NCBI RefSeq assembly: GCF_008086165.1
Contig: NZ_VSKL01000001.1
Location: 1,178,001-1,242,000, forward strand
Reading direction: 5' to 3'
DNA: 64,000 nt
Source of the DNA: Algorimicrobium algoritergicola
GTDB taxonomy: Bacteria > Bacteroidota > Bacteroidia > Flavobacteriales > Flavobacteriaceae
In this document: positions 1 through 64,000 of the stretch, in pieces
How positions within the stretch are numbered: position 1 is the first letter of the stretch
Layout: each line of letters starts with the position of its first letter
Program-made: the position numbers and the translations under genes
Notes under the pieces: generated by a model
What the model saw: the letters and a program-made list of their open reading frames with translations, nothing else
The model's database searches: none
What the model was told of the DNA's origin: nothing

Positions 1-35
1 TGACACGCTTTTTCTATGTCTTAATTTTAAATTTT

Positions 36-536
36 TTAGGCTGTTTCTTTATCGTTTTTCCTAGTTTTAAAACTAGAAAATAATAAAAGTCCCATTCCAA
101 ACATCACAGACATATCTGCAACGTTAAATATTCCAGTTCTAAAAACGCCGCCTAAATCTATGTGAAAGAAATCGGTTACTGAACCGTAAACAATTCTATC
201 ATATACATTAGCAATTCCACCACCAACTATACAGCAAAAACCAATTAAAGACCATTTATCTAATTCTTTGGTTTTAATGATATAGTAAACCACATAACCT
301 AAAACTACGGTCGGCAAAATTAATAAAAAAATGAGTCGCAAAGTTGGATTGAAATCGCTTCCCATTCCTAAAAATGCGCCAGAATTTTCAACATTATGTA
401 ATGTGAATAAATCGCCAATGATAGGTGTTTGACTACCCGGAATAACATCAGCTCTAACAATAATTTTTGTAATCTGATCAATAGCAATATTGAATACTAT
501 TAATAGAATAATCCAAGTAGTACGTGATAGTTTCAT
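36..536 (-). CDS. lspA: Lipoprotein signal peptidase (signal peptidase II)
   Basis: LspA is the inner-membrane aspartic protease that cleaves the signal peptide of prolipoproteins before the lipidated cysteine. The 166-residue product has four hydrophobic segments (about 8-26, 69-87, 95-113 and 136-155). Both catalytic aspartates are in recognisable boxes: ANVYDR near residue 112 and NVADMSVMFG near residue 140. Length is normal for the family. Its ATG overlaps the fabD stop codon in a TAATG arrangement (534-538), so translation is probably coupled to fabD and both are read from one message. No downstream terminator is visible in the 35 bases left in the window. Confidence 0.96.
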   Translation of the reverse strand: MKLSRTTWIILLIVFNIAIDQITKIIVRADVIPGSQTPIIGDLFTLHNVENSGAFLGMGSDFNPTLRLIFLLILPTVVLGYVVYYIIKTKELDKWSLIGFCCIVGGGIANVYDRIVYGSVTDFFHIDLGGVFRTGIFNVADMSVMFGMGLLLFSSFKTRKNDKETA

Positions 537-1429
537 TAGGCTTCCGTTTCAAAAGTTGCAGAGGCCGTTTGAGAATCTCTATTGATTTTCTTCACCAAGC
601 CTTGTAGGACATTTCCTGGTCCAACTTCCGTAAATAGGGTAGCGCCATCTGTTATCATTTGCTGAACAGACTGCGTCCATTTTACCGGAGCTGTTAATTG
701 TGAAATTAAATTGGCTTTAATAATCGCTTCATCCATAACGGCACTTGCTGTTACGTTTTGATATATTGGGCATCGTGGTTTACCAAAAGTGGTAGCTTCA
801 ATAGCGGCTGCTAACTCCTCACGAGCAGGTTCCATTAACGGCGAATGAAATGCACCACCAACTGGTAATACTAATGCACGACGCGCGCCTGCTGTTTTCA
901 ATGATTCGCAAGCTCTATTTACGGCCTCAATTTCTCCAGAGATCACTAATTGTCCTGGGCAGTTATAGTTGGCAGCAACTACAATTCCTTCGGTTTCGGC
1001 ACATATTTTTTCAACAATAACATCTTCTAAACCTAAAACGGCAGCCATTGTACTTGGTTGGATTTCGCAGGCTTTCTGCATGGCTAATGCACGAGCAGAA
1101 ACTAGTTTTACACCATCTTCAAAAGACATGGTGCCATTGGCAACTAATGCAGAAAATTCACCTAATGAATGTCCAGCTACCATATCAGGTTTGAAACTGT
1201 CACCTAAAACTTTAGCTAAAATAACCGAATGTAAAAAAATAGCTGGTTGCGTAACCTTGGTTTGTTTTAAATCTTCAGCAGACCCTTCAAACATGGTATC
1301 TGTTATATTAAAACCTAATATGTCATTCGCAATTTCAAATAATTCTTGTGCTAAAGGCGATTTTTCGTAAAGGTCCAATCCCATTCCTGAAAATTGGGCG
1401 CCTTGTCCTGGAAATATATATGCATTCAT
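536..1429 (-). CDS. fabD: Malonyl-CoA:ACP transacylase
   Basis: FabD moves malonyl groups from CoA to acyl carrier protein to feed fatty acid elongation in the cytosol. The protein opens with the family hallmark FPGQGAQ. It carries the nucleophile box GHSLGE (Ser near residue 88) and the catalytic His in GAFHSPLM near residue 197. I place the start at the ATG at 1429; an upstream in-frame TTG adds only three residues and lacks family support. The gene is followed by lspA through a one-base overlap. A TATTTTTG promoter-like element lies about 22 bases upstream. Confidence 0.95.
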   Translation of the reverse strand: MNAYIFPGQGAQFSGMGLDLYEKSPLAQELFEIANDILGFNITDTMFEGSAEDLKQTKVTQPAIFLHSVILAKVLGDSFKPDMVAGHSLGEFSALVANGTMSFEDGVKLVSARALAMQKACEIQPSTMAAVLGLEDVIVEKICAETEGIVVAANYNCPGQLVISGEIEAVNRACESLKTAGARRALVLPVGGAFHSPLMEPAREELAAAIEATTFGKPRCPIYQNVTASAVMDEAIIKANLISQLTAPVKWTQSVQQMITDGATLFTEVGPGNVLQGLVKKINRDSQTASATFETEA

Positions 1430-1451
1430 GTGTGTCAAATTTTGATTGCTG

Positions 1452-1459
1452 CAAAAATA
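1452..1459 (-). promoter_or_regulatory. Candidate -7 promoter element of fabD-lspA
   Basis: On the minus strand this reads TATTTTTG, a full match to the Bacteroidota -7 consensus TAnnTTTG, about 22 bases upstream of the fabD ATG. I see no clear TTG at the expected distance upstream, so it is supported by one box only. Confidence 0.4.
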
Positions 1460-1543
1460 GGAAATTTTAAATTAGTTTACAGTTGCCGTCAAATGATAAA
1501 ATAGACCTATTAAAACAACTCCACCACAAACAATACACTAGCT

Positions 1544-3094
1544 TTAAGAGCAAGCCGCTTCCGCACAACGCTCACCATCCATGGCGGCTGAAACAATACC
1601 TCCAGCATAACCACCACCTTCACCGCAAGGGTACAGGCCTTTAATTTGTGTGTGCTCTAATTTTTCATTTCTAGGAATACTAATAGGTGAGGAGGTACGC
1701 GATTCCACACCAACTATATTTGCTTCTTCTGTATAATAACCATGCATTTTTTCGCCAAAAGCTTTAAAGCCTTGACGTAAACGACTCCCAATTAATTTCG
1801 GTAATAAGGAATGTAAAGGTGCCGAATTTAAACCAGGTTGATAGGATGTTGGGTTTAATGTAGGTGATAATTTACCCTCAACAAAGTCTGTTAAACGTTG
1901 GGCAGGAGCTGTTTGAGTTCTGCCGCCAGCCGTAAAGGCTAAACGCTCTAAATCCTTCTGATATTCTAAACCTTTCAGCACGCCAAAATGCTCATATTTA
2001 TGTAAATCTTTATGGACATCAATTTCAACAACAATACCCGAATTAGCAAACAAATTATTTCGTTTGGAAGGTGACATGCCGTTAACAACCACTTCGCCAT
2101 TAGCTGTAGCAGCTGGAACAATAAAACCACCTGGACACATACAAAACGAATACACACCACGATCGTTAACTTGTTGCACTAAACTATAGGAAGCTGCTGG
2201 TAATAAATCGCTGCGTTTACCGCTACAATGATATTGAATACTGTCAATAATTTCTTGTGGATGTTCGGCTCGAACACCCATGGCAAAAGATTTTGCTTCG
2301 AGTGCAATTTCTTTTCTATGTAATAAATAATAAATATCTCTAGCGGAATGACCAGTTGCTAAAATAACGCGATTGGCTTCCATCTCGTTGCCATTTTGTA
2401 ATTGAATGGCTTGGATGGTGTTGTTTTTTATAGTAAAATCGGTAACACGTGTTTCAAAATGAATTTCACCACCGTGGTTTAAAATGGTTTCACGAACATT
2501 TTGAACCACTTTTGGCAACTTATTGGTGCCAATATGTGGATGGGCATCGACTAAAATTTGATCGGTTGCACCGTGATATACGAGGTTCTCAAAAATACGT
2601 CGCACATCACCACGTTTTAAACTTCGGGTGTATAATTTCCCATCACTATAGGTTCCAGCGCCACCTTCCCCAAAGCAATAGTTGGAATCTTCGTTTACAA
2701 AATGATCTTGATTGATGGCTTTTAAATCCCGACGACGATCTTTTACATTTCTTCCACGTTCCAAAACAATAGGTTTAAAACCGAGTTCAATACAGCGTAA
2801 AGCAGCGTACATTCCTGCAGGTCCGAAACCAATAATGTGAACAGGTTTTGCTTTGGAAACATCTTTATAATCAAAGGTGTATTCTGATGTTTCTGGAACA
2901 GGTTCGTTAATATAAACGGCGACTTTATAATTGAAAATTATCTTTGGTTTTCGCGCATCAATAGACTTCCGAAGTACTTTAATGCCAGAAATTTTTTCGC
3001 GACTTATATCAAGAAATTGAGACGCTTTTATTAGTAAAATATCAGCACGTTCCTCTTCTGCTAAACTAACGCGCAATTGAATGTCTTTAACCAT
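1544..3094 (-). CDS. NAD(P)/FAD-dependent dehydrogenase of the COG2509 type
   Basis: This 516-residue protein resembles the widespread but poorly understood FAD-dependent dehydrogenases. An N-terminal region of about 90 residues precedes the dinucleotide-binding motif GFGPAGMYAA (near residue 90) and the acidic end of the second strand, VLERG. A second FAD motif, ILATGHSARD, lies near residue 246, and the C-terminal box GEGGGYAGGIVSAAMDG near residue 492 is typical for contacting FAD. The product should be cytosolic; its substrate is not known and cannot be read from the neighbours. It starts at the ATG at 3094, 29 bases after the chloride channel gene. Confidence 0.85.
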   Translation of the reverse strand: MVKDIQLRVSLAEEERADILLIKASQFLDISREKISGIKVLRKSIDARKPKIIFNYKVAVYINEPVPETSEYTFDYKDVSKAKPVHIIGFGPAGMYAALRCIELGFKPIVLERGRNVKDRRRDLKAINQDHFVNEDSNYCFGEGGAGTYSDGKLYTRSLKRGDVRRIFENLVYHGATDQILVDAHPHIGTNKLPKVVQNVRETILNHGGEIHFETRVTDFTIKNNTIQAIQLQNGNEMEANRVILATGHSARDIYYLLHRKEIALEAKSFAMGVRAEHPQEIIDSIQYHCSGKRSDLLPAASYSLVQQVNDRGVYSFCMCPGGFIVPAATANGEVVVNGMSPSKRNNLFANSGIVVEIDVHKDLHKYEHFGVLKGLEYQKDLERLAFTAGGRTQTAPAQRLTDFVEGKLSPTLNPTSYQPGLNSAPLHSLLPKLIGSRLRQGFKAFGEKMHGYYTEEANIVGVESRTSSPISIPRNEKLEHTQIKGLYPCGEGGGYAGGIVSAAMDGERCAEAACS

Positions 3095-3123
3095 ACTGCG
3101 AAATTAGAGAAAAAATGGGAATA

Positions 3124-4401
3124 TTACGCGTCTTTTTTCTCGCTCATTTGAGATCCAATAAACGGAATGCGTGGTGCTAAAAAATAACCCGTTAAACTAG
3201 CAAATAGAATCGGAATAAAATACGTAAAACCGGTTAAGGTTGATAGTAAAATAGTCGTACTCATGGGTGTTCTAGTTACGCAAGCATTTATGGCTGCCAT
3301 ACAACTTACAATAGTTAATGATAAACTAATGGATGGTAAAAATTGGTGAATTATTAAACCCAAAGTAGCGCCTGTAAAAAACAAGGGAATTATAAAGCCA
3401 CCTCGCCAACCTGATGTAACGGTTATTGCAATGGCAATTATTTTAAAACATAGAATGAGGACGAGCATTTTTAGAGGAAAGTCGCTTAAAATAAGGGTGT
3501 TAATTTCATGATGCCCAAAATAGCGCGTGATAGGTAGATAGTAAACAATACATCCCAATATAATACCTCCAATAAGGGTATTGATGTAAATTGGCACGTT
3601 TAATTTTGCAAAGATATTTTTGAAGAATTTGGTACATATAATAAAAAGCCAACCAAACCCTGTTGCTATAATTGCAAATAAAATGGCATAAGCAAAATCA
3701 AACTTACTTAACATTTCATAAGCCGGTAAATCCCAAGTAGGACCAATACCTAGATGAATAATTAAAGCAAATATCATATAACTAAAACTGCTAGCTACAA
3801 AGGCTGGAATAATAGCTTTGTAATATTCTACCGCATGCTCATGATGTAAAATTTCAAGCGAAAATAAGCTACCACCTAAAGGCGCACCAAATAAAGCTGT
3901 AAACCCTGAAGCCATACCTGCAATGCTCATGGAACGTAGGTCTTCACCTTTTAATCGAAAAACTTTTCCAAGCCACGTACCAGTTGATCCTGTTACTTGA
4001 ACTAAAGGTGCTTCCGGACCCAAACTACCTCCTGACGCAATACATAATAAGGAAGAAAGAATCATGGATGGGTTATTCTTCGGGTCGAGTTTTCCTTTAT
4101 TAAAACGAATGTTGTTTACAATTAAATGTATTTCCCCTGGATCCCCAATAAAGTGAATAACAAAACCTGCTAAAAGCCCACAAATAGCCATCGTTGGAAT
4201 AACCAACCAACCATCAAAAAACGCTAATTGATGTGTGAAAAACTCTAAAATTATCCAATATACACTGGCAATCAATCCGCCTAATAAACCCAATATAGCC
4301 CAAAGAATAAATTTTCTGCTAAATACAAAAGGATTAAATTGAATGGGTTGATCCAGTATATTGAGATACGTTATGAGTTTGCGTTTCTTTTTAAGCTTCA
4401 C
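3124..4401 (-). CDS. ClC-family chloride channel or transporter
   Basis: This 425-residue integral membrane protein has about ten hydrophobic segments, fitting the ClC fold for anion channels and H+/Cl- exchangers. The segment GSLGPEAPLVQVTG (near residue 125) aligns with the GREGP filter of E. coli ClC and keeps the gating glutamate. GWRGGFIIP near residue 333 aligns with the GxFxP motif. The first filter motif (GSGIP in E. coli) is replaced by GDPGE near residue 87, so ion preference is uncertain. No CBS domains follow. The start is GTG at 4401, nine bases downstream of the dihydrofolate reductase stop; no nearby ATG fits better. Confidence 0.87.
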   Translation of the reverse strand: MKLKKKRKLITYLNILDQPIQFNPFVFSRKFILWAILGLLGGLIASVYWIILEFFTHQLAFFDGWLVIPTMAICGLLAGFVIHFIGDPGEIHLIVNNIRFNKGKLDPKNNPSMILSSLLCIASGGSLGPEAPLVQVTGSTGTWLGKVFRLKGEDLRSMSIAGMASGFTALFGAPLGGSLFSLEILHHEHAVEYYKAIIPAFVASSFSYMIFALIIHLGIGPTWDLPAYEMLSKFDFAYAILFAIIATGFGWLFIICTKFFKNIFAKLNVPIYINTLIGGIILGCIVYYLPITRYFGHHEINTLILSDFPLKMLVLILCFKIIAIAITVTSGWRGGFIIPLFFTGATLGLIIHQFLPSISLSLTIVSCMAAINACVTRTPMSTTILLSTLTGFTYFIPILFASLTGYFLAPRIPFIGSQMSEKKDA

Positions 4402-4410
4402 AACAGTTTT

Positions 4411-5313
4411 TTATTGACGTGTATAGGTTATAAACGAGAAATCATGAGCATGCTTGTCATCTTTTGGATGCGTAGTTTTGGTAACTTCTTTCCAGATAGA
4501 TGGATCTATTTCTGGGAAAAATGTATCTGCTTCAAAATTGGAATGAACACGTGTTATTTCTAATTTATCAGCAAAAGGCAAAGCTTGCTTATATATTTCG
4601 CCGCCTCCAATTACAAATGGTTGTTTGTCTGATTTTGAAGCGTCTAAAGCATCTTCTAAATTATTAACGACAATAACGCCAGTAGGCACTTGATAGTTTT
4701 TTTGACGTGTTATAACAACATGTGTACGGTTAGGTAAGGGTTTCGGAAAACTTTCAAACGTTTTACGACCCATAATAATATGGTGACCATTTGTTAGGTT
4801 TTTGAACCGCTTAAGGTCGTCACTTAAATGCCAAATCAGTTGGTTGTCTTTTCCTATAGCATTATTCTCTCCAGCGGCAACTATTATGGTGATATTTGAG
4901 TTTTTAGAAGTTGCTATCAGATTTTTTTTTTCTGGTAATGGTAAGTCTTTTTCAACCTGTGTGGTTAATTCGGAAATGCGTTGCTTTTGCTTATTAATAA
5001 GTAGGTTTAGTTGTTTTTCTTCCCATTTTTTGCTTAGCAACTTGGAAGTAATGAATACGTTAAATAAATGATAAACAAAAAGTGCTAACCAAATACCAAT
5101 AGCAAAAACAAACCAAGGAATACCAAAAGGTGTAAATGTTTCACCAATGCCTATGCCTGTATTGGCAACAATAAGGAAAACAGATCCAATTAGAAAAATC
5201 ACAAAATGCGCATACAACCGCTTTTTTTGTTTAATGCGGTTTTGGGCAGTTTTTAAAAGCTCCAATTGTTCCTTGTCTATTTCTGTAGTAGTATCTTTTT
5301 TCTTTCCGAACAT
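4411..5313 (-). CDS. folA: 2TM-domain protein fused to dihydrofolate reductase
   Basis: DHFR reduces dihydrofolate to tetrahydrofolate with NADPH; thyA lies nearby and produces the dihydrofolate. The C-terminal half (about residues 140-300) is a complete DHFR: TIIVAAGENNAIGK, then W-H-L-S-D-D-L with the catalytic acid, then GRKTFESFPKPLPNR and the nucleotide-binding VIGGGEIY. The N-terminal 135 residues are unlike usual DHFR. They hold a basic charged helix, two membrane segments (about 35-52 and 65-88) resembling the 2TM domain, and a charged coiled-coil-like linker (95-125). The reading frame is continuous, so the enzyme would be held at the inner membrane on its cytosolic face. Usual DHFR length is about 160 residues. 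Confidence 0.92.
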   Translation of the reverse strand: MFGKKKDTTTEIDKEQLELLKTAQNRIKQKKRLYAHFVIFLIGSVFLIVANTGIGIGETFTPFGIPWFVFAIGIWLALFVYHLFNVFITSKLLSKKWEEKQLNLLINKQKQRISELTTQVEKDLPLPEKKNLIATSKNSNITIIVAAGENNAIGKDNQLIWHLSDDLKRFKNLTNGHHIIMGRKTFESFPKPLPNRTHVVITRQKNYQVPTGVIVVNNLEDALDASKSDKQPFVIGGGEIYKQALPFADKLEITRVHSNFEADTFFPEIDPSIWKEVTKTTHPKDDKHAHDFSFITYTRQ

Positions 5314-5372
5314 GATTGACTGAATTTAAACAAATTTAGCTATTTTTTGCTGAATTAATCATTGGAAATAGA

Positions 5373-6188
5373 TTAGAAATAAATGGTCATTAAAAATTTA
5401 ACTGGATATTTTGCAGGTTTACCATTTACATAACCAGGGGCTTTCATTTTTGGCATGCGTTTCAAAACTCTGATAGCTTCGGCTGCCATTTCTCTTTTAT
5501 GTGCTTTAGCAGAAATATCTTCGGCTTTACCTTTCTCGTTTATAACAAAGCTAACTTCAAATTGCGTACTCTTATCCAACGGGAATAATTTATCTGCCAA
5601 CTCATAATTAATGCTAACTTTAATATAATCCATTATTTTTTTGATGGTGCAATTTTTTAAATCTTCAAAATTCACCGAATCATCACAACCTCTGAAAGTC
5701 GGATACTGCATATTTGCAGACGTTCTATTTCCATTGGCAATTTTGAGTTTTATAGGGAGAAAATATGGTACGCGAACAGCTTTACCATCTATGTAACCAG
5801 GTTCTAATTTAGGAATTAGTTGAACAACACGAATAGCTTCTGCTTCCAACTCCGGATAGCCTGCTCGTGCTTTAATATCAACAATATCTCCTGTTGTGTC
5901 TATTTTAAAAAACACATTAATTTTTACTTCAGTTCCAGGAGGTGCATCAATATTTTTGGTAACTGAAGAATTAAATTTTTTAGCAACATGTTCCTGTATT
6001 TTTTTGCTAAAACACGTTTTTAGCTCATAATTGTCCAATGATTTATCACAGCCTTTGTAAATTGGTACGCGCTCAACTAATGCAAATGAAACATCTTCAT
6101 CAACTTGCGTACTGTCTTGAATAGTTGGTGCTTGAGAATAGCTGGTTAAGCTAAAAAGCAGGGAAAATATAAAAAGTAGATTTTTCAT
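5373..6188 (-). CDS. Periplasmic protein with two TonB C-terminal-like domains
   Basis: A signal peptide (MKNLLFIFSLLFSLTSYSQA) leads into two related modules, about residues 38-152 and 162-271. Each starts with a P-x-(Y/F)-(K/R)-G-C-D box and a second Cys about 15 residues later, and then has the TonB-C-like pattern of a designed-in strand, a V-D-I-(K/R)-A or A-E-D-I-S-A box, E-A-I-R-V and a closing P-x-K-x-x-x-G-x-x-x-G-K-x-x-x-(V/Y)-P. Bacteroidota encode many such TonB-like proteins. This copy has no N-terminal anchor beyond the signal peptide and no proline-rich spanning arm, so it is unlikely to be an energy-transducing TonB itself. It sits nine bases from thyA, probably in the same message. 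Confidence 0.8.
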   Translation of the reverse strand: MKNLLFIFSLLFSLTSYSQAPTIQDSTQVDEDVSFALVERVPIYKGCDKSLDNYELKTCFSKKIQEHVAKKFNSSVTKNIDAPPGTEVKINVFFKIDTTGDIVDIKARAGYPELEAEAIRVVQLIPKLEPGYIDGKAVRVPYFLPIKLKIANGNRTSANMQYPTFRGCDDSVNFEDLKNCTIKKIMDYIKVSINYELADKLFPLDKSTQFEVSFVINEKGKAEDISAKAHKREMAAEAIRVLKRMPKMKAPGYVNGKPAKYPVKFLMTIYF

Positions 6189-6197
6189 TTAGGGGGT

Positions 6198-7022
6198 TTA
6201 AATGGCAACTTTCCCTTTAATATGTGGATGCGGATTATAATCTACTAACGTAAAGTCTTCAAATTTGAAATCGAAAATATCTGTTACATCTGGATTTATA
6301 AGCATTTTTGGGAGTGGTCTAATATCACGAGACAATTGTAATTCTAATTGCTCATAATGATTGCTGTAAATATGTGCATCACCAAAAGTGTGAATGAATT
6401 CGCCTGCTTCATAGCCACAAATTTGTGCCATCATCATAGTGAAAAGCGCATACGAACCAATATTGAAAGGAACACCTAAAAATATATCAGCACTACGTTG
6501 GTATAATTGACAAGACAACTTACCATCTGCAACATAAAATTGAAAAAAGGCATGACATGGCGGGAGTGCTGCTTTTCCGTTGGCCACATTCTCATCAAAA
6601 GATTTTGACGTGTCTGGCATTACCGATGGGTTCCAAGCCGAAACCATCATACGTCGGCTATTTGGATTGGTCTTTAAAGTTTCAACAATATCTTTAATTT
6701 GATCAATATCATCATTATTCCAATTTCGCCATTGGTGACCATAAACAGGACCTAAATCACCATTTTCATCTGCCCATTCGTTCCATATTCTAACACCATT
6801 GTCTGTTAAATATTTGATGTTAGTATCACCTTTTAAAAACCATAAAAGTTCGTAAACTATAGATTTTAAATGTAGTTTTTTGGTGGTAACCATTGGGAAA
6901 CCTTCGCTTAAATCAAAACGCATTTGATATCCAAATACACTTTTTGTTCCAGTTCCTGTACGGTCACCTTTTTCGTTTCCGTTTTCTAATACGTGCTTAA
7001 CTAGGTCGTGATATTGTTTCAT
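6198..7022 (-). CDS. thyA: Thymidylate synthase
   Basis: ThyA methylates dUMP to dTMP using methylenetetrahydrofolate, releasing dihydrofolate that the DHFR encoded 0.9 kb downstream recycles. The 274-residue length is typical. Visible hallmarks are DRTGTGT near the N terminus, the catalytic cysteine in [13 protein letters not shown] (near residue 155), the [14 protein letters not shown] substrate loop and the GDAHIY box. The ATG at 7022 is the only start that keeps the conserved N terminus M-K-Q-Y. A 160-base leader separates it from a TACCTTTG promoter element, and the next gene follows after nine bases. Confidence 0.97.
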
Positions 7023-7190
7023 AATATGTCCCCCGAAAATGGGAATCTCTTTTTTAATTAAACAAAAATTTCAGTTTACTAGGGAATTAGAACCCAGAAT
7101 TGATAAGCTAAAATAAAGAAAAGGGTTAAATCAAATAGTGATAACCTTTAAAATGATATTAAAAGTTATTAACTAGCTAAAGTTAAATTG

Positions 7191-7198
7191 CAAAGGTA
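7191..7198 (-). promoter_or_regulatory. Candidate -7 promoter element of thyA
   Basis: On the minus strand the sequence is TACCTTTG followed by C, a full match to TAnnTTTG. It would give a leader of roughly 160 bases before the thyA ATG. No good TTG is seen 17-23 bases upstream, so support comes from the -7 box and its position only. Confidence 0.42.
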
Positions 7199-7210
7199 CT
7201 TTTACTTTGA

Positions 7211-7231
7211 GATTCCTACTTCCGCAGGAAT
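7211..7231. repeat. Short palindromic repeat between nupC and thyA
   Basis: The arms ATTCCTAC and GCAGGAAT flank a TTCC loop, with a single A-C mismatch in an eight-base stem. It lies six bases beyond the transporter stop codon. It has the look of the short palindromic repeats scattered between genes in Bacteroidota, and it could also end or stabilise the transporter message. Only one copy is present here. Confidence 0.55.
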
Positions 7232-7236
7232 ATGGT

Positions 7237-8970
7237 TTACCCAATTATCATTCCTGCAATAGTCGCAGAAATTAATGATGCAATGGTTCCGCCAATTAAC
7301 GCTTTCATACCAAATTTAGATAGTTGTTTGCGTTGGCCTGGCGCAAGAGATCCAATACCGCCAATTTGAATACCGATAGAAGCAAAGTTTGCAAATCCAC
7401 ATAGCATATACGTTGCCATAATTACAGATTTCTCATAAGTTAAATGTGTGGCATTCGCTACATTTTTTAATTCTGCTAATTGTATGTATCCAATAAACTC
7501 ACTTGCTGCTAGCTTAATCCCTAGAAGTTGTCCCATTAAAGCCATATCTTCTGTTGCTATTCCAATTAACCACATTAATGGCGCAAAAATATAACCTAAA
7601 ATAAATTCTAATGATAATGCCTGATACGGAGTGTTTGCTGCAATGACTTCATTTAAAGAGGTGAAATGCCAATTTATATTTAAGGCTTGAATAGTAATAC
7701 CATCAAAGCCAGCAATACCGCCTAAAATGCCGTTAACCATAGCTATAAACGCTACAAAAACGAGTAGCATAGCGCCAACATTTACGGCTAAACGTAAACC
7801 TTCAGTGGTACCGTTTGCAATAGCCTCCAGAATGTTAGATCCTATTTTTTCTTGGGACACGTGAACATCCGTATTAATTTTTTCTGTTTGTGGAAATAAT
7901 ATCTTGGAAATTACAATAGCTCCTGGTGCCGCCATAACAGACGCAGCTAATAAGTGTTTAGCGTAAAAGAGTTGTAGTGCCTCGTCTTCTCCACCTAGAA
8001 AGCCTATGTACGCTGCTAAAACAGCTCCTGCAACGGTAGCCATTCCCCCAATCATTACTAGGAGAATTTCAGACTTGTTCATTTTTTCTAAATACGCTTT
8101 TATTAAAAGTGGTGCTTCAGTTTGACCTAAAAAGATATTTCCTGCAACACTTAAACTTTCAGCTCCTGAAATCCCTAATACCTTACTTAAAAGTAAACCC
8201 ATTAGTTTGACTACCTTTTGGATAATACCTAAATAGAATAAAACGGATGTTAACGCCGAAAAGAAAATAATTGTTGGCAATACTTGAAATGCGAAAATAA
8301 ACCCGAATGAAGTAACATCGAGCATGCCTCCAAATAGAAACTCGCTTCCAGCTTGTGTATAACTTAAAATTTCGATAAACCCTTTACCTATAAATTCAAA
8401 GATGCCTTTTATAAAACCAACTTTTAAAACACCTATAGCAATGATGAGTTGTAAGGCTAATCCTAAACCAACAGTTTTCCAGTTGATGGCTCTTCGGTTA
8501 CTACTAAATAAAAAGGCTACAAAAATTAATGTAACCATACCTAAAATACCACGCCAAAGACTATTAATAGAGAAACCTTGACTTGGAATAATGGCACCGT
8601 TCCCTGAACTTGATACGGTAGGAGGTATAGAATTTTCAGCTAAAACAGATGTGGAAGATTTATAATTATATGTGGCTTGTTTATCTTTAAATACTAATGT
8701 AGAATCTGTTAGTTCTGCTATTTTAAAACGTTTAGTGGAGTTTAGCGAGTCATTGTAATAGAATACCAATAAATTGTTTTGATACAAATAATCACCTTTT
8801 AAGTCTTGAATTGAATCGTTAGAAAAGGTGAACTCTCCTTTTTTAAACTCTATACTTTTATAAGCGTTTGATGTGGATTGAGACGACCATTTTTTTTCTA
8901 AATCTTGTCCGAAAGAAGTTGTAATCCCAAAAAAAATAGCTGCAATAGCTAGTAGTATATTTTTAATCAT
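7237..8970 (-). CDS. Concentrative nucleoside transporter (NupC/CNT) with extracytoplasmic N-terminal domain
   Basis: CNT proteins import nucleosides with Na+ or H+. The C-terminal 430 residues hold the CNT core, including the G-Q-T-E-A-P substrate motif in FLGQTEAPLLIKAYL and the second-half box GFANFASIGIQIGG. Before it come a signal-peptide-like segment (residues 1-22 from the chosen start) and a soluble beta-rich stretch of about 90 residues with Y-x-S-I-E-F and D-S-T-L-V-F pieces, like a small lipocalin-type domain that would face the periplasm. I choose the ATG at 8970, four bases after the nuclease stop. Longer starts run into the nuclease gene. The two genes are probably cotranscribed. 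Confidence 0.9.
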   Translation of the reverse strand: MIKNILLAIAAIFFGITTSFGQDLEKKWSSQSTSNAYKSIEFKKGEFTFSNDSIQDLKGDYLYQNNLLVFYYNDSLNSTKRFKIAELTDSTLVFKDKQATYNYKSSTSVLAENSIPPTVSSSGNGAIIPSQGFSINSLWRGILGMVTLIFVAFLFSSNRRAINWKTVGLGLALQLIIAIGVLKVGFIKGIFEFIGKGFIEILSYTQAGSEFLFGGMLDVTSFGFIFAFQVLPTIIFFSALTSVLFYLGIIQKVVKLMGLLLSKVLGISGAESLSVAGNIFLGQTEAPLLIKAYLEKMNKSEILLVMIGGMATVAGAVLAAYIGFLGGEDEALQLFYAKHLLAASVMAAPGAIVISKILFPQTEKINTDVHVSQEKIGSNILEAIANGTTEGLRLAVNVGAMLLVFVAFIAMVNGILGGIAGFDGITIQALNINWHFTSLNEVIAANTPYQALSLEFILGYIFAPLMWLIGIATEDMALMGQLLGIKLAASEFIGYIQLAELKNVANATHLTYEKSVIMATYMLCGFANFASIGIQIGGIGSLAPGQRKQLSKFGMKALIGGTIASLISATIAGMIIG

Positions 8971-8974
8971 AAGG

Positions 8975-9589
8975 TTAGCGTTTAGAAATCTCATCGCGAA
9001 TGTTTGCTGCCTTTTCGTAATCTTCGTTGGCAACAGCTTCATCAAGCATGTTATGAAGTTCCTCGAGAGATTGTGCTTTGTAATTCTCCTGAACACTTCC
9101 TGTTTCTAGCTCTTCAGCAATCAGATCATCTACTAAAATACTGTCAGATTCAGATTCGTCTTCATCTTCCGGATTGATTTTTAAGTAAATTCCAGCTTTA
9201 TCTAAAATGTTCTTGTAGGTGAAAATTGGTGCTTGAAATCGTAGCGCTAAGGCAATAGCATCACTGGTTCTGGCATCAATAATTTCTTCAGCGTTGTCAC
9301 GTTCACAAATAATGCTGGAATAGAAAACGCCATCCACTAGCTTGTGAATAATAACTTGTTTGACAATAATGTCAAAACGGTCAGCGAAATTTTTAAATAA
9401 ATCGTGGGTAAGTGGTCTAGGAGGTCTAATTTCTTTTTCCAAAGCTATAGCAATGGATTGTGCTTCAAAAGCGCCAATTACAATTGGCAACTTTCTATCA
9501 CCATCTACCTCATTTAATATTAATGCGTAGGCGCCATTTTGTGTTTGGCTGTATGAAATTCCTTTTATCTTTAGTCGTACTAAACTCAT
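8975..9589 (-). CDS. Bifunctional nuclease-domain protein with C-terminal UVR motif
   Basis: The first 150 residues form a bifunctional nuclease (DUF151) domain: LPIVIGAFEAQSIAIALE, then R-P-x-T-H-D-L, then I-D-A-R-T-S-D-A-I-A-L-A-L-R. The last 35 residues (L-E-E-L-H-N-M-L-D-E-A-V...Y-E-K-A-A-N-I-R-D-E-I) match the UvrB/UvrC (UVR) interaction motif. The two are joined by an acidic linker (about 140-165). Such proteins are conserved across Bacteroidota; their role is not settled, though nuclease activity has been reported for related proteins. The gene precedes the nucleoside transporter with a four-base gap. Confidence 0.88.
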   Translation of the reverse strand: MSLVRLKIKGISYSQTQNGAYALILNEVDGDRKLPIVIGAFEAQSIAIALEKEIRPPRPLTHDLFKNFADRFDIIVKQVIIHKLVDGVFYSSIICERDNAEEIIDARTSDAIALALRFQAPIFTYKNILDKAGIYLKINPEDEDESESDSILVDDLIAEELETGSVQENYKAQSLEELHNMLDEAVANEDYEKAANIRDEISKR

Positions 9590-9608
9590 AGTAATTTAAA
9601 AAACAAAG

Positions 9609-9650
9609 AACTGTTTAAATTAGGACTTTACCAAACTGAACGAAACAGTT
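9609..9650 (-). terminator. Possible terminator after etfBA
   Basis: On the minus strand AACTGTTT and AAACAGTT can pair (8 bp) around a 26-base loop and are followed by CTTTGTTTTTT. It lies between etfA and the nuclease gene. The loop is long, so the call is weak. Confidence 0.35.
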
Positions 9651-9708
9651 TTAGTAATTTATACCAACTTAAACAGCCCTTTTATAAATACAATTTAAAA
9701 AAATATAT

Positions 9709-10668
9709 TTACTGTTGTGCTTTAAACTCCTTTAATTTTTCAATCAATTTAGGAACAACTTCAAAAGCATCACCTACAATTCCATAATCAGCAGCTTTAA
9801 AGAAAGGCGCTTCTGGATCTGTATTAATAACAACTTTTACTTTTGATGCGTTTATACCTGCTAAATGCTGAATAGCTCCTGAAATTCCAATAGCAATATA
9901 TAAATTAGCAGCAACTGGTTTTCCAGTTTGGCCTACGTGTTCACCATGTGGTCTCCAACCTAAATCACTTACCGGTTTAGAGCAGGCAGTTGCTGCACCT
10001 AAAACACCGGCTAATTCTTCAATCATTCCCCAGTTTTCAGGACCTTTTAAGCCACGACCAGCTGAAACTACTATTTCGGCATCTGCAATGGTTACTTGAC
10101 CTGTTACTTTATCAACAGAATCTACATGAACTCCTAATTCTGGGATGTTAGGCGAAAAATCTTCAGCAGTTGCACTAGCTGAATTTTCTTTAACGCCATA
10201 TGCATTTTTAGAAACACCTACCAATTTTACATCGGTATCTATGGTAGTCATATTAAACGCTTTGTTAGTAAATGCGGTGCGTTTTACAGTAAATGGTGAA
10301 ACATTTGATGGCGCTTCAACCACATTGGATGCAAAACCAGCATCTAAATTAATAGCTAATAAAGGTGCTAAATACTTACTGTCTGCACTAGAGCTAACAA
10401 TAACGACTTTGGATCCTTCTTTTTTAGCTGCTTGAGAAATAACGCTTGCATAACCGTTCGCGTTAAATTTTTCCAATTCATTACTGGTAACTTTTAATAC
10501 TTTATCAACACCATGATTTCCAAGTACGCTTGTGTCATCAGCGTTAAAGGTAATTGCCGTTACGGTTGTACCCATTTGTTCCGCTACAGCTTTTGCATAA
10601 GATGCAACCTCTAAAGCGGTTTTTTTAAATTTTCCTTGTTCGGATTCTGTATATACTAAAACTGACAT
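9709..10668 (-). CDS. etfA: Electron transfer flavoprotein alpha subunit
   Basis: EtfA binds FAD and, with EtfB, carries electrons from acyl-CoA and other dehydrogenases to the quinone pool. The 319-residue product has an N-terminal ETF fold and the C-terminal FAD domain, with the signatures V-S-A-G-R-G-L-K-G-P-E-N-W (near residue 203), K-P-V-x-x-D-x-G-W, G-Q-T-G-K and Y-I-A-I-G-I-S-G-A-I-Q-H-L-A-G, and the final I-N-x-D-P-E-A-P. It is the second gene of an etfB-etfA pair; a 78-base spacer holding a strong stem-loop separates them. Confidence 0.96.
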   Translation of the reverse strand: MSVLVYTESEQGKFKKTALEVASYAKAVAEQMGTTVTAITFNADDTSVLGNHGVDKVLKVTSNELEKFNANGYASVISQAAKKEGSKVVIVSSSADSKYLAPLLAINLDAGFASNVVEAPSNVSPFTVKRTAFTNKAFNMTTIDTDVKLVGVSKNAYGVKENSASATAEDFSPNIPELGVHVDSVDKVTGQVTIADAEIVVSAGRGLKGPENWGMIEELAGVLGAATACSKPVSDLGWRPHGEHVGQTGKPVAANLYIAIGISGAIQHLAGINASKVKVVINTDPEAPFFKAADYGIVGDAFEVVPKLIEKLKEFKAQQ

Positions 10669-10685
10669 AATTTCATCAAAATTTA

Positions 10686-10740
10686 AATTTCAAAAAGTAA
10701 ATTCCAAAAATCGAATAGCTGGAATTTGTTATTTGAAATT
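10686..10740. repeat. Nested stem-loop between etfB and etfA
   Basis: Outer arms AATTTCAAA and TTTGAAATT (9 bp, 10686-10694 and 10732-10740) enclose inner arms AAATTCC and GGAATTT (7 bp, 10699-10705 and 10721-10727). No T-run follows on the minus strand, so a processing or stabilising role is more likely than termination. Confidence 0.6.
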
Positions 10741-10746
10741 GGGTTA

Positions 10747-11493
10747 TTATATTACTTTAGCTTCGTTATGAAGTAAGTTTACTAATTCTCCTACATTATC
10801 GGCATCAATTAATGTAACGGCACCTTTTGGTGCTGGCTTTTCGAATTTCACTGAAGCGGTTTCAGTTCCAGCATCTACTGGTTCCTTAACTTCTAAAGGT
10901 TTTTTTCTAGCCATCATAATCCCACGCATGTTTGGAATACGTAAATCGCTTTCTTCAACTAATCCTTTTTGTCCACCAATTACTAATGGTAAACTGGTAG
11001 AAACAGTTTCTTTTCCGCCGTCAATTTCACGCATAGCTATTGCTTTGGTACCGTCAACTTCTAGACTGATGCAATTGGTTACAAAGTTTGCACCAATTAA
11101 ACCAGCTATCATTCCTGGAACCATGCCGCCATTATAATCAATAGATTCACGTCCAGCAATTACTAAATCGTAACCACCTTCTTTAACCACGTTTGCTAAT
11201 TGTTTGGCAACTTGAAAGCCATCTTTAGCTTCCGTATTAACGCGGATTGCATTGTCTGCGCCAATAGCTAATGCTTTACGCAAAGTTGGTTCAGTTTCTG
11301 GTCCGCCAACATTAACGACAGTTACTGCAGCGCCTTGCTTCTCTTTAAACCACATAGCACGTGTTAAACCAAATTCGTCATTTGGGTTAATAACAAATTG
11401 CACACCATTGGTGTCAAACTTTGTGTCGCCATCGGTAAAATTAATTTTCGAAGTCGTATCAGGTACATGACTAATACATACTAATATTTTCAT
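10747..11493 (-). CDS. etfB: Electron transfer flavoprotein beta subunit
   Basis: EtfB is the AMP-binding partner of EtfA in the ETF heterodimer. The 248-residue sequence begins MKILVCISHVPDT, shows the N-P-N-D-E-F-G-L box and the ETF beta signature around V-I-A-G-R-E-S-I-D-Y-N-G (near residue 115), then M-R-E-I-D-G-G-K-E and L-P-L-V-I-G-G-Q-K-G-L. It heads the etfB-etfA unit and is divergent from the pyruvate dehydrogenase gene. A palindrome at 11565-11578 lies in the shared control region. Confidence 0.95.
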   Translation of the reverse strand: MKILVCISHVPDTTSKINFTDGDTKFDTNGVQFVINPNDEFGLTRAMWFKEKQGAAVTVVNVGGPETEPTLRKALAIGADNAIRVNTEAKDGFQVAKQLANVVKEGGYDLVIAGRESIDYNGGMVPGMIAGLIGANFVTNCISLEVDGTKAIAMREIDGGKETVSTSLPLVIGGQKGLVEESDLRIPNMRGIMMARKKPLEVKEPVDAGTETASVKFEKPAPKGAVTLIDADNVGELVNLLHNEAKVI

Positions 11494-11564
11494 ATCTATA
11501 TATTTATATTAAAAAGTATATTATTTTCAGGTTACGAAGTTAATTATTTTATTTTGAATATTTG

Positions 11565-11578
11565 CTATGCACGCATAG
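11565..11578. promoter_or_regulatory. Palindromic operator-like site between etfB and pdhB
   Basis: A perfect inverted repeat, CTATGC-AC-GCATAG, lies in the divergent spacer, about 70 bases from the etfB ATG and 46 bases upstream of the pdhB -7 box. There is no T-run. The shape suits a dimeric regulator controlling one or both units; no regulator gene is adjacent. Confidence 0.4.
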
Positions 11579-11598
11579 TAAATTTTTAAATCGAACTA

Positions 11599-11631
11599 TT
11601 GAGTAAAGTTTTTTAATTATTGTTATTTTTG
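11599..11631 (+). promoter_or_regulatory. Promoter of pdhB (Bacteroidota type)
   Basis: TTG at 11599-11601, a 22-base spacer and TATTTTTG at 11624-11631 match the Bacteroidota housekeeping promoter. The expected start of transcription is close to 11638, giving a leader of about 17 bases. Confidence 0.65.
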
Positions 11632-11654
11632 TCTTTCGTAATTATGATAAGTAA

Positions 11655-12632
11655 ATGAAGACAATACAATTTAGAGAAGCGATTTGTGAAGCCATGAGCG
11701 AAGAAATGCGTCGTGACGAAAGTGTTTATTTAATGGGTGAAGAAGTTGCCGAATATAATGGTGCATACAAAGCATCTAAAGGTATGCTTGACGAATTCGG
11801 CCCAAAACGTGTTATTGATACACCAATTGCCGAGCTAGGTTTTGCTGGAATAGCTATTGGATCTACCATGACAGGAAATAGACCGATTGTAGAATATATG
11901 ACGTTTAATTTCTCATTAGTTGGTATTGACCAAATTATAAATAATGCAGCAAAAATCAGACAAATGTCTGGTGGCCAATTTCCATGTCCAATTGTTTTTC
12001 GTGGCCCAACAGCTTCTGCTGGTCAGTTAGGAGCAACGCATTCACAAGCTTTTGAGAGTTGGTTTGCCAACACACCTGGTTTAAAGGTGGTAATACCTTC
12101 TAATCCTTATGATGCAAAAGGTTTATTAAAAGCAGCCATTCGTGATAACGATCCTGTGATTTTTATGGAGAGTGAGCAAATGTATGGCGATAAAGGTGAA
12201 GTGCCAGAGGGCGAATACACCATTCCGTTAGGCGTTGCAAAAATTAAACGCGAAGGAACTGATGTGACTATCGTATCTTTCGGTAAAATTATCAAAGAAG
12301 CATATAAGGCTGCAGATGAATTAGCTAAAGATGGTATTTCATGTGAAATTATCGATTTAAGAACTGTACGACCAATGGATCGTGAAGCTATTTTAAAATC
12401 GGTTAAAAAAACAAATCGTTTAGTCGTTTTGGAAGAAGCTTGGCCTTTTGGAAATGTAGCAACAGATATTACGTATTTAGTACAATCGGAAGCGTTTGAT
12501 TATTTAGATGCGCCAGTTGTAAAAATAAATACAGCAGATACACCTGCACCTTATTCACCAGTTCTTTTAGAGGAATGGTTGCCTGATTATAAAGATGTGA
12601 TTAAGGCCGTTAAAAAAGTGATGTATAAATAA
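11655..12632 (+). CDS. pdhB: Pyruvate dehydrogenase E1 component, beta subunit
   Basis: This subunit forms the thiamine-diphosphate E1 of an alpha2beta2 2-oxoacid dehydrogenase, turning pyruvate into acetyl groups. The 325 residues show the transketolase pyrimidine-binding region with MGEEVAEYNGAYK, the EYMTFNFS box, GATHSQAFESWFANTPGLKVV and the C-terminal half beginning V-T-I-V-S-F-G. The acetoin or branched-chain enzymes are close relatives, but the match to bacteroidal PDH E1 beta is good. The alpha subunit and E2 are not in the window. A terminator follows within 60 bases. Confidence 0.92.
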   Translation: MKTIQFREAICEAMSEEMRRDESVYLMGEEVAEYNGAYKASKGMLDEFGPKRVIDTPIAELGFAGIAIGSTMTGNRPIVEYMTFNFSLVGIDQIINNAAKIRQMSGGQFPCPIVFRGPTASAGQLGATHSQAFESWFANTPGLKVVIPSNPYDAKGLLKAAIRDNDPVIFMESEQMYGDKGEVPEGEYTIPLGVAKIKREGTDVTIVSFGKIIKEAYKAADELAKDGISCEIIDLRTVRPMDREAILKSVKKTNRLVVLEEAWPFGNVATDITYLVQSEAFDYLDAPVVKINTADTPAPYSPVLLEEWLPDYKDVIKAVKKVMYK

Positions 12633-12654
12633 ATACGTATTTTTTACGTTTATA

Positions 12655-12690
12655 AAACTTCATTGGCTAGATTGTTGATGAAGTTTTTTT
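12655..12690 (+). terminator. Intrinsic terminator after pdhB
   Basis: AAACTTCAT (12655-12663) pairs with ATGAAGTTT (12678-12686), followed by a run of T. It ends only a few bases before the next start codon, so the DUF5686 gene is probably read by leakage through it or from a promoter hidden in the same 64 bases. Confidence 0.75.
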
Positions 12691-12696
12691 ATAACT

Positions 12697-15198
12697 ATGA
12701 GATTTAATCTACTACTTTTTATATTTGCCCTTGCTACTTTTGTTGGTTACGCCCAAACAAAAGTTAGTGGCTATGTGTTTGATGAAAACAATGAACCCGT
12801 TGCTTACGCGAACATAATTTTTAAGGATTCTTTTGAAGGCACCATAACTGATGAAAATGGTCGTTTCTATATGGAATCTAATAAAACGTGGCCAACGCTA
12901 ATTGTGTCCTTCGTAGGTTATAAAACCATAGAGTTACCATTGGATAAGAAAGTGAATTACGATTTACGTTTCACTATTGAAGAAGAGGCCGCAGCACTTA
13001 ATGAAGTGTTTATTGTAACAGGAAAACAATCTAAGAAAGCAGAAGAAAATCCAGCCATTGCGATTCTGCAAAAAATTTGGGAGCGCAAACGTCAAAATGG
13101 CTTGAGTCAGTTTAAGCAGTATGAATACGATAGATATGAAAAAGTAGAATTCGATTTAAATACCATTGATAGTGCTTTAGTAAAAAGCAACTTATTCAAA
13201 GGCATGGAGTTTATTTTTGAACAAGTAGATACATCTAAAGTTACAGGAAAAACATATTTACCTATTTTTTTAAATGAAGAGGTCGCTAAAGTTTACGGCG
13301 ATAATTTATTAAACAAAGAAAAAATAGAATTAAAAGGAAACAAAAACTCGGGCTTTAGTAATAACCAAAGCATCATTGCTTTTATCAAGGATTTATATTC
13401 GGAATATGATGTGTACGATAACTATCTGAAATTTTTCGATAAAAGTTTCGTGAGTCCAATATCAAGAACAGGTGTCAATACCTATAATTATGTATTATCT
13501 GATAGTGCATATCGCGACAATAAATGGTGTTATAACATTATTTACTATCCACGACGCAAAAATGAATTGACCTTTAAAGGCGATTTCTGGGTGAATGATT
13601 CCACATTTGCTATCAAGGAAATTAATATGCAAGCTTCAAAAAGTGCCAATATAAACTGGGTAAAAGAAATTTATATTGAGCAAGAATTTGATGTATTAAA
13701 TGATTCTGTGTTTCTTATAAAACGCGATTATTTTATGTCCGATTTCACCTTTAGTAAAAAAGAGGAGTCTCGCGGTGTTTATGGTAAACGAACCACGCTA
13801 TATGATAATTACGAGTTTAATAAGACCAAAGACGAAAAATTTTACAAAGAAGAAGTATTCGATTATAATTTAGATGCCTACAATCGAGAAGATGATTTTT
13901 GGGATGAAAACCGAATGGAAGCTTTAAATAATGATGAAAAGGGTGTTTATCAAATGTTAGATACTTTAAAAACCGTTAAAAAGTTTAAGCGGTTGTATAA
14001 TGCAGGAAGTATTTTGGCTTCTGGTTATATTGAGTTTGATGAATTAAATCTGGATTATGGTCCTATTTTTTCAACCGTTGGTTATAATGATGTGGAAGGT
14101 GTTCGGCTACGAGCAGGCGCAAGAACGTATTTTGGACCTAATGATTTATGGCGTTTACAAGGGTTTTTAGCTTATGGCTTTAAAGATGATAAAGTGAAAT
14201 ATGGTTTTTCGGCCAAGTATTTATTAAACAAGCGAAACCGATTAATTGTATCCGCAGGCCATAGGCGTGACATTGAACAAATTGGTGCCAGTTTAACCAC
14301 GTCAACCGATGTTTTAGGGCGAAGTTTAGCCTCCAATGCTGTTTTTAGTACAGCTACCAATGATAAATTGACTAATATTAATCTAACCGCTTTAGCTGTT
14401 GAACTAGAGCCGATTAAAAACGTGTTGTTTCGCGTGGGAGGCGATTATAGAACGCTGTCTTCAGCTTCGCCAACTTTTAGTTTAGATTATGTAGATCCGG
14501 AATCCGCTACTGGTATTTCATCAGAAATAAAACAATTTGAAAGTACCATAGCTGTATCCTATTTCCCAGGCAGAAAAATGGTAGGTTACGGTGTAGAACG
14601 TCGTAATGGAAATGATACCTATGCATCTATATTTGCACAATATACGGTGGGTGATAAAATATTTTTTAACAGTGATTTTAATTACACCAAGTTACAACTT
14701 TCATATATTCAACCATGGCAATTAGGCGGTTTAGGTCGCCTGTATTCTACCATTGAAGTCGGTAAGACCTTTGGAACGGTTCCATTAGGTTTATTAAGTG
14801 TGGTTCCTGGTAACCAGTCGTATTTCTCTATTTATAAGTCGTTTTCACAGTTGAATTATTATGAGTTTGTAACAGACACCTATGCCTCTTTGCATTTGGA
14901 ACATAATTTTAATGGCCGTTTATTCTCTAGAATTCCTTTTTTAAGAAAACTAAATTGGCGTGAAATTGTGGGAGTTCGTGGAGTTTGGGGAGAGTTGTCG
15001 GATGCTAATATAGCTATGAGTGCACCCTCCAATATTCCATTAGTAGCGCCAACAGACGAAATTTATTACGAATATAGCCTTGGTATTGGTAATATTTTTA
15101 AAGTGTTTAGAATAGACTTTAACTTCCGTGGAAATTATCATGACGTTCCGGATGCACGTAACTTTGGTGTGACAGGAAGTTTTGGATTTAATTTCTAA
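12697..15198 (+). CDS. DUF5686 / carboxypeptidase-regulatory-like outer-membrane protein
   Basis: The 833-residue product has a signal peptide ending in YAQ and an N-terminal carboxypeptidase-regulatory-like domain (about 20-105: KVSGYVFDENNEPVAYANI...GRFYMES...SFVGYKT). A long middle region follows, and the C-terminal third has alternating aromatic strands ending in F-N-F, as in an outer-membrane barrel. This is the architecture of the DUF5686 family in Bacteroidota, whose role is unknown. The terminal phenylalanine suits export by the BAM complex. Confidence 0.82.
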   Translation: MRFNLLLFIFALATFVGYAQTKVSGYVFDENNEPVAYANIIFKDSFEGTITDENGRFYMESNKTWPTLIVSFVGYKTIELPLDKKVNYDLRFTIEEEAAALNEVFIVTGKQSKKAEENPAIAILQKIWERKRQNGLSQFKQYEYDRYEKVEFDLNTIDSALVKSNLFKGMEFIFEQVDTSKVTGKTYLPIFLNEEVAKVYGDNLLNKEKIELKGNKNSGFSNNQSIIAFIKDLYSEYDVYDNYLKFFDKSFVSPISRTGVNTYNYVLSDSAYRDNKWCYNIIYYPRRKNELTFKGDFWVNDSTFAIKEINMQASKSANINWVKEIYIEQEFDVLNDSVFLIKRDYFMSDFTFSKKEESRGVYGKRTTLYDNYEFNKTKDEKFYKEEVFDYNLDAYNREDDFWDENRMEALNNDEKGVYQMLDTLKTVKKFKRLYNAGSILASGYIEFDELNLDYGPIFSTVGYNDVEGVRLRAGARTYFGPNDLWRLQGFLAYGFKDDKVKYGFSAKYLLNKRNRLIVSAGHRRDIEQIGASLTTSTDVLGRSLASNAVFSTATNDKLTNINLTALAVELEPIKNVLFRVGGDYRTLSSASPTFSLDYVDPESATGISSEIKQFESTIAVSYFPGRKMVGYGVERRNGNDTYASIFAQYTVGDKIFFNSDFNYTKLQLSYIQPWQLGGLGRLYSTIEVGKTFGTVPLGLLSVVPGNQSYFSIYKSFSQLNYYEFVTDTYASLHLEHNFNGRLFSRIPFLRKLNWREIVGVRGVWGELSDANIAMSAPSNIPLVAPTDEIYYEYSLGIGNIFKVFRIDFNFRGNYHDVPDARNFGVTGSFGFNF

Positions 15199-15403
15199 AA
15201 TTCAGACAACTTTTTTTTAAATTAATTAAAAAAGATAGACCCCTTCTTTTAAGAGTAATTTTCCTATTTATAAAATACAAGATTTAATCCGATTACTTAT
15301 TCTTGAAATTATCAAATGGGGAATTGGATTTCTTTTTTGGGAACGTGTTATTCGACATATACGTATCAGCAAATTCAAATTATAGGATCTAAATTAATTT
15401 TAG
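15199..15403. other. Gene-free stretch before the ppa promoter
   Basis: I see no ORF, strong hairpin or repeat in this AT-rich segment. A weak AAAAGA/TCTTTT pairing near 15230-15255 may end the preceding message. Confidence 0.4.
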
Positions 15404-15434
15404 TTGCCCAAACCCAAAGACTTGCGTATCTTTG
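15404..15434 (+). promoter_or_regulatory. Promoter of ppa (Bacteroidota type)
   Basis: TTG at 15404-15406, a 20-base spacer and TATCTTTG at 15427-15434 followed by C match the consensus fully. The leader of about 86 bases contains distant complementary arms AAGGCTT (15450-15456) and AAGCCTT (15498-15504), whose meaning is unknown. Confidence 0.75.
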
Positions 15435-15526
15435 CAGCCCATAAAAAGTAAGGCTTTTAAAATTGAAAGTACTTTAATGGCGTGAAGAAATAAAAACAAG
15501 CCTTTAAAAGGTTAAAATAACATATA

Positions 15527-16054
15527 ATGACAAAAAACGGAAAATTAACTTTCGATGTATTGATCGAAATACCGAAAGGAAGTAGAAACAAATATGAATA
15601 TGATTTCGATTTAAAAAAAATACGTTTTGACCGTATGCTTTTTTCATCCATGATGTATCCAGCCGATTACGGATTTATTCCAGAAACATTAGCATTAGAT
15701 GGTGACCCATTAGATGTTTTAGTGTTAGGTGGTGAGCCAACATTTCCTATGTGTGTGGTAGAAGTGAAGCCAATTGGTGTTTTCCATATGGCTGACGAAA
15801 AAGGACCAGATGAGAAAGTTATCTGTGTGCCTGTTTCTGATCCGATTTGGAATATTTTGAATGATTTATCAGATATGAATTCACACCAAATTAAAGAAAT
15901 TGAACACTTTTTTCAAGTTTATAAAGATTTAGAAAAGAAAAAAGTTGATGTTGGTGGCTGGGGTAATGCAGAGGAAGCCTACGATATTTTAAACAAATGT
16001 ATAGATCGTTACGAGAATAGCGAACATAAAGCAAATGGTAATTTCACCATATAG
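15527..16054 (+). CDS. ppa: Soluble inorganic pyrophosphatase (family I)
   Basis: This cytosolic enzyme splits pyrophosphate from biosynthetic reactions. At 175 residues it has the normal bacterial family I length. Active-site boxes are E-I-P-K-G-S-R-N-K-Y-E-Y near the N terminus, M-Y-P-A-D-Y-G-F-I-P-E-T, and D-G-D-P-L-D-V-L-V, whose aspartates bind Mg2+; D-x-x-x-D-E-K follows. It has its own promoter and terminator, and the membrane pyrophosphatase gene is next. Confidence 0.97.
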   Translation: MTKNGKLTFDVLIEIPKGSRNKYEYDFDLKKIRFDRMLFSSMMYPADYGFIPETLALDGDPLDVLVLGGEPTFPMCVVEVKPIGVFHMADEKGPDEKVICVPVSDPIWNILNDLSDMNSHQIKEIEHFFQVYKDLEKKKVDVGGWGNAEEAYDILNKCIDRYENSEHKANGNFTI

Positions 16055-16075
16055 TTGTAAGAAACACAGTAATAT

Positions 16076-16109
16076 AAAGCCCTTCTATAATTAAATAGGA
16101 GGGTTTTTT
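16076..16109 (+). terminator. Intrinsic terminator after ppa
   Basis: CCCTTCTAT pairs with ATAGGAGGG (one G-T pair) around a six-base loop and is followed by six T. It separates ppa from hppA, implying separate messages. Confidence 0.85.
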
Positions 16110-16170
16110 AGTTTTAATGTATTTCACTACTTTAGCGAGCTAATTAACAAATTAAAAAAATTATTAATAT

Positions 16171-18618
16171 ATGGAATCAATGATGATTTATATGCCAATA
16201 GCCATGGCACTTTTAGGATTAATTTATATGGTCGTAAAGAAATCTTGGGTTATGAAACAAGATGCTGGAGACGGAAAGATGAAAGAAATTTCAGATCATA
16301 TTTATGAAGGAGCTTTGGCTTTTTTAAATGCCGAGTATAGATTACTTGCCATATTTGTAGTTATAGTAAGTATTGCACTTGCAGCTGTATCATTTATTGT
16401 TCCAACAACACACTGGTTAATTGTAGTTGCTTTTATTTTTGGAGCTGTTTTTTCTGCCTTTGCAGGAAATATAGGTATGAAAATAGCAACGAAAACCAAT
16501 GTAAGAACGACACAAGCGGCTAGAACAAGTTTGCCAAATGCACTTAAAGTGTCTTTTGGTGGTGGAACTGTTATGGGATTAGGAGTTGCTGGATTAGCAG
16601 TTCTAGGTTTAACCATATTTTTTATCATTTTCTATAACTACTTTATGGGTGGAGCAGCTGGAACTTTTTCAGTTGAAAAAATGACAATTGTTTTAGAAAC
16701 ATTAGCTGGTTTCTCTTTAGGAGCTGAATCTATTGCTTTATTTGCTCGTGTTGGTGGTGGTATTTATACCAAAGCTGCAGATGTTGGAGCCGATTTAGTT
16801 GGAAAAGTTGAAGCTGGTATTCCAGAAGACGATCCAAGAAATCCTGCAACTATTGCAGATAACGTTGGTGATAACGTAGGAGATGTTGCCGGAATGGGAG
16901 CCGATTTATTTGGTTCGTATGTAGCTACTGTATTAGCAGCTATGGTTCTTGGTAACTATGTAATTAAGGATATGGGTGGAATTATTAACGATGCCTTTGG
17001 AGGTATTGGTCCCATTTTATTACCTATGGCTATTGCTGGTGTTGGTATTATTATATCCGTGATTGGAACCATGTTAGTGAAAATTAAAAGTAACGACGCT
17101 AAAGAACCTCAAGTTATGGGCGCTTTAAACCTTGGAAACTGGGTGTCTATTGTTTTAGTTGCTGCGGCATGTTTTGGTTTAGTAACTTGGATGTTGCCAG
17201 AAACGATGCAAATGAATTTCTTTGGTGAAGGCTTACAAGAAATCTCTTCCATGCGTGTATTCTATGCAACGTTAGTTGGTTTATTTGTGGGTGCAGTCAT
17301 TTCTTCGATAACTGAATATTATACAGGATTAGGTAAAAAACCTATTTTAAATATTGTACAACAATCAAGTACAGGTGCAGGAACCAATATTATTGCTGGT
17401 TTAGCGACTGGTATGATTTCTACTTTCCCTTCAGTATTATTATTTGCTGGAGCCATTTGGGCGTCTTATGCGTTTGCTGGTTTTTATGGTGTGGCTTTAG
17501 CAGCTTCAGCTATGATGGCAACAACTGCTATGCAATTAGCTATTGATGCATTTGGTCCTATTGCTGATAACGCAGGTGGTATTGCTGAAATGAGCGAACA
17601 GGAACCTATAGTAAGAGAACGTACTGATATCTTGGATGCTGTTGGAAATACAACTGCTGCTACTGGAAAAGGTTTTGCTATTGCTTCTGCAGCATTAACA
17701 TCTTTAGCCTTATTTGCTGCTTATGTAACGTTTACAGGTATTGATGGAATTAATATTTTTAAAGCGCCAGTTTTAGCCATGTTATTTGTGGGTGGAATGG
17801 TGCCTGTGGTATTTTCTGCTTTAGCCATGAATGCAGTAGGAAAAGCGGCTATGGAAATGGTAGAAGAAGTACGTCGTCAGTTTAGAGAAATTCCAGGAAT
17901 TATGGAAGGTACTGGGAAACCAGAATACGATAAATGTGTGGCAATTTCTACTGAAGCGTCTTTAAGAGAAATGATGTTACCAGGTTTATTAACAATTGGT
18001 TTTCCTTTAGTAATTGCATTTGTTCCTATGCTTTTTGGTATGGATAATATGGCCATTGCTGAAATGTTAGGTGGTTATATGGCTGGTGTTACTGTTTCTG
18101 GTGTGCTTTGGGCTATTTTCCAAAACAATGCTGGTGGTGCTTGGGATAACGCTAAAAAATCCTTTGAAGCTGGCGTCATGATTAATGGAGAAATGACCTA
18201 CAAAGGTTCTGAAGCGCATAAAGCTGCAGTAACTGGAGATACGGTTGGAGATCCATTTAAAGATACATCTGGTCCATCTATGAATATTTTAATTAAACTA
18301 ACCTGTTTAATTGGATTGGTAATTGCACCAATTTTAGGTGGTCATTCTGCTGAAACTGGTTTGGCTATTACTGAAACTACGGAAGTTGTAGAAGGACTTA
18401 CGGCTAAAAAAGTATATGTTGATTTTGTGATTAAAACAGACGATTTTGCAAAAGCTGTCGTTAGCGTTACCAATGTAAATGGTAATGATAGTGTTATAGA
18501 AGAATTAGTAATTTCTGGAACAAAAGCAGAAGTAGATGCTAAAATTTCCAAGCTAAAAGAAGAGTCTACACAATTCAAAATGGATGTAACAGACGATAGA
18601 CCAATTCAGGTTAAATAA
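16171..18618 (+). CDS. hppA: Membrane-bound ion-pumping pyrophosphatase, K+-dependent
   Basis: The product couples pyrophosphate hydrolysis to Na+ or H+ export across the inner membrane. It is 815 residues with about 16 hydrophobic segments. It carries the pyrophosphate-binding box [11 protein letters not shown] with [20 protein letters not shown], and a later acidic cluster around [11 protein letters not shown]. The Ala in [10 protein letters not shown] (where K+-independent enzymes have Lys) marks the K+-dependent class, and in Bacteroidota these are commonly Na+ pumps; ion choice is inferred. The last 85 residues (from about 730) are a soluble, charged tail not needed for the core. An ATG after a short leader opens the gene. 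Confidence 0.95.
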
Positions 18619-18640
18619 ATAGTGTAATATTATAGTACTA

Positions 18641-18670
18641 AAAACCACGCTAACCAGCGTGGTTTTTTTA
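18641..18670 (+). terminator. Intrinsic terminator after hppA
   Basis: AAAACCACGCT pairs perfectly with AGCGTGGTTTT around an AACC loop, then more T. It is the strongest-looking terminator on the left half of the window. Confidence 0.92.
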
Positions 18671-18697
18671 TAAGTCAAAACTTTTATATTTTTAATC

Positions 18698-19696
18698 ATG
18701 TTTAAAAAAGATCCGTTTCAAATTATTACGTTTCACAGTTATGGAAGTGACACGCATTTTTATCTGCGTGGTAGAGCGCTTGAAGACGAATCTATAAATT
18801 TAGAAGATAAAGGTTGGTTTAAACTTTTAGTAAATACCTATAAGCGTTTTGAAAGTGATGAAATTAAGCATGTAGAAATAAATTTGCGGCTGCCAAATGA
18901 CCACGTATTAAAGGTGACAACAGATTCAAAAGGATACTTTAAATGCGAAAAACAATTAGAAGGTTTAAGCCCATTTGCCAATGATGAAGGTTGGTTGCCA
19001 ATAGTAGCATCATTTAGTGATGTTACGTTGAAGCGAAACATAACCAATAATAATTTATTTCCAGCTGAAATTCTAATTCCATGTGAAGAATCAGAATTCG
19101 GAGTCATCAGTGATATAGATGATACTATTTTGCATACAGGTGTGGTTTCACTTTTTAAATGGCGCGTTATATTTAACACCGCTTTTAAAGGCGCTTTTAG
19201 TCGGATTCCTTTTGAAGGTGCGGCCAAATTTTACCATAAACTGCATCGTGGCAAATCAGGAAAAAACGCAAACCCTTTATTTTATGTCAGTCACAGTCCT
19301 TGGAATTTATATCGCTATTTAAAGTATTTCCTAAAAACGAATGATTTTCCAAAAGGACCAATTTTATTGCGCAGTGTTAATGGCGTTTTTCACAAGAAAA
19401 GTCAAGATGAAAAACCACAGAAACAGAATGAAATTATTCATATTCTAGAGGCTTATCCGAATTTGAATTTCATTCTTATTGGCGATTGTGGTGAGTATGA
19501 TGCTGATATTTATATGGAAGTATCAGAAAACTATCCAAATCGTATTTTGGCTATTTACCTACGAATCGTTAATCATAAAAAGAAAATGTTGCGTATCAAA
19601 GCCTTGTTTGAAAACTATAAAACAACACCTACCTTATTAGTTGAAAGCAGCAATCAAGCTATCATTCATGCAAGAGAACGTGGCTTTATAAAATAA
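18698..19696 (+). CDS. App1-like phosphatase (DUF2183 family)
   Basis: The 332-residue protein resembles the catalytic domain of the yeast phosphatidate phosphatase App1. The C-terminal part (from about residue 130) has the haloacid-dehalogenase signature D-I-D-D-T-I-L (near residue 147), the S-H-S-P-W-N-L-Y box, a Lys-rich stretch before Q-N-E-I-I, and G-D-C-G-E-Y-D-A-D-I-Y supplying the late acidic pair. The N-terminal 130 residues are a beta-rich accessory domain. No signal peptide is evident, so it is probably cytosolic or membrane-associated. The substrate in bacteria is unknown. It converges on the deoxynucleoside kinase gene with a three-base gap. Confidence 0.87.
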   Translation: MFKKDPFQIITFHSYGSDTHFYLRGRALEDESINLEDKGWFKLLVNTYKRFESDEIKHVEINLRLPNDHVLKVTTDSKGYFKCEKQLEGLSPFANDEGWLPIVASFSDVTLKRNITNNNLFPAEILIPCEESEFGVISDIDDTILHTGVVSLFKWRVIFNTAFKGAFSRIPFEGAAKFYHKLHRGKSGKNANPLFYVSHSPWNLYRYLKYFLKTNDFPKGPILLRSVNGVFHKKSQDEKPQKQNEIIHILEAYPNLNFILIGDCGEYDADIYMEVSENYPNRILAIYLRIVNHKKKMLRIKALFENYKTTPTLLVESSNQAIIHARERGFIK

Positions 19697-19699
19697 AAC

Positions 19700-20314
19700 T
19701 TAAAAAAGGCCGTGAATTTGTGCTTCAATTTTATTGATAATAGTCCCTAAATCTTCTGGGTTCGCCACAAAATCCATATTGTCCACATCTATTATTAGCA
19801 AGTTACCTTTATCATAACCTTGAATCCAAGCTTCGTAACGTTCGTTTAAGCGACTTAAATAATCAATGCTTATCGTGTTTTCATAATCGCGGCCACGTTT
19901 GTGAATTTGACTCACTAAATTAGGGATAGAACTACGTAAGTAAATTAATAAATCAGGACCTTGAACAAAGGATTCCATTAAATCAAATAGCGAACGGTAA
20001 TTTTCAAAATCTCTATTTGTCATCAACCCCATGGCATGTAAGTTGGGAGCAAAAATATGCGCATCTTCATAAATGGTACGGTCTTGAATAATATCTTTGC
20101 CACTTTCTCTTATCTGATTTACTTGACGAAACCGGCTATTTAAGAAATACACTTGCAAATTGAAACTCCAACGTTCCATTTGGTTATAAAAATCATCTAA
20201 ATATGGATTGTCTACCACGTCCTCAAGTTGCGGTTCCCATTTATAATGTTTGGCTAATAATTTGGTGAGTGTAGTTTTTCCTGCACCAATATTTCCGGCT
20301 ACTGCAACATGCAT
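19700..20314 (-). CDS. Deoxynucleoside kinase
   Basis: It phosphorylates deoxynucleosides for nucleotide salvage. The P-loop G-N-I-G-A-G-K-T-T is at residues 7-15, E-D-V-V-D-N-P-Y-L follows, the D-R-T-I-Y-E-D-A box near residue 80 matches the DRS motif of the dCK/dGK family, and a lid region R-G-R-D-Y-E lies near residue 138. The length of 204 residues is normal. Whether dA, dG or dC is preferred cannot be told. It is five bases downstream of the secreted propeller-like gene, probably in one message. Confidence 0.93.
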   Translation of the reverse strand: MHVAVAGNIGAGKTTLTKLLAKHYKWEPQLEDVVDNPYLDDFYNQMERWSFNLQVYFLNSRFRQVNQIRESGKDIIQDRTIYEDAHIFAPNLHAMGLMTNRDFENYRSLFDLMESFVQGPDLLIYLRSSIPNLVSQIHKRGRDYENTISIDYLSRLNERYEAWIQGYDKGNLLIIDVDNMDFVANPEDLGTIINKIEAQIHGLF

Positions 20315-20319
20315 ACGTT

Positions 20320-21096
20320 TTAATTTTTTAGTTGGAATTCATGAAGAATTTTCGAATCGTAAATATACACCGTTTCACCCGTTACTAAAAACTGATTTAT
20401 TAACAAATTTGGTAAAGCAATTGGTATAATTTCCTGTGTTTTATCATTTAAAAAAAAGAGATTATTTCCCTTCTGAAGAATAATATCATCATTCCGTTCC
20501 GTAAGTTTGGTATAACCTGTGTTCTTGATTTTAAATATTAAACTTCCAAAATAACTGTATTTGTAAATGTAATTCTCGGTTAATAACCATGCGTAGTTAT
20601 AATTACTAGTAAAAGATAATGCGTTAGAAACTACGGGTATTGTGGTGGCTCTGACGGATTTTGCTTTGTAATCATACACCTCCAATTGCTGATTATCTTG
20701 ATTGAAAATCCATATAGTATTATCATTTCCTAAAGACACAAAACTGGCGTTTTTATAAGGCTGAACCGTATTAAAATCTATACGTAAAATTTCTGCTAGA
20801 CGATTATCTAAAATAATTACGGTATTGAAATCTTTGTAAAAGGCAATTAGTTTTAGCGGATTAAAAACATCAACGGACGTTAATCTTCCTAATTGAACAT
20901 TGCTGTAATTGATCGTTTTTTCAGCTGTCTTTTTATAGAAAACGTTATTGGTTTCGTAATATTTAGTGCCAAAATTATCAACGCCAATTATGGTTTCAAC
21001 GTCAATTGGGAATTTCGACTTGCTAAAAGTCGAGATACTATCTTGCGCAAACACAGATAGAGACAATAAGCCAATTAAAAAGGTGAGTTGTTTCAT
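20320..21096 (-). CDS. Secreted propeller-like protein of unknown function
   Basis: I do not recognise a named family. The product (258 residues from the chosen ATG at 21096) has a signal peptide ending in VFAQ and then repeated short strands with patterns such as N-D-N-T-I-W-I-F-N and Y-N-Y-A-W-L-L-T-E-N-Y-I-Y-K-Y, suggesting a small beta-propeller or similar repeat fold. An upstream in-frame start would add six residues before the signal peptide and is less likely. It is cotranscribed with the deoxynucleoside kinase gene, though no shared role is apparent. Confidence 0.75.
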   Translation of the reverse strand: MKQLTFLIGLLSLSVFAQDSISTFSKSKFPIDVETIIGVDNFGTKYYETNNVFYKKTAEKTINYSNVQLGRLTSVDVFNPLKLIAFYKDFNTVIILDNRLAEILRIDFNTVQPYKNASFVSLGNDNTIWIFNQDNQQLEVYDYKAKSVRATTIPVVSNALSFTSNYNYAWLLTENYIYKYSYFGSLIFKIKNTGYTKLTERNDDIILQKGNNLFFLNDKTQEIIPIALPNLLINQFLVTGETVYIYDSKILHEFQLKN

Positions 21097-21265
21097 GAAG
21101 CTTGAAAAGTACAAAATTCAAACCAATCTATAATTTTTAGTTTGGTATTCACGGCTATTTTCTTTTTAAGAAAACTTTAACAGTTTGAGGTTTTACGTTT
21201 TAGCTTTATTTAAGTCTAATTAGTGTCAATTAAGATTATTTTTAAAAAACATATAAAATTTTCAC

Positions 21266-22186
21266 ATGAATCAATTCTACAAATTACTTGCAATTTTGTG
21301 TTTAACATTGTCCACGTCTACTTACAATTATGCACAACAGGACTTTCAAGGCCAGGCCTATTACCAAACTAAAACCACCATGGATTTAGACAATTGGGGT
21401 GGACGCCAAATGAGCGAACAGCAAAAGAAGCAAATCATGGAACGTATGAAAACCATGCTTGAAAAAACCTATGTTTTGACATTTTCCCAAACCGAATCTA
21501 CCTATAAAGAAGAAGAAAAGTTAGAAGCACCAGGAAGCGGAAGAGGTTTTGGAATGATGAGTAGTTTTACAGGAGGTGCCCAATACAAGAACATCAAGGA
21601 CAAACAAATGATCCAAGAACAAGAGTTTTTTGGCAAGCAGTTTTTAATTGTAGATGAATTAAAAGATTTGGATTGGGAATTAAGTGGCGAAACCCGACAA
21701 ATAGGGCAATATATGTGCTTTAAAGCAACAGCTGTAAAAAAGGTTGATGAATTTGATTGGACTAGTATGAGAAGAAGATCTAGAGATGATGATAAAAAAG
21801 AAGACAAAGAAAAAAGTCAGGATTCTGTTAAAACCGAAACGGATTCTACAACTACTGATTCCACTAGCAAAGATTTCATGGCAGATATAGAAGTACCAAA
21901 AGAAATTACGGTTACCGCTTGGTATACGCCTCAAATTCCTGTTAATAATGGACCTGGTGAATATGGCGGATTACCGGGGCTTATTTTAGAAATTAATGCG
22001 GATAGAACTACCATGTTATGTTCTAAAATTGTTTTAAATCCTTCAGAAAAAGAAGCGATTAAAAAACCCTCAAAAGGAAAAGAAGTAACGCGCGAAGAAT
22101 ACAATACCATTATGAAACAAAAAATGGAAGAAATGCGCGAAATGTATGGTGGCAGAGGCGGTCGTGGAGGCGGTCGTGGACGTTAA
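21266..22186 (+). CDS. GLPGLI family protein (first paralogue)
   Basis: A signal peptide ending in YAQ is followed by the GLPGLI family fold, with the name-giving G-L-P-G-L-I-L-E-I near residue 235 after W-Y-T-P-Q-I-P-V-N-N-G-P-G-E-Y-G. The family is Bacteroidota-specific, secreted or periplasmic, and of unknown function. A charged, low-complexity insert (about 165-205, rich in D, K, S and T) separates two halves. The protein ends in a glycine-arginine-rich tail (GGRGGRGGGRGR). A close paralogue is the next gene and a TonB-dependent barrel follows, so the three probably act together. Confidence 0.88.
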   Translation: MNQFYKLLAILCLTLSTSTYNYAQQDFQGQAYYQTKTTMDLDNWGGRQMSEQQKKQIMERMKTMLEKTYVLTFSQTESTYKEEEKLEAPGSGRGFGMMSSFTGGAQYKNIKDKQMIQEQEFFGKQFLIVDELKDLDWELSGETRQIGQYMCFKATAVKKVDEFDWTSMRRRSRDDDKKEDKEKSQDSVKTETDSTTTDSTSKDFMADIEVPKEITVTAWYTPQIPVNNGPGEYGGLPGLILEINADRTTMLCSKIVLNPSEKEAIKKPSKGKEVTREEYNTIMKQKMEEMREMYGGRGGRGGGRGR

Positions 22187-22234
22187 ATTTCTATTGAGCT
22201 TATAAGTTAATGGGTTTTGATAACTTTAAATCAA

Positions 22235-22276
22235 TTAATTTGTTTAATTTTAATCAATAAAAGTTAAACAAATTAA
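22235..22276. repeat. 13-bp inverted repeat before the second GLPGLI gene
   Basis: TTAATTTGTTTAA (22235-22247) and TTAAACAAATTAA (22264-22276) are exact complements around a 16-base loop, ending ten bases before the start codon. There is no T-run. Confidence 0.55.
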
Positions 22277-22285
22277 AATATAATC

Positions 22286-23125
22286 ATGAAAACATTTATA
22301 TCATATTTCGCTACGCTTGTTTTAATAGGCCTTATTTCATTTAATGCGACAGCTCAAGAGTTTCAAGGTAAAGCTTACTATTCCACCAAATCTAAAATGG
22401 AGTTAGGAACTTGGGGAGCAACCATGAGCGAAGCCCAAAAGAAACAAATTCAAGAGCGATTAAAAAATAGACTTGAAAAGGTATATATCTTAACTTTTAG
22501 TAAAGAAGCGTCAATTTATGATGAAGATGAAAAATTGGATGCTATTTCTGGAGCTACCGATTCTTGGGGAAAAAACTTTGCACCTGGTGAGCAATACAAA
22601 AATGTAAAAACAAATATGTTATTACAGAGTCAGGAGTTTTATGGAAAGCAATTTTTAGTGAAAGATAAATTGCAAACTATAGAGTGGACATTAACAAGTG
22701 ATACCAAAAAAGTAGGCGCTTATAATTGTATGAAGGCTGTGGCACTGGTTCCCTCGTCCGAATTGTATTGGTATGATTTTTCTTGGGATCGAATAAGAAA
22801 TAATGAAACCGAAGATGCAGCTGCAAGTTCAGACTTCACACAAATGAAACAAATAGAAATGACGCAAATTGAAGCATGGTACACACCTCAAATTCCTGTA
22901 AGTCATGGTCCTGGAGAATATTCGGGATTACCAGGATTGATATTGGAAGTTAGTGCCGATAATACCACCATTTTATGTTCTAAAATTGTGATGAACCCAG
23001 AGGAGAAAACTAAAATTGAAGCACCAAGTAAAGGTAAAGAAGTGACTAAAAGTGAATATCAGGAAATAGTTAAGAAAAAAATGGCAGAAATGCGCGATAT
23101 GTATAGCGGTCGTCGTGGTCGCTAG
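22286..23125 (+). CDS. GLPGLI family protein (second paralogue)
   Basis: The 279-residue product closely follows its upstream neighbour: signal peptide, E-F-Q-G-K-A-Y-Y, M-S-E-A-Q-K-K-Q-I, Y-x-L-T-F-S, then W-Y-T-P-Q-I-P-V-S-H-G-P-G-E-Y-S-G-L-P-G-L-I. It lacks most of the acidic insert and has a shorter basic tail (S-G-R-R-G-R). The pair probably arose by tandem duplication. A 39-base gap leads to the TonB-dependent barrel gene, suggesting cotranscription. Confidence 0.88.
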   Translation: MKTFISYFATLVLIGLISFNATAQEFQGKAYYSTKSKMELGTWGATMSEAQKKQIQERLKNRLEKVYILTFSKEASIYDEDEKLDAISGATDSWGKNFAPGEQYKNVKTNMLLQSQEFYGKQFLVKDKLQTIEWTLTSDTKKVGAYNCMKAVALVPSSELYWYDFSWDRIRNNETEDAAASSDFTQMKQIEMTQIEAWYTPQIPVSHGPGEYSGLPGLILEVSADNTTILCSKIVMNPEEKTKIEAPSKGKEVTKSEYQEIVKKKMAEMRDMYSGRRGR

Positions 23126-23164
23126 TCATTCAAAAATAAAACGAACAAACCAATCACCAAATAA

Positions 23165-25918
23165 ATGAAACATGTAATAACGGCAATTTTACTTCTTGTA
23201 GCATCTGCCACGTTTTCCCAAGTAAAAATTGAAGGTATTGTAAAAGATAGTATCGGTAATCCATTGGAATTAGCCAATGTCATTGCTATAAATCAACAAA
23301 CTAATAAGTTAGATTCCTACGGAATTACTAACGATCAAGGTCGTTATAAACTGTCTTTAGAAAAGAATACAGATTACAAAGTTCAAGTGAGTTACATTGG
23401 AATGAAAACATCTGATGTGTCCATTACAACCAAAGAAGCTGATATTTCAAGAGATTTCACATTAGAAAATGATAATGCTCTAGACGAAATTGAATTGGTT
23501 TACGAAATGCCCGTAACCGTTAGAGGCGATACGCTTATTTATAATGCTGATTCGTTTAACAAAGGAACCGAACGAAAACTGGAAGATGTACTTAAAAATT
23601 TACCAGGCGTTGAAATAAATGCTGATGGCCAAATAGAGGTTGAAGGTAAAGTGGTCTCTAAAGTGATGGTGGAAGGTAAAGACTTTTTTGACGGCGATTC
23701 TAAATTAGCCACTAAAAACATTCCTGCCAATGCAGTAGATAAAGTTCAAGTTCTTAAAAATTATGCCGAAGTTGGCCAATTAAGTGGTGTTCAAAACAAT
23801 CAAGATAATATTGCTATCAATATTAAACTGAAAGAAGGAAAAGATGCCTTTTGGTTCGGAACTGTTACCGCAGGAGCTGGAGTGGCAGATGATAATGGCT
23901 TGTATTTAGCGCAACCAAAATTGTTTTATTACAGCCCAAAATACAGTGTTAATGTTATTGGAGATATCAACAATATTGGTGAACTAGCCTTTACGCGTCG
24001 TGATTATTTTAATTTTGCAGGCGGTTTTAATAGACCTAGTCAAACAAGTGGAACAAATTTAAATTTAAGCGATAATGGTCTAGACTTTTTATCCCTTCAA
24101 AATAATCGAGCCAAAGAAATAAATGCCCGTTTTGGTGCAGCAAATTTTAGTTATTCGCCTAATGATAAATTAGATTTAAGTGGATTTGGTATCTACACTG
24201 GAAATAAAATTCGTTTACAGGAAAATAGTAATGTCATTTATAATGATCCGGAACTCGGTATTCCTGATGAAAGCACTGAAAGTAATACCACACAACGTAG
24301 TGATTTAGGGATGTTGAAATTAAGTGCTAAATACAAACCGAATGCAAGTAACCAATTGGATTATGAAATATTAGGACGTATGTCTCAAGAAACACAAGAG
24401 CAAAATGTGTTTTCTACCGTTATTGGTGGTGTTGCACAAAATGAAGACACCAATCCTTTTAGTCTTAATCAGAATTTAAACTACTATTATACCTTAAACG
24501 AAAGTAATATTTTTGCTTTTGAAGCAACACATCTTATAAAAGATGAAGATCCATTTTATAATGCGCTTTTAGCAAACGATCCAACAAATAATGCCGACAC
24601 GCCAAACGATCCTTATGATGATACGGCTGAAGATTTAGGTTTGGATCAAAATCAATTTATTTACGATTTATCTCAAAACAAACGCGTAAAATCCAATCAA
24701 TTGGATGCCAAGTTAGATTACTGGAACGTGATAAATAATAAGAGCAACATAAACGTAACCTTTGGTACTATTTTAAGTAATCAGAAGTTTAATTCTGATA
24801 TATTTCAAACGCTAGATGATGGATCTATCTTCAATAATCAACCTGTAAATTATGATTCCGAGAATGATATCAACTATACGTTTACCGATTTATATGTTGG
24901 GTTGCATTATCAATTAAAAGCAGGAATTTTCACGTTCACACCTGGTTTATCGGCACATGCTTATAGCGCCAAAAACGAACAATTTGGTGTGGAATATAAA
25001 GATAATTTCTTCAGAGTTTTGCCAGATTTCAATACGCGTATTCAATTTAAAAAGAGTGAAACCTTGACTTTTAACTACCGGATGCAAACCCAGTTTACCG
25101 ATGTTAATCAGCTTGCTGAAGGATTGGTGTTGAATAGATATAACTCATTCTTTACAGGTAATCAAGAATTAGAAAGTTCATTGGCTCATAATTTAAGTTT
25201 GATGTATTTTAGTTTTAACATGTTTAATTATACCAATGTATTTGCTCGTGTGAATTACACAAAAAATATTGATAGAATTAGAACCGCTTCCCAGTTTCAA
25301 TCTGGTAGTGTAATTAATGTTGGTACACCTTTTAACTCTAATTTTGCTGACGAAAGCTTTTCAGCTAACGGTCGTTTTCAACGTGCTTTTGGAAAATTAC
25401 GCGCAACTGCCCAAGCTAATTTTAGTTATGCTAAGTTTAATCAGTTTATTTCCACTAGAGATAATCCAGGTGAACTTACACGTTCGGTTAACGAAAATTA
25501 TAACCAATCATACACAGCGTCTTTACGTTCAAATTACCGTGAAGCACCAAATTTTGAAGTTAGTTATACCTACGGAATTCAAGATAACGACCAAGGTACT
25601 AGACGAACCAAGTTTTATACCAATGCGCCAAAATTAGAGTTTGATGCCTTAATTTGGAAAGCGTTTACCTTAAAATCCAGTTATGAGTATAATTTGTTAA
25701 GTGATGAAGCAGGTAAAATAAATAGTTTCGATTTCTGGGATGCATCATTAGCGTACCGTAAAGATGCCGATGCCAAATGGGAATTTGAAATGAAAGCAAC
25801 TAACTTGCTAAATACAAAATCGCAAAGCCAAACAAATGCAGGCTCATTATCTGTAAGCACCAACGATTATTTTATTCAACCACGTTTTGTAACATTGCGA
25901 GTTATTTACAACTTGTAA
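23165..25918 (+). CDS. TonB-dependent-receptor-like outer-membrane beta-barrel protein
   Basis: The 917-residue protein has a signal peptide, a carboxypeptidase-regulatory-like domain (about 20-100), a plug-like domain with V-R-G-D-T-L-I-Y-N-A-D-S-F and L-K-N-L-P-G-V-E-I, then a long barrel with alternating aromatic strands ending Y-N-L. It belongs to the Bacteroidota outer-membrane barrel group related to TonB-dependent receptors, but I see no SusD partner gene. The two GLPGLI proteins encoded upstream are the likely companions. The cargo is not evident. A long terminator hairpin follows. Confidence 0.88.
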   Translation: MKHVITAILLLVASATFSQVKIEGIVKDSIGNPLELANVIAINQQTNKLDSYGITNDQGRYKLSLEKNTDYKVQVSYIGMKTSDVSITTKEADISRDFTLENDNALDEIELVYEMPVTVRGDTLIYNADSFNKGTERKLEDVLKNLPGVEINADGQIEVEGKVVSKVMVEGKDFFDGDSKLATKNIPANAVDKVQVLKNYAEVGQLSGVQNNQDNIAINIKLKEGKDAFWFGTVTAGAGVADDNGLYLAQPKLFYYSPKYSVNVIGDINNIGELAFTRRDYFNFAGGFNRPSQTSGTNLNLSDNGLDFLSLQNNRAKEINARFGAANFSYSPNDKLDLSGFGIYTGNKIRLQENSNVIYNDPELGIPDESTESNTTQRSDLGMLKLSAKYKPNASNQLDYEILGRMSQETQEQNVFSTVIGGVAQNEDTNPFSLNQNLNYYYTLNESNIFAFEATHLIKDEDPFYNALLANDPTNNADTPNDPYDDTAEDLGLDQNQFIYDLSQNKRVKSNQLDAKLDYWNVINNKSNINVTFGTILSNQKFNSDIFQTLDDGSIFNNQPVNYDSENDINYTFTDLYVGLHYQLKAGIFTFTPGLSAHAYSAKNEQFGVEYKDNFFRVLPDFNTRIQFKKSETLTFNYRMQTQFTDVNQLAEGLVLNRYNSFFTGNQELESSLAHNLSLMYFSFNMFNYTNVFARVNYTKNIDRIRTASQFQSGSVINVGTPFNSNFADESFSANGRFQRAFGKLRATAQANFSYAKFNQFISTRDNPGELTRSVNENYNQSYTASLRSNYREAPNFEVSYTYGIQDNDQGTRRTKFYTNAPKLEFDALIWKAFTLKSSYEYNLLSDEAGKINSFDFWDASLAYRKDADAKWEFEMKATNLLNTKSQSQTNAGSLSVSTNDYFIQPRFVTLRVIYNL

Positions 25919-25943
25919 TTAATTATTATAGTATAGCTTAATT

Positions 25944-26012
25944 AAGCTGTCCGAAAAGTTATTATTCTGATATTTAGAATGAAAATTAACTTTTCAGACA
26001 GCTTTCTTTTTT
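25944..26012 (+). terminator. Long-stem terminator after the receptor gene
   Basis: AAGCTGTCCGAAAAGTTA (25944-25961) pairs with TAACTTTTCAGACAGCTT (25987-26004) with one wobble position, an inner ATTCT/AGAAT helix extends it, and TCTTTTTT follows. The stem is far longer than the other terminators here. Confidence 0.8.
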
Positions 26013-26109
26013 GGGTATTTCACGTCTGTTTTTCAAGCTTATTTTATAGCCCGTCTCATAGAAATTTTGTATTTTGATAGGTCACAATTTATTAACTAAA
26101 ATTAGAATT

Positions 26110-27669
26110 ATGAGAAACATTTTTAAACACGGGTTAGCTACTTTGGCTATGGTTTCCGTGGGCTTTATCCATGCACAAAATACCGATGCGGTTGTTGAAA
26201 GCATTGTAAAAGAAGCTACTGAAAATTCACAATTAGAACGTTTAGCACACGAAATGTTAGATGTTATTGGTCCGCGTTTGGTAGGAACACCACAAATGAA
26301 ACAAGCCAATGATTGGGCTATTGCTCAATATGGTAAATGGGACATTTCAGCAAGAAATGAAAAATGGGGAGAATGGCGTGCATGGGAGCGTGGTATCACC
26401 CACATTGATATGGTGCATCCAAGAATCCAGTCTTTAGATGGCATGCAATTAGCTTGGAACCCAAGTACAGGGTCAAAAGGTGTTACTGCGGAAGTTATAA
26501 CACTCCCAACTGTTAAGGATTCTTTAGAGTTTAATAATTGGATGAAAAGTGTAAAGGGTAAATTTGTTATGACGTCTATGTACCAAACTACAGGTCGTCC
26601 AGATTATAACTGGGAAGAATTCGCAACAGAAGAATCGTTCGAAAAAATGAAAAAAGAACGCGATTCGCTCTCAACAGAATGGTATGCCAACCTAAAAAGA
26701 ATGGGTTATAATTCACGAAACATTAATCAAGCATTGGAAAAAGCTGGAGCAGCTGGAATTATTACGTCCTACTGGTCTAAAGCGTTTGGTTCTAACAAAA
26801 TTTTTAGTGCAAGAACTGAAAAAATTCCAACCGTAGATATTGAGCTGGAAGATTACACCATGTTATATCGTTTAGCGGAATACGGCAGTAAGCCACGTGT
26901 GAAAATTGTTGCGGAATCTAAAGATTTAGGTGTGGCTACAAATTATAATACTATAGCAGAAATAAAAGGTTCTGAAAAACCAGATGAATATGTTATTATG
27001 TCTGCACATTTCGATTCTTGGGATGGTGGAACTGGAGCAACTGACAACGGAACAGGAACGCTCGTTATGATGGAAGCTTTGCGTATTCTGAAAAAAGTAT
27101 ATCCAAATCCAAAACGAACTATTTTAGTTGGTCATTGGGGAAGTGAGGAGCAAGGATTAAATGGATCTCGCGCCTTTGTGGAAGATCATCCTGAAATTGT
27201 AAAAAACATTCAAGCCGTGTTTAATCAAGATAACGGAACAGGTCGTGTTGTGAATCTTTCTGGAGCGGGTTTTTTACATGCCTACGATTATTTATCACGC
27301 TGGTTAGAGCCAGTTCCAAACGATATCTCCAAGCATATTGAAACTAATTTTCCAGGTTCGCCAAGTGGAGGTGGATCAGATAATGCGTCGTTTTTAGCAG
27401 CTGGAGCACCATCATTCAACTTGAGCTCATTAAGTTGGTCTTACTGGAATTATACATGGCATACTAATAGAGATACCTATGATAAAATTGTTTTTGACGA
27501 CGTAAGAAGCAATGCCATTTTAACCGCTATTTTGGTTTATATGGCTTGCGAAGATCCAAATAGAGCATCTTCCGAAAAAATAATATTACCGGTTAACTCT
27601 AGAACAGGCGAGCAACGTAGCTGGCCAGAACCACGTTCACCACAGCGTAAAGGTGGTCTTGATGATTAA
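26110..27669 (+). CDS. M28 family metallopeptidase, secreted
   Basis: An aminopeptidase or carboxypeptidase of the M28 type that works outside the cytosol. From the ATG at 26110 a signal peptide ends in IHAQ. Zinc ligands are recognisable: H-F-D-S-W-D near residue 297, T-D-N-G-T-G, the pair E-E in W-G-S-E-E-Q-G-L-N-G-S, Asp in F-N-Q-D-N-G-T-G and the late His in W-H-T-N-R-D-T-Y-D. A protease-associated-like insert occupies about 130-270. A longer reading from a TTG at 26074 would disrupt the signal peptide. Substrate unknown. Confidence 0.92.
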   Translation: MRNIFKHGLATLAMVSVGFIHAQNTDAVVESIVKEATENSQLERLAHEMLDVIGPRLVGTPQMKQANDWAIAQYGKWDISARNEKWGEWRAWERGITHIDMVHPRIQSLDGMQLAWNPSTGSKGVTAEVITLPTVKDSLEFNNWMKSVKGKFVMTSMYQTTGRPDYNWEEFATEESFEKMKKERDSLSTEWYANLKRMGYNSRNINQALEKAGAAGIITSYWSKAFGSNKIFSARTEKIPTVDIELEDYTMLYRLAEYGSKPRVKIVAESKDLGVATNYNTIAEIKGSEKPDEYVIMSAHFDSWDGGTGATDNGTGTLVMMEALRILKKVYPNPKRTILVGHWGSEEQGLNGSRAFVEDHPEIVKNIQAVFNQDNGTGRVVNLSGAGFLHAYDYLSRWLEPVPNDISKHIETNFPGSPSGGGSDNASFLAAGAPSFNLSSLSWSYWNYTWHTNRDTYDKIVFDDVRSNAILTAILVYMACEDPNRASSEKIILPVNSRTGEQRSWPEPRSPQRKGGLDD

Positions 27670-27727
27670 TTAAAGGACTAAATTATAGCAATTTCTCCCA
27701 TAATTTATTGGGGAAAATATTATCCAG

Positions 27728-27768
27728 AACTCATAATGAATAACTAATAGATTCATTATGAGTTTTTT
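27728..27768 (+). terminator. Intrinsic terminator after the M28 peptidase
   Basis: AACTCATAATGAAT and ATTCATTATGAGTT pair perfectly (14 bp) around a nine-base loop, followed by TTTT. Confidence 0.88.
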
Positions 27769-27809
27769 GTGTTTTAATCTGAAAATTAGATAAAAAAAGG
27801 CACCGTTTT

Positions 27810-27842
27810 TTGCAAAAAGAAATAAAAACTATAATATATTTA
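27810..27842 (+). promoter_or_regulatory. Promoter of tRNA-Tyr
   Basis: TTG at 27810-27812, a 22-base spacer and TATATTTA (27835-27842), one base from TAnnTTTG, place a transcription start just before the tRNA. Confidence 0.5.
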
Positions 27843-27853
27843 CGCTCGGTTTT

Positions 27854-27935
<82 letters not shown>

Positions 27936-27945
27936 CTTTAACTCG

Positions 27946-27975
27946 AAAAATCCACACGGAAGTGTGGATTTTTTT
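27946..27975 (+). terminator. Intrinsic terminator after tRNA-Tyr
   Basis: AAAATCCACAC and GTGTGGATTTT pair around GGAA, followed by more T. It lies 11 bases beyond the tRNA. Confidence 0.88.
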
Positions 27976-28030
27976 GTGTTATAAAATACGCGTGAGTTTA
28001 CTCACAAGCGTATTTTATAACACAAAAAAA
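27969..28030. repeat. Large inverted repeat beside tRNA-Tyr
   Basis: GTGTTATAAAATACGC (27976-27991) and GCGTATTTTATAACAC (28008-28023) are exact complements, extended by seven T on the left and seven A on the right. The inner bases GTGAG-TTTA-CTCAC add a shorter offset helix. It shares its left T-run with the tRNA terminator. On either strand it resembles a terminator with a T-run. Confidence 0.8.
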
Positions 28031-28061
28031 TAAACTGTTTTTGCAGTTTGATTTTTCAATT

Positions 28062-28280
28062 TCCAAAAGTTTTAAGCAGGATCAGCGCAGCTAATCCTGT
28101 AACCTAAAGCTTGCTCTTCTGTTTTGTGTCTTTTTGTGTTTTCAAAGAGTAGCTTTCAGGATCAACGGAGTTAATCTCTTTTGATTAATGTTAATTTGAA
28201 TTTGACATTCAAAACTAGATAGAAAATTATTTTATATTTTCAAAAAGATTGAAAAAGATCAACGGAGTTAATCCTATCTT
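28062..28280. repeat. Three-copy hairpin repeat cluster
   Basis: Three copies of a 19-base element lie at 28079-28097 (GGATCAGCGCAGCTAATCC), 28159-28177 (GGATCAACGGAGTTAATCT) and 28256-28274 (AGATCAACGGAGTTAATCC), 80 and 97 bases apart. Each is preceded, 15-16 bases upstream, by a CAAA word. Each folds as a hairpin with a three-base loop, and copy 1 differs from the others by a paired A-T to G-C change in the stem. This region carries no credible ORF. Confidence 0.75.
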
Positions 28281-28297
28281 TTGAATGATAGTTTTAA

Positions 28298-29086
28298 TTA
28301 AAAATCTACCCAATTATCTAAATCTAATGTCCAATCATAATCGCCATAATCAATCGAGTATTTATCAGTTGTCGCTAAAATAGCATAAGATTTCAATATA
28401 TCTTTTATATCATTTTTAGAGCCAAAATCCCCTCGAAACCATTTAAACAAAGGTGAAATAGTTACTATTTTCTGCTCGTTATTATAGGTGGTTGTTTTTA
28501 TTAAATATTCTCTAGAGCTCATATCAAATTGTTCTTCTAACTTATCTGGCGAATAAATAGCGACAGGTGGGCAATTTTTAGCACCACAATTTAAAACAAA
28601 ATGAATTCTGAAATCGCGTTCGTCAACTCGCAATTCGCGTTCAAATTTATTTGGAAACCATTTTCTAATTTTACCCAATCCTAATTTCCATTGCGATTTT
28701 CTAATTATACCATGTTCAATTTTATCAAAAGACACCATGTTGCCAGCAATAGCAATTTGTTTTTTCTTAAAAAAAGCACCTCGATCTTCATATAATTCTG
28801 GTTTTTCAGTTAATATTATTTGAATAAATGCATTGTAAATATTCACCCAAAAAGCTAGTTTTTCATTATCCGTTTTTAAATCAGTACTTAAATCTTCTAA
28901 TGTGGTATTCTTTAAAATATCCTGAATGTCCTGTGTGTTTTGTCTGCTTTTAATTTTTGTTAGTAGTTGTTCTGATAGCTTATTAAAGTTCGTTTTTTCG
29001 TTTGTATTTGTTTGCGCTATTCCATGCACTGAAATCAATAGAACTGTTAGAAGTAGGATTGATTGTTTTAAAATTGTTGTTTTCAT
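28298..29086 (-). CDS. DUF547 domain protein, secreted
   Basis: A 262-residue protein with signal peptide (cleavage after G-I-A-Q) and a DUF547 domain. Family features are N-I-Y-N-A-F near residue 84, I-E-H-G-I-I-R near residue 123, and H-F-V-L-N-C-G-A-K-N-C-P-P (near residue 160) with its two cysteines. The function of the family is not established; a papain-like fold has been suggested. It is a single gene, divergent from the glycosyltransferase. Confidence 0.88.
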   Translation of the reverse strand: MKTTILKQSILLLTVLLISVHGIAQTNTNEKTNFNKLSEQLLTKIKSRQNTQDIQDILKNTTLEDLSTDLKTDNEKLAFWVNIYNAFIQIILTEKPELYEDRGAFFKKKQIAIAGNMVSFDKIEHGIIRKSQWKLGLGKIRKWFPNKFERELRVDERDFRIHFVLNCGAKNCPPVAIYSPDKLEEQFDMSSREYLIKTTTYNNEQKIVTISPLFKWFRGDFGSKNDIKDILKSYAILATTDKYSIDYGDYDWTLDLDNWVDF

Positions 29087-29176
29087 GAGTTTGTTTTTTG
29101 GTTCGATAGGATTTTAGCTATAAAAGTAAGTTCGTTATAAATCCACATCCTATAAATTTACGTATATTTCTTGTAT

Positions 29177-29887
29177 ATGGTTTTAGTTAAAAATATTTCA
29201 GTGATTATTCCCGCGCATAACGAACGGGAAAACTTAATCGTTTTAATACCACGTTTAATAACTATCTCTAAAGGTTTTAATGTTGAAATTATTATCGCTT
29301 TATCGGCGGAATCCCATGATATAGATTCTAAAGATTTTCGGTCGAAACAAGTTTCATTAATTACGTGTGCAAATAAAGGTCGTGCAGTTCAAATGAATCA
29401 AGCCGCCAAAACTGCTTTGGGAGATATTCTTGTTTTTCTTCATGCGGATGTATTGCCGCCAATAAGTTTTTTTAAGAATATTCAAGAAACAATTTCATCT
29501 GGTATGGATGCTGGTTTTTTCTCCTATAAATTTAATACCGATAATTTCTGGTTGAAAATCAATGCGCATTTCACCAAAACTGACGGGATATTTACAGGTG
29601 GTGGTGACCAATGTTTATTTATTAAAAAGTGCGTATTTGAAACGTTAGGTGCTTTTGATGAAGATCAAGTTCTTATGGAAGATTTCGAATTTTTCAAACG
29701 GATGAAGAAGGCAAAAATGCCCTATACAATTGTAAATAATGACTTAATTGTTTCGGCTAGAAAATATCATAATAATTCTTATGTAAAAGTCAATTTTTGC
29801 AATTTACTAATGGTTGTTTTATTCAAATGCGGTTATAAACCTGAAAAATTAAAAACCTTATATGACCGACTGCTTAAAACGGCATAA
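29177..29887 (+). CDS. Family 2 glycosyltransferase (TIGR04283 type)
   Basis: A GT-A fold enzyme of about 236 residues with the start V-I-I-P-A-H-N-E-R-E-N-L, the nucleotide-sugar D-x-D region as F-L-H-A-D-V near residue 97, G-G-G-D-Q-C-L-F near residue 147 and L-M-E-D-F-E-F-F. It fits the TIGR04283 group found in flavobacteria; the acceptor is unknown. I use the ATG at 29177; a TTG two codons earlier is possible. A bidirectional terminator separates it from metK. Confidence 0.87.
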   Translation: MVLVKNISVIIPAHNERENLIVLIPRLITISKGFNVEIIIALSAESHDIDSKDFRSKQVSLITCANKGRAVQMNQAAKTALGDILVFLHADVLPPISFFKNIQETISSGMDAGFFSYKFNTDNFWLKINAHFTKTDGIFTGGGDQCLFIKKCVFETLGAFDEDQVLMEDFEFFKRMKKAKMPYTIVNNDLIVSARKYHNNSYVKVNFCNLLMVVLFKCGYKPEKLKTLYDRLLKTA

Positions 29888-29891
29888 CACC

Positions 29892-29925
29892 AAAAAAAAG
29901 CCTCACATTTTTTGTAAGGCTTTTA
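29892..29925. terminator. Bidirectional terminator between the glycosyltransferase gene and metK
   Basis: AAAAGCCT and AGGCTTTT pair, with an inner ACA/TGT helix, A-rich on the left and T-rich on the right, so it can serve both converging genes. Confidence 0.75.
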
Positions 29926-29944
29926 GATATTTTTATTGATAATA

Positions 29945-31234
29945 TTATAGGTCGAATGCCGCTTTCACTTTATCTACATAGTCTAATTTTTCCCACGTAA
30001 ATAATTCAACATCCAAGGTAATGGATTCACCATTTAATTGCTCAAATGTCTTGGTAATAGTTTCGTTCTTTCGTCCCATGTGTCCATAGGCAGCCGTTTC
30101 ACTATACATAGGTTGGCGTAATTTCAATCTGCTTTCAATAGCAAATGGTCGCATATCGAAAATTTCAGTCACTTTCTGTGCAATTTCACCATCCGTTAAA
30201 TTAAACGGACACGTTCCATACGTATCAATATAAATAGACGTTGGTTTCACCACACCAATAGCATAACTAACTTGTACTAAAATTTCATCTGCAATACCAG
30301 CGGCAACCAAGTTTTTAGCAATGTGTCGAGTTGCATAAGCTGCACTTCTATCTACTTTACTTGGGTCTTTTCCTGAAAATGCACCACCACCATGGGCACC
30401 TTTTCCTCCATACGTGTCCACAATAATTTTACGACCCGTTAAACCGGTGTCGCCATGTGGTCCTCCAATAACAAATTTTCCTGTTGGGTTAATGTGATAG
30501 GTGATATCGTCATTAAATAATACTTGAATATGTTCTGGAAGTTTCGCAACCACACGTGGAATTAGTACCTCTTTAATGTCTTTGTTTATTTGTGCTACCA
30601 TTTCCTCTTCAGCTGCATTTTTATCTTCAACAGATTTTGATTTTGGCATTACAAATTCATCATGTTGTGTTGAAATTACTATGGCTTCAATACGTTGTGG
30701 TACATTGTCATCACTATACTCAATAGTTACCTGACTTTTAGAGTCTGGACGTAAATAGGTGATGTCTTTTTCTTCACGACGTAATTCTGCTAATTCTAAT
30801 AACAATCTGTGCGATAAATCTAAAGCCAAAGGCATATAGTTTTCGGTTTCGCTTGTAGCATAACCGAACATCATACCTTGATCTCCTGCACCTTGTTCTT
30901 CCTTGCTAGCGCGATCTACTCCACGATTAATATCTTCTGACTGTTCATGAATGGCAGAAAACACACCACACGAACTACCATCAAACATATACGCGCCTTT
31001 GGTATAACCAATTTTATTAATGGTGTCACGGGCAATTTTCTGAACGTCTAGGTAGGTGTTGGATTTTACTTCGCCTGCTAAAACAACTTGTCCAGTTGTT
31101 ACTAATGTTTCACAGGCTACCTTTGATTCGGGATCAAAAGCTAAAAAATTATCAATTAATGCGTCACTTATTTGATCTGCAACTTTATCTGGATGTCCTT
31201 CAGAAACACTTTCCGAAGTAAATAAATATGGCAT
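29945..31234 (-). CDS. metK: S-adenosylmethionine synthetase
   Basis: MetK makes SAM from methionine and ATP. The 429-residue length suits Bacteroidota forms. Hallmarks are [17 protein letters not shown] at the N terminus, [12 protein letters not shown] near residue 118, and the C-terminal [16 protein letters not shown]. It is divergent from the SAM-I-controlled methionine genes, so the enzyme that makes SAM is beside genes that sense it. Its own leader (31235-31366) appears structured. Confidence 0.98.
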
Positions 31235-31236
31235 AG

Positions 31237-31343
31237 TTTCACTTATTTATGCGTTAAACACTGTGAAAAATTATGTGATTGCTGTGGCCTGCTAGAGTAG
31301 TAGAATTGAACTGCTTTAGCATTTTTTTATGAGGTTGCAATCA
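31237..31343 (-). promoter_or_regulatory. Structured metK leader (candidate cis-regulatory RNA)
   Basis: Read on the minus strand, TGATTGC (31343-31337) pairs perfectly with GCAATCA (31282-31276), closing a 54-base region. Inside, TGCTA (31321-31317) pairs with TAGCA (31294-31290). Single-stranded words AACC, TGCTAAA and TTCTAC recall the SAM-I core but the arrangement is not a standard SAM-I. A further TTTCAC/GTGAAA helix (31268-31263 and 31242-31237) abuts the metK start codon. Confidence 0.45.
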
Positions 31344-31372
31344 GACAAATTTTCCTCTCAATTATTACTGTG

Positions 31373-31399
31373 CAAAAATAAGAAATTAAAATGGAACAA
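31373..31399 (-). promoter_or_regulatory. Promoter of metK (Bacteroidota type)
   Basis: On the minus strand TTG (31399-31397), a 16-base spacer and TATTTTTG (31380-31373) fit the consensus, with the spacer slightly short. It implies a leader of about 130 bases, which contains the structured region. Confidence 0.55.
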
Positions 31400-31428
31400 A
31401 ATTTATTTAGACTTTTTTTCACATTTAA

Positions 31429-31461
31429 TTTGGTTTTTACAAATTTGTGTTGCAATATTTG
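31429..31461 (+). promoter_or_regulatory. Promoter of the SAM-I-controlled met operon
   Basis: TTTG (31429-31432), a 21-base spacer and AATATTTG (31454-31461), one base from TAnnTTTG, would start transcription near 31468, about 25 bases before the riboswitch. Confidence 0.5.
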
Positions 31462-31491
31462 TGCTCACAAAGTTCAAAAACTTACTGAAAT

Positions 31492-31613
31492 GTTATCAAG
31501 AAAGGTGGAGGGATTAGACCCGTTGAAGCCTTAGCAACCCTTAGTTCTATACTATGAAGGTGCTAAATTCTACTTAATTTTCGATTCATTTATCGAAATA
31601 TTGGATAGATAAC
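31492..31613 (+). ncRNA. SAM-I (S-box) riboswitch
   Basis: The P1 helix GTTATC (31492-31497) with GATAAC (31608-31613) closes the aptamer. The conserved core follows in order: ATCAAGAAAGGTGGAGGGA, then G-A-A-G-C-C-T-T-A-G-C-A-A-C-C, then G-A-A-G-G-T-G-C-T-A-A-A-T-T-C-T-A-C, then a P4 hairpin TTTCGAT/ATCGAAA (31579-31598). It precedes metY, as SAM riboswitches do for sulfur genes. In the family, bound SAM switches downstream expression off. Confidence 0.94.
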
Positions 31614-31619
31614 TCAAAC

Positions 31620-31655
31620 GAAATTACTCATCTGTGATTTCAATTTTCTTTTTAA
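31620..31655 (+). terminator. Expression-platform terminator of the SAM-I riboswitch
   Basis: GAAATTAC (31620-31627) and GTGATTTC (31634-31641) form an eight-pair stem with one G-T pair and a TCATCT loop, followed by AATTTTCTTTTT. It starts seven bases after P1, as expected for a transcriptional switch. About 80 further leader bases precede metY. Confidence 0.65.
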
Positions 31656-31737
31656 CATTTTTCTATTAGGTACGCTTCTAACGAGGTCTATTTGACTTTT
31701 GGTTTAATTTATTTATTAACTCAAAAAAACTAGAAAA

Positions 31738-33033
31738 ATGAGTATTCAAAATTTCGCAACAAAAGCGTTGCATTCTGGACATGATGTTCAGCAACATGGA
31801 GGAACAAGAGCCGTTCCTATTTATCAAACTACATCTTATGTTTTTAACAATTCAGAACATGCAGCTAATCTTTTTTCATTAAAAGAATTAGGGTTTATCT
31901 ATACCCGTTTAAATAATCCTACGAATCAAATTTTACAAGATCGTTTGGCTGCAGTAGAAGGTGGCGTTGGTGCCGTGGTTTTTGCCTCTGGGACGTCTGC
32001 CATTTCTACAGGATTATTAACACTTTTAAAAGCTGGAGATCATATTGTAGCTTCAAGTAGTTTGTATGGTGGCACATTTAATTTGCTAAATGTCACTTTA
32101 CCAAGATTAGGAATTACAACCACTTTTGTAAATGCTGATAATCCCGATAATTTTGCAGCAGCCGTGCAAGATAACACAAGAGCTTTCTTTGTTGAGTCTT
32201 TAGGGAACCCAAAGCTTGATGTATTAGATTTAGATGCTATTTCCGTGCATGCAAAAGCAGCTGAAGTTCCTTTTATTGTAGATAATACAGTAGCAACTTC
32301 CGTATTAGTAAAACCCATAGAGCATGGTGCAGATATTGTTATTCATTCCCTGACAAAATACATTGGTGGTCAAGGAACTTCCCTAGGAGGCGCAATAATT
32401 GATGCGGGTACTTTTAATTGGGCAAATGGAAAATTCCCTGAATTTACAGAGCCTTCAGCAGGATATCATGGTTTAAAGTATTATGAAACTCTAGGAGCTG
32501 CTTCATATACTTTTAAATTAATTTTAGAAGGTTTGCGTGATTTTGGTGGTGCATTGAGTCCAACCAATGCTTTTAATATTATTCAAGGTTTAGAAACATT
32601 GCCCATAAGAATTAAACAACATTCTCAAAATGCATTAGCATTGGCTAAATGGTTGGAAGAACAAGAAGAAGTAAGTTGGGTAAATTATCCGGGTTTAGAA
32701 AGTAGTAAATACAAATCTTTGGCAGATAAATATTTGCCAAACGGGCAGAGTGGTTTAGTGACTTTTGGTGTTAAGGGCGGATTTGAATCAGCAAAAACTA
32801 TTGCAGACAACACGAAGTTATTTTCATTATTAGCCAATATTGGTGATACAAAATCCTTGATAATTCACCCAGCGAGTACAACTCATCAGCAATTAGATGA
32901 AGCGCAACAAGCAAAGGCAGGCGTAAGTCAAGATTTAATTAGGTTGTCAGTTGGTATTGAAGATCTAGAGGATTTAAAAGAAGATTTAAAAGCTGTTTTT
33001 ATAATAATTAACGAATCCATTTTACAAGATTAA
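31738..33033 (+). CDS. metY: O-acetylhomoserine sulfhydrylase (PLP-dependent)
   Basis: This cytosolic enzyme makes homocysteine from O-acetylhomoserine and sulfide. The 431 residues match the Cys/Met PLP family: Y-Q-T-T-S-Y-V-F near residue 29, S-G-T-S-A-I near 87, the PLP lysine in H-S-L-T-K-Y-I-G-G-Q-G near residue 206 and H-P-A-S-T-T-H-Q-Q in the C-terminal part, typical for MetY. Its substrate would be made by the MetX domain of the fusion encoded two genes downstream. It is the first gene after the SAM-I riboswitch. Confidence 0.95.
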   Translation: MSIQNFATKALHSGHDVQQHGGTRAVPIYQTTSYVFNNSEHAANLFSLKELGFIYTRLNNPTNQILQDRLAAVEGGVGAVVFASGTSAISTGLLTLLKAGDHIVASSSLYGGTFNLLNVTLPRLGITTTFVNADNPDNFAAAVQDNTRAFFVESLGNPKLDVLDLDAISVHAKAAEVPFIVDNTVATSVLVKPIEHGADIVIHSLTKYIGGQGTSLGGAIIDAGTFNWANGKFPEFTEPSAGYHGLKYYETLGAASYTFKLILEGLRDFGGALSPTNAFNIIQGLETLPIRIKQHSQNALALAKWLEEQEEVSWVNYPGLESSKYKSLADKYLPNGQSGLVTFGVKGGFESAKTIADNTKLFSLLANIGDTKSLIIHPASTTHQQLDEAQQAKAGVSQDLIRLSVGIEDLEDLKEDLKAVFIIINESILQD

Positions 33034-33056
33034 TTAAATTTTTATAGATACTAATT

Positions 33057-33506
33057 ATGAGCGATTTAATATTTAAAGTACAAGGAGAAAGTGCTTCTCC
33101 TGCAAAATTCATTGCAACAACAAGGAATTTTAAATTAGTAATAGACGAACCAGAAGATTTAGGTGGTACAGATGAAAATGCAAATCCTGTAGAATATATT
33201 TTAGCCGGTTTAGCTGGATGTGTAAACGTGGTTGGACACTTGGTGGCCAAAGAATTAGGGTTTACAATTAATACCTTAAAAATTGAAGTTGAAGGAAATA
33301 TAAATCCAAATAAACTATTTGGAAGGTCTAATGACGAAAGAGCCGGGTTTAAGGAAATTAGTTTAAAGCTAATTCCAGAAACAGAAGCGTCTATTGAAAC
33401 ATTGGTAGCTTGGTTGAAAATAGTTCAAGAGCGCTGCCCTGTTAAGGATAATTTATTGAATGCGACTCCCGTAAGTCTTGAGGTTGAAAAACAATATGCC
33501 ATTTAA
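33057..33506 (+). CDS. OsmC/Ohr family protein
   Basis: The 149-residue protein has the OsmC fold: residues for a peroxidatic Cys in L-A-G-L-A-G-C-V-N-V (near residue 61) and a second Cys in V-Q-E-R-C-P-V-K-D-N (near residue 127). OsmC proteins reduce organic peroxides. Its place between metY and the metX fusion, 23 and 3 bases from them, suggests a role linked to sulfur or thiol metabolism under SAM control, but the substrate is not evident. Confidence 0.9.
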   Translation: MSDLIFKVQGESASPAKFIATTRNFKLVIDEPEDLGGTDENANPVEYILAGLAGCVNVVGHLVAKELGFTINTLKIEVEGNINPNKLFGRSNDERAGFKEISLKLIPETEASIETLVAWLKIVQERCPVKDNLLNATPVSLEVEKQYAI

Positions 33507-33509
33507 AGC

Positions 33510-36500
33510 ATGTCAAAATTAGAACACATCCAAATTCCAAATTTCAAATTAGAAACTGGTAAGGCAATTACTTTAAAATTGTCTTACCAATTATTTGGAA
33601 AACCTTTAGGTACAGCTCCAATTGTGCTTGTTAACCATGCGCTTACTGGAAATAGTAATGTGTCTGGAGTAAATGGTTGGTGGAAAGACCTTATTGGAAC
33701 AGCCAAAGTTATCGATACGCAGGTATATACGGTTTTAGCGTTTAATATACCGGGAAATGGTTATGATGATTTTATCATTAAAGACTATAAGGGTTTTGTT
33801 GCCAAAGATATTGCAGCGCTGTTTTTAGAGGGGTTAAAAGCACTTCAAATTCATAAGTTGTTTGCCATTATTGGCGGCTCTTTAGGTGGTGGAATTGCTT
33901 GGGAAATGTTAGTTCTGAAACCAGATTTAGCAACACATTTTATTCCAGTAGCCACCGATTGGAAAGCGACTGATTGGCTTATTGCCAACTGCCAAATTCA
34001 AGAACAATTTCTTGTCAATTCTAGCAATCCGGTACACGATGCGCGCATGCACGCCATGTTATGCTATAGAACGCCAGCGTCGTTTAAGGAGCGATTTCAA
34101 CGAACTAAAAACACCGATTTACAGATTTTTAGTGTCGAAAGTTGGCTGTTGCACCACGGTAAAAAATTGCAAGAACGCTATCAGCTGGCATCTTATAAAT
34201 TAATGAACCAGTTATTAAAAACAATTGATGTTACTAAAGGTGGTGAGTATAGTTTGAAAATTTTAGATCGCATTCAGGCCAATATCCATATTATAGGTGT
34301 CAATTCGGATTTGTTTTTTACAGCTGAAGAAAACCGCGAAACACAAAAATATCTAGCCTTAACACATCCCAATGTGACTTATAATGAAATCCATTCCATT
34401 CACGGACACGATGCGTTTTTAATAGAATTCGAACAATTAGAAAAAATTATTTCAGGAATTTTTAAACCTGAAACAAAAAGAAATAGAATGAAAGTATTAA
34501 AATTTGGAGGGAAATCTTTAGCAAATGGCAACGGATTAGAAACTGTTCTTTCCATTATTGAAGCAAAAGTAAAAAACAAGCAGAAGATAGCAGTTGTTGT
34601 TTCTGCCAGAGGAAATGCCACCAATGAATTAGAAGTTATTCTAGAAAAGGCAGCTACCAAACAAGTATATAAACCAGAATTGGAAGCATTTAAAACCTAC
34701 CAAATGGAACCTTTAAAATCTGTTGATTTTTCTGAAGAATTTTCAAAAATAGATACACTTTTAGAAGGCGTAAGCTTACTTGAAGATTATAGCGAAAAAA
34801 TTAAGGATGAGGTTTTATCACATGGTGAATTACTCGCAACAAAAATTGTTACACAGTTATTACGTGAACGCTACATAAAAGCACATGCAACAGATGCAAG
34901 AACTTTAATAAAAACCGATGAAAACTTTGGAGATGCCCAACCTATTTTAGCTGTTTCTGAACAGAATGTAAAAGCGCATTTTGAAAAATATAATAACGAT
35001 ACGGTTCATATTGTTTCCGGGTTTATTGCTTCCAATTTAAAAAATCAAACAACGACTTTAGGTCGGAACGGAAGTAATTATACAGCGTCCTTACTCGCAA
35101 ATTATTTAGACGCCGAGGAATTGGAAAGCTACACACATGTAAATGGAATTTACACGGCTAATCCTGAATTAGTCGCCGATGCTAAAACAATTAGTCAATT
35201 ATCTTATGAAGAGGCGAATGAGCTTGCTACGTTTGGAGCTACTATATTACATGCTAAAACAATCGTTCCTTTAATTGAAAAAAACATCAATCTACGAATT
35301 TTAAATACGTTTAATTCTAAAGATCAAGGAACTTTAATAACATCAAAAACAACCGTGGATGGTATTAAATCGCTTTCAGTTTTAGATCATGTGTCTTTAA
35401 TAAATTTTGAAGGCAGAGGACTTTTAGGAAAAGTAGGTGTAGATGCCAGAATATTTAAAACCTTAAGTACACATCATATTAGCGTCAGTATTATTGCTCA
35501 AGGCTCGTCAGAGCGTGGTATTGGTTTTATTGTTGCAGCAAATAGAGCAAAAGATGCTGTTGCTGCTTTGGAACATGAGTTTGAACATGAATTTCACACG
35601 AATGACGTGCATAAAATTTCAATTATAGACGATGTTTCCGTTATTTCAATCATTGGATTGGATTTAAGTAAATTTCATGAACCCTATAATTCGCTTATAA
35701 AAAACCAAATTGTGCCTTTACTATTCAATAATACCATTTCTGGTAAAAATGTGAGTTTGGTGGTTAAAAAAAACCAATTGCATAAAGCTTTAAATGTTAT
35801 TCACGGACAGGTATTTGGCGTAGCAAAAAAAATAAATATCGCCATCTTCGGAAAAGGCTTGGTTGGAAGTACTCTAATTGATCAAATTTTAGAAAATACA
35901 GCGTCTATTTTAAAGCGAAGGAACATTCAGTTAAAGATATTTGCGATTGCGAATTCCAAACACGTTTTGTTAGATGCTTCAGGAATAGGTGAAAATTGGA
36001 AGCGCAATTTAGAGACGAATAGTATTGCAAGCTGTTCTGCTCAAACTATTATCGACTATGCTAAAAAGCATCATTTAGAAAATTTAATTGCTGTGGATAA
36101 TACCGCAAATCCTGATTTTATTGATCATTATATGCCTTTGGTGGAAGCTGGTTTCGACTTGGTGTCTTCTAATAAAATTGCCAATACGGTTTCTCATAAT
36201 TTTTATAAAACCTTAAGAACTAAATTAGCCGAAAACAAAAAAGAATACCTATATGAAACTAATGTAGGTGCAGGATTGCCTTTAATAGATACCATTAAAT
36301 TATTACATGAATCTGGTGAGAATATCACAAGAATAAGAGGTGTTTTTTCTGGTTCCTTAAGCTACTTGTTCAATACGTTTTCTTCAGAAAGCAGGCCTTT
36401 TTCAGAAATTCTTCAGGAAGCCATTGATAGAGGATACACAGAACCTGATCCAAGAGAAGATTTATGTGGCAATGATGTGGCTAGAAAATTATTGATCCTA

Positions 36501-36908
36501 GCTCGTGAGTTGGATTTAGAAAATGAATTTGAGGATATTCAAATAGAAAACCTAATTCCCGAAGAATTTAGGGGTATTCCAGCTTCACAATTTTTAGAAA
36601 ATTTAGATGCTTTAAACACATCATTTCAAAATAAAAAAGAGGCACAGAAGCCAGATCACGTATTGAGATATATTGGTGATTTATCGGGAGATTTATTTCA
36701 AAGTAAAGGGCAGCTAGACGTACAATTAGTTTCTGTGCCTAAAAATTCATCTTTAGGAGCATTAAAAGGTTCAGATGCTATTTTCGAAATATTCACCGAG
36801 TCTTATGGCGAAAGACCTTTGGTTATTCAAGGTGCTGGTGCTGGAAAAGAAGTTACGGCTAGAGGTGTTTTTGGAGATATTTTACGATTGGCTAAAAACA
36901 GCAACTAA
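33510..36908 (+). CDS. Fusion of homoserine O-acetyltransferase, aspartokinase and homoserine dehydrogenase
   Basis: One 1132-residue frame holds three enzymes. Residues 1-325 are a MetX-type alpha/beta hydrolase with the nucleophile elbow G-G-S-L-G-G-G (Ser near 124), the acid in N-S-D-L-F-F-T and the His in I-H-G-H-D-A-F-L. Residues 327-770 are an aspartokinase (KFGGKSLANGN, L-S-H-G-E-L-L-A, L-G-R-N-G-S-N-Y-T-A) with ACT domains including I-A-Q-G-S-S-E-R-G-I. Residues 774-1132 are homoserine dehydrogenase (G-K-G-L-V-G-S, N-V-G-A-G-L-P-L-I-D, G-Y-T-E-P-D-P-R-E-D-L-C-G-N-D-V-A-R-K). It would convert aspartate-derived metabolites to O-acetylhomoserine; aspartate-semialdehyde dehydrogenase is not in the window. 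It ends the SAM-controlled operon. Several aspartokinase signature residues differ from the norm. Confidence 0.93.
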   Translation: MSKLEHIQIPNFKLETGKAITLKLSYQLFGKPLGTAPIVLVNHALTGNSNVSGVNGWWKDLIGTAKVIDTQVYTVLAFNIPGNGYDDFIIKDYKGFVAKDIAALFLEGLKALQIHKLFAIIGGSLGGGIAWEMLVLKPDLATHFIPVATDWKATDWLIANCQIQEQFLVNSSNPVHDARMHAMLCYRTPASFKERFQRTKNTDLQIFSVESWLLHHGKKLQERYQLASYKLMNQLLKTIDVTKGGEYSLKILDRIQANIHIIGVNSDLFFTAEENRETQKYLALTHPNVTYNEIHSIHGHDAFLIEFEQLEKIISGIFKPETKRNRMKVLKFGGKSLANGNGLETVLSIIEAKVKNKQKIAVVVSARGNATNELEVILEKAATKQVYKPELEAFKTYQMEPLKSVDFSEEFSKIDTLLEGVSLLEDYSEKIKDEVLSHGELLATKIVTQLLRERYIKAHATDARTLIKTDENFGDAQPILAVSEQNVKAHFEKYNNDTVHIVSGFIASNLKNQTTTLGRNGSNYTASLLANYLDAEELESYTHVNGIYTANPELVADAKTISQLSYEEANELATFGATILHAKTIVPLIEKNINLRILNTFNSKDQGTLITSKTTVDGIKSLSVLDHVSLINFEGRGLLGKVGVDARIFKTLSTHHISVSIIAQGSSERGIGFIVAANRAKDAVAALEHEFEHEFHTNDVHKISIIDDVSVISIIGLDLSKFHEPYNSLIKNQIVPLLFNNTISGKNVSLVVKKNQLHKALNVIHGQVFGVAKKINIAIFGKGLVGSTLIDQILENTASILKRRNIQLKIFAIANSKHVLLDASGIGENWKRNLETNSIASCSAQTIIDYAKKHHLENLIAVDNTANPDFIDHYMPLVEAGFDLVSSNKIANTVSHNFYKTLRTKLAENKKEYLYETNVGAGLPLIDTIKLLHESGENITRIRGVFSGSLSYLFNTFSSESRPFSEILQEAIDRGYTEPDPREDLCGNDVARKLLILARELDLENEFEDIQIENLIPEEFRGIPASQFLENLDALNTSFQNKKEAQKPDHVLRYIGDLSGDLFQSKGQLDVQLVSVPKNSSLGALKGSDAIFEIFTESYGERPLVIQGAGAGKEVTARGVFGDILRLAKNSN

Positions 36909-37039
36909 CTGAAATTTGTCAATTATAAATGGGGAAATTGAACGGGTCTTTTAATTAATAAATCAAATTTCTATCCAGGAGAAATAATGTTTATTAATAT
37001 GACTAAGAATCCTTATTTTTGACAAAACATGATGTATTT

Positions 37040-38299
37040 ATGAAGATATCTAAATTAGCCGAAGGTTTAAAAGGTTCGGAGATTATTAAAATTGCTGGTG
37101 AAGTGAATGCTTTAAAAGCACAAGGAGAAGTGATATATAACCAGACTATTGGCGATTTTGATTCAGATATTTTTCCAATTCCAGACTTACTAAAATCAGA
37201 AATTGTTTCAGCATATCATGATAATCAAACTAATTATCCGCAGGCAAATGGTATGGAAGCTTTGCGTGTTACCGTATCTGACTACTTATCAAGAAATTTA
37301 AAATTAGACTATTCCAAAGATGAAATTTTAATTTCTGGAGGAGCAAGACCTTTAATTTACGCAGTTTATCAAACTATTTTGGATTTGGAGGATACGGTTT
37401 TGTATCCTGTGCCTTCATGGAATAATGATGCTTATACGTATTTATCACGAAACAAAGCCGTCATCCTAGAAACCAAGGTTGAAAATAATTTTATGCCAAC
37501 GGCTTCTGATATAAAACCACATATTCAACAGGTTAATTTAATTGCTTTATGCTCACCATTAAATCCAACAGGAACGACGTTTACTAAAGAAGCACTTTTG
37601 GAAATTTCAGAACTCGTTATTGAAGAAAACAAACGTCGAACCAGCCAGGATGAAAAACCGCTTTATGTGTTATATGATCAAATTTACTGGCAGTTAACGT
37701 ATGGCGAAACCATACATTACAACCCTGTGGAATTGGTGCCTGCCATGCGTGATTTCACCATTTTTATTGATGGAATTTCTAAAGCATTTGCAGCAACTGG
37801 TGTTCGTGTTGGTTGGGCTTTTGGTCCTGTACATGTTATTAATAAAATGAAAGCCTTATTGAGTCATATTGGTGCTTGGGCACCCAAAGCAGAACAATTG
37901 GCAACCGCTTCGTATTTAAATCAGACGGAAGCGGTTGCCGACTATCTAACACATATTAGAACCGAGTTAAATGATAGATTAGTTTCATACTACCAAGGTT
38001 TTAACGCATTACAAACTAAAGGGTTTCCTGTGCGCGCCATACAACCAGAAGCTGCTTTGTATTTAACGGTTCAGTTTGATTTAATAGGGAAAACAACGCA
38101 AGAAGGAACAACTCTTAAAACCATTCAAGAAGTGACTAGTTTTCTACTTCATGAGGCTAAATTAGCTATTGTGCCTTTTTATGCATTTGGGACTTCTACA
38201 GATTCCAATTGGTTCAGATTATCGGTAGGAACAGCAAGAAAAGAAGATATTGACACGGTTTTTGAACTGCTAGAAAGTGCACTTCAGAAATTAATATAA
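37040..38299 (+). CDS. Class I/II PLP-dependent aminotransferase
   Basis: A fold-type I aminotransferase of 419 residues from the ATG at 37040 (a TTG seven codons earlier is less likely). It shows N-Y-P-Q-A-N-G near residue 70, L-C-S-P-L-N-P-T-G-T-T-F near residue 175 and the PLP lysine box D-G-I-S-K-A-F-A-A-T-G-V-R-V-G-W near residue 250. The amino donor and acceptor cannot be told from sequence; an aspartate-type enzyme is plausible. It follows the met operon by about 130 bases, where I see no terminator. Confidence 0.88.
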   Translation: MKISKLAEGLKGSEIIKIAGEVNALKAQGEVIYNQTIGDFDSDIFPIPDLLKSEIVSAYHDNQTNYPQANGMEALRVTVSDYLSRNLKLDYSKDEILISGGARPLIYAVYQTILDLEDTVLYPVPSWNNDAYTYLSRNKAVILETKVENNFMPTASDIKPHIQQVNLIALCSPLNPTGTTFTKEALLEISELVIEENKRRTSQDEKPLYVLYDQIYWQLTYGETIHYNPVELVPAMRDFTIFIDGISKAFAATGVRVGWAFGPVHVINKMKALLSHIGAWAPKAEQLATASYLNQTEAVADYLTHIRTELNDRLVSYYQGFNALQTKGFPVRAIQPEAALYLTVQFDLIGKTTQEGTTLKTIQEVTSFLLHEAKLAIVPFYAFGTSTDSNWFRLSVGTARKEDIDTVFELLESALQKLI

Positions 38300-38343
38300 G
38301 ATGCTTTTAAGAAATTACATACATTTGCGCCACAAGTTTTAGA

Positions 38344-39435
38344 ATGAAGCACCTTTTTACTTTTTTATGTTGTATCTGTTTTGTTGCGCTTTTTGCACAA
38401 GATAAACCGACGAACTCCTATTTCGACTTAAATTATTTTAAGGGAAATATAGCCCTTCATAATAATGATATTTTACATCTTATTAAAGGGCATCCGGAAG
38501 GTTTTATATTAAGTTGGAATAAAAAAACTTTCGGAAATGAAGATTGGGAACAACGTTATGGCTATCCAGATTATGGTGTTTCTTTTGCTTATCAAGATTT
38601 AAAGAATGATGTTTTAGGGACAAACTATTCACTGTATGCACATTATAATTTCTACTTTTTAAAACGGAATTTAATGTTGCGAATTGGGCAAGGTTTGGGC
38701 TATACAACCAATCCGTATGATAAATTGGAGAATCCTAGAAACAATGCCTTTGGAACATCACTTTTAAGTAGTACCTATTTGATGTTGAATTACAAACGCG
38801 AACGTATTTTTGATAAGTTTGGACTTCAAGCTGGATTTAGCTTAATTCACTATTCCAACGCTAACGTGAAAGCGCCAAACACCAGTGTTAACTCCATTGC
38901 ATTTAATCTAGGTGTTACTTATAATTTAGATGAAGTAGATTCTGAATATCAATACACCATTACCAAAGAAAAATTTACGGAACGCATTAAATATAATCTA
39001 GCTTTTAGAAGTGGAATTAATGAAAGTGATGTGGTAGGAAGTGGTCAATTTCCATTCTACATTGTTTCGGCTTATGCTGATAAACGCTTAGGACATAAAA
39101 GTGCCATTCAGTTTGGTGCAGATGTGTTTTTCTCCAAATTTCTAGAGGAATTAATTTATTATAAATCCGTTTCATTTCCTGAAGAGGATGTTACAGGTGA
39201 TGAAGATTGGAAGCGCGTTGGATTATTTGTAGGTCATGAATTATTTATCAATAAAATGTCCATTGAAACCCAATTGGGCTATTACGTGTATTATCCGTAT
39301 GATTTTGAAGGGCAAACCTATATTCGGATTGGCTTAAAGCGTTATTTTGGCAAAAAATGGTTTGGCGCATTAACCTTAAAATCTCATGGTGCTAAAGCTG
39401 AAGCTGTTGAATTTGGCGTCGGAATCAGATTGTAA
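38344..39435 (+). CDS. Acyloxyacyl hydrolase (PagL-like lipid A deacylase)
   Basis: A 363-residue outer-membrane protein with signal peptide (ends F-A-Q). The middle part matches PagL-type deacylases: L-I-H-Y-S-N-A-N near residue 170 supplies the His-x-Ser pair, and aromatic strands around it fit a small barrel. The family removes an acyl chain from lipid A. The protein is about twice PagL size, with a C-terminal extension (about 215-363) that also looks barrel-like. It starts a run of envelope genes. Confidence 0.78.
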   Translation: MKHLFTFLCCICFVALFAQDKPTNSYFDLNYFKGNIALHNNDILHLIKGHPEGFILSWNKKTFGNEDWEQRYGYPDYGVSFAYQDLKNDVLGTNYSLYAHYNFYFLKRNLMLRIGQGLGYTTNPYDKLENPRNNAFGTSLLSSTYLMLNYKRERIFDKFGLQAGFSLIHYSNANVKAPNTSVNSIAFNLGVTYNLDEVDSEYQYTITKEKFTERIKYNLAFRSGINESDVVGSGQFPFYIVSAYADKRLGHKSAIQFGADVFFSKFLEELIYYKSVSFPEEDVTGDEDWKRVGLFVGHELFINKMSIETQLGYYVYYPYDFEGQTYIRIGLKRYFGKKWFGALTLKSHGAKAEAVEFGVGIRL

Positions 39436-39438
39436 TTT

Positions 39439-40191
39439 ATGATTAAAAAACTCACATATTTCGTTGTATTATTTGCACTTTTCTCCTGCAGTAGTGAAGA
39501 TGCAAACGATTGTTTTCAAAACCCAGGAACAACTATCCAGCAAACAGTTTCGGTGTCAGATTTTGAACGCATTTTAGTAAATCGTGATGTGGAACTTATT
39601 CTAAACGAAGCTCCAGATTTTTCCGTTATTATTGAAACGGGCGAAAATTTATTAAATGATGTGCAAGCTATTGTTGTTGGTAATCAACTGCAATTAACCG
39701 ATAATAACACCTGTAATATGGTTCGGGATTATGGCACAACTAAAATTTATGTGTCGGCTCCAAATATTAAAGAAATTAGAAATTCGTCACAGTTTGATGT
39801 GTCATCAAATGGTGTATTGAATTATCCAAAATTAAAACTTGTTTCTGAAAATTTCAATCAAACGGACGCCTTCACTATAGGTGATTTTAGACTGATAGTA
39901 AACACCACAGATTTAATAGTGACGTCCAATAACTTATCTTCCTTTTATATATCTGGAAGTGCTGATGATGTAACTATTGGTTTCTATTCTGGAATTGGTC
40001 GATTTGAAGGCCGTAACTTAATGGCTCAAAAAGTAAAAATTTATCATCGTGGTAGTAACGATATTATTGTGAATCCTATACAAGAACTTAAAGGTGATTT
40101 ATATGGAACAGGAGATCTTATTTCAGTTCAAACGCCTCCCATATTAGAAGTTGTACAGCATTATCAAGGTCGCCTTATTTTGGAGGATTAA
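39439..40191 (+). CDS. DUF2807 (head GIN domain) lipoprotein
   Basis: A signal peptide with lipobox (A-L-F-S-C, Cys near residue 16) leads to an auto-adhesin-like right-handed beta-helix domain of the head GIN/DUF2807 type: V-S-D-F-E-R-I-L-V near residue 36, I-I-E-T-G-E-N-L, then repeated L-I-V-N-T-T-D-L and G-I-G-R-F-E-G-R-N strands. Secreted proteins of this family are common in Bacteroidota and their role is unknown. It starts three bases after the deacylase gene, so the two are probably cotranscribed. Confidence 0.85.
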   Translation: MIKKLTYFVVLFALFSCSSEDANDCFQNPGTTIQQTVSVSDFERILVNRDVELILNEAPDFSVIIETGENLLNDVQAIVVGNQLQLTDNNTCNMVRDYGTTKIYVSAPNIKEIRNSSQFDVSSNGVLNYPKLKLVSENFNQTDAFTIGDFRLIVNTTDLIVTSNNLSSFYISGSADDVTIGFYSGIGRFEGRNLMAQKVKIYHRGSNDIIVNPIQELKGDLYGTGDLISVQTPPILEVVQHYQGRLILED

Positions 40192-40219
40192 ATACTCATG
40201 ATTATGACCAAATTGTAAT

Positions 40220-41617
40220 ATGAAGTTTAAAAGTGTTTTTTACGATTCTTCAATTAACTTGAAATCTATTTCTAAAAATAGAATTATTTTGGCCATTGTG
40301 TTGTTAATCGCTTCGTCTTTAGTTATTTACTCTTTCTTTTATATTCTAAGAGAGACATTCAGGGTAATGACAAGTGGTTTTGATGATTTCCCGAATATTA
40401 TTTCAGAAGAAAACAGGAACTATTATAATCTATTTTTTGCCTTTTTATCTGTTGTGTTTGGTAATTCTATTGCATTCAATTATGTTTTCAGTAAACCCCA
40501 AAAAATTACCCATAGATTTAATTCAAAACGAAAACGACTATTAAACGATAACATTTTTTTAAGTTTTAATTTCTCATACTGGTTTGCAAAAATTGGGCTC
40601 TCTTTCGGTGTGTTTGCAATGTGTTGTATGGAATTTGAATTTTTTCCTTATTTCAAGCAATTCTCATTTCTTCTTATACTAGTACTCTATTTAGAATCAT
40701 TAAAGTCCTTTAGTTTTTTCTTAAACAATAAAAATCGCTTAAAATTTATAGTGTTACAAGTTCTATCTTTGTCAATTATATCTTTCGGGTTAAGTAAAAT
40801 TAACGTTATTGACTATAAGGGATTAGATAATGTGATGCTCGAGAACAACCCTATAATAGATTTGCCTTATTCTATTTTTTCTAGTGAGTTAAAGTCCAGA
40901 ATAAATCATAATATTAATATAAAATTGAAAGAAGATAGTTTGGGAATTCTACATTTTTATAGTCACAGAGTAAAACATACTTTGGACGATTTACCAACTT
41001 TTATAAATGATGAAAGAAATTATAGACGCGAAGAAACAATTCACTTTTTAACCATTCGCATTGAAGCAAACAAAAATTTAAAGGTTTATAGTTTAAAGCG
41101 ATTCGAAAAAATGCTGCTTAATTCAAATCAGAGATTAATTTCATACGGTGTACAAACAGATGAAACCGTGTTTCCGAGATATGAGCATAAGGAAATTAGA
41201 AAACGTTTAAATGGAGACTTATTAAATATGAATGATGCTATAAGCTTATTGCCAGCATTATATTTTGATTATGATTTGCGAGATTCAACTAGAACCAAGT
41301 TAAAGGATAGTGTTTTAATTTCAATCGGTAAGAACATTTCTTGGAATACTAAATTAGTATTTAATGATGATTTAATTGAGAAATTTAAAAGCAGACAATC
41401 TAAAAAAACTGTTTTTATTTATCAGATTGAAGATGTCGCTACATATCAAAACTATATAACGGTTCTTTCGTCGCATTTCGAGGCAATAAATCAATTGCGG
41501 AAGGCAAAACAAACTACTTATAATGAAAAAATTTACTTTCAATCAAAGGAATATGAGGATGAACAATATAAGTTAAGGGAAGAATTTCCAATCATAATTA
41601 TGGAAGTTTTGAAATAA
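40220..41617 (+). CDS. Membrane protein with ExbD-like C-terminal segments, unknown function
   Basis: I do not recognise the full protein. The N-terminal 195 residues have four hydrophobic segments (about 20-42, 70-92, 120-145 and 168-188). The C-terminal 260 residues look soluble. In two places they resemble ExbD/TolR: I-R-I-E-A-N-K-N-L-K-V-Y-S-L (about 275-290), and I-S-I-G-K-N-I-S (about 370) followed by a tail with Y-x-x-Y-I-x-x-L and R-E-E-F-P-I-I-I, as in the ends of Bacteroidota ExbD proteins. Base composition is more AT-rich than its neighbours. No exbB-like gene is adjacent, so the relationship is tentative. Confidence 0.7.
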   Translation: MKFKSVFYDSSINLKSISKNRIILAIVLLIASSLVIYSFFYILRETFRVMTSGFDDFPNIISEENRNYYNLFFAFLSVVFGNSIAFNYVFSKPQKITHRFNSKRKRLLNDNIFLSFNFSYWFAKIGLSFGVFAMCCMEFEFFPYFKQFSFLLILVLYLESLKSFSFFLNNKNRLKFIVLQVLSLSIISFGLSKINVIDYKGLDNVMLENNPIIDLPYSIFSSELKSRINHNINIKLKEDSLGILHFYSHRVKHTLDDLPTFINDERNYRREETIHFLTIRIEANKNLKVYSLKRFEKMLLNSNQRLISYGVQTDETVFPRYEHKEIRKRLNGDLLNMNDAISLLPALYFDYDLRDSTRTKLKDSVLISIGKNISWNTKLVFNDDLIEKFKSRQSKKTVFIYQIEDVATYQNYITVLSSHFEAINQLRKAKQTTYNEKIYFQSKEYEDEQYKLREEFPIIIMEVLK

Positions 41618-41644
41618 GAATCCTAAAGTGAATTACTTTAATAT

Positions 41645-42538
41645 CTATTTTGTCAATTCCCGGAACAAACTTTCCAAACTCGCATTTTTCTGATTTAATT
41701 GAAGAATTTTCAATTCGTTATCATGAGCAAAATCGAATACATGAGAGCGCATATCTTCTGAAGTAGCAAAGGTGATTTCATAAATAAAATCATGAACATT
41801 CACGACATCTTTTACATGTGGTAATTTCTGTAGAAAAACGGTTTCTACACGATAATCAAATTCCACGATTACTACCTGTTCTTTATCATCGCGTAATTCT
41901 TTCAACGTTTTATTAGCTACAATTTCACCTTTATTGATAATGATAACGCGGTCGCACATGGCTTCCACTTCTTGCATAATATGTGTAGACAAGAATACGG
42001 TTTTTTCTTTACCTAACGATTTAATTAAATTTCGAATATCCACCAATTGGTTTGGATCCAGACCAGTTGTTGGTTCATCTAAAATCAAGACATCCGGATT
42101 GTGTAATAAGGCATTTGCTAAACCCACACGTTGTCTATATCCTTTGGAAAGTTGACCAATTTTTTTATGCACTTCAGGCGTTAATCCTGTTAATTCAATA
42201 ACGTCTTGAATACGCTTTTTATCCACACCATAGACTGATGCATTAAAAGCCAAATATTCCTTCACGTATTGATCTAAATATAGCGGATTGTGTTCCGGTA
42301 AATACCCAACACTTTGCTGAACATTTTGTTTTTCTGAATTAACATCAAAACCATTTACTTTAGCGTCACCTTCAGAGGCTTCAATATAGGTAGTTAAAAT
42401 TTTCATCATGGTAGATTTTCCAGCACCATTTGGGCCTAAAAACCCCACGATTTCAGATTTATTAACTTTAAAAGAAACTTGGTTTAACGCTTTTTGAGAG
42501 CCGTATAATTTGCTGATGTTTTCAACTTCAATAGACAT
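41645..42538 (-). CDS. gldA: Gliding-motility ABC transporter ATP-binding protein GldA
   Basis: A 297-residue ABC ATPase with Walker A G-P-N-G-A-G-K-S-T, Q-loop, the signature L-S-K-G-Y-R-Q-R-V-G-L, Walker B V-L-I-L-D-E-P-T-T-G-L-D and switch His in L-S-T-H-I-M. Length and C-terminal part fit GldA, which with GldF and GldG forms a transporter needed for flavobacterial gliding. Partners are not in the window, so a different ABC-2 exporter ATPase remains possible. I place the start at the ATG at 42538; the longer reading adds an unrelated leader. It is divergent from the aromatic operon. Confidence 0.87.
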   Translation of the reverse strand: MSIEVENISKLYGSQKALNQVSFKVNKSEIVGFLGPNGAGKSTMMKILTTYIEASEGDAKVNGFDVNSEKQNVQQSVGYLPEHNPLYLDQYVKEYLAFNASVYGVDKKRIQDVIELTGLTPEVHKKIGQLSKGYRQRVGLANALLHNPDVLILDEPTTGLDPNQLVDIRNLIKSLGKEKTVFLSTHIMQEVEAMCDRVIIINKGEIVANKTLKELRDDKEQVVIVEFDYRVETVFLQKLPHVKDVVNVHDFIYEITFATSEDMRSHVFDFAHDNELKILQLNQKNASLESLFRELTK

Positions 42539-42628
42539 AAAGTAATTACGTTTTTTCAAAAATAACATATAAATATGAAATGGAACGTACAACGAAAACC
42601 TTATATTCTTAAAATAAATAAAAAAGAT

Positions 42629-42658
42629 TTTGTTTATTCAATTTATTAACTAATTTAG
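42629..42658 (+). promoter_or_regulatory. Promoter of the aromatic operon
   Basis: TTTG (42629-42632), an 18-base spacer and TAATTTAG (42651-42658), one base from TAnnTTTG, put transcription start near 42664. The leader peptide ATG at 42670 would then be almost at the RNA 5' end. Confidence 0.5.
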
Positions 42659-42669
42659 CCTTTCAAATT

Positions 42670-42750
42670 ATGAACACAAGTACGAATAACACATATCACA
42701 ATTGGTATTATTTCTTTTTTAACAAAAGGAACGAGACGCTGTATGTGTAA
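42670..42750 (+). CDS. Aromatic amino acid leader peptide of the pheA operon
   Basis: A 26-codon ORF carries Tyr-His-Asn-Trp-Tyr-Tyr-Phe-Phe-Phe as codons 9-17, and another Tyr at codon 25. This is eight aromatic residues out of 26, clustered as in Phe, Tyr and Trp attenuators. The stop TAA at 42748-42750 is 27 bases before the terminator stem. A ribosome stalled on codons 12-17 (42703-42720) would leave 42732-42737 free; one at the stop codon would cover it. The peptide is too short to be listed by ordinary gene calling. Confidence 0.88.
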   Translation: MNTSTNNTYHNWYYFFFNKRNETLYV

Positions 42751-42785
42751 TTTTTAATCATAAAATTAAACTATTTAAAGTCTCG
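42732..42785 (+). promoter_or_regulatory. Antiterminator helix of the pheA attenuator
   Basis: CGAGAC (42732-42737, inside the leader ORF) is an exact complement of GTCTCG (42780-42785), the 5' half of the terminator stem. Formation of this helix would prevent the terminator, as in classical attenuation. Confidence 0.75.
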
Positions 42786-42810
42786 ATGTAAATCGGGACT
42801 TTTTTTGTTT
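42777..42810 (+). terminator. Attenuator terminator upstream of pheA
   Basis: AGTCTCGAT (42779-42787) and ATCGGGACT (42792-42800) form a nine-pair stem with one G-T pair and a GTAA loop, followed by seven T and GTTT. It lies entirely upstream of pheA, 39 bases from its start codon, so it can only act as an attenuator. Confidence 0.9.
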
Positions 42811-42848
42811 ACACTAGTTTGGTTTTGAAATTTAATAAAGAAAACAAC

Positions 42849-43673
42849 ATGACAAAGGCAGTGGCCATACAAGGAATACAAGGTTCATTTCATCATATTG
42901 TTGCAAAGCAATATTTTGGAGATTCAGTCCTATTATTGGAGTGTTTATCATTCGATGAAGCTGTAAATTCCTTATTAAATAAGGAAACAGATGCGGTTGT
43001 TATGGCGCTTGAAAACTCCATAGCAGGTTCTATTATTCCCAATTATGCGTTAATAGATACGCATGATTTACATATTGTAGGTGAGCAGTATTTGGATATT
43101 CAACACCATTTAATGGCTTTGTCAGGACAAGAAATTCAGGATATTAAAGACGTGTATTCGCATCCTATGGCTTTGTTGCAGTGTAAAGCATTTTTTAAAA
43201 AACATCCACATATAAAGCTGATTGAAGATAAAGATACAGCTGAAGTGGCTCAAAGAATTCAAACGCAGCAATTAAAAGGCGTTGCAGCTATTGCAAGTCA
43301 ATTAGCAGCCGATTTATTCAAGTTAGAAATTTTAGCCAAAAGCATTCAAACCATTCAACATAACGAAACTCGTTTTGTGATTGTGAAACGTGATAATGCA
43401 GACTCTTCAAATGAAGCAACCAACAAAGCGTCTTTAAAATTCGAATTAGAACACAAACGTGGCAGTTTAGCAACTATTTTAAATGTTATGAGCGATTGCC
43501 AATTGAATTTAACCAAAATACAATCGCTTCCAAAAATTGAAACACCTTGGAAGTATGCTTTTTTTGTGGATGTCACTTTTGATACCTACAGCAATTTCCA
43601 AAAAGCACTCTCAATATTAGAAATCATGGCCGAAGACTTCAAAGTTTTAGGTCACTACAAACACGCGAAATAA
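42849..43673 (+). CDS. pheA: Prephenate dehydratase (monofunctional)
   Basis: Converts prephenate to phenylpyruvate for phenylalanine synthesis. The 274 residues from the ATG at 42849 show I-Q-G-I-Q-G-S-F-H-H, the E-N-S-I-A-G-S box near residue 57, the S-H-P-M-A-L-L-Q-C box near residue 102, the catalytic T-R-F-V-I-V near residue 173 and a C-terminal ACT domain with F-E-L-E-H-K-R-G-S-L. The ACT E-S-R-P motif is degenerate (I-Q-S-L-P), so Phe feedback may be altered. Chorismate mutase is supplied by the DAHP synthase fusion. It is the first gene after the attenuator, and its stop overlaps the next start (TAATG). Confidence 0.94.
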   Translation: MTKAVAIQGIQGSFHHIVAKQYFGDSVLLLECLSFDEAVNSLLNKETDAVVMALENSIAGSIIPNYALIDTHDLHIVGEQYLDIQHHLMALSGQEIQDIKDVYSHPMALLQCKAFFKKHPHIKLIEDKDTAEVAQRIQTQQLKGVAAIASQLAADLFKLEILAKSIQTIQHNETRFVIVKRDNADSSNEATNKASLKFELEHKRGSLATILNVMSDCQLNLTKIQSLPKIETPWKYAFFVDVTFDTYSNFQKALSILEIMAEDFKVLGHYKHAK

Positions 43674-44815
43674 TGATTGAATTAGCCAATCGCTTACAAA
43701 CTGTAGAGGAATACTACTTTTCGAAAAAATTACGAGAAGTAGCATTGCTTATGGCAAACGGAAAACCTATAATTAATTTAGGTATTGGAAGTCCGGATTT
43801 AAATCCGCCACAAAAAGTTATAGATGCTTTAACGGAAAGTTTCAAACACCCTAAAGCTAATCAGTATCAAAGATATCAAGGGTTACCAGAATTTCGTGAA
43901 GCCATTGTGTCTTTCTATAGAGATCAGTATGATGTGTATTTAAGTCCTTCCACAGAAGTCCTTCCGTTAATGGGAAGCAAGGAAGGTATTATGCATATTT
44001 CTATGGCATTTTTAAACCCAGGAGATCACGTGTTGATTCCTAATCCAGGTTATCCAACCTATACATCGGTAACTAAATTAGTGGGAGCGGAACCTGTTTT
44101 TTACGATTTAACGGAATCTTCAAATTGGCTTATAGATATTGAGGCGTTGGAAGAACAGGATTTATCTAAAGTAAAAATTATGTGGGTTAATTATCCGCAC
44201 ATGCCAACAGGAACGAATGCAAGTAATGCTTTTTTTACGCGACTTATTGCATTTGCCAAACGGCATAATATTTTAATAATTAATGATAATCCATACAGTT
44301 TTGTTTTAAACAAGGAACCAAAAAGTATGCTTCAAATTGCAGGCGCTAAAGACGTGTGTTTGGAATTAAACTCTTTGAGCAAAACCTTTAATATGTCTGG
44401 TTGGCGCGTAGGTATGGTGCTTGGAAGAGCGGAATATATTAACGCTATTTTAAAGGTGAAAAGTAATATGGATTCTGGCATGTTATTTGGCATTCAGAAA
44501 GCAGCTATTCAAGCTTTAAATTGCTCTAAATTATGGTACGTGAGTTTAAATCAGGTTTATGAAGAGCGACGGCAACTGATCTGGAAATTGGCTGATGCAC
44601 TCAATTGTACCTATAATAAAAATACGAGTGGGATGTTTGTTTGGGCCAAATTACCACCTTATATGAAATCGGAAGAGTTTGTAGATTTATTATTAAAAGA
44701 GAAAAACATTTTTATAGCACCAGGAACCGTTTTTGGAAGTAATGGTGAAGGTTATGTGCGCTTTTCATTATGTGCAAGTACCGAAATAATTGAAGAAGCG
44801 TTAGCTAGAATTTAA
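43673..44815 (+). CDS. Aromatic or aspartate aminotransferase (class I/II)
   Basis: The 380-residue PLP enzyme shows L-G-I-G-S-P-D-L-N-P near residue 37, N-P-G-Y-P-T-Y near residue 123, N-D-N-P-Y-S-F near residue 203 and the PLP lysine in S-L-S-K-T-F-N-M-S-G-W-R-V-G near residue 236. Position between pheA and tyrA, with a one-base overlap to pheA, suggests it aminates phenylpyruvate and 4-hydroxyphenylpyruvate. The exact substrate is inferred from context. Methionine or aspartate aminotransferases are alternatives. Confidence 0.9.
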   Translation: MIELANRLQTVEEYYFSKKLREVALLMANGKPIINLGIGSPDLNPPQKVIDALTESFKHPKANQYQRYQGLPEFREAIVSFYRDQYDVYLSPSTEVLPLMGSKEGIMHISMAFLNPGDHVLIPNPGYPTYTSVTKLVGAEPVFYDLTESSNWLIDIEALEEQDLSKVKIMWVNYPHMPTGTNASNAFFTRLIAFAKRHNILIINDNPYSFVLNKEPKSMLQIAGAKDVCLELNSLSKTFNMSGWRVGMVLGRAEYINAILKVKSNMDSGMLFGIQKAAIQALNCSKLWYVSLNQVYEERRQLIWKLADALNCTYNKNTSGMFVWAKLPPYMKSEEFVDLLLKEKNIFIAPGTVFGSNGEGYVRFSLCASTEIIEEALARI

Positions 44816-44819
44816 TACT

Positions 44820-45671
44820 ATGAAAAACATATATATTATAGGTGTTGGATTAATAGGCGGAAGTATAGCCAAGGATATCAAGCATTTGAATCCTGAAATT
44901 ACCATTTTTGGAATCGATTCCAGTACGGAAAATTTAGATGAAGCGTTAACACTTCAAATAATTGATCAGAAAGCTACATTTAGTGATTTAAAAAATGCTG
45001 ATGCCGTTATTGTCGCCATTCCTGTTGATGCAGCTGTCAATGTATTGCCAGAAGTTTTAAATTTAGTACATGATGATGCGTTGGTTATGGAAGCTGGCTC
45101 AACCAAAGTCGCTATTTGTAAGGCTGTTGAAAACCATCCAAAACGTCGAAATTTTTTAGCAACCCATCCTATTGCTGGAACGGAGTTTTCTGGACCAAAA
45201 GCAGCATTGGAAGGTTTGTTTCAAGGGAAAACAAATATTATTTGCGAAGTAGAGAAAACGGCTTTCAATTTGCAAGAACGTGCATTAACTATTTTTAAAA
45301 TTATGGGTATGCGTATTCGGTATATGAATCCGGAAGCACATGATAAGCACATTGCTTATGTATCTCATTTATCCCATATTAGTGCATTCATGTTAGGGAA
45401 AACGGTTATTGAAAAAGAAAAAAATGAACGCGATATTTTTGATATGGCAGGAAGTGGGTTTGCATCTACAGTGCGATTGGCAAAAAGCTCTCCAGATATG
45501 TGGACACCCATTTTTAAGCAAAATAAAACCAATGTTATAGAAACTTTAGATGAATATATTCAAAACTTAACCACGTTTAAAACGTATTTAGAAACGGATC
45601 GTTTTGAGGAAATTCACAAAGAAATGTCGGATACAAATTACATTAAAGATATATTAAACGGAATACAATAA
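44820..45671 (+). CDS. tyrA: Prephenate dehydrogenase
   Basis: This NAD-dependent enzyme makes 4-hydroxyphenylpyruvate for tyrosine. The Rossmann motif G-V-G-L-I-G-G-S is at the N terminus, the H-P-I-A-G-T-E-F-S-G-P box with the catalytic His is near residue 114, and H-L-S-H-I-S-A-F-M near residue 182. The 283 residues contain no ACT domain. It is the third gene of the aromatic operon, four bases after the aminotransferase gene. Confidence 0.94.
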   Translation: MKNIYIIGVGLIGGSIAKDIKHLNPEITIFGIDSSTENLDEALTLQIIDQKATFSDLKNADAVIVAIPVDAAVNVLPEVLNLVHDDALVMEAGSTKVAICKAVENHPKRRNFLATHPIAGTEFSGPKAALEGLFQGKTNIICEVEKTAFNLQERALTIFKIMGMRIRYMNPEAHDKHIAYVSHLSHISAFMLGKTVIEKEKNERDIFDMAGSGFASTVRLAKSSPDMWTPIFKQNKTNVIETLDEYIQNLTTFKTYLETDRFEEIHKEMSDTNYIKDILNGIQ

Positions 45672-45759
45672 ATTGAAATCAAATTCCAAAAACTAAAATC
45701 CAAAACGGATTTACTTTAAAAGCGATTGGGGTTTGTTTTTCGAAATAAAAAAGAAGATT

Positions 45760-46842
45760 ATGGAAAATAAAAAAGAATTAGGAACTTGGTTAAATAACTT
45801 CGGATTAGATCATCCGTTAGTAATTGCTGGACCTTGTAGTGCCGAAACGGAAGAACAAGTTTTAAAAATAGCGCATCAATTAAAAGATACAGATGCAACA
45901 GTTTTAAGAGCTGGAATTTGGAAACCACGGACAAGACCTGGGAATTTTGAAGGTGTTGGTGCTTTAGGATTAAAATGGTTACAAAAAGCTAAAGAAGAAA
46001 CAGGTATGTTGATTGCGACGGAAGTTGCTAACACAAATCACGTGGAATTAGCGTTAAAACATGATGTTGATGTACTTTGGATTGGTGCGCGAACAACAGT
46101 TAGTCCGTTTATTGTTCAAGAAATTGCAGATGCGCTAAAAGGAACGGATAAACCTGTTTTGGTGAAAAACCCTGTGAATCCAGATTTGGCTTTATGGTTA
46201 GGTGCTGTTGAACGTTTCTACACAGCTGATATTAAAAATTTAGGTGTTATACATCGCGGGTTTTCAACCTATGAAAAAACACGTTATAGAAATAATCCAG
46301 AATGGCAATTACCAATCGATTTGCAACATCGTTTTCCAGATTTACCGCTAATTTTAGATCCATCGCATATTGCTGGTCGTCGTGATATTATTTTCGACTT
46401 ATGTCAAACGGCTCTCGATTTAAATTATGATGGTTTAATGGTAGAAACTCATTTTGATCCAGACAATGCGTGGAGTGATGCTGCACAGCAAATTACACCA
46501 GCAACGCTTGTTCAATTTATGGACGATTTGAAGATTAGAAAAGAAACAGGTGAAGCCACCGAATTCAAGAATAAAATCAACACCATGCGAACGCAAATTG
46601 ATGTGATTGACCATCAGTTAATTGATATGTTAGGCAAGCGTATGAAAGTTGCTGATGATATTGGATCGCTTAAAAAAGCACATAATGTAGCCGTTTTGCA
46701 AACCAAACGTTGGAATGAAATATTAGGTAAGATGATTCTCCAAGGTGAAGAAAAGAATCTTAGCGAAGAGTTTATTTTACGTGTTTTTAAAGCCGTTCAT
46801 CAAGAATCCATAAACCATCAGGAAAAAATTATCAAGAAGTAA
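45760..46842 (+). CDS. DAHP synthase fused to chorismate mutase
   Basis: The first 255 residues are a 3-deoxy-7-phosphoheptulonate synthase of the KDO8P-like type: V-I-A-G-P-C-S-A-E-T, K-P-R-T-R-P-G-N-F-E-G, L-W-I-G-A-R-T-T, V-K-N-P-V-N-P-D and D-P-S-H-I-A-G. The last 95 (from M-R-T-Q-I-D-V-I-D) are an AroQ-type chorismate mutase with R-M-K-V-A-D-D-I-G. It catalyses both the entry step and the chorismate branch step. The start at 45760 follows the conserved M-E-N-K. The spacer from tyrA is 88 bases and holds an AAATCC/GGATTT hairpin. Confidence 0.94.
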   Translation: MENKKELGTWLNNFGLDHPLVIAGPCSAETEEQVLKIAHQLKDTDATVLRAGIWKPRTRPGNFEGVGALGLKWLQKAKEETGMLIATEVANTNHVELALKHDVDVLWIGARTTVSPFIVQEIADALKGTDKPVLVKNPVNPDLALWLGAVERFYTADIKNLGVIHRGFSTYEKTRYRNNPEWQLPIDLQHRFPDLPLILDPSHIAGRRDIIFDLCQTALDLNYDGLMVETHFDPDNAWSDAAQQITPATLVQFMDDLKIRKETGEATEFKNKINTMRTQIDVIDHQLIDMLGKRMKVADDIGSLKKAHNVAVLQTKRWNEILGKMILQGEEKNLSEEFILRVFKAVHQESINHQEKIIKK

Positions 46843-46889
46843 TTCATGTGTTTTTTTTCCGATTAATTTTTCGCTATAAATTAATATCG

Positions 46890-46897
46890 CATCTTTG
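46890..46897 (+). promoter_or_regulatory. Weak -7 promoter element of rsgA
   Basis: CATCTTTG is one base from TAnnTTTG and lies five bases before the rsgA ATG, which would give a nearly leaderless message. No TTG is well placed upstream. Confidence 0.3.
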
Positions 46898-46902
46898 TAA
46901 TA

Positions 46903-47853
46903 ATGACAGGAATCGTTTATAAATCTACAGGAAGTTGGTACACCGTGAAAACGGATTTAGGTGCCGTTTACCCATGTCGTATTAAGGGTAAATTTCGAAT
47001 GAAAGGAATCAAGAGCACCAATCCGGTAGCTGTTGGTGATCGTGTGGATTTTGATCTGGATTATGACAATAACGAAGAACCTGTTGGTGTGATTACCGTG
47101 ATTCACGATCGGAAAAATTATATTGTTCGAAAATCGGTTAACCTATCCAAGCAAACCCATATAATTGCCGCCAATATTGACCAGGTTTTTTTATTGATAA
47201 CTATTGATAATCCACCAACATTTACCAGTTTTATCGACCGGTTTTTGGTGACGGCTGAAGCGTATTCCATCAAAACAGTTCTACTTTTTAATAAAGTAGA
47301 TACCTATGATGAAGACACGTTGAATGAGGTGAAATATCTAGCACATGTGTATCGAAAAATTGGATATGAATGTATCGGTATTTCGGCAACAACCGGAAAA
47401 AATATTGAAAAGGTTAAAGATTTAATGACTGGGAAGGTTAGCATGTTTGCTGGACATTCAGGAGTTGGAAAATCTACTTTAGTCAATGCCATTGAGCCTG
47501 AATTGGATTTGAAAACTAAAGCCATTTCAACGCAACATTCGCAAGGGCAACACACAACGACTTTTGCTGAAATGTTCGATTTAAGTTTTGATGCTAAAAT
47601 TATTGACACGCCAGGAATTAAAGGCTTTGGTGTGGTAGATATGGATAAGGAAGAAATTAGTGATTATTTTCCAGAGTTTTTCGCTTTAAAACAAGACTGC
47701 AAGTTTAATAATTGTATTCATGTTGAAGAACCACAATGTGCTGTTAAAGATGCCTTGGAAGCTAATGAAGTTGCTGCATCGCGTTACCGAAGTTACCTAC
47801 AAATTCTAGAAGGTGATGAAGATCATTTCCGAACAGAAGAATGGATGAAATAA
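46903..47853 (+). CDS. rsgA: Ribosome small-subunit GTPase RsgA
   Basis: RsgA is a circularly permuted GTPase helping late 30S maturation. The OB domain (about 1-80) precedes the G-domain in permuted order: N-K-V-D (G4) near residue 129, G-I-S-A-T-T-G (G5), then G-H-S-G-V-G-K-S-T (G1) near residue 187, T-T (G2), and D-T-P-G-I (G3). The C-terminal zinc motif C-K-F-N-N-C-I-H-V-x-x-x-x-C is present. The 316-residue length is normal. It is the first of three genes close together after the aromatic operon. Confidence 0.95.
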   Translation: MTGIVYKSTGSWYTVKTDLGAVYPCRIKGKFRMKGIKSTNPVAVGDRVDFDLDYDNNEEPVGVITVIHDRKNYIVRKSVNLSKQTHIIAANIDQVFLLITIDNPPTFTSFIDRFLVTAEAYSIKTVLLFNKVDTYDEDTLNEVKYLAHVYRKIGYECIGISATTGKNIEKVKDLMTGKVSMFAGHSGVGKSTLVNAIEPELDLKTKAISTQHSQGQHTTTFAEMFDLSFDAKIIDTPGIKGFGVVDMDKEEISDYFPEFFALKQDCKFNNCIHVEEPQCAVKDALEANEVAASRYRSYLQILEGDEDHFRTEEWMK

Positions 47854-47902
47854 TTTCTAAAAACTGATAAATAATATCCCCAAAAGTTAATTTCTTATTT
47901 AG

Positions 47903-48355
47903 ATGAAAGCAGTTATTCAAAGGGTTTCTCAAGCAAGTGTTACAATTAATGATAAGAAAGTAGCGTCCATAAATTCTGGTTTATTGGTGTTATTAGGCAT
48001 TGTAAATGCCGATACAGCCGAAGATATTACATGGCTTTCCAATAAAATTGTGAATATGCGTATTTTTCAAGATGCAGAAGGCGTCATGAACAATTCCATA
48101 TTAGATAATCAAGGGGATGTTATTGTAGTCAGTCAATTTACTTTACATGCCAATACTAAAAAAGGCAACAGACCCAGTTATATAAAAGCAGCAAAGCCAG
48201 ATGTGGCTATTCCGTTGTATCAGGATTTTATTAAGCAAATAGAGGCTGATTTAGGGAAGCACATTCAAACGGGTGAATTTGGTGGAGATATGCAAGTCGC
48301 ATTAATTAATGATGGACCTGTTACAATTATTATGGATACTAAAAACAAAGACTAA
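47903..48355 (+). CDS. dtd: D-aminoacyl-tRNA deacylase
   Basis: Dtd frees D-amino acids from tRNAs. The 150 residues match throughout: M-K-A-V-I-Q-R-V-S-Q-A-S-V, the catalytic cross-subunit region S-Q-F-T-L-H-A-N near residue 76 and the G-P-V-T (Gly-cisPro) box near residue 139. The start is the ATG at 47903 and the stop overlaps the next start (TAATG), suggesting coupling to the MazG-like gene. Confidence 0.96.
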   Translation: MKAVIQRVSQASVTINDKKVASINSGLLVLLGIVNADTAEDITWLSNKIVNMRIFQDAEGVMNNSILDNQGDVIVVSQFTLHANTKKGNRPSYIKAAKPDVAIPLYQDFIKQIEADLGKHIQTGEFGGDMQVALINDGPVTIIMDTKNKD

Positions 48356-48681
48356 TGAATATTGAAAATGCACAATTAGCCGTTGATGAATGGATAAAAG
48401 AACATGGCGTTCGGTATTTTAACGAGTTGACCAATATGGCACAACTAACTGAAGAAGTTGGGGAAGTTGCTCGAATTATTGCCCGTCGTTATGGTGAACA
48501 AAGCGAAAAAGAAAGCGATAAAAATAAAGATTTAGGCGAAGAATTAGCCGATGTCGTTTTTGTGGTTTTATGTTTAGCAAATCAAACGGGTATTGACTTG
48601 CAAGCTGCTTTCGATAAAAAATTAGATATCAAAACGAAACGCGACCATGAGCGTCATCAAAATAATCCGAAGTTGAAATAA
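48355..48681 (+). CDS. MazG-like nucleotide pyrophosphohydrolase
   Basis: A 108-residue all-alpha NTP pyrophosphohydrolase. The E-E-V-G-E-V-A motif near residue 33 and E-E-L-A-D-V-V-F-V near residue 61 supply the Mg2+-binding acids of the MazG/dUTPase superfamily. It probably removes non-canonical nucleotides. Its start overlaps the dtd stop, and it is the last gene of that unit. Confidence 0.9.
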   Translation: MNIENAQLAVDEWIKEHGVRYFNELTNMAQLTEEVGEVARIIARRYGEQSEKESDKNKDLGEELADVVFVVLCLANQTGIDLQAAFDKKLDIKTKRDHERHQNNPKLK

Positions 48682-48734
48682 TGTAATTGTTTTGTAATAA
48701 GTGACGGTTATGATTTTGTATGTAGATTAATTTT

Positions 48735-48815
48735 ATCAATATGTTGCTCCTCCGGAGCTTTTAACCTGCAAATAATGCAAGTGCTATTAATATATCGCTC
48801 CTCTGGAGCATAAAT
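48735..48815. repeat. Two copies of a GCTCC/GGAGC palindrome
   Basis: GCTCCTCCGGAGC (48746-48758) and GCTCCTCTGGAGC (48797-48809) lie 51 bases apart, each preceded by an AATATRTY-like word. Both are five-pair hairpins with three-base loops. They separate the mazG-like gene from aroA and are of the kind often scattered in Bacteroidota genomes. Confidence 0.75.
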
Positions 48816-48826
48816 TTGTTAAATTA

Positions 48827-50056
48827 ATGAACCTCATACTTCAAAAATCAGTAATCAAAAGTCAGCAATCTCCAATCAACATCACAGGTTCAAAAAGTGA
48901 ATCCAACAGATTGTTATTGCTACAAGCTTTGTATCCTGAAATTCGGATTCGTAATTTATCAAATTCAGACGATACGGTTTTTATGGCAAAAGCTTTGTCT
49001 AGCCATTCCAATTCAATTGATGTGCATCACGCTGGAACAGCCATGCGGTTTTTAACCGCTTATTTTGCGGTTCAAGAAAACCGAACGGTTACTATAACAG
49101 GTTCCGAGCGCATGAAAGAACGGCCCATTCAAATTCTGGTTGATGCTTTAAATCAATTAGGTGCAAATGTTTCTTATCTTGAAAATCCAGGGTTTCCACC
49201 TTTGCAAATAGAAGGTCAGAAACTAACTAAAAATCAAGTGACTATTAAAGCAGGTGTGAGTAGTCAATATATTTCGGCTTTATTACTCATTGGATCTAAA
49301 TTGGAGAATGGACTGCATGTAACGTTAGATGGAGAAATTACGTCCATTCCATATATAAAAATGACGCTTCAACTATTGAATCAAATTGGTGTGGAAACCT
49401 CTTTTGAAAAGAATCTCATTCAAATTAAACCATTAAAAGAATTAAAGGAAAGGGAATTAACTGTTGAAAGCGATTGGTCTTCAGCTTCCTATTTTTACAG
49501 TTTAATAGCTTTAAGTACCATAGAAACTGAAATTTCTTTAACATCCTATAAAATGGATAGTTTGCAAGGCGATTCTGTTTTAGCCGAAATTTACAAACAA
49601 TTTGGTGTATCAACATCTTTTCATGAGAATCGCATCACACTAAAAAAAGTAGCCGGAATAAATTCTTCTGTAGAAATAAAATTAGATTTAGTTAACGCAC
49701 CAGATATTGCCCAAACTATTGCTGTTTCCTGCTTCGGTTTAGGAATAGCGTGTCACTTAACAGGTTTACACACGCTCAAAATTAAAGAAACGGATCGGTT
49801 AGTGGCTTTAAAAACAGAATTAGAAAAATTAGGCGCTACTGTAATTATTACGGAAGATAATTTGCAATTAAAAGCAACGTCCACCATAAAAAAAGATATT
49901 GCCATAGATACCTACAACGATCATAGAATGGCTATGGCTTTTGCACCATTAGCATTAAAAACAGACTTGGTTATTCATGACGCTGGCGTGGTTTCAAAAT
50001 CATATCCGTCATTTTGGAACGACTTGAAAGCCACTGGAATTAGGCTATCTGAATAA
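48827..50056 (+). CDS. aroA: 3-phosphoshikimate 1-carboxyvinyltransferase (EPSP synthase)
   Basis: AroA joins PEP to shikimate-3-phosphate in the shikimate pathway, between the steps encoded by the aromatic operon. The 409 residues show the N-terminal S-K-S-E-S-N-R, H-A-G-T-A-M-R-F-L near residue 76, S-S-Q-Y-I-S-A-L-L, D-W-S-S-A-S-Y, K-E-T-D-R-L and the C-terminal D-H-R-M-A-M-A box. Length and the G-T-A motif suit class II-like enzymes. It follows the hairpin repeats, so it is unlikely to belong to the rsgA unit. Confidence 0.95.
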   Translation: MNLILQKSVIKSQQSPINITGSKSESNRLLLLQALYPEIRIRNLSNSDDTVFMAKALSSHSNSIDVHHAGTAMRFLTAYFAVQENRTVTITGSERMKERPIQILVDALNQLGANVSYLENPGFPPLQIEGQKLTKNQVTIKAGVSSQYISALLLIGSKLENGLHVTLDGEITSIPYIKMTLQLLNQIGVETSFEKNLIQIKPLKELKERELTVESDWSSASYFYSLIALSTIETEISLTSYKMDSLQGDSVLAEIYKQFGVSTSFHENRITLKKVAGINSSVEIKLDLVNAPDIAQTIAVSCFGLGIACHLTGLHTLKIKETDRLVALKTELEKLGATVIITEDNLQLKATSTIKKDIAIDTYNDHRMAMAFAPLALKTDLVIHDAGVVSKSYPSFWNDLKATGIRLSE

Positions 50057-50071
50057 TAAATGGCTAAATAC

Positions 50072-50103
50072 TTGACAACGCCTACTTTCAGGTTGTATAT
50101 TTG
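50072..50103 (+). promoter_or_regulatory. Promoter of queA (Bacteroidota type)
   Basis: TTG at 50072-50074, a 21-base spacer and TATATTTG at 50096-50103 match the consensus fully. Transcription should start near 50110, with a leader of about 48 bases. Confidence 0.78.
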
Positions 50104-50157
50104 CAACCTTTGCGAGTAAAATTATTAACTTCTAAAACATATACGTCTATCAAAAAA

Positions 50158-51207
50158 ATGAAATTATCGCATTTTAACTTCGAGTTACCTGAGGAGTTAT
50201 TAGCGGAATATCCTTCTGAAAACAGGGATGAGTCACGTTTAATGGTATTAAACAGAAAAGATCAAACGATCGAACACAAAATGTTTAAAGATATTATCGA
50301 TTATTTTGAAGAAGATGATGTCATGATTTTAAACGACACCAAAGTTTTTCCAGCTAGACTATATGGAAATAAGGAGAAAACCGGTGCGCGGATTGAAGTG
50401 TTTTTATTGCGTGAGTTAAATGAAGAACAACGCCTTTGGGATGTGTTGGTAGATCCAGCTAGAAAAATCCGTATTGGTAATAAATTGTATTTCGGTGAAG
50501 GCGAATCTTTAGTTGCTGAAGTCATTGATAATACCACCTCTAGAGGTAGAACACTTCGTTTTTTATATGATGGTTCTTATAGAGATTTCAGAGTAAAATT
50601 AACAGAGCTTGGAGAAACACCACTTCCAAAATACATCAAGCGTGAAGTGGAGCCGGAAGATGAAGAGCGTTACCAAACTATTTTTGCTAAAAATGAAGGT
50701 GCTGTAGCAGCTCCAACAGCTGGTTTACATTTCTCGAGACATTTATTAAAGCGTTTAGAAATTAAAGGTGTTAAGTTTGCGGATGTAACCTTGCATGTTG
50801 GTTTAGGAACGTTTAACCCTGTTGAGGTTGAAGATTTATCCAAGCATAAAATGGATAGTGAAGAAATCATTATTAAGAAGCCGACAACGGAAATTATTAA
50901 TAAAGCGATTAAAGAGAAAAGACGTATTTGTGCAGTTGGTACAACGGCTATGCGATCTGTAGAAAGTGCTGTTTCGTCTAGTGGAACCTTGAATGAATTT
51001 GATGGCTGGTCCAATAAATTTATTTTCCCACCTTACGATTTTAGTATCGCAAATTGTATGATTACCAATTTCCACACACCAAAATCAACACTTTTAATGA
51101 TGGCTTCAGCTTTTGCTGGTCATGAATTTATTAAGAAAGCGTATGATGAGGCTGTTAAAGAAAAGTACAAATTTTATAGCTATGGTGATGCCATGCTAAT
51201 TATATAA
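50158..51207 (+). CDS. queA: S-adenosylmethionine:tRNA ribosyltransferase-isomerase
   Basis: QueA transfers the ribosyl part of SAM to 7-aminomethyl-deazaguanine in tRNA to form epoxyqueuosine. From the ATG at 50158 the protein has 349 residues and begins [11 protein letters not shown], as in the family. Further boxes are [19 protein letters not shown] and L-H-V-G-L-G-T-F. A longer frame from 50101 adds 19 unrelated residues and overlaps the promoter. A terminator follows. Confidence 0.95.
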
Positions 51208-51218
51208 TAAACATGTTT

Positions 51219-51248
51219 AAAAGCCTTGTTTTTACAAGGCTTTTTTAT
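51219..51248 (+). terminator. Intrinsic terminator after queA
   Basis: AAAAGCCTTGT and ACAAGGCTTTT pair perfectly around a four-T loop, followed by more T. Confidence 0.9.
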
Positions 51249-51277
51249 TTTATTTTTTTACGTTTTATAGATCTTAT

Positions 51278-52318
51278 ATGAGTGATAAAAAAGACATACG
51301 CGCTTTAACCAAAGACCAATTGCGAGGCTTTTTTGAAAAAGAAGGTGATCAAGCATTTCGTGGTAATCAGGTTTATGAATGGCTTTGGAGTAAATCGGCA
51401 CATACCTTCGCCGATATGACCAACTTGTCCAAAGAAACACGTGCTATGCTTGAAAACAACTTTGTTATTAATCATATTAAGGTGGATGACATGCAAAGGA
51501 GTAGTGATGGCACGATTAAAAATGCTGTTAAGCTACATGATGGGTTAATTGTGGAATCGGTTTTAATACCTACTAAAACGCGTACAACGGCTTGTGTATC
51601 TAGTCAGGTTGGTTGTAGTTTGGATTGCTTGTTTTGTGCTACGTCTCGTTTAAAACGTATGCGTAATTTAAACCCGGATGAAATTTATGACCAGGTGGTT
51701 GCTATTGATAGAGAAAGTCGTTTATATCATGACAGGCCGTTAAGTAATATTGTGTTTATGGGAATGGGTGAACCGCTTATGAACTATAATAATGTACTGA
51801 AAGCCATTGATAAAATTACATCACCTGAAGGTTTAGGTATGTCGCCAAAACGCATTGTGGTGTCCACATCAGGTGTGCCTAAGATGATTAAAAAAATGGC
51901 AGATGAAAAGGTTAAATTTAAATTAGCCGTTTCCTTACATTCTGCTATTGATGAGGTTCGAACCACTATTATGCCCTTTAATGCTACGTTTCCATTAAAA
52001 GATTTACGTGAAGCTTTGGAGTATTGGTATGCCCAGACAAAAAATAGAATTACCTATGAGTATGTGGTTTGGAAAGGAATTAATGATCAGAAAAAGGATG
52101 TAGATGCCTTAATAGAATTCTGCAAGTTTGCGCCTAGTAAGGTGAATTTAATTGAGTACAACCCAATTGATGATGGTATGTTTCAACAAGCACATGATGA
52201 AGCTATTGATATGTATGTAAACATGCTAGAAAAAAATAATATTACAGTTACCGTAAGGCGTTCACGAGGTAAAGATATTGATGCCGCTTGTGGGCAGTTA
52301 GCCAATAAGAGTTCATAA
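51278..52318 (+). CDS. rlmN: Dual-specificity RNA methyltransferase RlmN
   Basis: A radical-SAM enzyme that methylates C2 of adenine in 23S rRNA (A2503) and some tRNAs. The cluster motif C-S-L-D-C-L-F-C lies near residue 112, G-M-G-E-P-L near residue 152, and the second catalytic Cys is in A-A-C-G-Q-L near residue 338. The 346-residue length is typical. The N-terminal accessory domain has the Q-V-Y-E-W-L-W box. It converges with a secreted-protein gene and a shared terminator lies between them. Confidence 0.96.
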   Translation: MSDKKDIRALTKDQLRGFFEKEGDQAFRGNQVYEWLWSKSAHTFADMTNLSKETRAMLENNFVINHIKVDDMQRSSDGTIKNAVKLHDGLIVESVLIPTKTRTTACVSSQVGCSLDCLFCATSRLKRMRNLNPDEIYDQVVAIDRESRLYHDRPLSNIVFMGMGEPLMNYNNVLKAIDKITSPEGLGMSPKRIVVSTSGVPKMIKKMADEKVKFKLAVSLHSAIDEVRTTIMPFNATFPLKDLREALEYWYAQTKNRITYEYVVWKGINDQKKDVDALIEFCKFAPSKVNLIEYNPIDDGMFQQAHDEAIDMYVNMLEKNNITVTVRRSRGKDIDAACGQLANKSS

Positions 52319-52320
52319 AA

Positions 52321-52350
52321 AAAGGCTACTTAATTATAAGTAGCCTTTTT
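52321..52350. terminator. Bidirectional terminator after rlmN
   Basis: GGCTACTTA and TAAGTAGCC pair around ATTA... with A-run left and T-run right, serving rlmN and the converging secreted-protein gene. Confidence 0.85.
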
Positions 52351-52373
52351 AATTTAATAGTAGTTATTTATAA

Positions 52374-53273
52374 TTATTCAATAACCACTTTCTTTCTTTT
52401 TTGTGCGTTAGAATTCGCATCTGTAACCTCTACAATATAAATTCCAGAAGCTAAATTACCAGCATCAATGTTTTGAGATTCTAAACGTGTATTTCCGTTA
52501 AGAACTTCTTGTCCTGCAATATTCAATATGCGATAGTTAGCCTCTCCTTGAAGATTAGAAATGGTTACTACTTTGTCTTTACAACCGATAAACATGGAAT
52601 TTAAAGCAAATTCGTCCGTGCTTAATAAAGATGTGTCAACCGAAAAATCATCAATCATAAATCCAAATTGATCGTTAGATATACAGTTTATACTAAAGTA
52701 AACAGCAGTGTCGTCGTAAGTTGAAGGTAAGCTGGCAGTGAATTGTCTCCATGTATTGTCGTTTGGCGGAACACTTTCTGGATTCGCAGAAATAATTGTA
52801 AAGCTAGCTGGTGACGTATCTGTGGTAGATATGCCTACAGTAAACATTTCTTCTGAATACGTTGCATCACATGCTTTATACCAAAAAGAAACAGTATTTC
52901 CACTGGCTGCTAATGTTACTTGAGGAGATATTAGCCAGTCGTTATTCACAACGCCTCCAGCAGGTACAGCAGCAAAACAAACCATTCCTTTGGTGCTATT
53001 GTACCCTTCCCAGTTGCTCGTAGCTGAAGAGGTTAAAGGAGGTGTCGTAGCTGTGTAATTAAATACTTGAAATGATTTTGCACTTGCGCTTTCAGGAAAC
53101 GTTACACCATTGAAACCATATGTAGGTAATCCGTCTACATCAATTAAAGTCCATGATCCTACACCAGTAATAGCAAAATCTGTATAAGATTCAAAATCAT
53201 CTTCAAACAAATTTGTTTGAGCACTCAACGAGTAGCAAATTAATAAGCTTAATAGTAAAGTAATTTTTTTCAT
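52374..53273 (-). CDS. Secreted protein with choice-of-anchor J domain and T9SS sorting domain
   Basis: A signal peptide ending in L-S-A-Q precedes a jelly-roll-like choice-of-anchor J domain (about 20-215: D-D-F-E-S-Y near residue 25, W-L-I-S-P-Q-V near residue 113, V-S-F-W-Y-K near 127, F-M-I-D-D-F-S-V near residue 206). The C-terminal 75 residues form a type A sorting domain ending in G-I-Y-I-V-E-V and K-K-V-V-I-E, which directs export by the type IX secretion system. Its job at the cell surface is unknown. The next gene upstream is a distant paralogue. Confidence 0.85.
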   Translation of the reverse strand: MKKITLLLSLLICYSLSAQTNLFEDDFESYTDFAITGVGSWTLIDVDGLPTYGFNGVTFPESASAKSFQVFNYTATTPPLTSSATSNWEGYNSTKGMVCFAAVPAGGVVNNDWLISPQVTLAASGNTVSFWYKACDATYSEEMFTVGISTTDTSPASFTIISANPESVPPNDNTWRQFTASLPSTYDDTAVYFSINCISNDQFGFMIDDFSVDTSLLSTDEFALNSMFIGCKDKVVTISNLQGEANYRILNIAGQEVLNGNTRLESQNIDAGNLASGIYIVEVTDANSNAQKRKKVVIE

Positions 53274-53520
53274 AATATTATAATTTTCGAGATTAATATA
53301 TAAAAATACAAAATTTTAATTATTTAAGCGATTTTCGTACGATTTTAACATGTCACCTAATTTGTAGTTATATCATGTTAGTGTTTATGCAGTTCTTTCA
53401 ATTACGTCATTATTTCAATAATCCTAATGGCTGTTTGCAATTAGTAGAACATGGAAACCATGGTATAGCTTATTATCTGATTTAATAGTAAATGTTTGAA
53501 GTTTGCAGATAAAAGTCCAT
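53274..53520. other. Gene-free stretch between the two T9SS genes
   Basis: AT-rich leader of the 52374-53273 gene. I see no ORF and no repeat other than a CGATTTT direct repeat near 53331-53347. A TATTTTTA element on the minus strand near 53300 may be its -7 box. Confidence 0.35.
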
Positions 53521-53557
53521 AAAAAAAGCGCTACTTTAATTAAAAAGTAGCGCTTTT
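53521..53557. terminator. Terminator after the 53578-54735 gene
   Basis: AGCGCTACTTT and AAAGTAGCGCT pair perfectly around a six-base loop, with A-run left and T-run right; on the minus strand it ends the upstream secreted-protein gene. Confidence 0.85.
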
Positions 53558-53577
53558 ATGTTTAATTAAAATAGTCG

Positions 53578-54735
53578 TTATTCTTTAACAATTTTAATAG
53601 TTTGCTTTTTACCTTCAGCCGAAATATTCATAAAGTAAATACCATTGCTTAATGTTGATACATTAATTGTATTATTTATAATATTTGCTTCATTTACTTG
53701 TAACACACGTTGACCTAATTGATTAATTACTTCAACGGTATTAATGTTTAAAGTCGTTTTAATAGTGACATTGTTGTTGACTGGGTTTGGGTAAACTGAA
53801 AACAATTCAAGCGTTTTTGTGTCAACAGATAAAGCTGGATCTACTTCTGTTGTAAAACTCCATATGCTAGATCCCACTGCTTCTCCAGCAAGATTTTTAG
53901 CAATTACTTGCCAGAAGTATTCTGTAGAGTAATCCATACCGGTAATATTTACCATATCATTTGGTGTATTCCCTAGTAAATTAAGATTATTAGCGGCATC
54001 ACCTAAATAAATATCATAAGAAGTTGCAGCATCGCCAGTAGTAGCTGGCTCCCAATCAAAAGCAACTAGAAAATTACTAGCACTGTTATCTATAACCACA
54101 TCAACCGCTCCGTCTGCCGGTGTTGGTGTTATTGCTGGATTTGGAACAGAACCTGTTGGCTGCTGAACCATTACATTGTCTAATGTCCAATAATAAGACC
54201 AGTCGCCTACCCATCTAAATCTAACTTGTGCATTAGTTACACCAGCTAATTCAGCAGAAACATCAATTGTTACAGCGCCAAGAGTAAAATAGTCAGGCGC
54301 AGGTACTGTAGTCTCATCATAAACAGCAACTTGTACCCATGATGTACCATTATACACTTCTACATAACCTTCTCCGCCATATTCTGTAAGAATAAGATGA
54401 TTAAAAGTTAATTTTATCACGGTTAATGCTGAACAATCAAAAGCAGGACTTATTAAAGCCGCATTTTCTGGTGCACTATCATTACCATAAGCATCACTAT
54501 TGAACATTGGATAGCTGCCAGAAAATCCAGCCGCACTGTATAAAACATCATTTGCCGCACCGAAGAATGGCGCTTCTCCACCTGTTTCAAAAGTCCAAAC
54601 GCCTCCAGCTGCTAAATCCGTGTTAGACCAACCTGTTGGTGTAGAAAGACCAGCATTAAAATTTTCGTCTAAAACAACCTGTCCAAAAGAAAAGGAAATA
54701 GACAATAGAAATAAAAATAAAGTAATTTTTTTCAT
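53578..54735 (-). CDS. Secreted protein with choice-of-anchor J, fibronectin-like and T9SS sorting domains
   Basis: From the ATG at 54735 the protein has 385 residues. The signal peptide ends near F-S-F-G-Q. A choice-of-anchor J-like domain (about 20-190: E-N-F-N-A-G, A-L-I-S-P-A-F-D-C, W-T-L-D-N-V-M-V) is followed by a fibronectin-III-like domain (about 200-290, with T-E-Y-F-W-Q-V-I-A-K-N). The C-terminal type A sorting domain contains V-Y-P-N-P-V-N-N and G-I-Y-F-M-N-I. It is likely cell-surface or secreted through T9SS. A longer reading adds residues lacking signal-peptide character. Confidence 0.86.
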   Translation of the reverse strand: MKKITLFLFLLSISFSFGQVVLDENFNAGLSTPTGWSNTDLAAGGVWTFETGGEAPFFGAANDVLYSAAGFSGSYPMFNSDAYGNDSAPENAALISPAFDCSALTVIKLTFNHLILTEYGGEGYVEVYNGTSWVQVAVYDETTVPAPDYFTLGAVTIDVSAELAGVTNAQVRFRWVGDWSYYWTLDNVMVQQPTGSVPNPAITPTPADGAVDVVIDNSASNFLVAFDWEPATTGDAATSYDIYLGDAANNLNLLGNTPNDMVNITGMDYSTEYFWQVIAKNLAGEAVGSSIWSFTTEVDPALSVDTKTLELFSVYPNPVNNNVTIKTTLNINTVEVINQLGQRVLQVNEANIINNTINVSTLSNGIYFMNISAEGKKQTIKIVKE

Positions 54736-54770
54736 GTTTGTTAATTTTAATTTTAAAAAAAAGTTAACGC

Positions 54771-54778
54771 CAAAGGTA
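54771..54778 (-). promoter_or_regulatory. Candidate -7 element of the 53578-54735 gene
   Basis: On the minus strand TACCTTTG is a full match to TAnnTTTG, 36 bases before the start codon. No TTG is well spaced upstream. Confidence 0.42.
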
Positions 54779-55051
54779 TTGTTTATTTTCACAAATCCCA
54801 TAAGATTTAGGCTACAAAATAAATTTCTAAAAAGCTACTCGAATCCTTTTATTGAAAGGCCTGTATCAGGAAAGCAGGAGTTCACTGATTTCGTGTTAGT
54901 TATGCCGTTTTTATTTAAGATTTGGGTTCTAACCTTCAAATTCAAAACACCCTTAACGGACAGTTGTTATGGAATATTTTAAATATGTGTCTACCAGAAT
55001 CAATGTTAGTTTTTCACAGGCTTTTTTAGTAATTTCGCCATTCCACAATAG
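54779..55051. other. Gene-free stretch before the polyprenyl synthase gene
   Basis: AT-rich spacer between divergent genes. I see no convincing ORF, palindrome or repeat. CATATTTG at 55053-55060, one base from the -7 consensus, may start the polyprenyl synthase message just before its TTG start codon. Confidence 0.35.
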
Positions 55052-55063
55052 CCATATTTGCTT

Positions 55064-56041
55064 TTGAAAATAGTAGAACAAATAAAACAGCCGGTAGATT
55101 ATGAAATGGAACTTTTCGAACAAAAGTTTCAGTTGGCTATGTCTTCTAAAGTGGCGCTGCTAAATAGGATTACCCATTATCTTGTTAATAGAAAAGGAAA
55201 ACAAATGCGACCTATGTTTGTGTTTTTGGTTGCTAAAATGGTTTCCAATGGCGAAGTTAGTGAGCGTACATATCGTGGTGCATCCGTTATAGAATTGATT
55301 CATACAGCAACTTTGGTTCATGATGATGTGGTGGATGATAGTAATAGACGACGTGGTTTTTTCTCTATAAATGCGCTTTGGAAAAATAAAATTGCCGTTT
55401 TAGTTGGCGACTACCTGTTATCCAAAGGTTTATTACTCTCTATTGATAATAATGATTTCGACTTATTGAAAATCATTTCTATTGCTGTACGTGAAATGAG
55501 TGAAGGTGAATTGCTTCAAATAGAAAAAGCCCGAAAACTCGATATTACCGAAGCTATTTATTATGAAATTATCCGTCAAAAAACTGCAACTTTAATTGCA
55601 GCTTGTTGCAGCTTGGGTGCCGCATCAGTAAAACCAGATTCAGATCATGTAGAACGTATGCGTAAATTTGGAGAGCTTATTGGTATGGCGTTTCAAATTA
55701 AAGATGATTTGTTTGATTATGGTACCGAGAAAATTGGTAAACCTACAGGTATTGATATTAAGGAACAAAAAATGACCTTGCCCTTAATTTATGTTCTGAA
55801 TACCGTTTCTAAAAAGGATAAAAATTGGATTATCAATTCCATAAAAAATCATAATAAAGATAAAAGAAGGGTAAACGAAGTCATTGCATTTGTTAAAGAA
55901 AACGGTGGTTTAGATTATGCCATTGTTAAAATGAAAGCCTTTCAAGAGGAAGCTTTACAAATACTTAATACCTATCCCAAATCCGATTTTCGCGATTCAT
56001 TAGAACTTATGGTGAATTACGTTATTCAACGCAAAAAATAA
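55064..56041 (+). CDS. Polyprenyl diphosphate synthase
   Basis: A trans-prenyltransferase that builds the isoprenoid chain of menaquinone or undecaprenyl-like carriers. The first Asp-rich motif D-D-V-V-D-D is near residue 89, the second is D-D-L-F-D near residue 211, and G-K-Q-M-R-P lies near residue 45. The start is not ATG; TTG at 55064 gives M-K-I-V-E-Q-I-K, which fits the family, and the first in-frame ATG would cut into the conserved N-terminal helix. A TTG two codons earlier is possible. Octaprenyl or heptaprenyl product length cannot be told. Confidence 0.9.
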   Translation: MKIVEQIKQPVDYEMELFEQKFQLAMSSKVALLNRITHYLVNRKGKQMRPMFVFLVAKMVSNGEVSERTYRGASVIELIHTATLVHDDVVDDSNRRRGFFSINALWKNKIAVLVGDYLLSKGLLLSIDNNDFDLLKIISIAVREMSEGELLQIEKARKLDITEAIYYEIIRQKTATLIAACCSLGAASVKPDSDHVERMRKFGELIGMAFQIKDDLFDYGTEKIGKPTGIDIKEQKMTLPLIYVLNTVSKKDKNWIINSIKNHNKDKRRVNEVIAFVKENGGLDYAIVKMKAFQEEALQILNTYPKSDFRDSLELMVNYVIQRKK

Positions 56042-56057
56042 ATTTTTTTTAGCGTCA

Positions 56058-56084
56058 GGCAACCTTTAGTATAAAATTTGCGTC
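56058..56084 (+). promoter_or_regulatory. ECF-type promoter of the sigma factor gene
   Basis: GGCAACC (56058-56064), a 16-base spacer and CGTC (56081-56084) match the usual ECF pattern of an AAC-type -35 and a CGTC-type -10, 20 bases before the sigma ATG. This suggests autoregulation. Confidence 0.5.
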
Positions 56085-56103
56085 TTTATTAATAGAAGCT
56101 CTA

Positions 56104-56685
56104 ATGAAAGCAATTTTGAAGGTTATTCAACTACATAAAAATAATACGACCCTTATTAAAAAGGCGGCTAAAAATGATCGCGAAGCGCAACAGGTGCTTT
56201 TTGATACTCATGCGCCTAAAATGTTAAGCGTTTGCAGATATTATGTAAAAGATTTCCAAAAAGCCGAAGAGGTCATGCTCAACGGATTCCTTAAAGCATT
56301 TACACATTTAAAACAATTTCAGGACACAGGAAGTTTTGAAGGTTGGTTGCGAAAAATAATGGTTCGTGAAGCTATTTCTTATTTGCGTCAAGCTAAAAAA
56401 ATTGAATTTCCAGTAGATGATTTAGAATCTAACCAATACCAAGAAAGTTATAATAATGTGCATAGCAATATGGATGTGGCTCAAATTCAACAATTAATTG
56501 ATGAGCTTCCCGAAGGTTATAAAATAGTTTTTGTTATGTATGCTATTGAAGGCTACAAACATCAAGAAATTGCAGATATGCTTAGCATTACGGAAGGCAC
56601 CTCTAAATCACAATTATTTAAAGCACGAAAGCAACTTCAACAACAATTACAAGTACTTAATTCATCGCATTATGGCACCAAATAA
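56104..56685 (+). CDS. ECF RNA polymerase sigma factor
   Basis: The 193-residue product has sigma-70 region 2 (about 35-100: D-T-H-A-P-K-M-L-S-V-C-R-Y-Y, then A-E-E-V-M-L-N-G-F-L-K-A-F, then G-W-L-R-K-I-M-V-R-E-A) and region 4 (about 125-180: L-P-E-G-Y-K-I-V-F-V-M-Y-A-I-E-G-Y-K-H-Q-E-I-A). The next gene begins inside its last codons (14-base overlap) and encodes a single-span membrane protein that may be the anti-sigma factor, followed by an outer-membrane barrel protein. This is a typical cell-envelope sigma operon. Confidence 0.93.
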   Translation: MKAILKVIQLHKNNTTLIKKAAKNDREAQQVLFDTHAPKMLSVCRYYVKDFQKAEEVMLNGFLKAFTHLKQFQDTGSFEGWLRKIMVREAISYLRQAKKIEFPVDDLESNQYQESYNNVHSNMDVAQIQQLIDELPEGYKIVFVMYAIEGYKHQEIADMLSITEGTSKSQLFKARKQLQQQLQVLNSSHYGTK

Positions 56686-57442
56686 ATTTGAAAATAATAT
56701 AAAGAAAACATTGGAGGAACGTCAAATTCAACCGTCTTCTAATGCTTGGAATCAGTTATCGGATTCATTGGATAAACAGAATAAAAAATCATCAAATACA
56801 TATATCTGGTTTATGGGTATTGCAGCAAGTATTATTGGTTTGTTGTTTGTGGTGAATACTTTTCAGCCTTTTCAAGAAATAGAAAACACATCAAATCCAG
56901 TGGTAGTCGAAACATCTTCTGAAAATAATCTGGAGATTGATTCCAAAGTAGAAACAACAAAAATGGTTACTATCTCTGAAGAAGAGAATAAAAGCCTAGT
57001 TGAAAATTTAGCGACGGATATTCCCACTAACAATCAAACGTCAAAAAGACAAAAAGTATCAGCTAAACGTTATACATCGGTTGATAAAAATGAAGCGCGT
57101 GAAATGACTACAAATAATACGAATGTAGTCGAAAAAATATCTAATAAATCTAAACAAATAATTAACAATAATACATCTGAAAATACGATAGCCCAAAGCG
57201 AAGTTTCCAACGTGATTGTTGATTCCGATTTAAATTCGGAAGTAGATGCCTTGTTGAAACAAGCAACATCCAAGGTTTCGTCTGTTTCAGGTTCAGAAGA
57301 AACAGACTATAATATTAACCCAAATAATTTATTAGAAGACGTGGAAATGGATTTGGAAAAATCATTTCGAGATAAAGTTTTTGAAACAATAAAAACAAAC
57401 TTCACCATTGTAAAAACAGCGGTTGCCGACCGTAATAATTAA
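56672..57442 (+). CDS. Single-span membrane protein, probable anti-sigma factor
   Basis: From the ATG at 56672 the protein has 256 residues. The N-terminal part (about 1-40: F-E-N-N-I-K-K-T-L-E-E-R-Q and N-A-W-N-Q-L-S-D) is cytosolic and resembles the small N-terminal segment of Bacteroidota anti-sigma-like proteins. One membrane segment follows (about 41-62), and the rest is a Ser/Thr/Asn/Glu-rich low-complexity periplasmic region. It overlaps the sigma gene by 14 bases, so the two are translated together. The anti-sigma role is inferred from position and topology; no zinc-binding motif is seen. Confidence 0.72.
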   Translation: MAPNKFENNIKKTLEERQIQPSSNAWNQLSDSLDKQNKKSSNTYIWFMGIAASIIGLLFVVNTFQPFQEIENTSNPVVVETSSENNLEIDSKVETTKMVTISEEENKSLVENLATDIPTNNQTSKRQKVSAKRYTSVDKNEAREMTTNNTNVVEKISNKSKQIINNNTSENTIAQSEVSNVIVDSDLNSEVDALLKQATSKVSSVSGSEETDYNINPNNLLEDVEMDLEKSFRDKVFETIKTNFTIVKTAVADRNN

Positions 57443-57470
57443 TAATTCATCAATTTCAAATCAAACAGTT

Positions 57471-58550
57471 ATGCAAAACAGTATCAAGTATTTAGTAGGC
57501 TTTATGCTCACCTGTGTCGTATATGTTAATTACGCACAAGAAGTAAATAACAGCGAAAAAATTGAACAGCTCGAGAACCAGAAAACGCTAGTTCAAAATG
57601 AAGAAAAAGAGCAGTTAAAACAAGCCGTAGAAGCTATTAATGTCCGCTTGGATAATAAGGAAATTTCTTATGAAGAAGCTTCCAAATTAAAATCAGCTGC
57701 GGCGGAAAAACATGCTTTAAATATTGAAAACAGATTAGCAATTATTGATAATCGTAAGGCATTATTAGAACGTAATGCATATGTTACACAGGATACTGGC
57801 GCTAATCTAGACGGTTTTACACTCGAAATTGGAAAAAATAAAGATTCTGATGAATACGACTTAAAGAGTATTTATATTGGCCCAAAAACAAAAAAGAAAC
57901 CTGTTGTTTATGACCGAAGAACTACGAGCGATTTAGTATTTGCCATCGGGTTTAATAATGCTATTATTGATGGGCAATCCTTAAACGATTCCCCATATAA
58001 AATAGGCGGTTCAGGATTTGTGGAATTAGGTTGGGCTTGGAAAACACGTATTTTTGAAAACACGAATGCCGTTCGTTTTAAATACGGTTTATCTGTGCAA
58101 TGGAATAAATTAGACATTAAAGATAATTTGTATTTCACGGAAGAAAATGACGTGGTTACACTGGAAGAGCACCCACTAAACTTAAGTAAATCGAAATTTA
58201 GAACAACCAATTTGGTCATTCCAATGCATTTTGAATTTGGACCATCTAAAAAAATAGAACGTGATGATTACTTTAGATATTCTACTTATAAGAAATTCAA
58301 ATTCGGAATAGGAGGTTATGGTGGTATTGTCATGCAGTCCTTACAAAAATTAAAGTATGATGAAAATGGCAGTAAGCAAAAAGATAAATTTAAGGATTAC
58401 AACACCAATAATTTTGTGTACGGTTTAAGTAGTTATGTGTCTTGGGGAAATGTTGGTATTTATGCTAAATATGATCTATCAACCATATTTAAAGATCAAG
58501 CCATTGATCAAAACAATATTTCATTAGGATTGCGCTTTGATATGGATTAG
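57471..58550 (+). CDS. Outer-membrane beta-barrel protein of the sigma operon
   Basis: A signal peptide ending in Y-A-Q is followed by an acidic coiled-coil-like stretch (about 22-85: repeated E-K-I-E-Q-L-E-N and E-E-K-E-Q-L-K-Q patterns), then a barrel-like C-terminal domain (about 145-360) that closes with L-R-F-D-M-D. I do not recognise a named family beyond the porin-like barrels of this phylum. The start is the ATG at 57471, 28 bases after the membrane gene. Position suggests it is a target or sensor of the sigma factor. Confidence 0.75.
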   Translation: MQNSIKYLVGFMLTCVVYVNYAQEVNNSEKIEQLENQKTLVQNEEKEQLKQAVEAINVRLDNKEISYEEASKLKSAAAEKHALNIENRLAIIDNRKALLERNAYVTQDTGANLDGFTLEIGKNKDSDEYDLKSIYIGPKTKKKPVVYDRRTTSDLVFAIGFNNAIIDGQSLNDSPYKIGGSGFVELGWAWKTRIFENTNAVRFKYGLSVQWNKLDIKDNLYFTEENDVVTLEEHPLNLSKSKFRTTNLVIPMHFEFGPSKKIERDDYFRYSTYKKFKFGIGGYGGIVMQSLQKLKYDENGSKQKDKFKDYNTNNFVYGLSSYVSWGNVGIYAKYDLSTIFKDQAIDQNNISLGLRFDMD

Positions 58551-58574
58551 ATATAAGTGTTATTTGAATTAGTA

Positions 58575-58606
58575 AAAAAGGCTTCAATGTAATTGAAGCC
58601 TTTTTG
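58575..58606. terminator. Bidirectional terminator after the barrel gene
   Basis: AAAAAGGCTTCAA and TTGAAGCCTTTTT pair around TGTAA, serving the sigma operon and the converging hydrolase gene. Confidence 0.9.
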
Positions 58607-58613
58607 TTTGTTG

Positions 58614-60443
58614 TTATTTAATTGCTTTTTCCAAAGCATCTTTACCGCCAACTATTGGAAGTTGTAACGTTGTATTATCTAAATCAATAGTTAATTCCGT
58701 TCCAGGTTTTGGCAATATGGTGTATTGATTATCACTAGAAAAAATCATTAATCCAATTTGTTGTCCTTTAGGAATAACTTGATCATCTGGTTGTAAATCG
58801 AAATTTACAGTATAAAACTTACCGGGTTTCAATGGTTCACTCTCGGAAATAGATTTATGGTTCTGAGGGTCTGCCCAACCACGCGTTATAATGTTGTCCG
58901 TAATTTTTGCGCCTTTTTCTCCATTCCAAGGTAAAGACACTAACCAAACAGATAAATTGGCTGCCGGTTTACTGCTAGCAAGCGTAACGGATATTTTGGC
59001 TAAACCAGAAATATGTAAGTCTTCCGTTAAAGTTGGTAATGCGTATAATAACCTGTTTTTAGATTCCGTTGCTTGTGCTAAATCTATTCCCGAAACTGTT
59101 GCGTCATCAACCACTATTTCGTGTCCTTGTTTTTTTGCTGCTATAGGTGTTAAACGACCTGCAGTCATGCCACCTTTTCCTAAATGAAGTGTTACATCCT
59201 TGGCATCAGGATTTGGATAATCTTCATAAGCAGTAGGTTCTTGTCTGTCGTCATTTTCACGAACAATCCATGCTTTCGCATCATTTTCTACACCATTATC
59301 AACACCATGTAAATAATGTGTAAACCAACGATTCATCATAGACATTGGAGGTGGACCTCCATGACCAAACTGGTGATAATAAATTTGTACCGGTAATCCC
59401 ATGTCTTTAGCGGCTTGATAAATCCGGTAGCTGTGTTCTGGCATCACATTCCAATCGTTAAAACCATGAGACATCAATAAAGCGGCTTTCATAGGTTCCA
59501 TCTGATTTAAATAATCACGTCCAGCCCAAAAATCATTATAATCGCCTGTTACGCGATCCATGCCATTTTTCATCTCCGTATCGCGAACCATCTTATTATT
59601 ATAAGCGCGTTTTGATTCGTCACCACTATGAATAAAATCATATAACACATCAATATCTTCACCAAGATAACCACCCGGAGAGCGTACCAAACCATTGGAA
59701 CGATAATAATGATAGTAAGATGTATTTGGTGCTACAGGAATTATAGCTTCCAGACCTTCAACACCTGTTGTAGCAGCCGCCAAAGGAATAGTTCCGTTAT
59801 AACTTGTTCCAGTCATACCTACTTTTCCAGTACTCCAAAATGCGTCAACGGTTTCATTACCATCTGGTGTTGTATAACCTTTAGCACGTCCATTTAACCA
59901 ATCAATAACCGCTTTTGGTGCTAACGACTCATTGATGCCACCAACAGTAGGTGAGCCTTGTGATAATCCCGTTCCGGGCGATGAGGAATGAACCACAATA
60001 TAACCACGTGGAACCCACGTACGAATTTGTGAATTTGAAATAATAGGTCGTTCACCAGTACGTTTTACCTCTACTCTGGTTCTTGGCTTTTCTACCGCTC
60101 CAAGTTCATGATTTACATTCCAGAATAAGCCATCAACTTCACCAGCAACACCAGCATAATATGGACTAGATTCATATACAATTGGTAGCTTTAAGCCTTC
60201 GGTATCGGTTTGTTTAGGTCGTGTAACTGCTACATGCATCCGGTCCATTTTACCATCACCATCGGTGTCAAAGGTAGTTTCAACCCATAGGTCATGACGA
60301 ATCCAATCATCTACATTACTAAAGGCTTCAACTATTTGCGCTTCGCCATTTTCAAAAACAGGAACTGCTTTTTCTTGTGCTTGAACATTGTAAAGCCATA
60401 GAAAGCTTAATAAAACGAGAAGTGAATATGTGTTTTTTTTCAT
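58614..60443 (-). CDS. Secreted Xaa-Pro dipeptidyl-peptidase/CocE-type hydrolase (S15-like)
   Basis: The 609-residue protein has a signal peptide ending in V-Q-A-Q and an S15 alpha/beta hydrolase domain. The nucleophile elbow is G-T-S-Y-N-G near residue 217; an Asp lies in S-H-G-F-N-D-W-N-V near residue 338 and His in H-Q-F-G-H-G-G near residue 370. The last 200 residues form the C-terminal jelly-roll of the family, starting with V-T-L-H-L-G. The substrate may be Pro-containing peptides or an ester; sequence does not decide. It converges on the sigma operon. Confidence 0.88.
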   Translation of the reverse strand: MKKNTYSLLVLLSFLWLYNVQAQEKAVPVFENGEAQIVEAFSNVDDWIRHDLWVETTFDTDGDGKMDRMHVAVTRPKQTDTEGLKLPIVYESSPYYAGVAGEVDGLFWNVNHELGAVEKPRTRVEVKRTGERPIISNSQIRTWVPRGYIVVHSSSPGTGLSQGSPTVGGINESLAPKAVIDWLNGRAKGYTTPDGNETVDAFWSTGKVGMTGTSYNGTIPLAAATTGVEGLEAIIPVAPNTSYYHYYRSNGLVRSPGGYLGEDIDVLYDFIHSGDESKRAYNNKMVRDTEMKNGMDRVTGDYNDFWAGRDYLNQMEPMKAALLMSHGFNDWNVMPEHSYRIYQAAKDMGLPVQIYYHQFGHGGPPPMSMMNRWFTHYLHGVDNGVENDAKAWIVRENDDRQEPTAYEDYPNPDAKDVTLHLGKGGMTAGRLTPIAAKKQGHEIVVDDATVSGIDLAQATESKNRLLYALPTLTEDLHISGLAKISVTLASSKPAANLSVWLVSLPWNGEKGAKITDNIITRGWADPQNHKSISESEPLKPGKFYTVNFDLQPDDQVIPKGQQIGLMIFSSDNQYTILPKPGTELTIDLDNTTLQLPIVGGKDALEKAIK

Positions 60444-60574
60444 AAAAATAATTTGTAAAAAATAAGTAGAACAAGTTAGCTGTTTTTATCAACAATCTCA
60501 AATTAGGGTTTGTAATAAATTTTAATTCCTATAAGTTTATAGTACTTTTACCAATCTTAAATTCACTTTGTAAA

Positions 60575-62536
60575 TTGATATCAAAATCCACCATAGACCA
60601 AGTATTTGAAACTTCTCGTGTAGAGGAGGTTATTGGCGATTTTGTACAATTGAAAAAATCGGGTAGTAATTACAAAGGTTTAAGTCCGTTTAGTGATGAA
60701 CGTTCACCAAGTTTTATGGTGTCGCCAGTAAAGCAAATTTGGAAAGATTTTTCAAGTGGCAAAGGAGGGAATGCTGTGGCTTTCTTAATGGAACATGAAC
60801 ATTTCACCTATCCAGAGGCTATAAAATATTTAGCGAATAAATACAATATTGAAATTGAAGAAACGCAGCAGTCTAATGAGGAAAAGGAACAGGCTGATGC
60901 GCGAGAAAGTTTGTATTTAGTAAGTGAATATGCGAGCAAGTATTTTCAAAACATCTTACATAAAACAGATCAGGGAAAAGCTATTGGTTTAAGTTATTTT
61001 AAGGAACGTGGTTTTACTGAAGAGACGGTCAAGACCTTCGATTTAGGGTATTCTTTAGATGAATGGCAGGCCTTTACCGACGACGCTTTAAAAAAAGGCT
61101 ATCAATTAGAATTTTTAGAAAAAACGGGTTTAACCATTGTAAAAGGCGAAAAACAATTCGATCGATTTAAAGGTCGTGTTATGTTTCCTATTCAGAGTAT
61201 GAGTGGTCGCGTTTTAGGATTTGGAGGCCGTATTTTAACAAGTGATAAAAAAGCAGCCAAATACTTAAACTCACCAGAAAGTGACTTGTACCACAAGAGT
61301 AAAGTGTTATATGGTATTTTTCACGCCAAGCAAAGTATTGCTAAAGAAGATAATTGTTATTTGGTAGAAGGGTATACTGATGTTATTCAGTTTCATCAAC
61401 GTGGTATTAAAAATGTTGTGTCTTCATCAGGAACGGCTTTATCGCCAGAGCAAATCCGATTAATAAATAGGCTTACCAAAAACATTACCGTTTTGTTTGA
61501 TGGTGATGCGGCAGGTTTGAGAGCTTCCCTACGTGGTATTGATTTAATCTTGGAACAAGGCATGAATGTTAAGATTTGTACGTTTCCTGCTGGTGATGAT
61601 CCAGATAGTTTTGCCAAACAAAATACATTGGAGGAAATCACCACGTATTTAGAAGATAAAGCACAAGATTTTATTCAGTTTAAAGCATCGCTTTTGGTTA
61701 AAGAAGCAAAAAACGATCCTATAAAAAAGGCCGAAACCATCCGTGATATTGTAAACAGTATTGCAAAAATTCCAGATCGGATAAAAACGGAGATTTACAT
61801 TCAGGAATGTGCCCGAATTATGGATATCAGTGAATCGGTTTTGTTTAGCACTTTGGCACAAATAACAAAAAAGGAAACCCAAGAAACTAATAAGCAGTTT
61901 AAGCAAGAGCAAAAAGCTTTTGATGTTATAAAGAATGAACAACAGTCTGCAAAAAAGGTTGATGTTCAATATGAATTAGAACGGAAAATTATTCAAATTC
62001 TCTTACTTTATGGGAATAAAACGGAAGATTTTGAAGATTTAATTCTGAAGGAAAACGATACGAATGAATTGGTTTTGGAACCTGTAAAGCACCAAGCAAA
62101 AGTATTTGAAAAAATATATTTAGACTTACAGGAAGATGAAATGCAATTTACTAATGACACCTTCAAAGATTTATATTATACCATTATTGAAAGTTTAAAT
62201 CAAAACCCAGATTTACAAATTGAGAACATAGTTAATACAGTTGAACCTTTAATGGCTTCGGAAATCACCACTATTTTAATGGAAGACGAGCGTCATTCGC
62301 TTTCAGATTGGGAACGTAAAAATATTTTCCCAAAAGCTAAAAACACGACTGTTTCACAATTAGTTAGCGAAACTATTTTAAGTTTACGCTGTTATTTAAT
62401 AGACTTGAAAGTGCGCGAATTTCAACAAGAAACGTTAAGTAATAAACTTGAAACGAACCGAAACATTTTAGAAGAAGTCAAGGATTATTCGAGTTTAAAA
62501 ATGCTGCTTTCAAGAAAGCTTAATCGCGTTTTATAA
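60575..62536 (+). CDS. dnaG: DNA primase
   Basis: DnaG makes RNA primers for replication. The Toprim core is intact: V-E-G-Y-T-D-V (near residue 270) and L-F-D-G-D-A-A-G-L-R near residue 311, with G-R-V-M-F-P-I and G-R-I-L upstream. The N-terminal zinc ribbon is present in outline (G-L-S-P-F-S near residues 35-40, W-K-D-F-S-S-G at 56-62), but all four Zn ligands are changed (Ser37, Ser40, Asp58, Ser61). The C-terminal helicase-binding part lies about 430-653. The start is TTG at 60575, giving M-I-S-K, as in relatives. Its 3' end overlaps the converging regulator gene by six bases. Confidence 0.94.
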   Translation: MISKSTIDQVFETSRVEEVIGDFVQLKKSGSNYKGLSPFSDERSPSFMVSPVKQIWKDFSSGKGGNAVAFLMEHEHFTYPEAIKYLANKYNIEIEETQQSNEEKEQADARESLYLVSEYASKYFQNILHKTDQGKAIGLSYFKERGFTEETVKTFDLGYSLDEWQAFTDDALKKGYQLEFLEKTGLTIVKGEKQFDRFKGRVMFPIQSMSGRVLGFGGRILTSDKKAAKYLNSPESDLYHKSKVLYGIFHAKQSIAKEDNCYLVEGYTDVIQFHQRGIKNVVSSSGTALSPEQIRLINRLTKNITVLFDGDAAGLRASLRGIDLILEQGMNVKICTFPAGDDPDSFAKQNTLEEITTYLEDKAQDFIQFKASLLVKEAKNDPIKKAETIRDIVNSIAKIPDRIKTEIYIQECARIMDISESVLFSTLAQITKKETQETNKQFKQEQKAFDVIKNEQQSAKKVDVQYELERKIIQILLLYGNKTEDFEDLILKENDTNELVLEPVKHQAKVFEKIYLDLQEDEMQFTNDTFKDLYYTIIESLNQNPDLQIENIVNTVEPLMASEITTILMEDERHSLSDWERKNIFPKAKNTTVSQLVSETILSLRCYLIDLKVREFQQETLSNKLETNRNILEEVKDYSSLKMLLSRKLNRVL

Positions 62537-63157
62537 CTCTAACAGTTTTGCGCGACTAATTAAATCAACAATATTACTGACATTTAATTTTTTCATGAGT
62601 CGTGCTTTATAAGTGCTCACGGTTTTTTCATTAATGTCTAATTCTTGAGCTATTTCTTTGTTCTTACGGCCTGAAGCTAATAGTTTTAAAACTTCAATCT
62701 CGCGCATGGAGAGCTTCTTATAATAGGAGCCAGATCTAGAACCACGTCTTTTCGAGGACATTTGCTCGGCAATGTCATTACTTAAATAAACACTTCCTTC
62801 ATAAACCTTTAAAATAGCTTCTTTAATGGTCATAATATCTACACTCTTCATCAAGTAGCCTTCAGCACCAGATTTAATGGTATTTATAGCATAAATTTCT
62901 TCTGGTTGTGCACTGAACATGATGGTTTTAACTTTCGGAAATTCTTTACGTAAACGACGCAAAGCCGTAATACCATTTAGTTTAGGTAAATCTATTTCAC
63001 TTAAAATAATATCAACAGGATGTTGTTTTAGGAAGTCAAAAATGGCTTCGCCATTATTGACACCGCCTACAACTTGAATCTGTGGTGAGGTTACAAATAA
63101 TAGTTCGAGCCCTTTTCTAACAATAGGGTGATTATCTACCACCAACAATTTGATCAT
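62531..63157 (-). CDS. LuxR/NarL-type response regulator with atypical receiver
   Basis: The 208-residue protein has a receiver domain (about 1-118) and a LuxR-type HTH (about 140-203: L-S-M-R-E-I-E-V-L-K-L-L-A-S-G, K-N-K-E-I-A-Q-E-L, V-S-T-Y-K-A-R-L-M-K-K-L). The receiver is unusual: the phospho-acceptor position in I-L-S-E-I-D-L-P is Glu54 rather than Asp, and the acidic pair is D8-N9. The Lys in Y-L-M-K is kept. No histidine kinase gene is adjacent. A phosphorylation-independent or constitutively active regulator is possible. Confidence 0.92.
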   Translation of the reverse strand: MIKLLVVDNHPIVRKGLELLFVTSPQIQVVGGVNNGEAIFDFLKQHPVDIILSEIDLPKLNGITALRRLRKEFPKVKTIMFSAQPEEIYAINTIKSGAEGYLMKSVDIMTIKEAILKVYEGSVYLSNDIAEQMSSKRRGSRSGSYYKKLSMREIEVLKLLASGRKNKEIAQELDINEKTVSTYKARLMKKLNVSNIVDLISRAKLLEL

Positions 63158-63250
63158 AATTATTAAATTATAAAATTAATACTAATGAGGCGTTGCTATT
63201 TGTTGAAAGTATATCATAAAGATAGGAAATATCTGAAACATTTTTAATTA

Positions 63251-64000
63251 TTATTTTAAATTATTTGGGATTTCACAAATTGGTATCGCATTCATTTTAT
63301 GCTTATTAGCATTATTCAAGCGTTTATATATTTTGAAAACAGTGTGATTCCGGCCTTCAAATTCAGTCTCTTTTCTCCCAGCTTCATCCATGGTCATGGC
63401 CCATTCTAACTCGGGATAAGAGGCGCCAATCTGGTCTTCGTCACTTCGGGAATCGCCAAATAAACCATCACTTGGCGCAGCCTTCATTATGGTAGCAGGT
63501 ACGTTTAAAAATTGACCTATAGCATAAACTTCAGATTTCATTAAATCGGCAATGGGGCTTAAATCCACACCGCCATCACCATACTTGGTGTAAAATCCAA
63601 CGCCAAAATCTTCAACTTTATTTCCTGTTCCTGCAACGAGTAATTTTTGCAGTCCAGCATAGTAATATAGCGTCGTCATGCGTAATCGTGCGCGCGTGTT
63701 TGCTAAAGCCATATCTACAATGTCTTGATTGCCTTCTAAAGAAACTTCGGTTTTAAATTCTTCAAAAACTGGTGTTAAATCGGTTTGGGTATCGCGAACG
63801 TTTGGATATGTTTTCTTAAGAAAGGCTATGTGTTCTTGTCCACGTGATACGTGGCTTTGTGCTTGATGGATTGGCATTTCAATACACAAAACATCTAAAC
63901 CTGTCTTGGCGCAAAGGGTTGAGGTCACTGCCGAATCTATTCCACCTGAAATACCTACAACAAAACCATTAACTTTAGCGTTTGTAGCATAATTAGTGAG
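63251..64000 (-). CDS. nadE: NAD+ synthase, 5' end outside the window
   Basis: NadE turns nicotinic acid adenine dinucleotide into NAD+ using ATP and ammonia. The PP-loop G-I-S-G-G-I-D-S (minus strand, about 63933-63960) and the frame continuing to 64000 show the gene runs past the window edge; a GTG at 63928 is internal, not the start. Other boxes are C-I-E-M-P-I, L-Y-Y-Y-A-G (near the middle), G-D-G-G-V-D-L-S-P-I-A-D-L-M-K and P-S-D-G-L-F-G-D-S-R-S-D-E. The absence of a glutaminase domain in what is visible fits the NH3-dependent type. Confidence 0.93.
   Translation of the reverse strand, partial: LTNYATNAKVNGFVVGISGGIDSAVTSTLCAKTGLDVLCIEMPIHQAQSHVSRGQEHIAFLKKTYPNVRDTQTDLTPVFEEFKTEVSLEGNQDIVDMALANTRARLRMTTLYYYAGLQKLLVAGTGNKVEDFGVGFYTKYGDGGVDLSPIADLMKSEVYAIGQFLNVPATIMKAAPSDGLFGDSRSDEDQIGASYPELEWAMTMDEAGRKETEFEGRNHTVFKIYKRLNNANKHKMNAIPICEIPNNLK

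Follow-up and report, generated by a model that had tools for sequence, protein, structure and literature searches.

One of the closest described counterparts of the leader reported here is the pheL-pheA attenuator of E. coli (Rfam Phe_leader, RF01859), in which an aromatic-rich leader ORF and a terminator precede pheA, and in which segment 2, the strand that competes for the terminator 5' arm, begins 8 nt past the last aromatic codon. The 15-residue pheL peptide uses Phe only, and its stop codon lies one codon past the run. The leader that we describe differs in that it also carries Tyr and Trp, has a nine-codon tail, and stands before an operon that includes tyrA and a DAHP synthase gene.

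This type of mechanism is classical, and it is little described in the bacterial group studied here. A statement in a 2010 survey has leader peptides as previously known only in Proteobacteria and Actinobacteria, with Firmicutes then added (PMC2965389). For the phylum of our organism, the Bacteroid-trp RNA (RF01692) appears in a table of Weinberg 2010 (PMC2864571), and another report likens it to a Trp leader and finds it conserved in Flavobacterium psychrophilum (PMC6414381). Long 5' UTRs of B. thetaiotaomicron are noted to contain short ORFs that resemble leader peptides (PMC7366714). A 2021 transcriptome of F. psychrophilum reports a structured 5' element of pheA, found in other genera too and without an Rfam match, and mentions clues for leader-peptide attenuation ahead of amino-acid operons (PMC9723704). 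That element precedes the same gene in the same family as ours, although the portion of the text on leader-peptide cases does not name it among them. Our literature search did not find the wide spread of such pheA leaders, twin units in series or twin attenuators for the same amino acids; Lopatovskaya et al. 2010 may already list Bacteroidetes cases.

The locus lies in a 64,000-nt stretch of the Algorimicrobium algoritergicola genome (hereafter, the window). Scored against Rfam, its pheA leader reaches 23.4 bits for Phe_leader (RF01859; gathering score 55, E 0.09), and Bacteroid-trp is absent among the 13 matches listed at 42560-42900 up to E 10. As no family attains its gathering score there, we rejected Rfam membership; the leader would work like pheL, yet it falls outside Phe_leader as scored. 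Elsewhere in this genome, the one Bacteroid-trp match (63.5 bits, L160:1521-1583) comprises a leader, MNTILNHTWWWNNRNSKFVN, and a terminator before trpE, the gene for anthranilate synthase component I. This RNA shares with the pheA leader its phylum and its arrangement of leader ORF and terminator, and differs in its tryptophan codons and its trp operon. A His leader ORF, MSFIQFHHHHFHTCTQAG, with a terminator hairpin lies on L161, 361 nt upstream of a hisG domain match. With the phe, trp and his leaders, all three biosynthetic operons inspected thus have leaders of this kind. The first-pass annotation had described leader-peptide attenuation as best known from Proteobacteria, a statement to be qualified by the catalogued Bacteroid-trp RNA and its match in this genome. 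The attenuation type and the structured pheA 5' element are therefore known already, and the wide spread of the leader and its twin units in two families are what we put forward as candidate novelties.

The leader region and the pheA operon

The features of the locus, in window coordinates, are as follows.

41645-42592, minus strand: upstream neighbour, ABC ATPase (ORF list and Pfam)
42629..42658, plus strand: probable promoter, with TTTG at 42629-42632 (-33-like) and TAATTTAG at 42651-42658 (-7-like), from motif statistics in 58 loci
42670..42750, plus strand: leader peptide ORF of 26 codons, MNTSTNNTYHNWYYFFFNKRNETLYV; same peptide, letter for letter, in Bizionia echini (L001)
42690..42696, plus strand: segment 1, CACATAT, 5' strand of the 1:2 helix, pairing with 42741-42747 (93.8% of cells paired in a 38-sequence alignment)
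42694..42720, plus strand: control codons Y9 to F17 (Y H N W Y Y F F F), putative ribosome-stall site
42732..42737, plus strand: segment 2 core, CGAGAC, which lies across codons 21-23 and forms the 5' strand of the antiterminator (paired with 42780-42785 in 99.5% of cells, 38-sequence alignment)
42741..42747, plus strand: segment 2, second part, GTATGTG, 3' strand of the 1:2 helix (38-sequence alignment)
42777..42787, plus strand: segment 3, 5' arm of the terminator, common to the antiterminator (terminator scan and 2:3 duplex)
42792..42806, plus strand: segment 4, 3' arm of the terminator (42792-42802) and T run (42800-42806); 94.9% of helix cells paired
42849..43673, plus strand: pheA, prephenate dehydratase (PDT; PF00800, E 4.9e-56)
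43673..44815, plus strand: class I/II aminotransferase (Aminotran_1_2; PF00155)
44820..45671, plus strand: tyrA, prephenate dehydrogenase (PDH_N/PDH_C; PF02153, PF20463)
45760..46842, plus strand: DAHP synthase fused to chorismate mutase (DAHP_synth_1 + CM_2; PF00793, PF01817); ATG 45760 was chosen as start, and the ORF list has TTG 45733

The leader ORF is present as the first-pass annotation had read it, with Y9 H10 N11 W12 Y13 Y14 F15 F16 F17 and an additional Y25, and the claimed operon content (pheA, aminotransferase, tyrA, DAHP synthase-chorismate mutase) is matched by Pfam. The hairpin at 42777-42802, AAAGTCTCGAT-GTAA-ATCGGGACTTT, is closed by the T run 42800-42806. The claimed terminator and its seven T thus stand, with the correction that the stem has 11 pairs, including one G.U, and not nine. 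CGAGAC at 42732-42737 is, as also claimed, the exact complement of GTCTCG at 42780-42785, and folding 42664-42848, a check proposed in that annotation, gives a structure that contains the terminator, at a minimum free energy of -34 kcal/mol (z -2.58). By sequence, then, an intrinsic terminator is present between leader and pheA. Since the upstream neighbour is on the minus strand, this plus-strand hairpin does not terminate the transcript of another gene. Elsewhere in the window, a SAM-II riboswitch (31306-31363, minus strand) and a SAM (S box) riboswitch (31490-31615, plus strand) are divergent neighbours 126 nt apart.

Of the 58 loci, 51 have the motif TAnnTTwG at most 40 nt upstream of the leader ATG, and 47 of these 51 also have TTG some 15-24 nt upstream of the motif; among control tiles, the motif count is 8 of 167. 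By the promoter consensus and its usual distance to the transcription start, we take TAnnTTwG with its TTG to be a probable promoter. The motif ends 8-26 nt before the leader ATG across loci and 11 nt before it in the window, from which we judge that the leader 5' UTR probably measures only a few nt and is near-leaderless. Four Shine-Dalgarno-like motifs were sought before the leader ATG and found in 0 of 58 loci. The first-pass annotation had spoken of an almost leaderless start in a phylum with few Shine-Dalgarno sequences; here the near-leaderless start is read from the promoter-like element.

The Phe-Phe-Phe triplet (42712-42720 in the window) is spelled TTC-TTT-TTT in 39 of its 42 occurrences among the 58 leaders, which are related sequences and not independent, and the longest T run in these leaders is 5.84 versus 7.54 expected. 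In 12 genes of the window, 43 of 195 Phe codons are TTC. The spelling may keep long T tracts out of the leader.

Distribution among relatives and twin units

We counted a strict unit where an ORF of 10-45 codons with at least six Phe, Tyr or Trp among nine successive codons was followed by a terminator beginning within 110 nt of the stop, and where the stretch after the last aromatic codon paired with the terminator 5' arm at -8.5 kcal/mol or better. E. coli pheL, used as a yardstick, passes (gap 8 nt, duplex -16.0 kcal/mol). Applied to both strands of the window, the detector reports one of 254 tiles, which is the pheA leader itself.

A PheA search of genome contigs yielded 60 named loci, the closest being Bizionia echini with 88% identity. 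Conservation of the aromatic codons, on which the first-pass annotation had made its reading depend, is evident here: an aromatic-rich leader ORF is found in 59 of the 60, starting with ATG in 58 and with TTG in one (L056), and the single exception (L005) sits at a contig edge with only 150 nt upstream of the gene. With the window included, strict units occur in 56 of 61 named loci; the detector misses L005, L017, L018, L041 and L057, four of which have the ORF but fall short of a threshold. Although its contig is labelled Saprospiraceae, L041 has a PheA 65% identical to that of the window and a leader resembling flavobacterial ones; the contig is possibly mis-binned.

A sample of 198 genomes across the phylum contained PheA in 171 (E 1e-20 or better). 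Strict units were present in 18 of 18 upstream regions from the family of the window and in 16 of 23 from the same class outside the order, where four more had the ORF alone; the one examined of two genomes from the same order had no unit. In other classes the figure was 4 of 27 examined, with about 100 other-class genomes outside the count. A second, class-wide sample that overlaps the first had the PDT domain in 39 of 149 genomes; among the 38 examined, 15 of which were already counted in the phylum sample or are the window itself, a strict unit was present in 19, only the ORF in 6, and neither of the two in 13. L125 and L171 (duplicates of L088 and L095), G429 (a partial hit), G095 and L159 (60-base filler) were left out, and L005, L170 and L174 are cut by contig ends.

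In two families, two successive aromatic leader ORFs precede pheA. This holds for 16 of the 37 PheA-bearing genomes in the family of G037 and, in the family of G166, for 8 of 37 examined (46 with PheA). Including L057, whose record is labelled Saprospiraceae, the two-ORF loci number 25, and in 21 of these each ORF comes with a terminator of its own and with 2:3 pairing at a relaxed threshold. At the strict threshold both units are found in 11 of 29 loci of the G037 family and 2 of 28 of the G166 family. Across the window's family sets, with 61 named loci (the window among them) and 18 sampled ones, 0 of 79 have two strict units. Twin loci include L057, L087, L112, L114, L115, L117, L173, L176, L180, L184, L185, L188 and L189. 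A described parallel is the Salmonella mgtCBR leader, with two leader ORFs in one leader RNA ahead of one operon (PMC3641672). Its signals, however, are different ones (ATP and proline), and a passage of that report calls it a singular example of tandem attenuators with different signals, whereas both members of a pheA twin carry Phe/Tyr runs. We think it likely, with some room for doubt, that Phe/Tyr(/Trp) leader attenuation is common for pheA in the class and that these two families have complete twin attenuators in series.

Predicted antiterminator pairing and the spacing of the aromatic codons

The 2:3 duplex was found in all 58 loci with ORF and terminator, a set not chosen on pairing, and in 57 of them at p<0.05 versus shuffles. 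For further comparisons we drew 55 representatives, less than 70% similar to one another, from units already above the pairing threshold. Their mean duplex energy is -13.8 kcal/mol, versus -9.0 when segment 3 is permuted among units and -9.9 when it is permuted within GC strata; 0 of 5000 permutations reach the own duplex in either case. The own duplex has p<0.05 against shuffles of the same stretch in 47 of 55 units and exceeds that of the reversed sequence in 51, while the own segment 3 ranks within the best 10% for its unit in only 36. Each of the first eight 2:3 positions shows four to six pair types. The pairing strands accordingly change together between clades, with CGAGAC/GTCTCG in the clade of the window, GGGATT/AATCCC in Flavobacterium, CGGGAC/GTCCCG in Poritiphilus and GGGGCT/AGCCCC elsewhere.

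Within the window's clade, the 2:3 core of the 38-sequence alignment is 99.5% paired and its covariation is no better than in column shuffles; the 1:2 and 3:4 helices, nearly invariant, are only slightly above column shuffles. We rejected within-clade covariation as an argument because divergence is too low, and the covariation argument rests on the distant clades for the same reason. Covariation of the competing helices, which the first-pass annotation had asked of relatives, is thus seen as compensatory change between distant clades and not inside the clade of the window. In 45 of 55 units, segment 2 has more upstream pairing than shuffles do; in the no-ribosome fold of the window, CGAGAC is unpaired with segment 1.

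Segment 2 begins a median of 11 nt past the final base of the last aromatic codon in the 55 units, and this gap has a standard deviation of 3.0, versus 10.7 in shuffled sequence. The position of the stop codon varies more (sd 8.1 nt), from one codon (Oceanihabitans, L009) to eleven codons past the aromatic run, and, relative to the first base of the stop, segment 2 begins anywhere from 25 nt upstream to 9 nt downstream. By E. coli toeprints, a ribosome with the last aromatic codon in its A site reaches about 10 nt further, which together with the median gap places segment 2 about at the ribosome edge. From the range of segment 2 starts it follows that a terminating ribosome would cover segment 2 wholly, or partly in the earliest cases.

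Folding the RNA freed 10 nt past the last aromatic codon gives 2:3 in 54 of 55 units, but the same fold yields it in 326 of 550 shuffles. The terminator folds in all 55 units when a ribosome is placed at the stop, and in 52 of them without any ribosome. In equilibrium folding of the complete RNA, the mean terminator probability is 0.82 in the stalled state and 0.92 at the stop; stalling lowers it clearly in only 15 of 55 units, and in the window it is 0.96 in both states. Equilibrium folding was therefore rejected as proof of switching, the finished terminator winning either way, and the choice must be kinetic, made while segment 4 is still being transcribed. In classical attenuators the choice is likewise made during transcription.

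In the proposed mechanism, RNA polymerase would make a short leader RNA, and a ribosome would start on its 26-codon ORF immediately. At low levels of charged Phe, Tyr or Trp tRNA, this ribosome would stall at codons 9-17 with its 3' edge just short of CGAGAC; the free CGAGAC could then pair with GTCTCG before segment 4 is finished, so that no terminator forms and the operon is read. With charged tRNAs available, the ribosome would reach the stop and cover segment 2, 3:4 would pair, and transcription would end at the T run. The terminator would form in the absence of translation too. The stalling, the co-transcriptional competition and the response to tRNA charging are what we infer. The attenuator interpretation put forward in the first-pass annotation is supported by the conserved leader ORFs, the 2:3 pairing and the compensatory change between distant clades, and on this sequence evidence we consider it very probable that the leader controls the pheA-aminotransferase-tyrA-DAHP synthase/chorismate mutase operon by ribosome-mediated transcription attenuation.

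Alternative readings and implications

The locus could instead contain a constitutive or protein-controlled premature terminator, the aromatic ORF being a by-product of a T-rich leader. The genome is indeed AT-rich, and TTT and TAT codons are common (152 TTT and 116 TAT in 12 genes of the window), but the strict detector returned no unit from 186 reverse-complemented upstream regions, 558 dinucleotide shuffles or 423 other tiles of the loci, and the aromatic codons stand at a fixed distance from segment 2. All 55 representative leaders contain Phe and Tyr, and 18 contain Trp. The fraction of Phe and Tyr codons with a wobble C rises with local GC (rho 0.46, p 0.0004, n 55), from a mean of 0.24 below 35% GC (n 24) to 0.45 above 45% GC (n 12). 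GC-rich relatives thus retain Phe and Tyr with more TTC and TAC codons, which argues that amino acids and not bases are conserved in the leaders. We regard the by-product account as very unlikely.

An account in which the peptide itself has a function, whether as a small protein or by acting in trans, with RNA structure as secondary, seems to us just as improbable. The trans-acting leader peptide peTrpL of S. meliloti, as described in part of one report (PMC7298713), offers a precedent, and the peptide of Bizionia echini is identical to ours. Over the wider set, however, length, ends and stop position vary (the last with the sd of 8.1 nt given above) while RNA pairing and aromatic content persist. 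In the early-stop leaders L007 and L024, moreover, the tail corresponding to the ETLYV codons of the window is largely retained as untranslated RNA, and TATGTA is kept past an earlier stop codon, untranslated, in L024, L026, L027 and L007. That the leader acts mainly on translation, through re-initiation or coupling at pheA, we consider extremely improbable: re-initiation at short leader ORFs has been proposed, in a passage that gives a Bacteroidetes peak of 11-14 bp between leader stop and gene start (PMC4833913), whereas here 98 nt with an intrinsic terminator inside separate the leader stop from the pheA start.

Transcription attenuation by a translating ribosome, the reading we prefer, would give the aromatic branch a defined attenuator open to experiment, in a phylum that makes little use of Shine-Dalgarno sequences. 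If the 5' UTR is as short as it probably is, ribosome loading on a nearly leaderless RNA would have to match the pace of the polymerase, and the fixed spacing between codons and segment 2 would act as a ruler for the leading edge of the ribosome. A sharpened response by tandem elements was proposed earlier for tandem riboswitches. Twin switches for the same signal, if they are real, would multiply two read-through probabilities and sharpen the response, and the twin units in relatives may offer a route to measuring what is gained from a second attenuator with the same signal.
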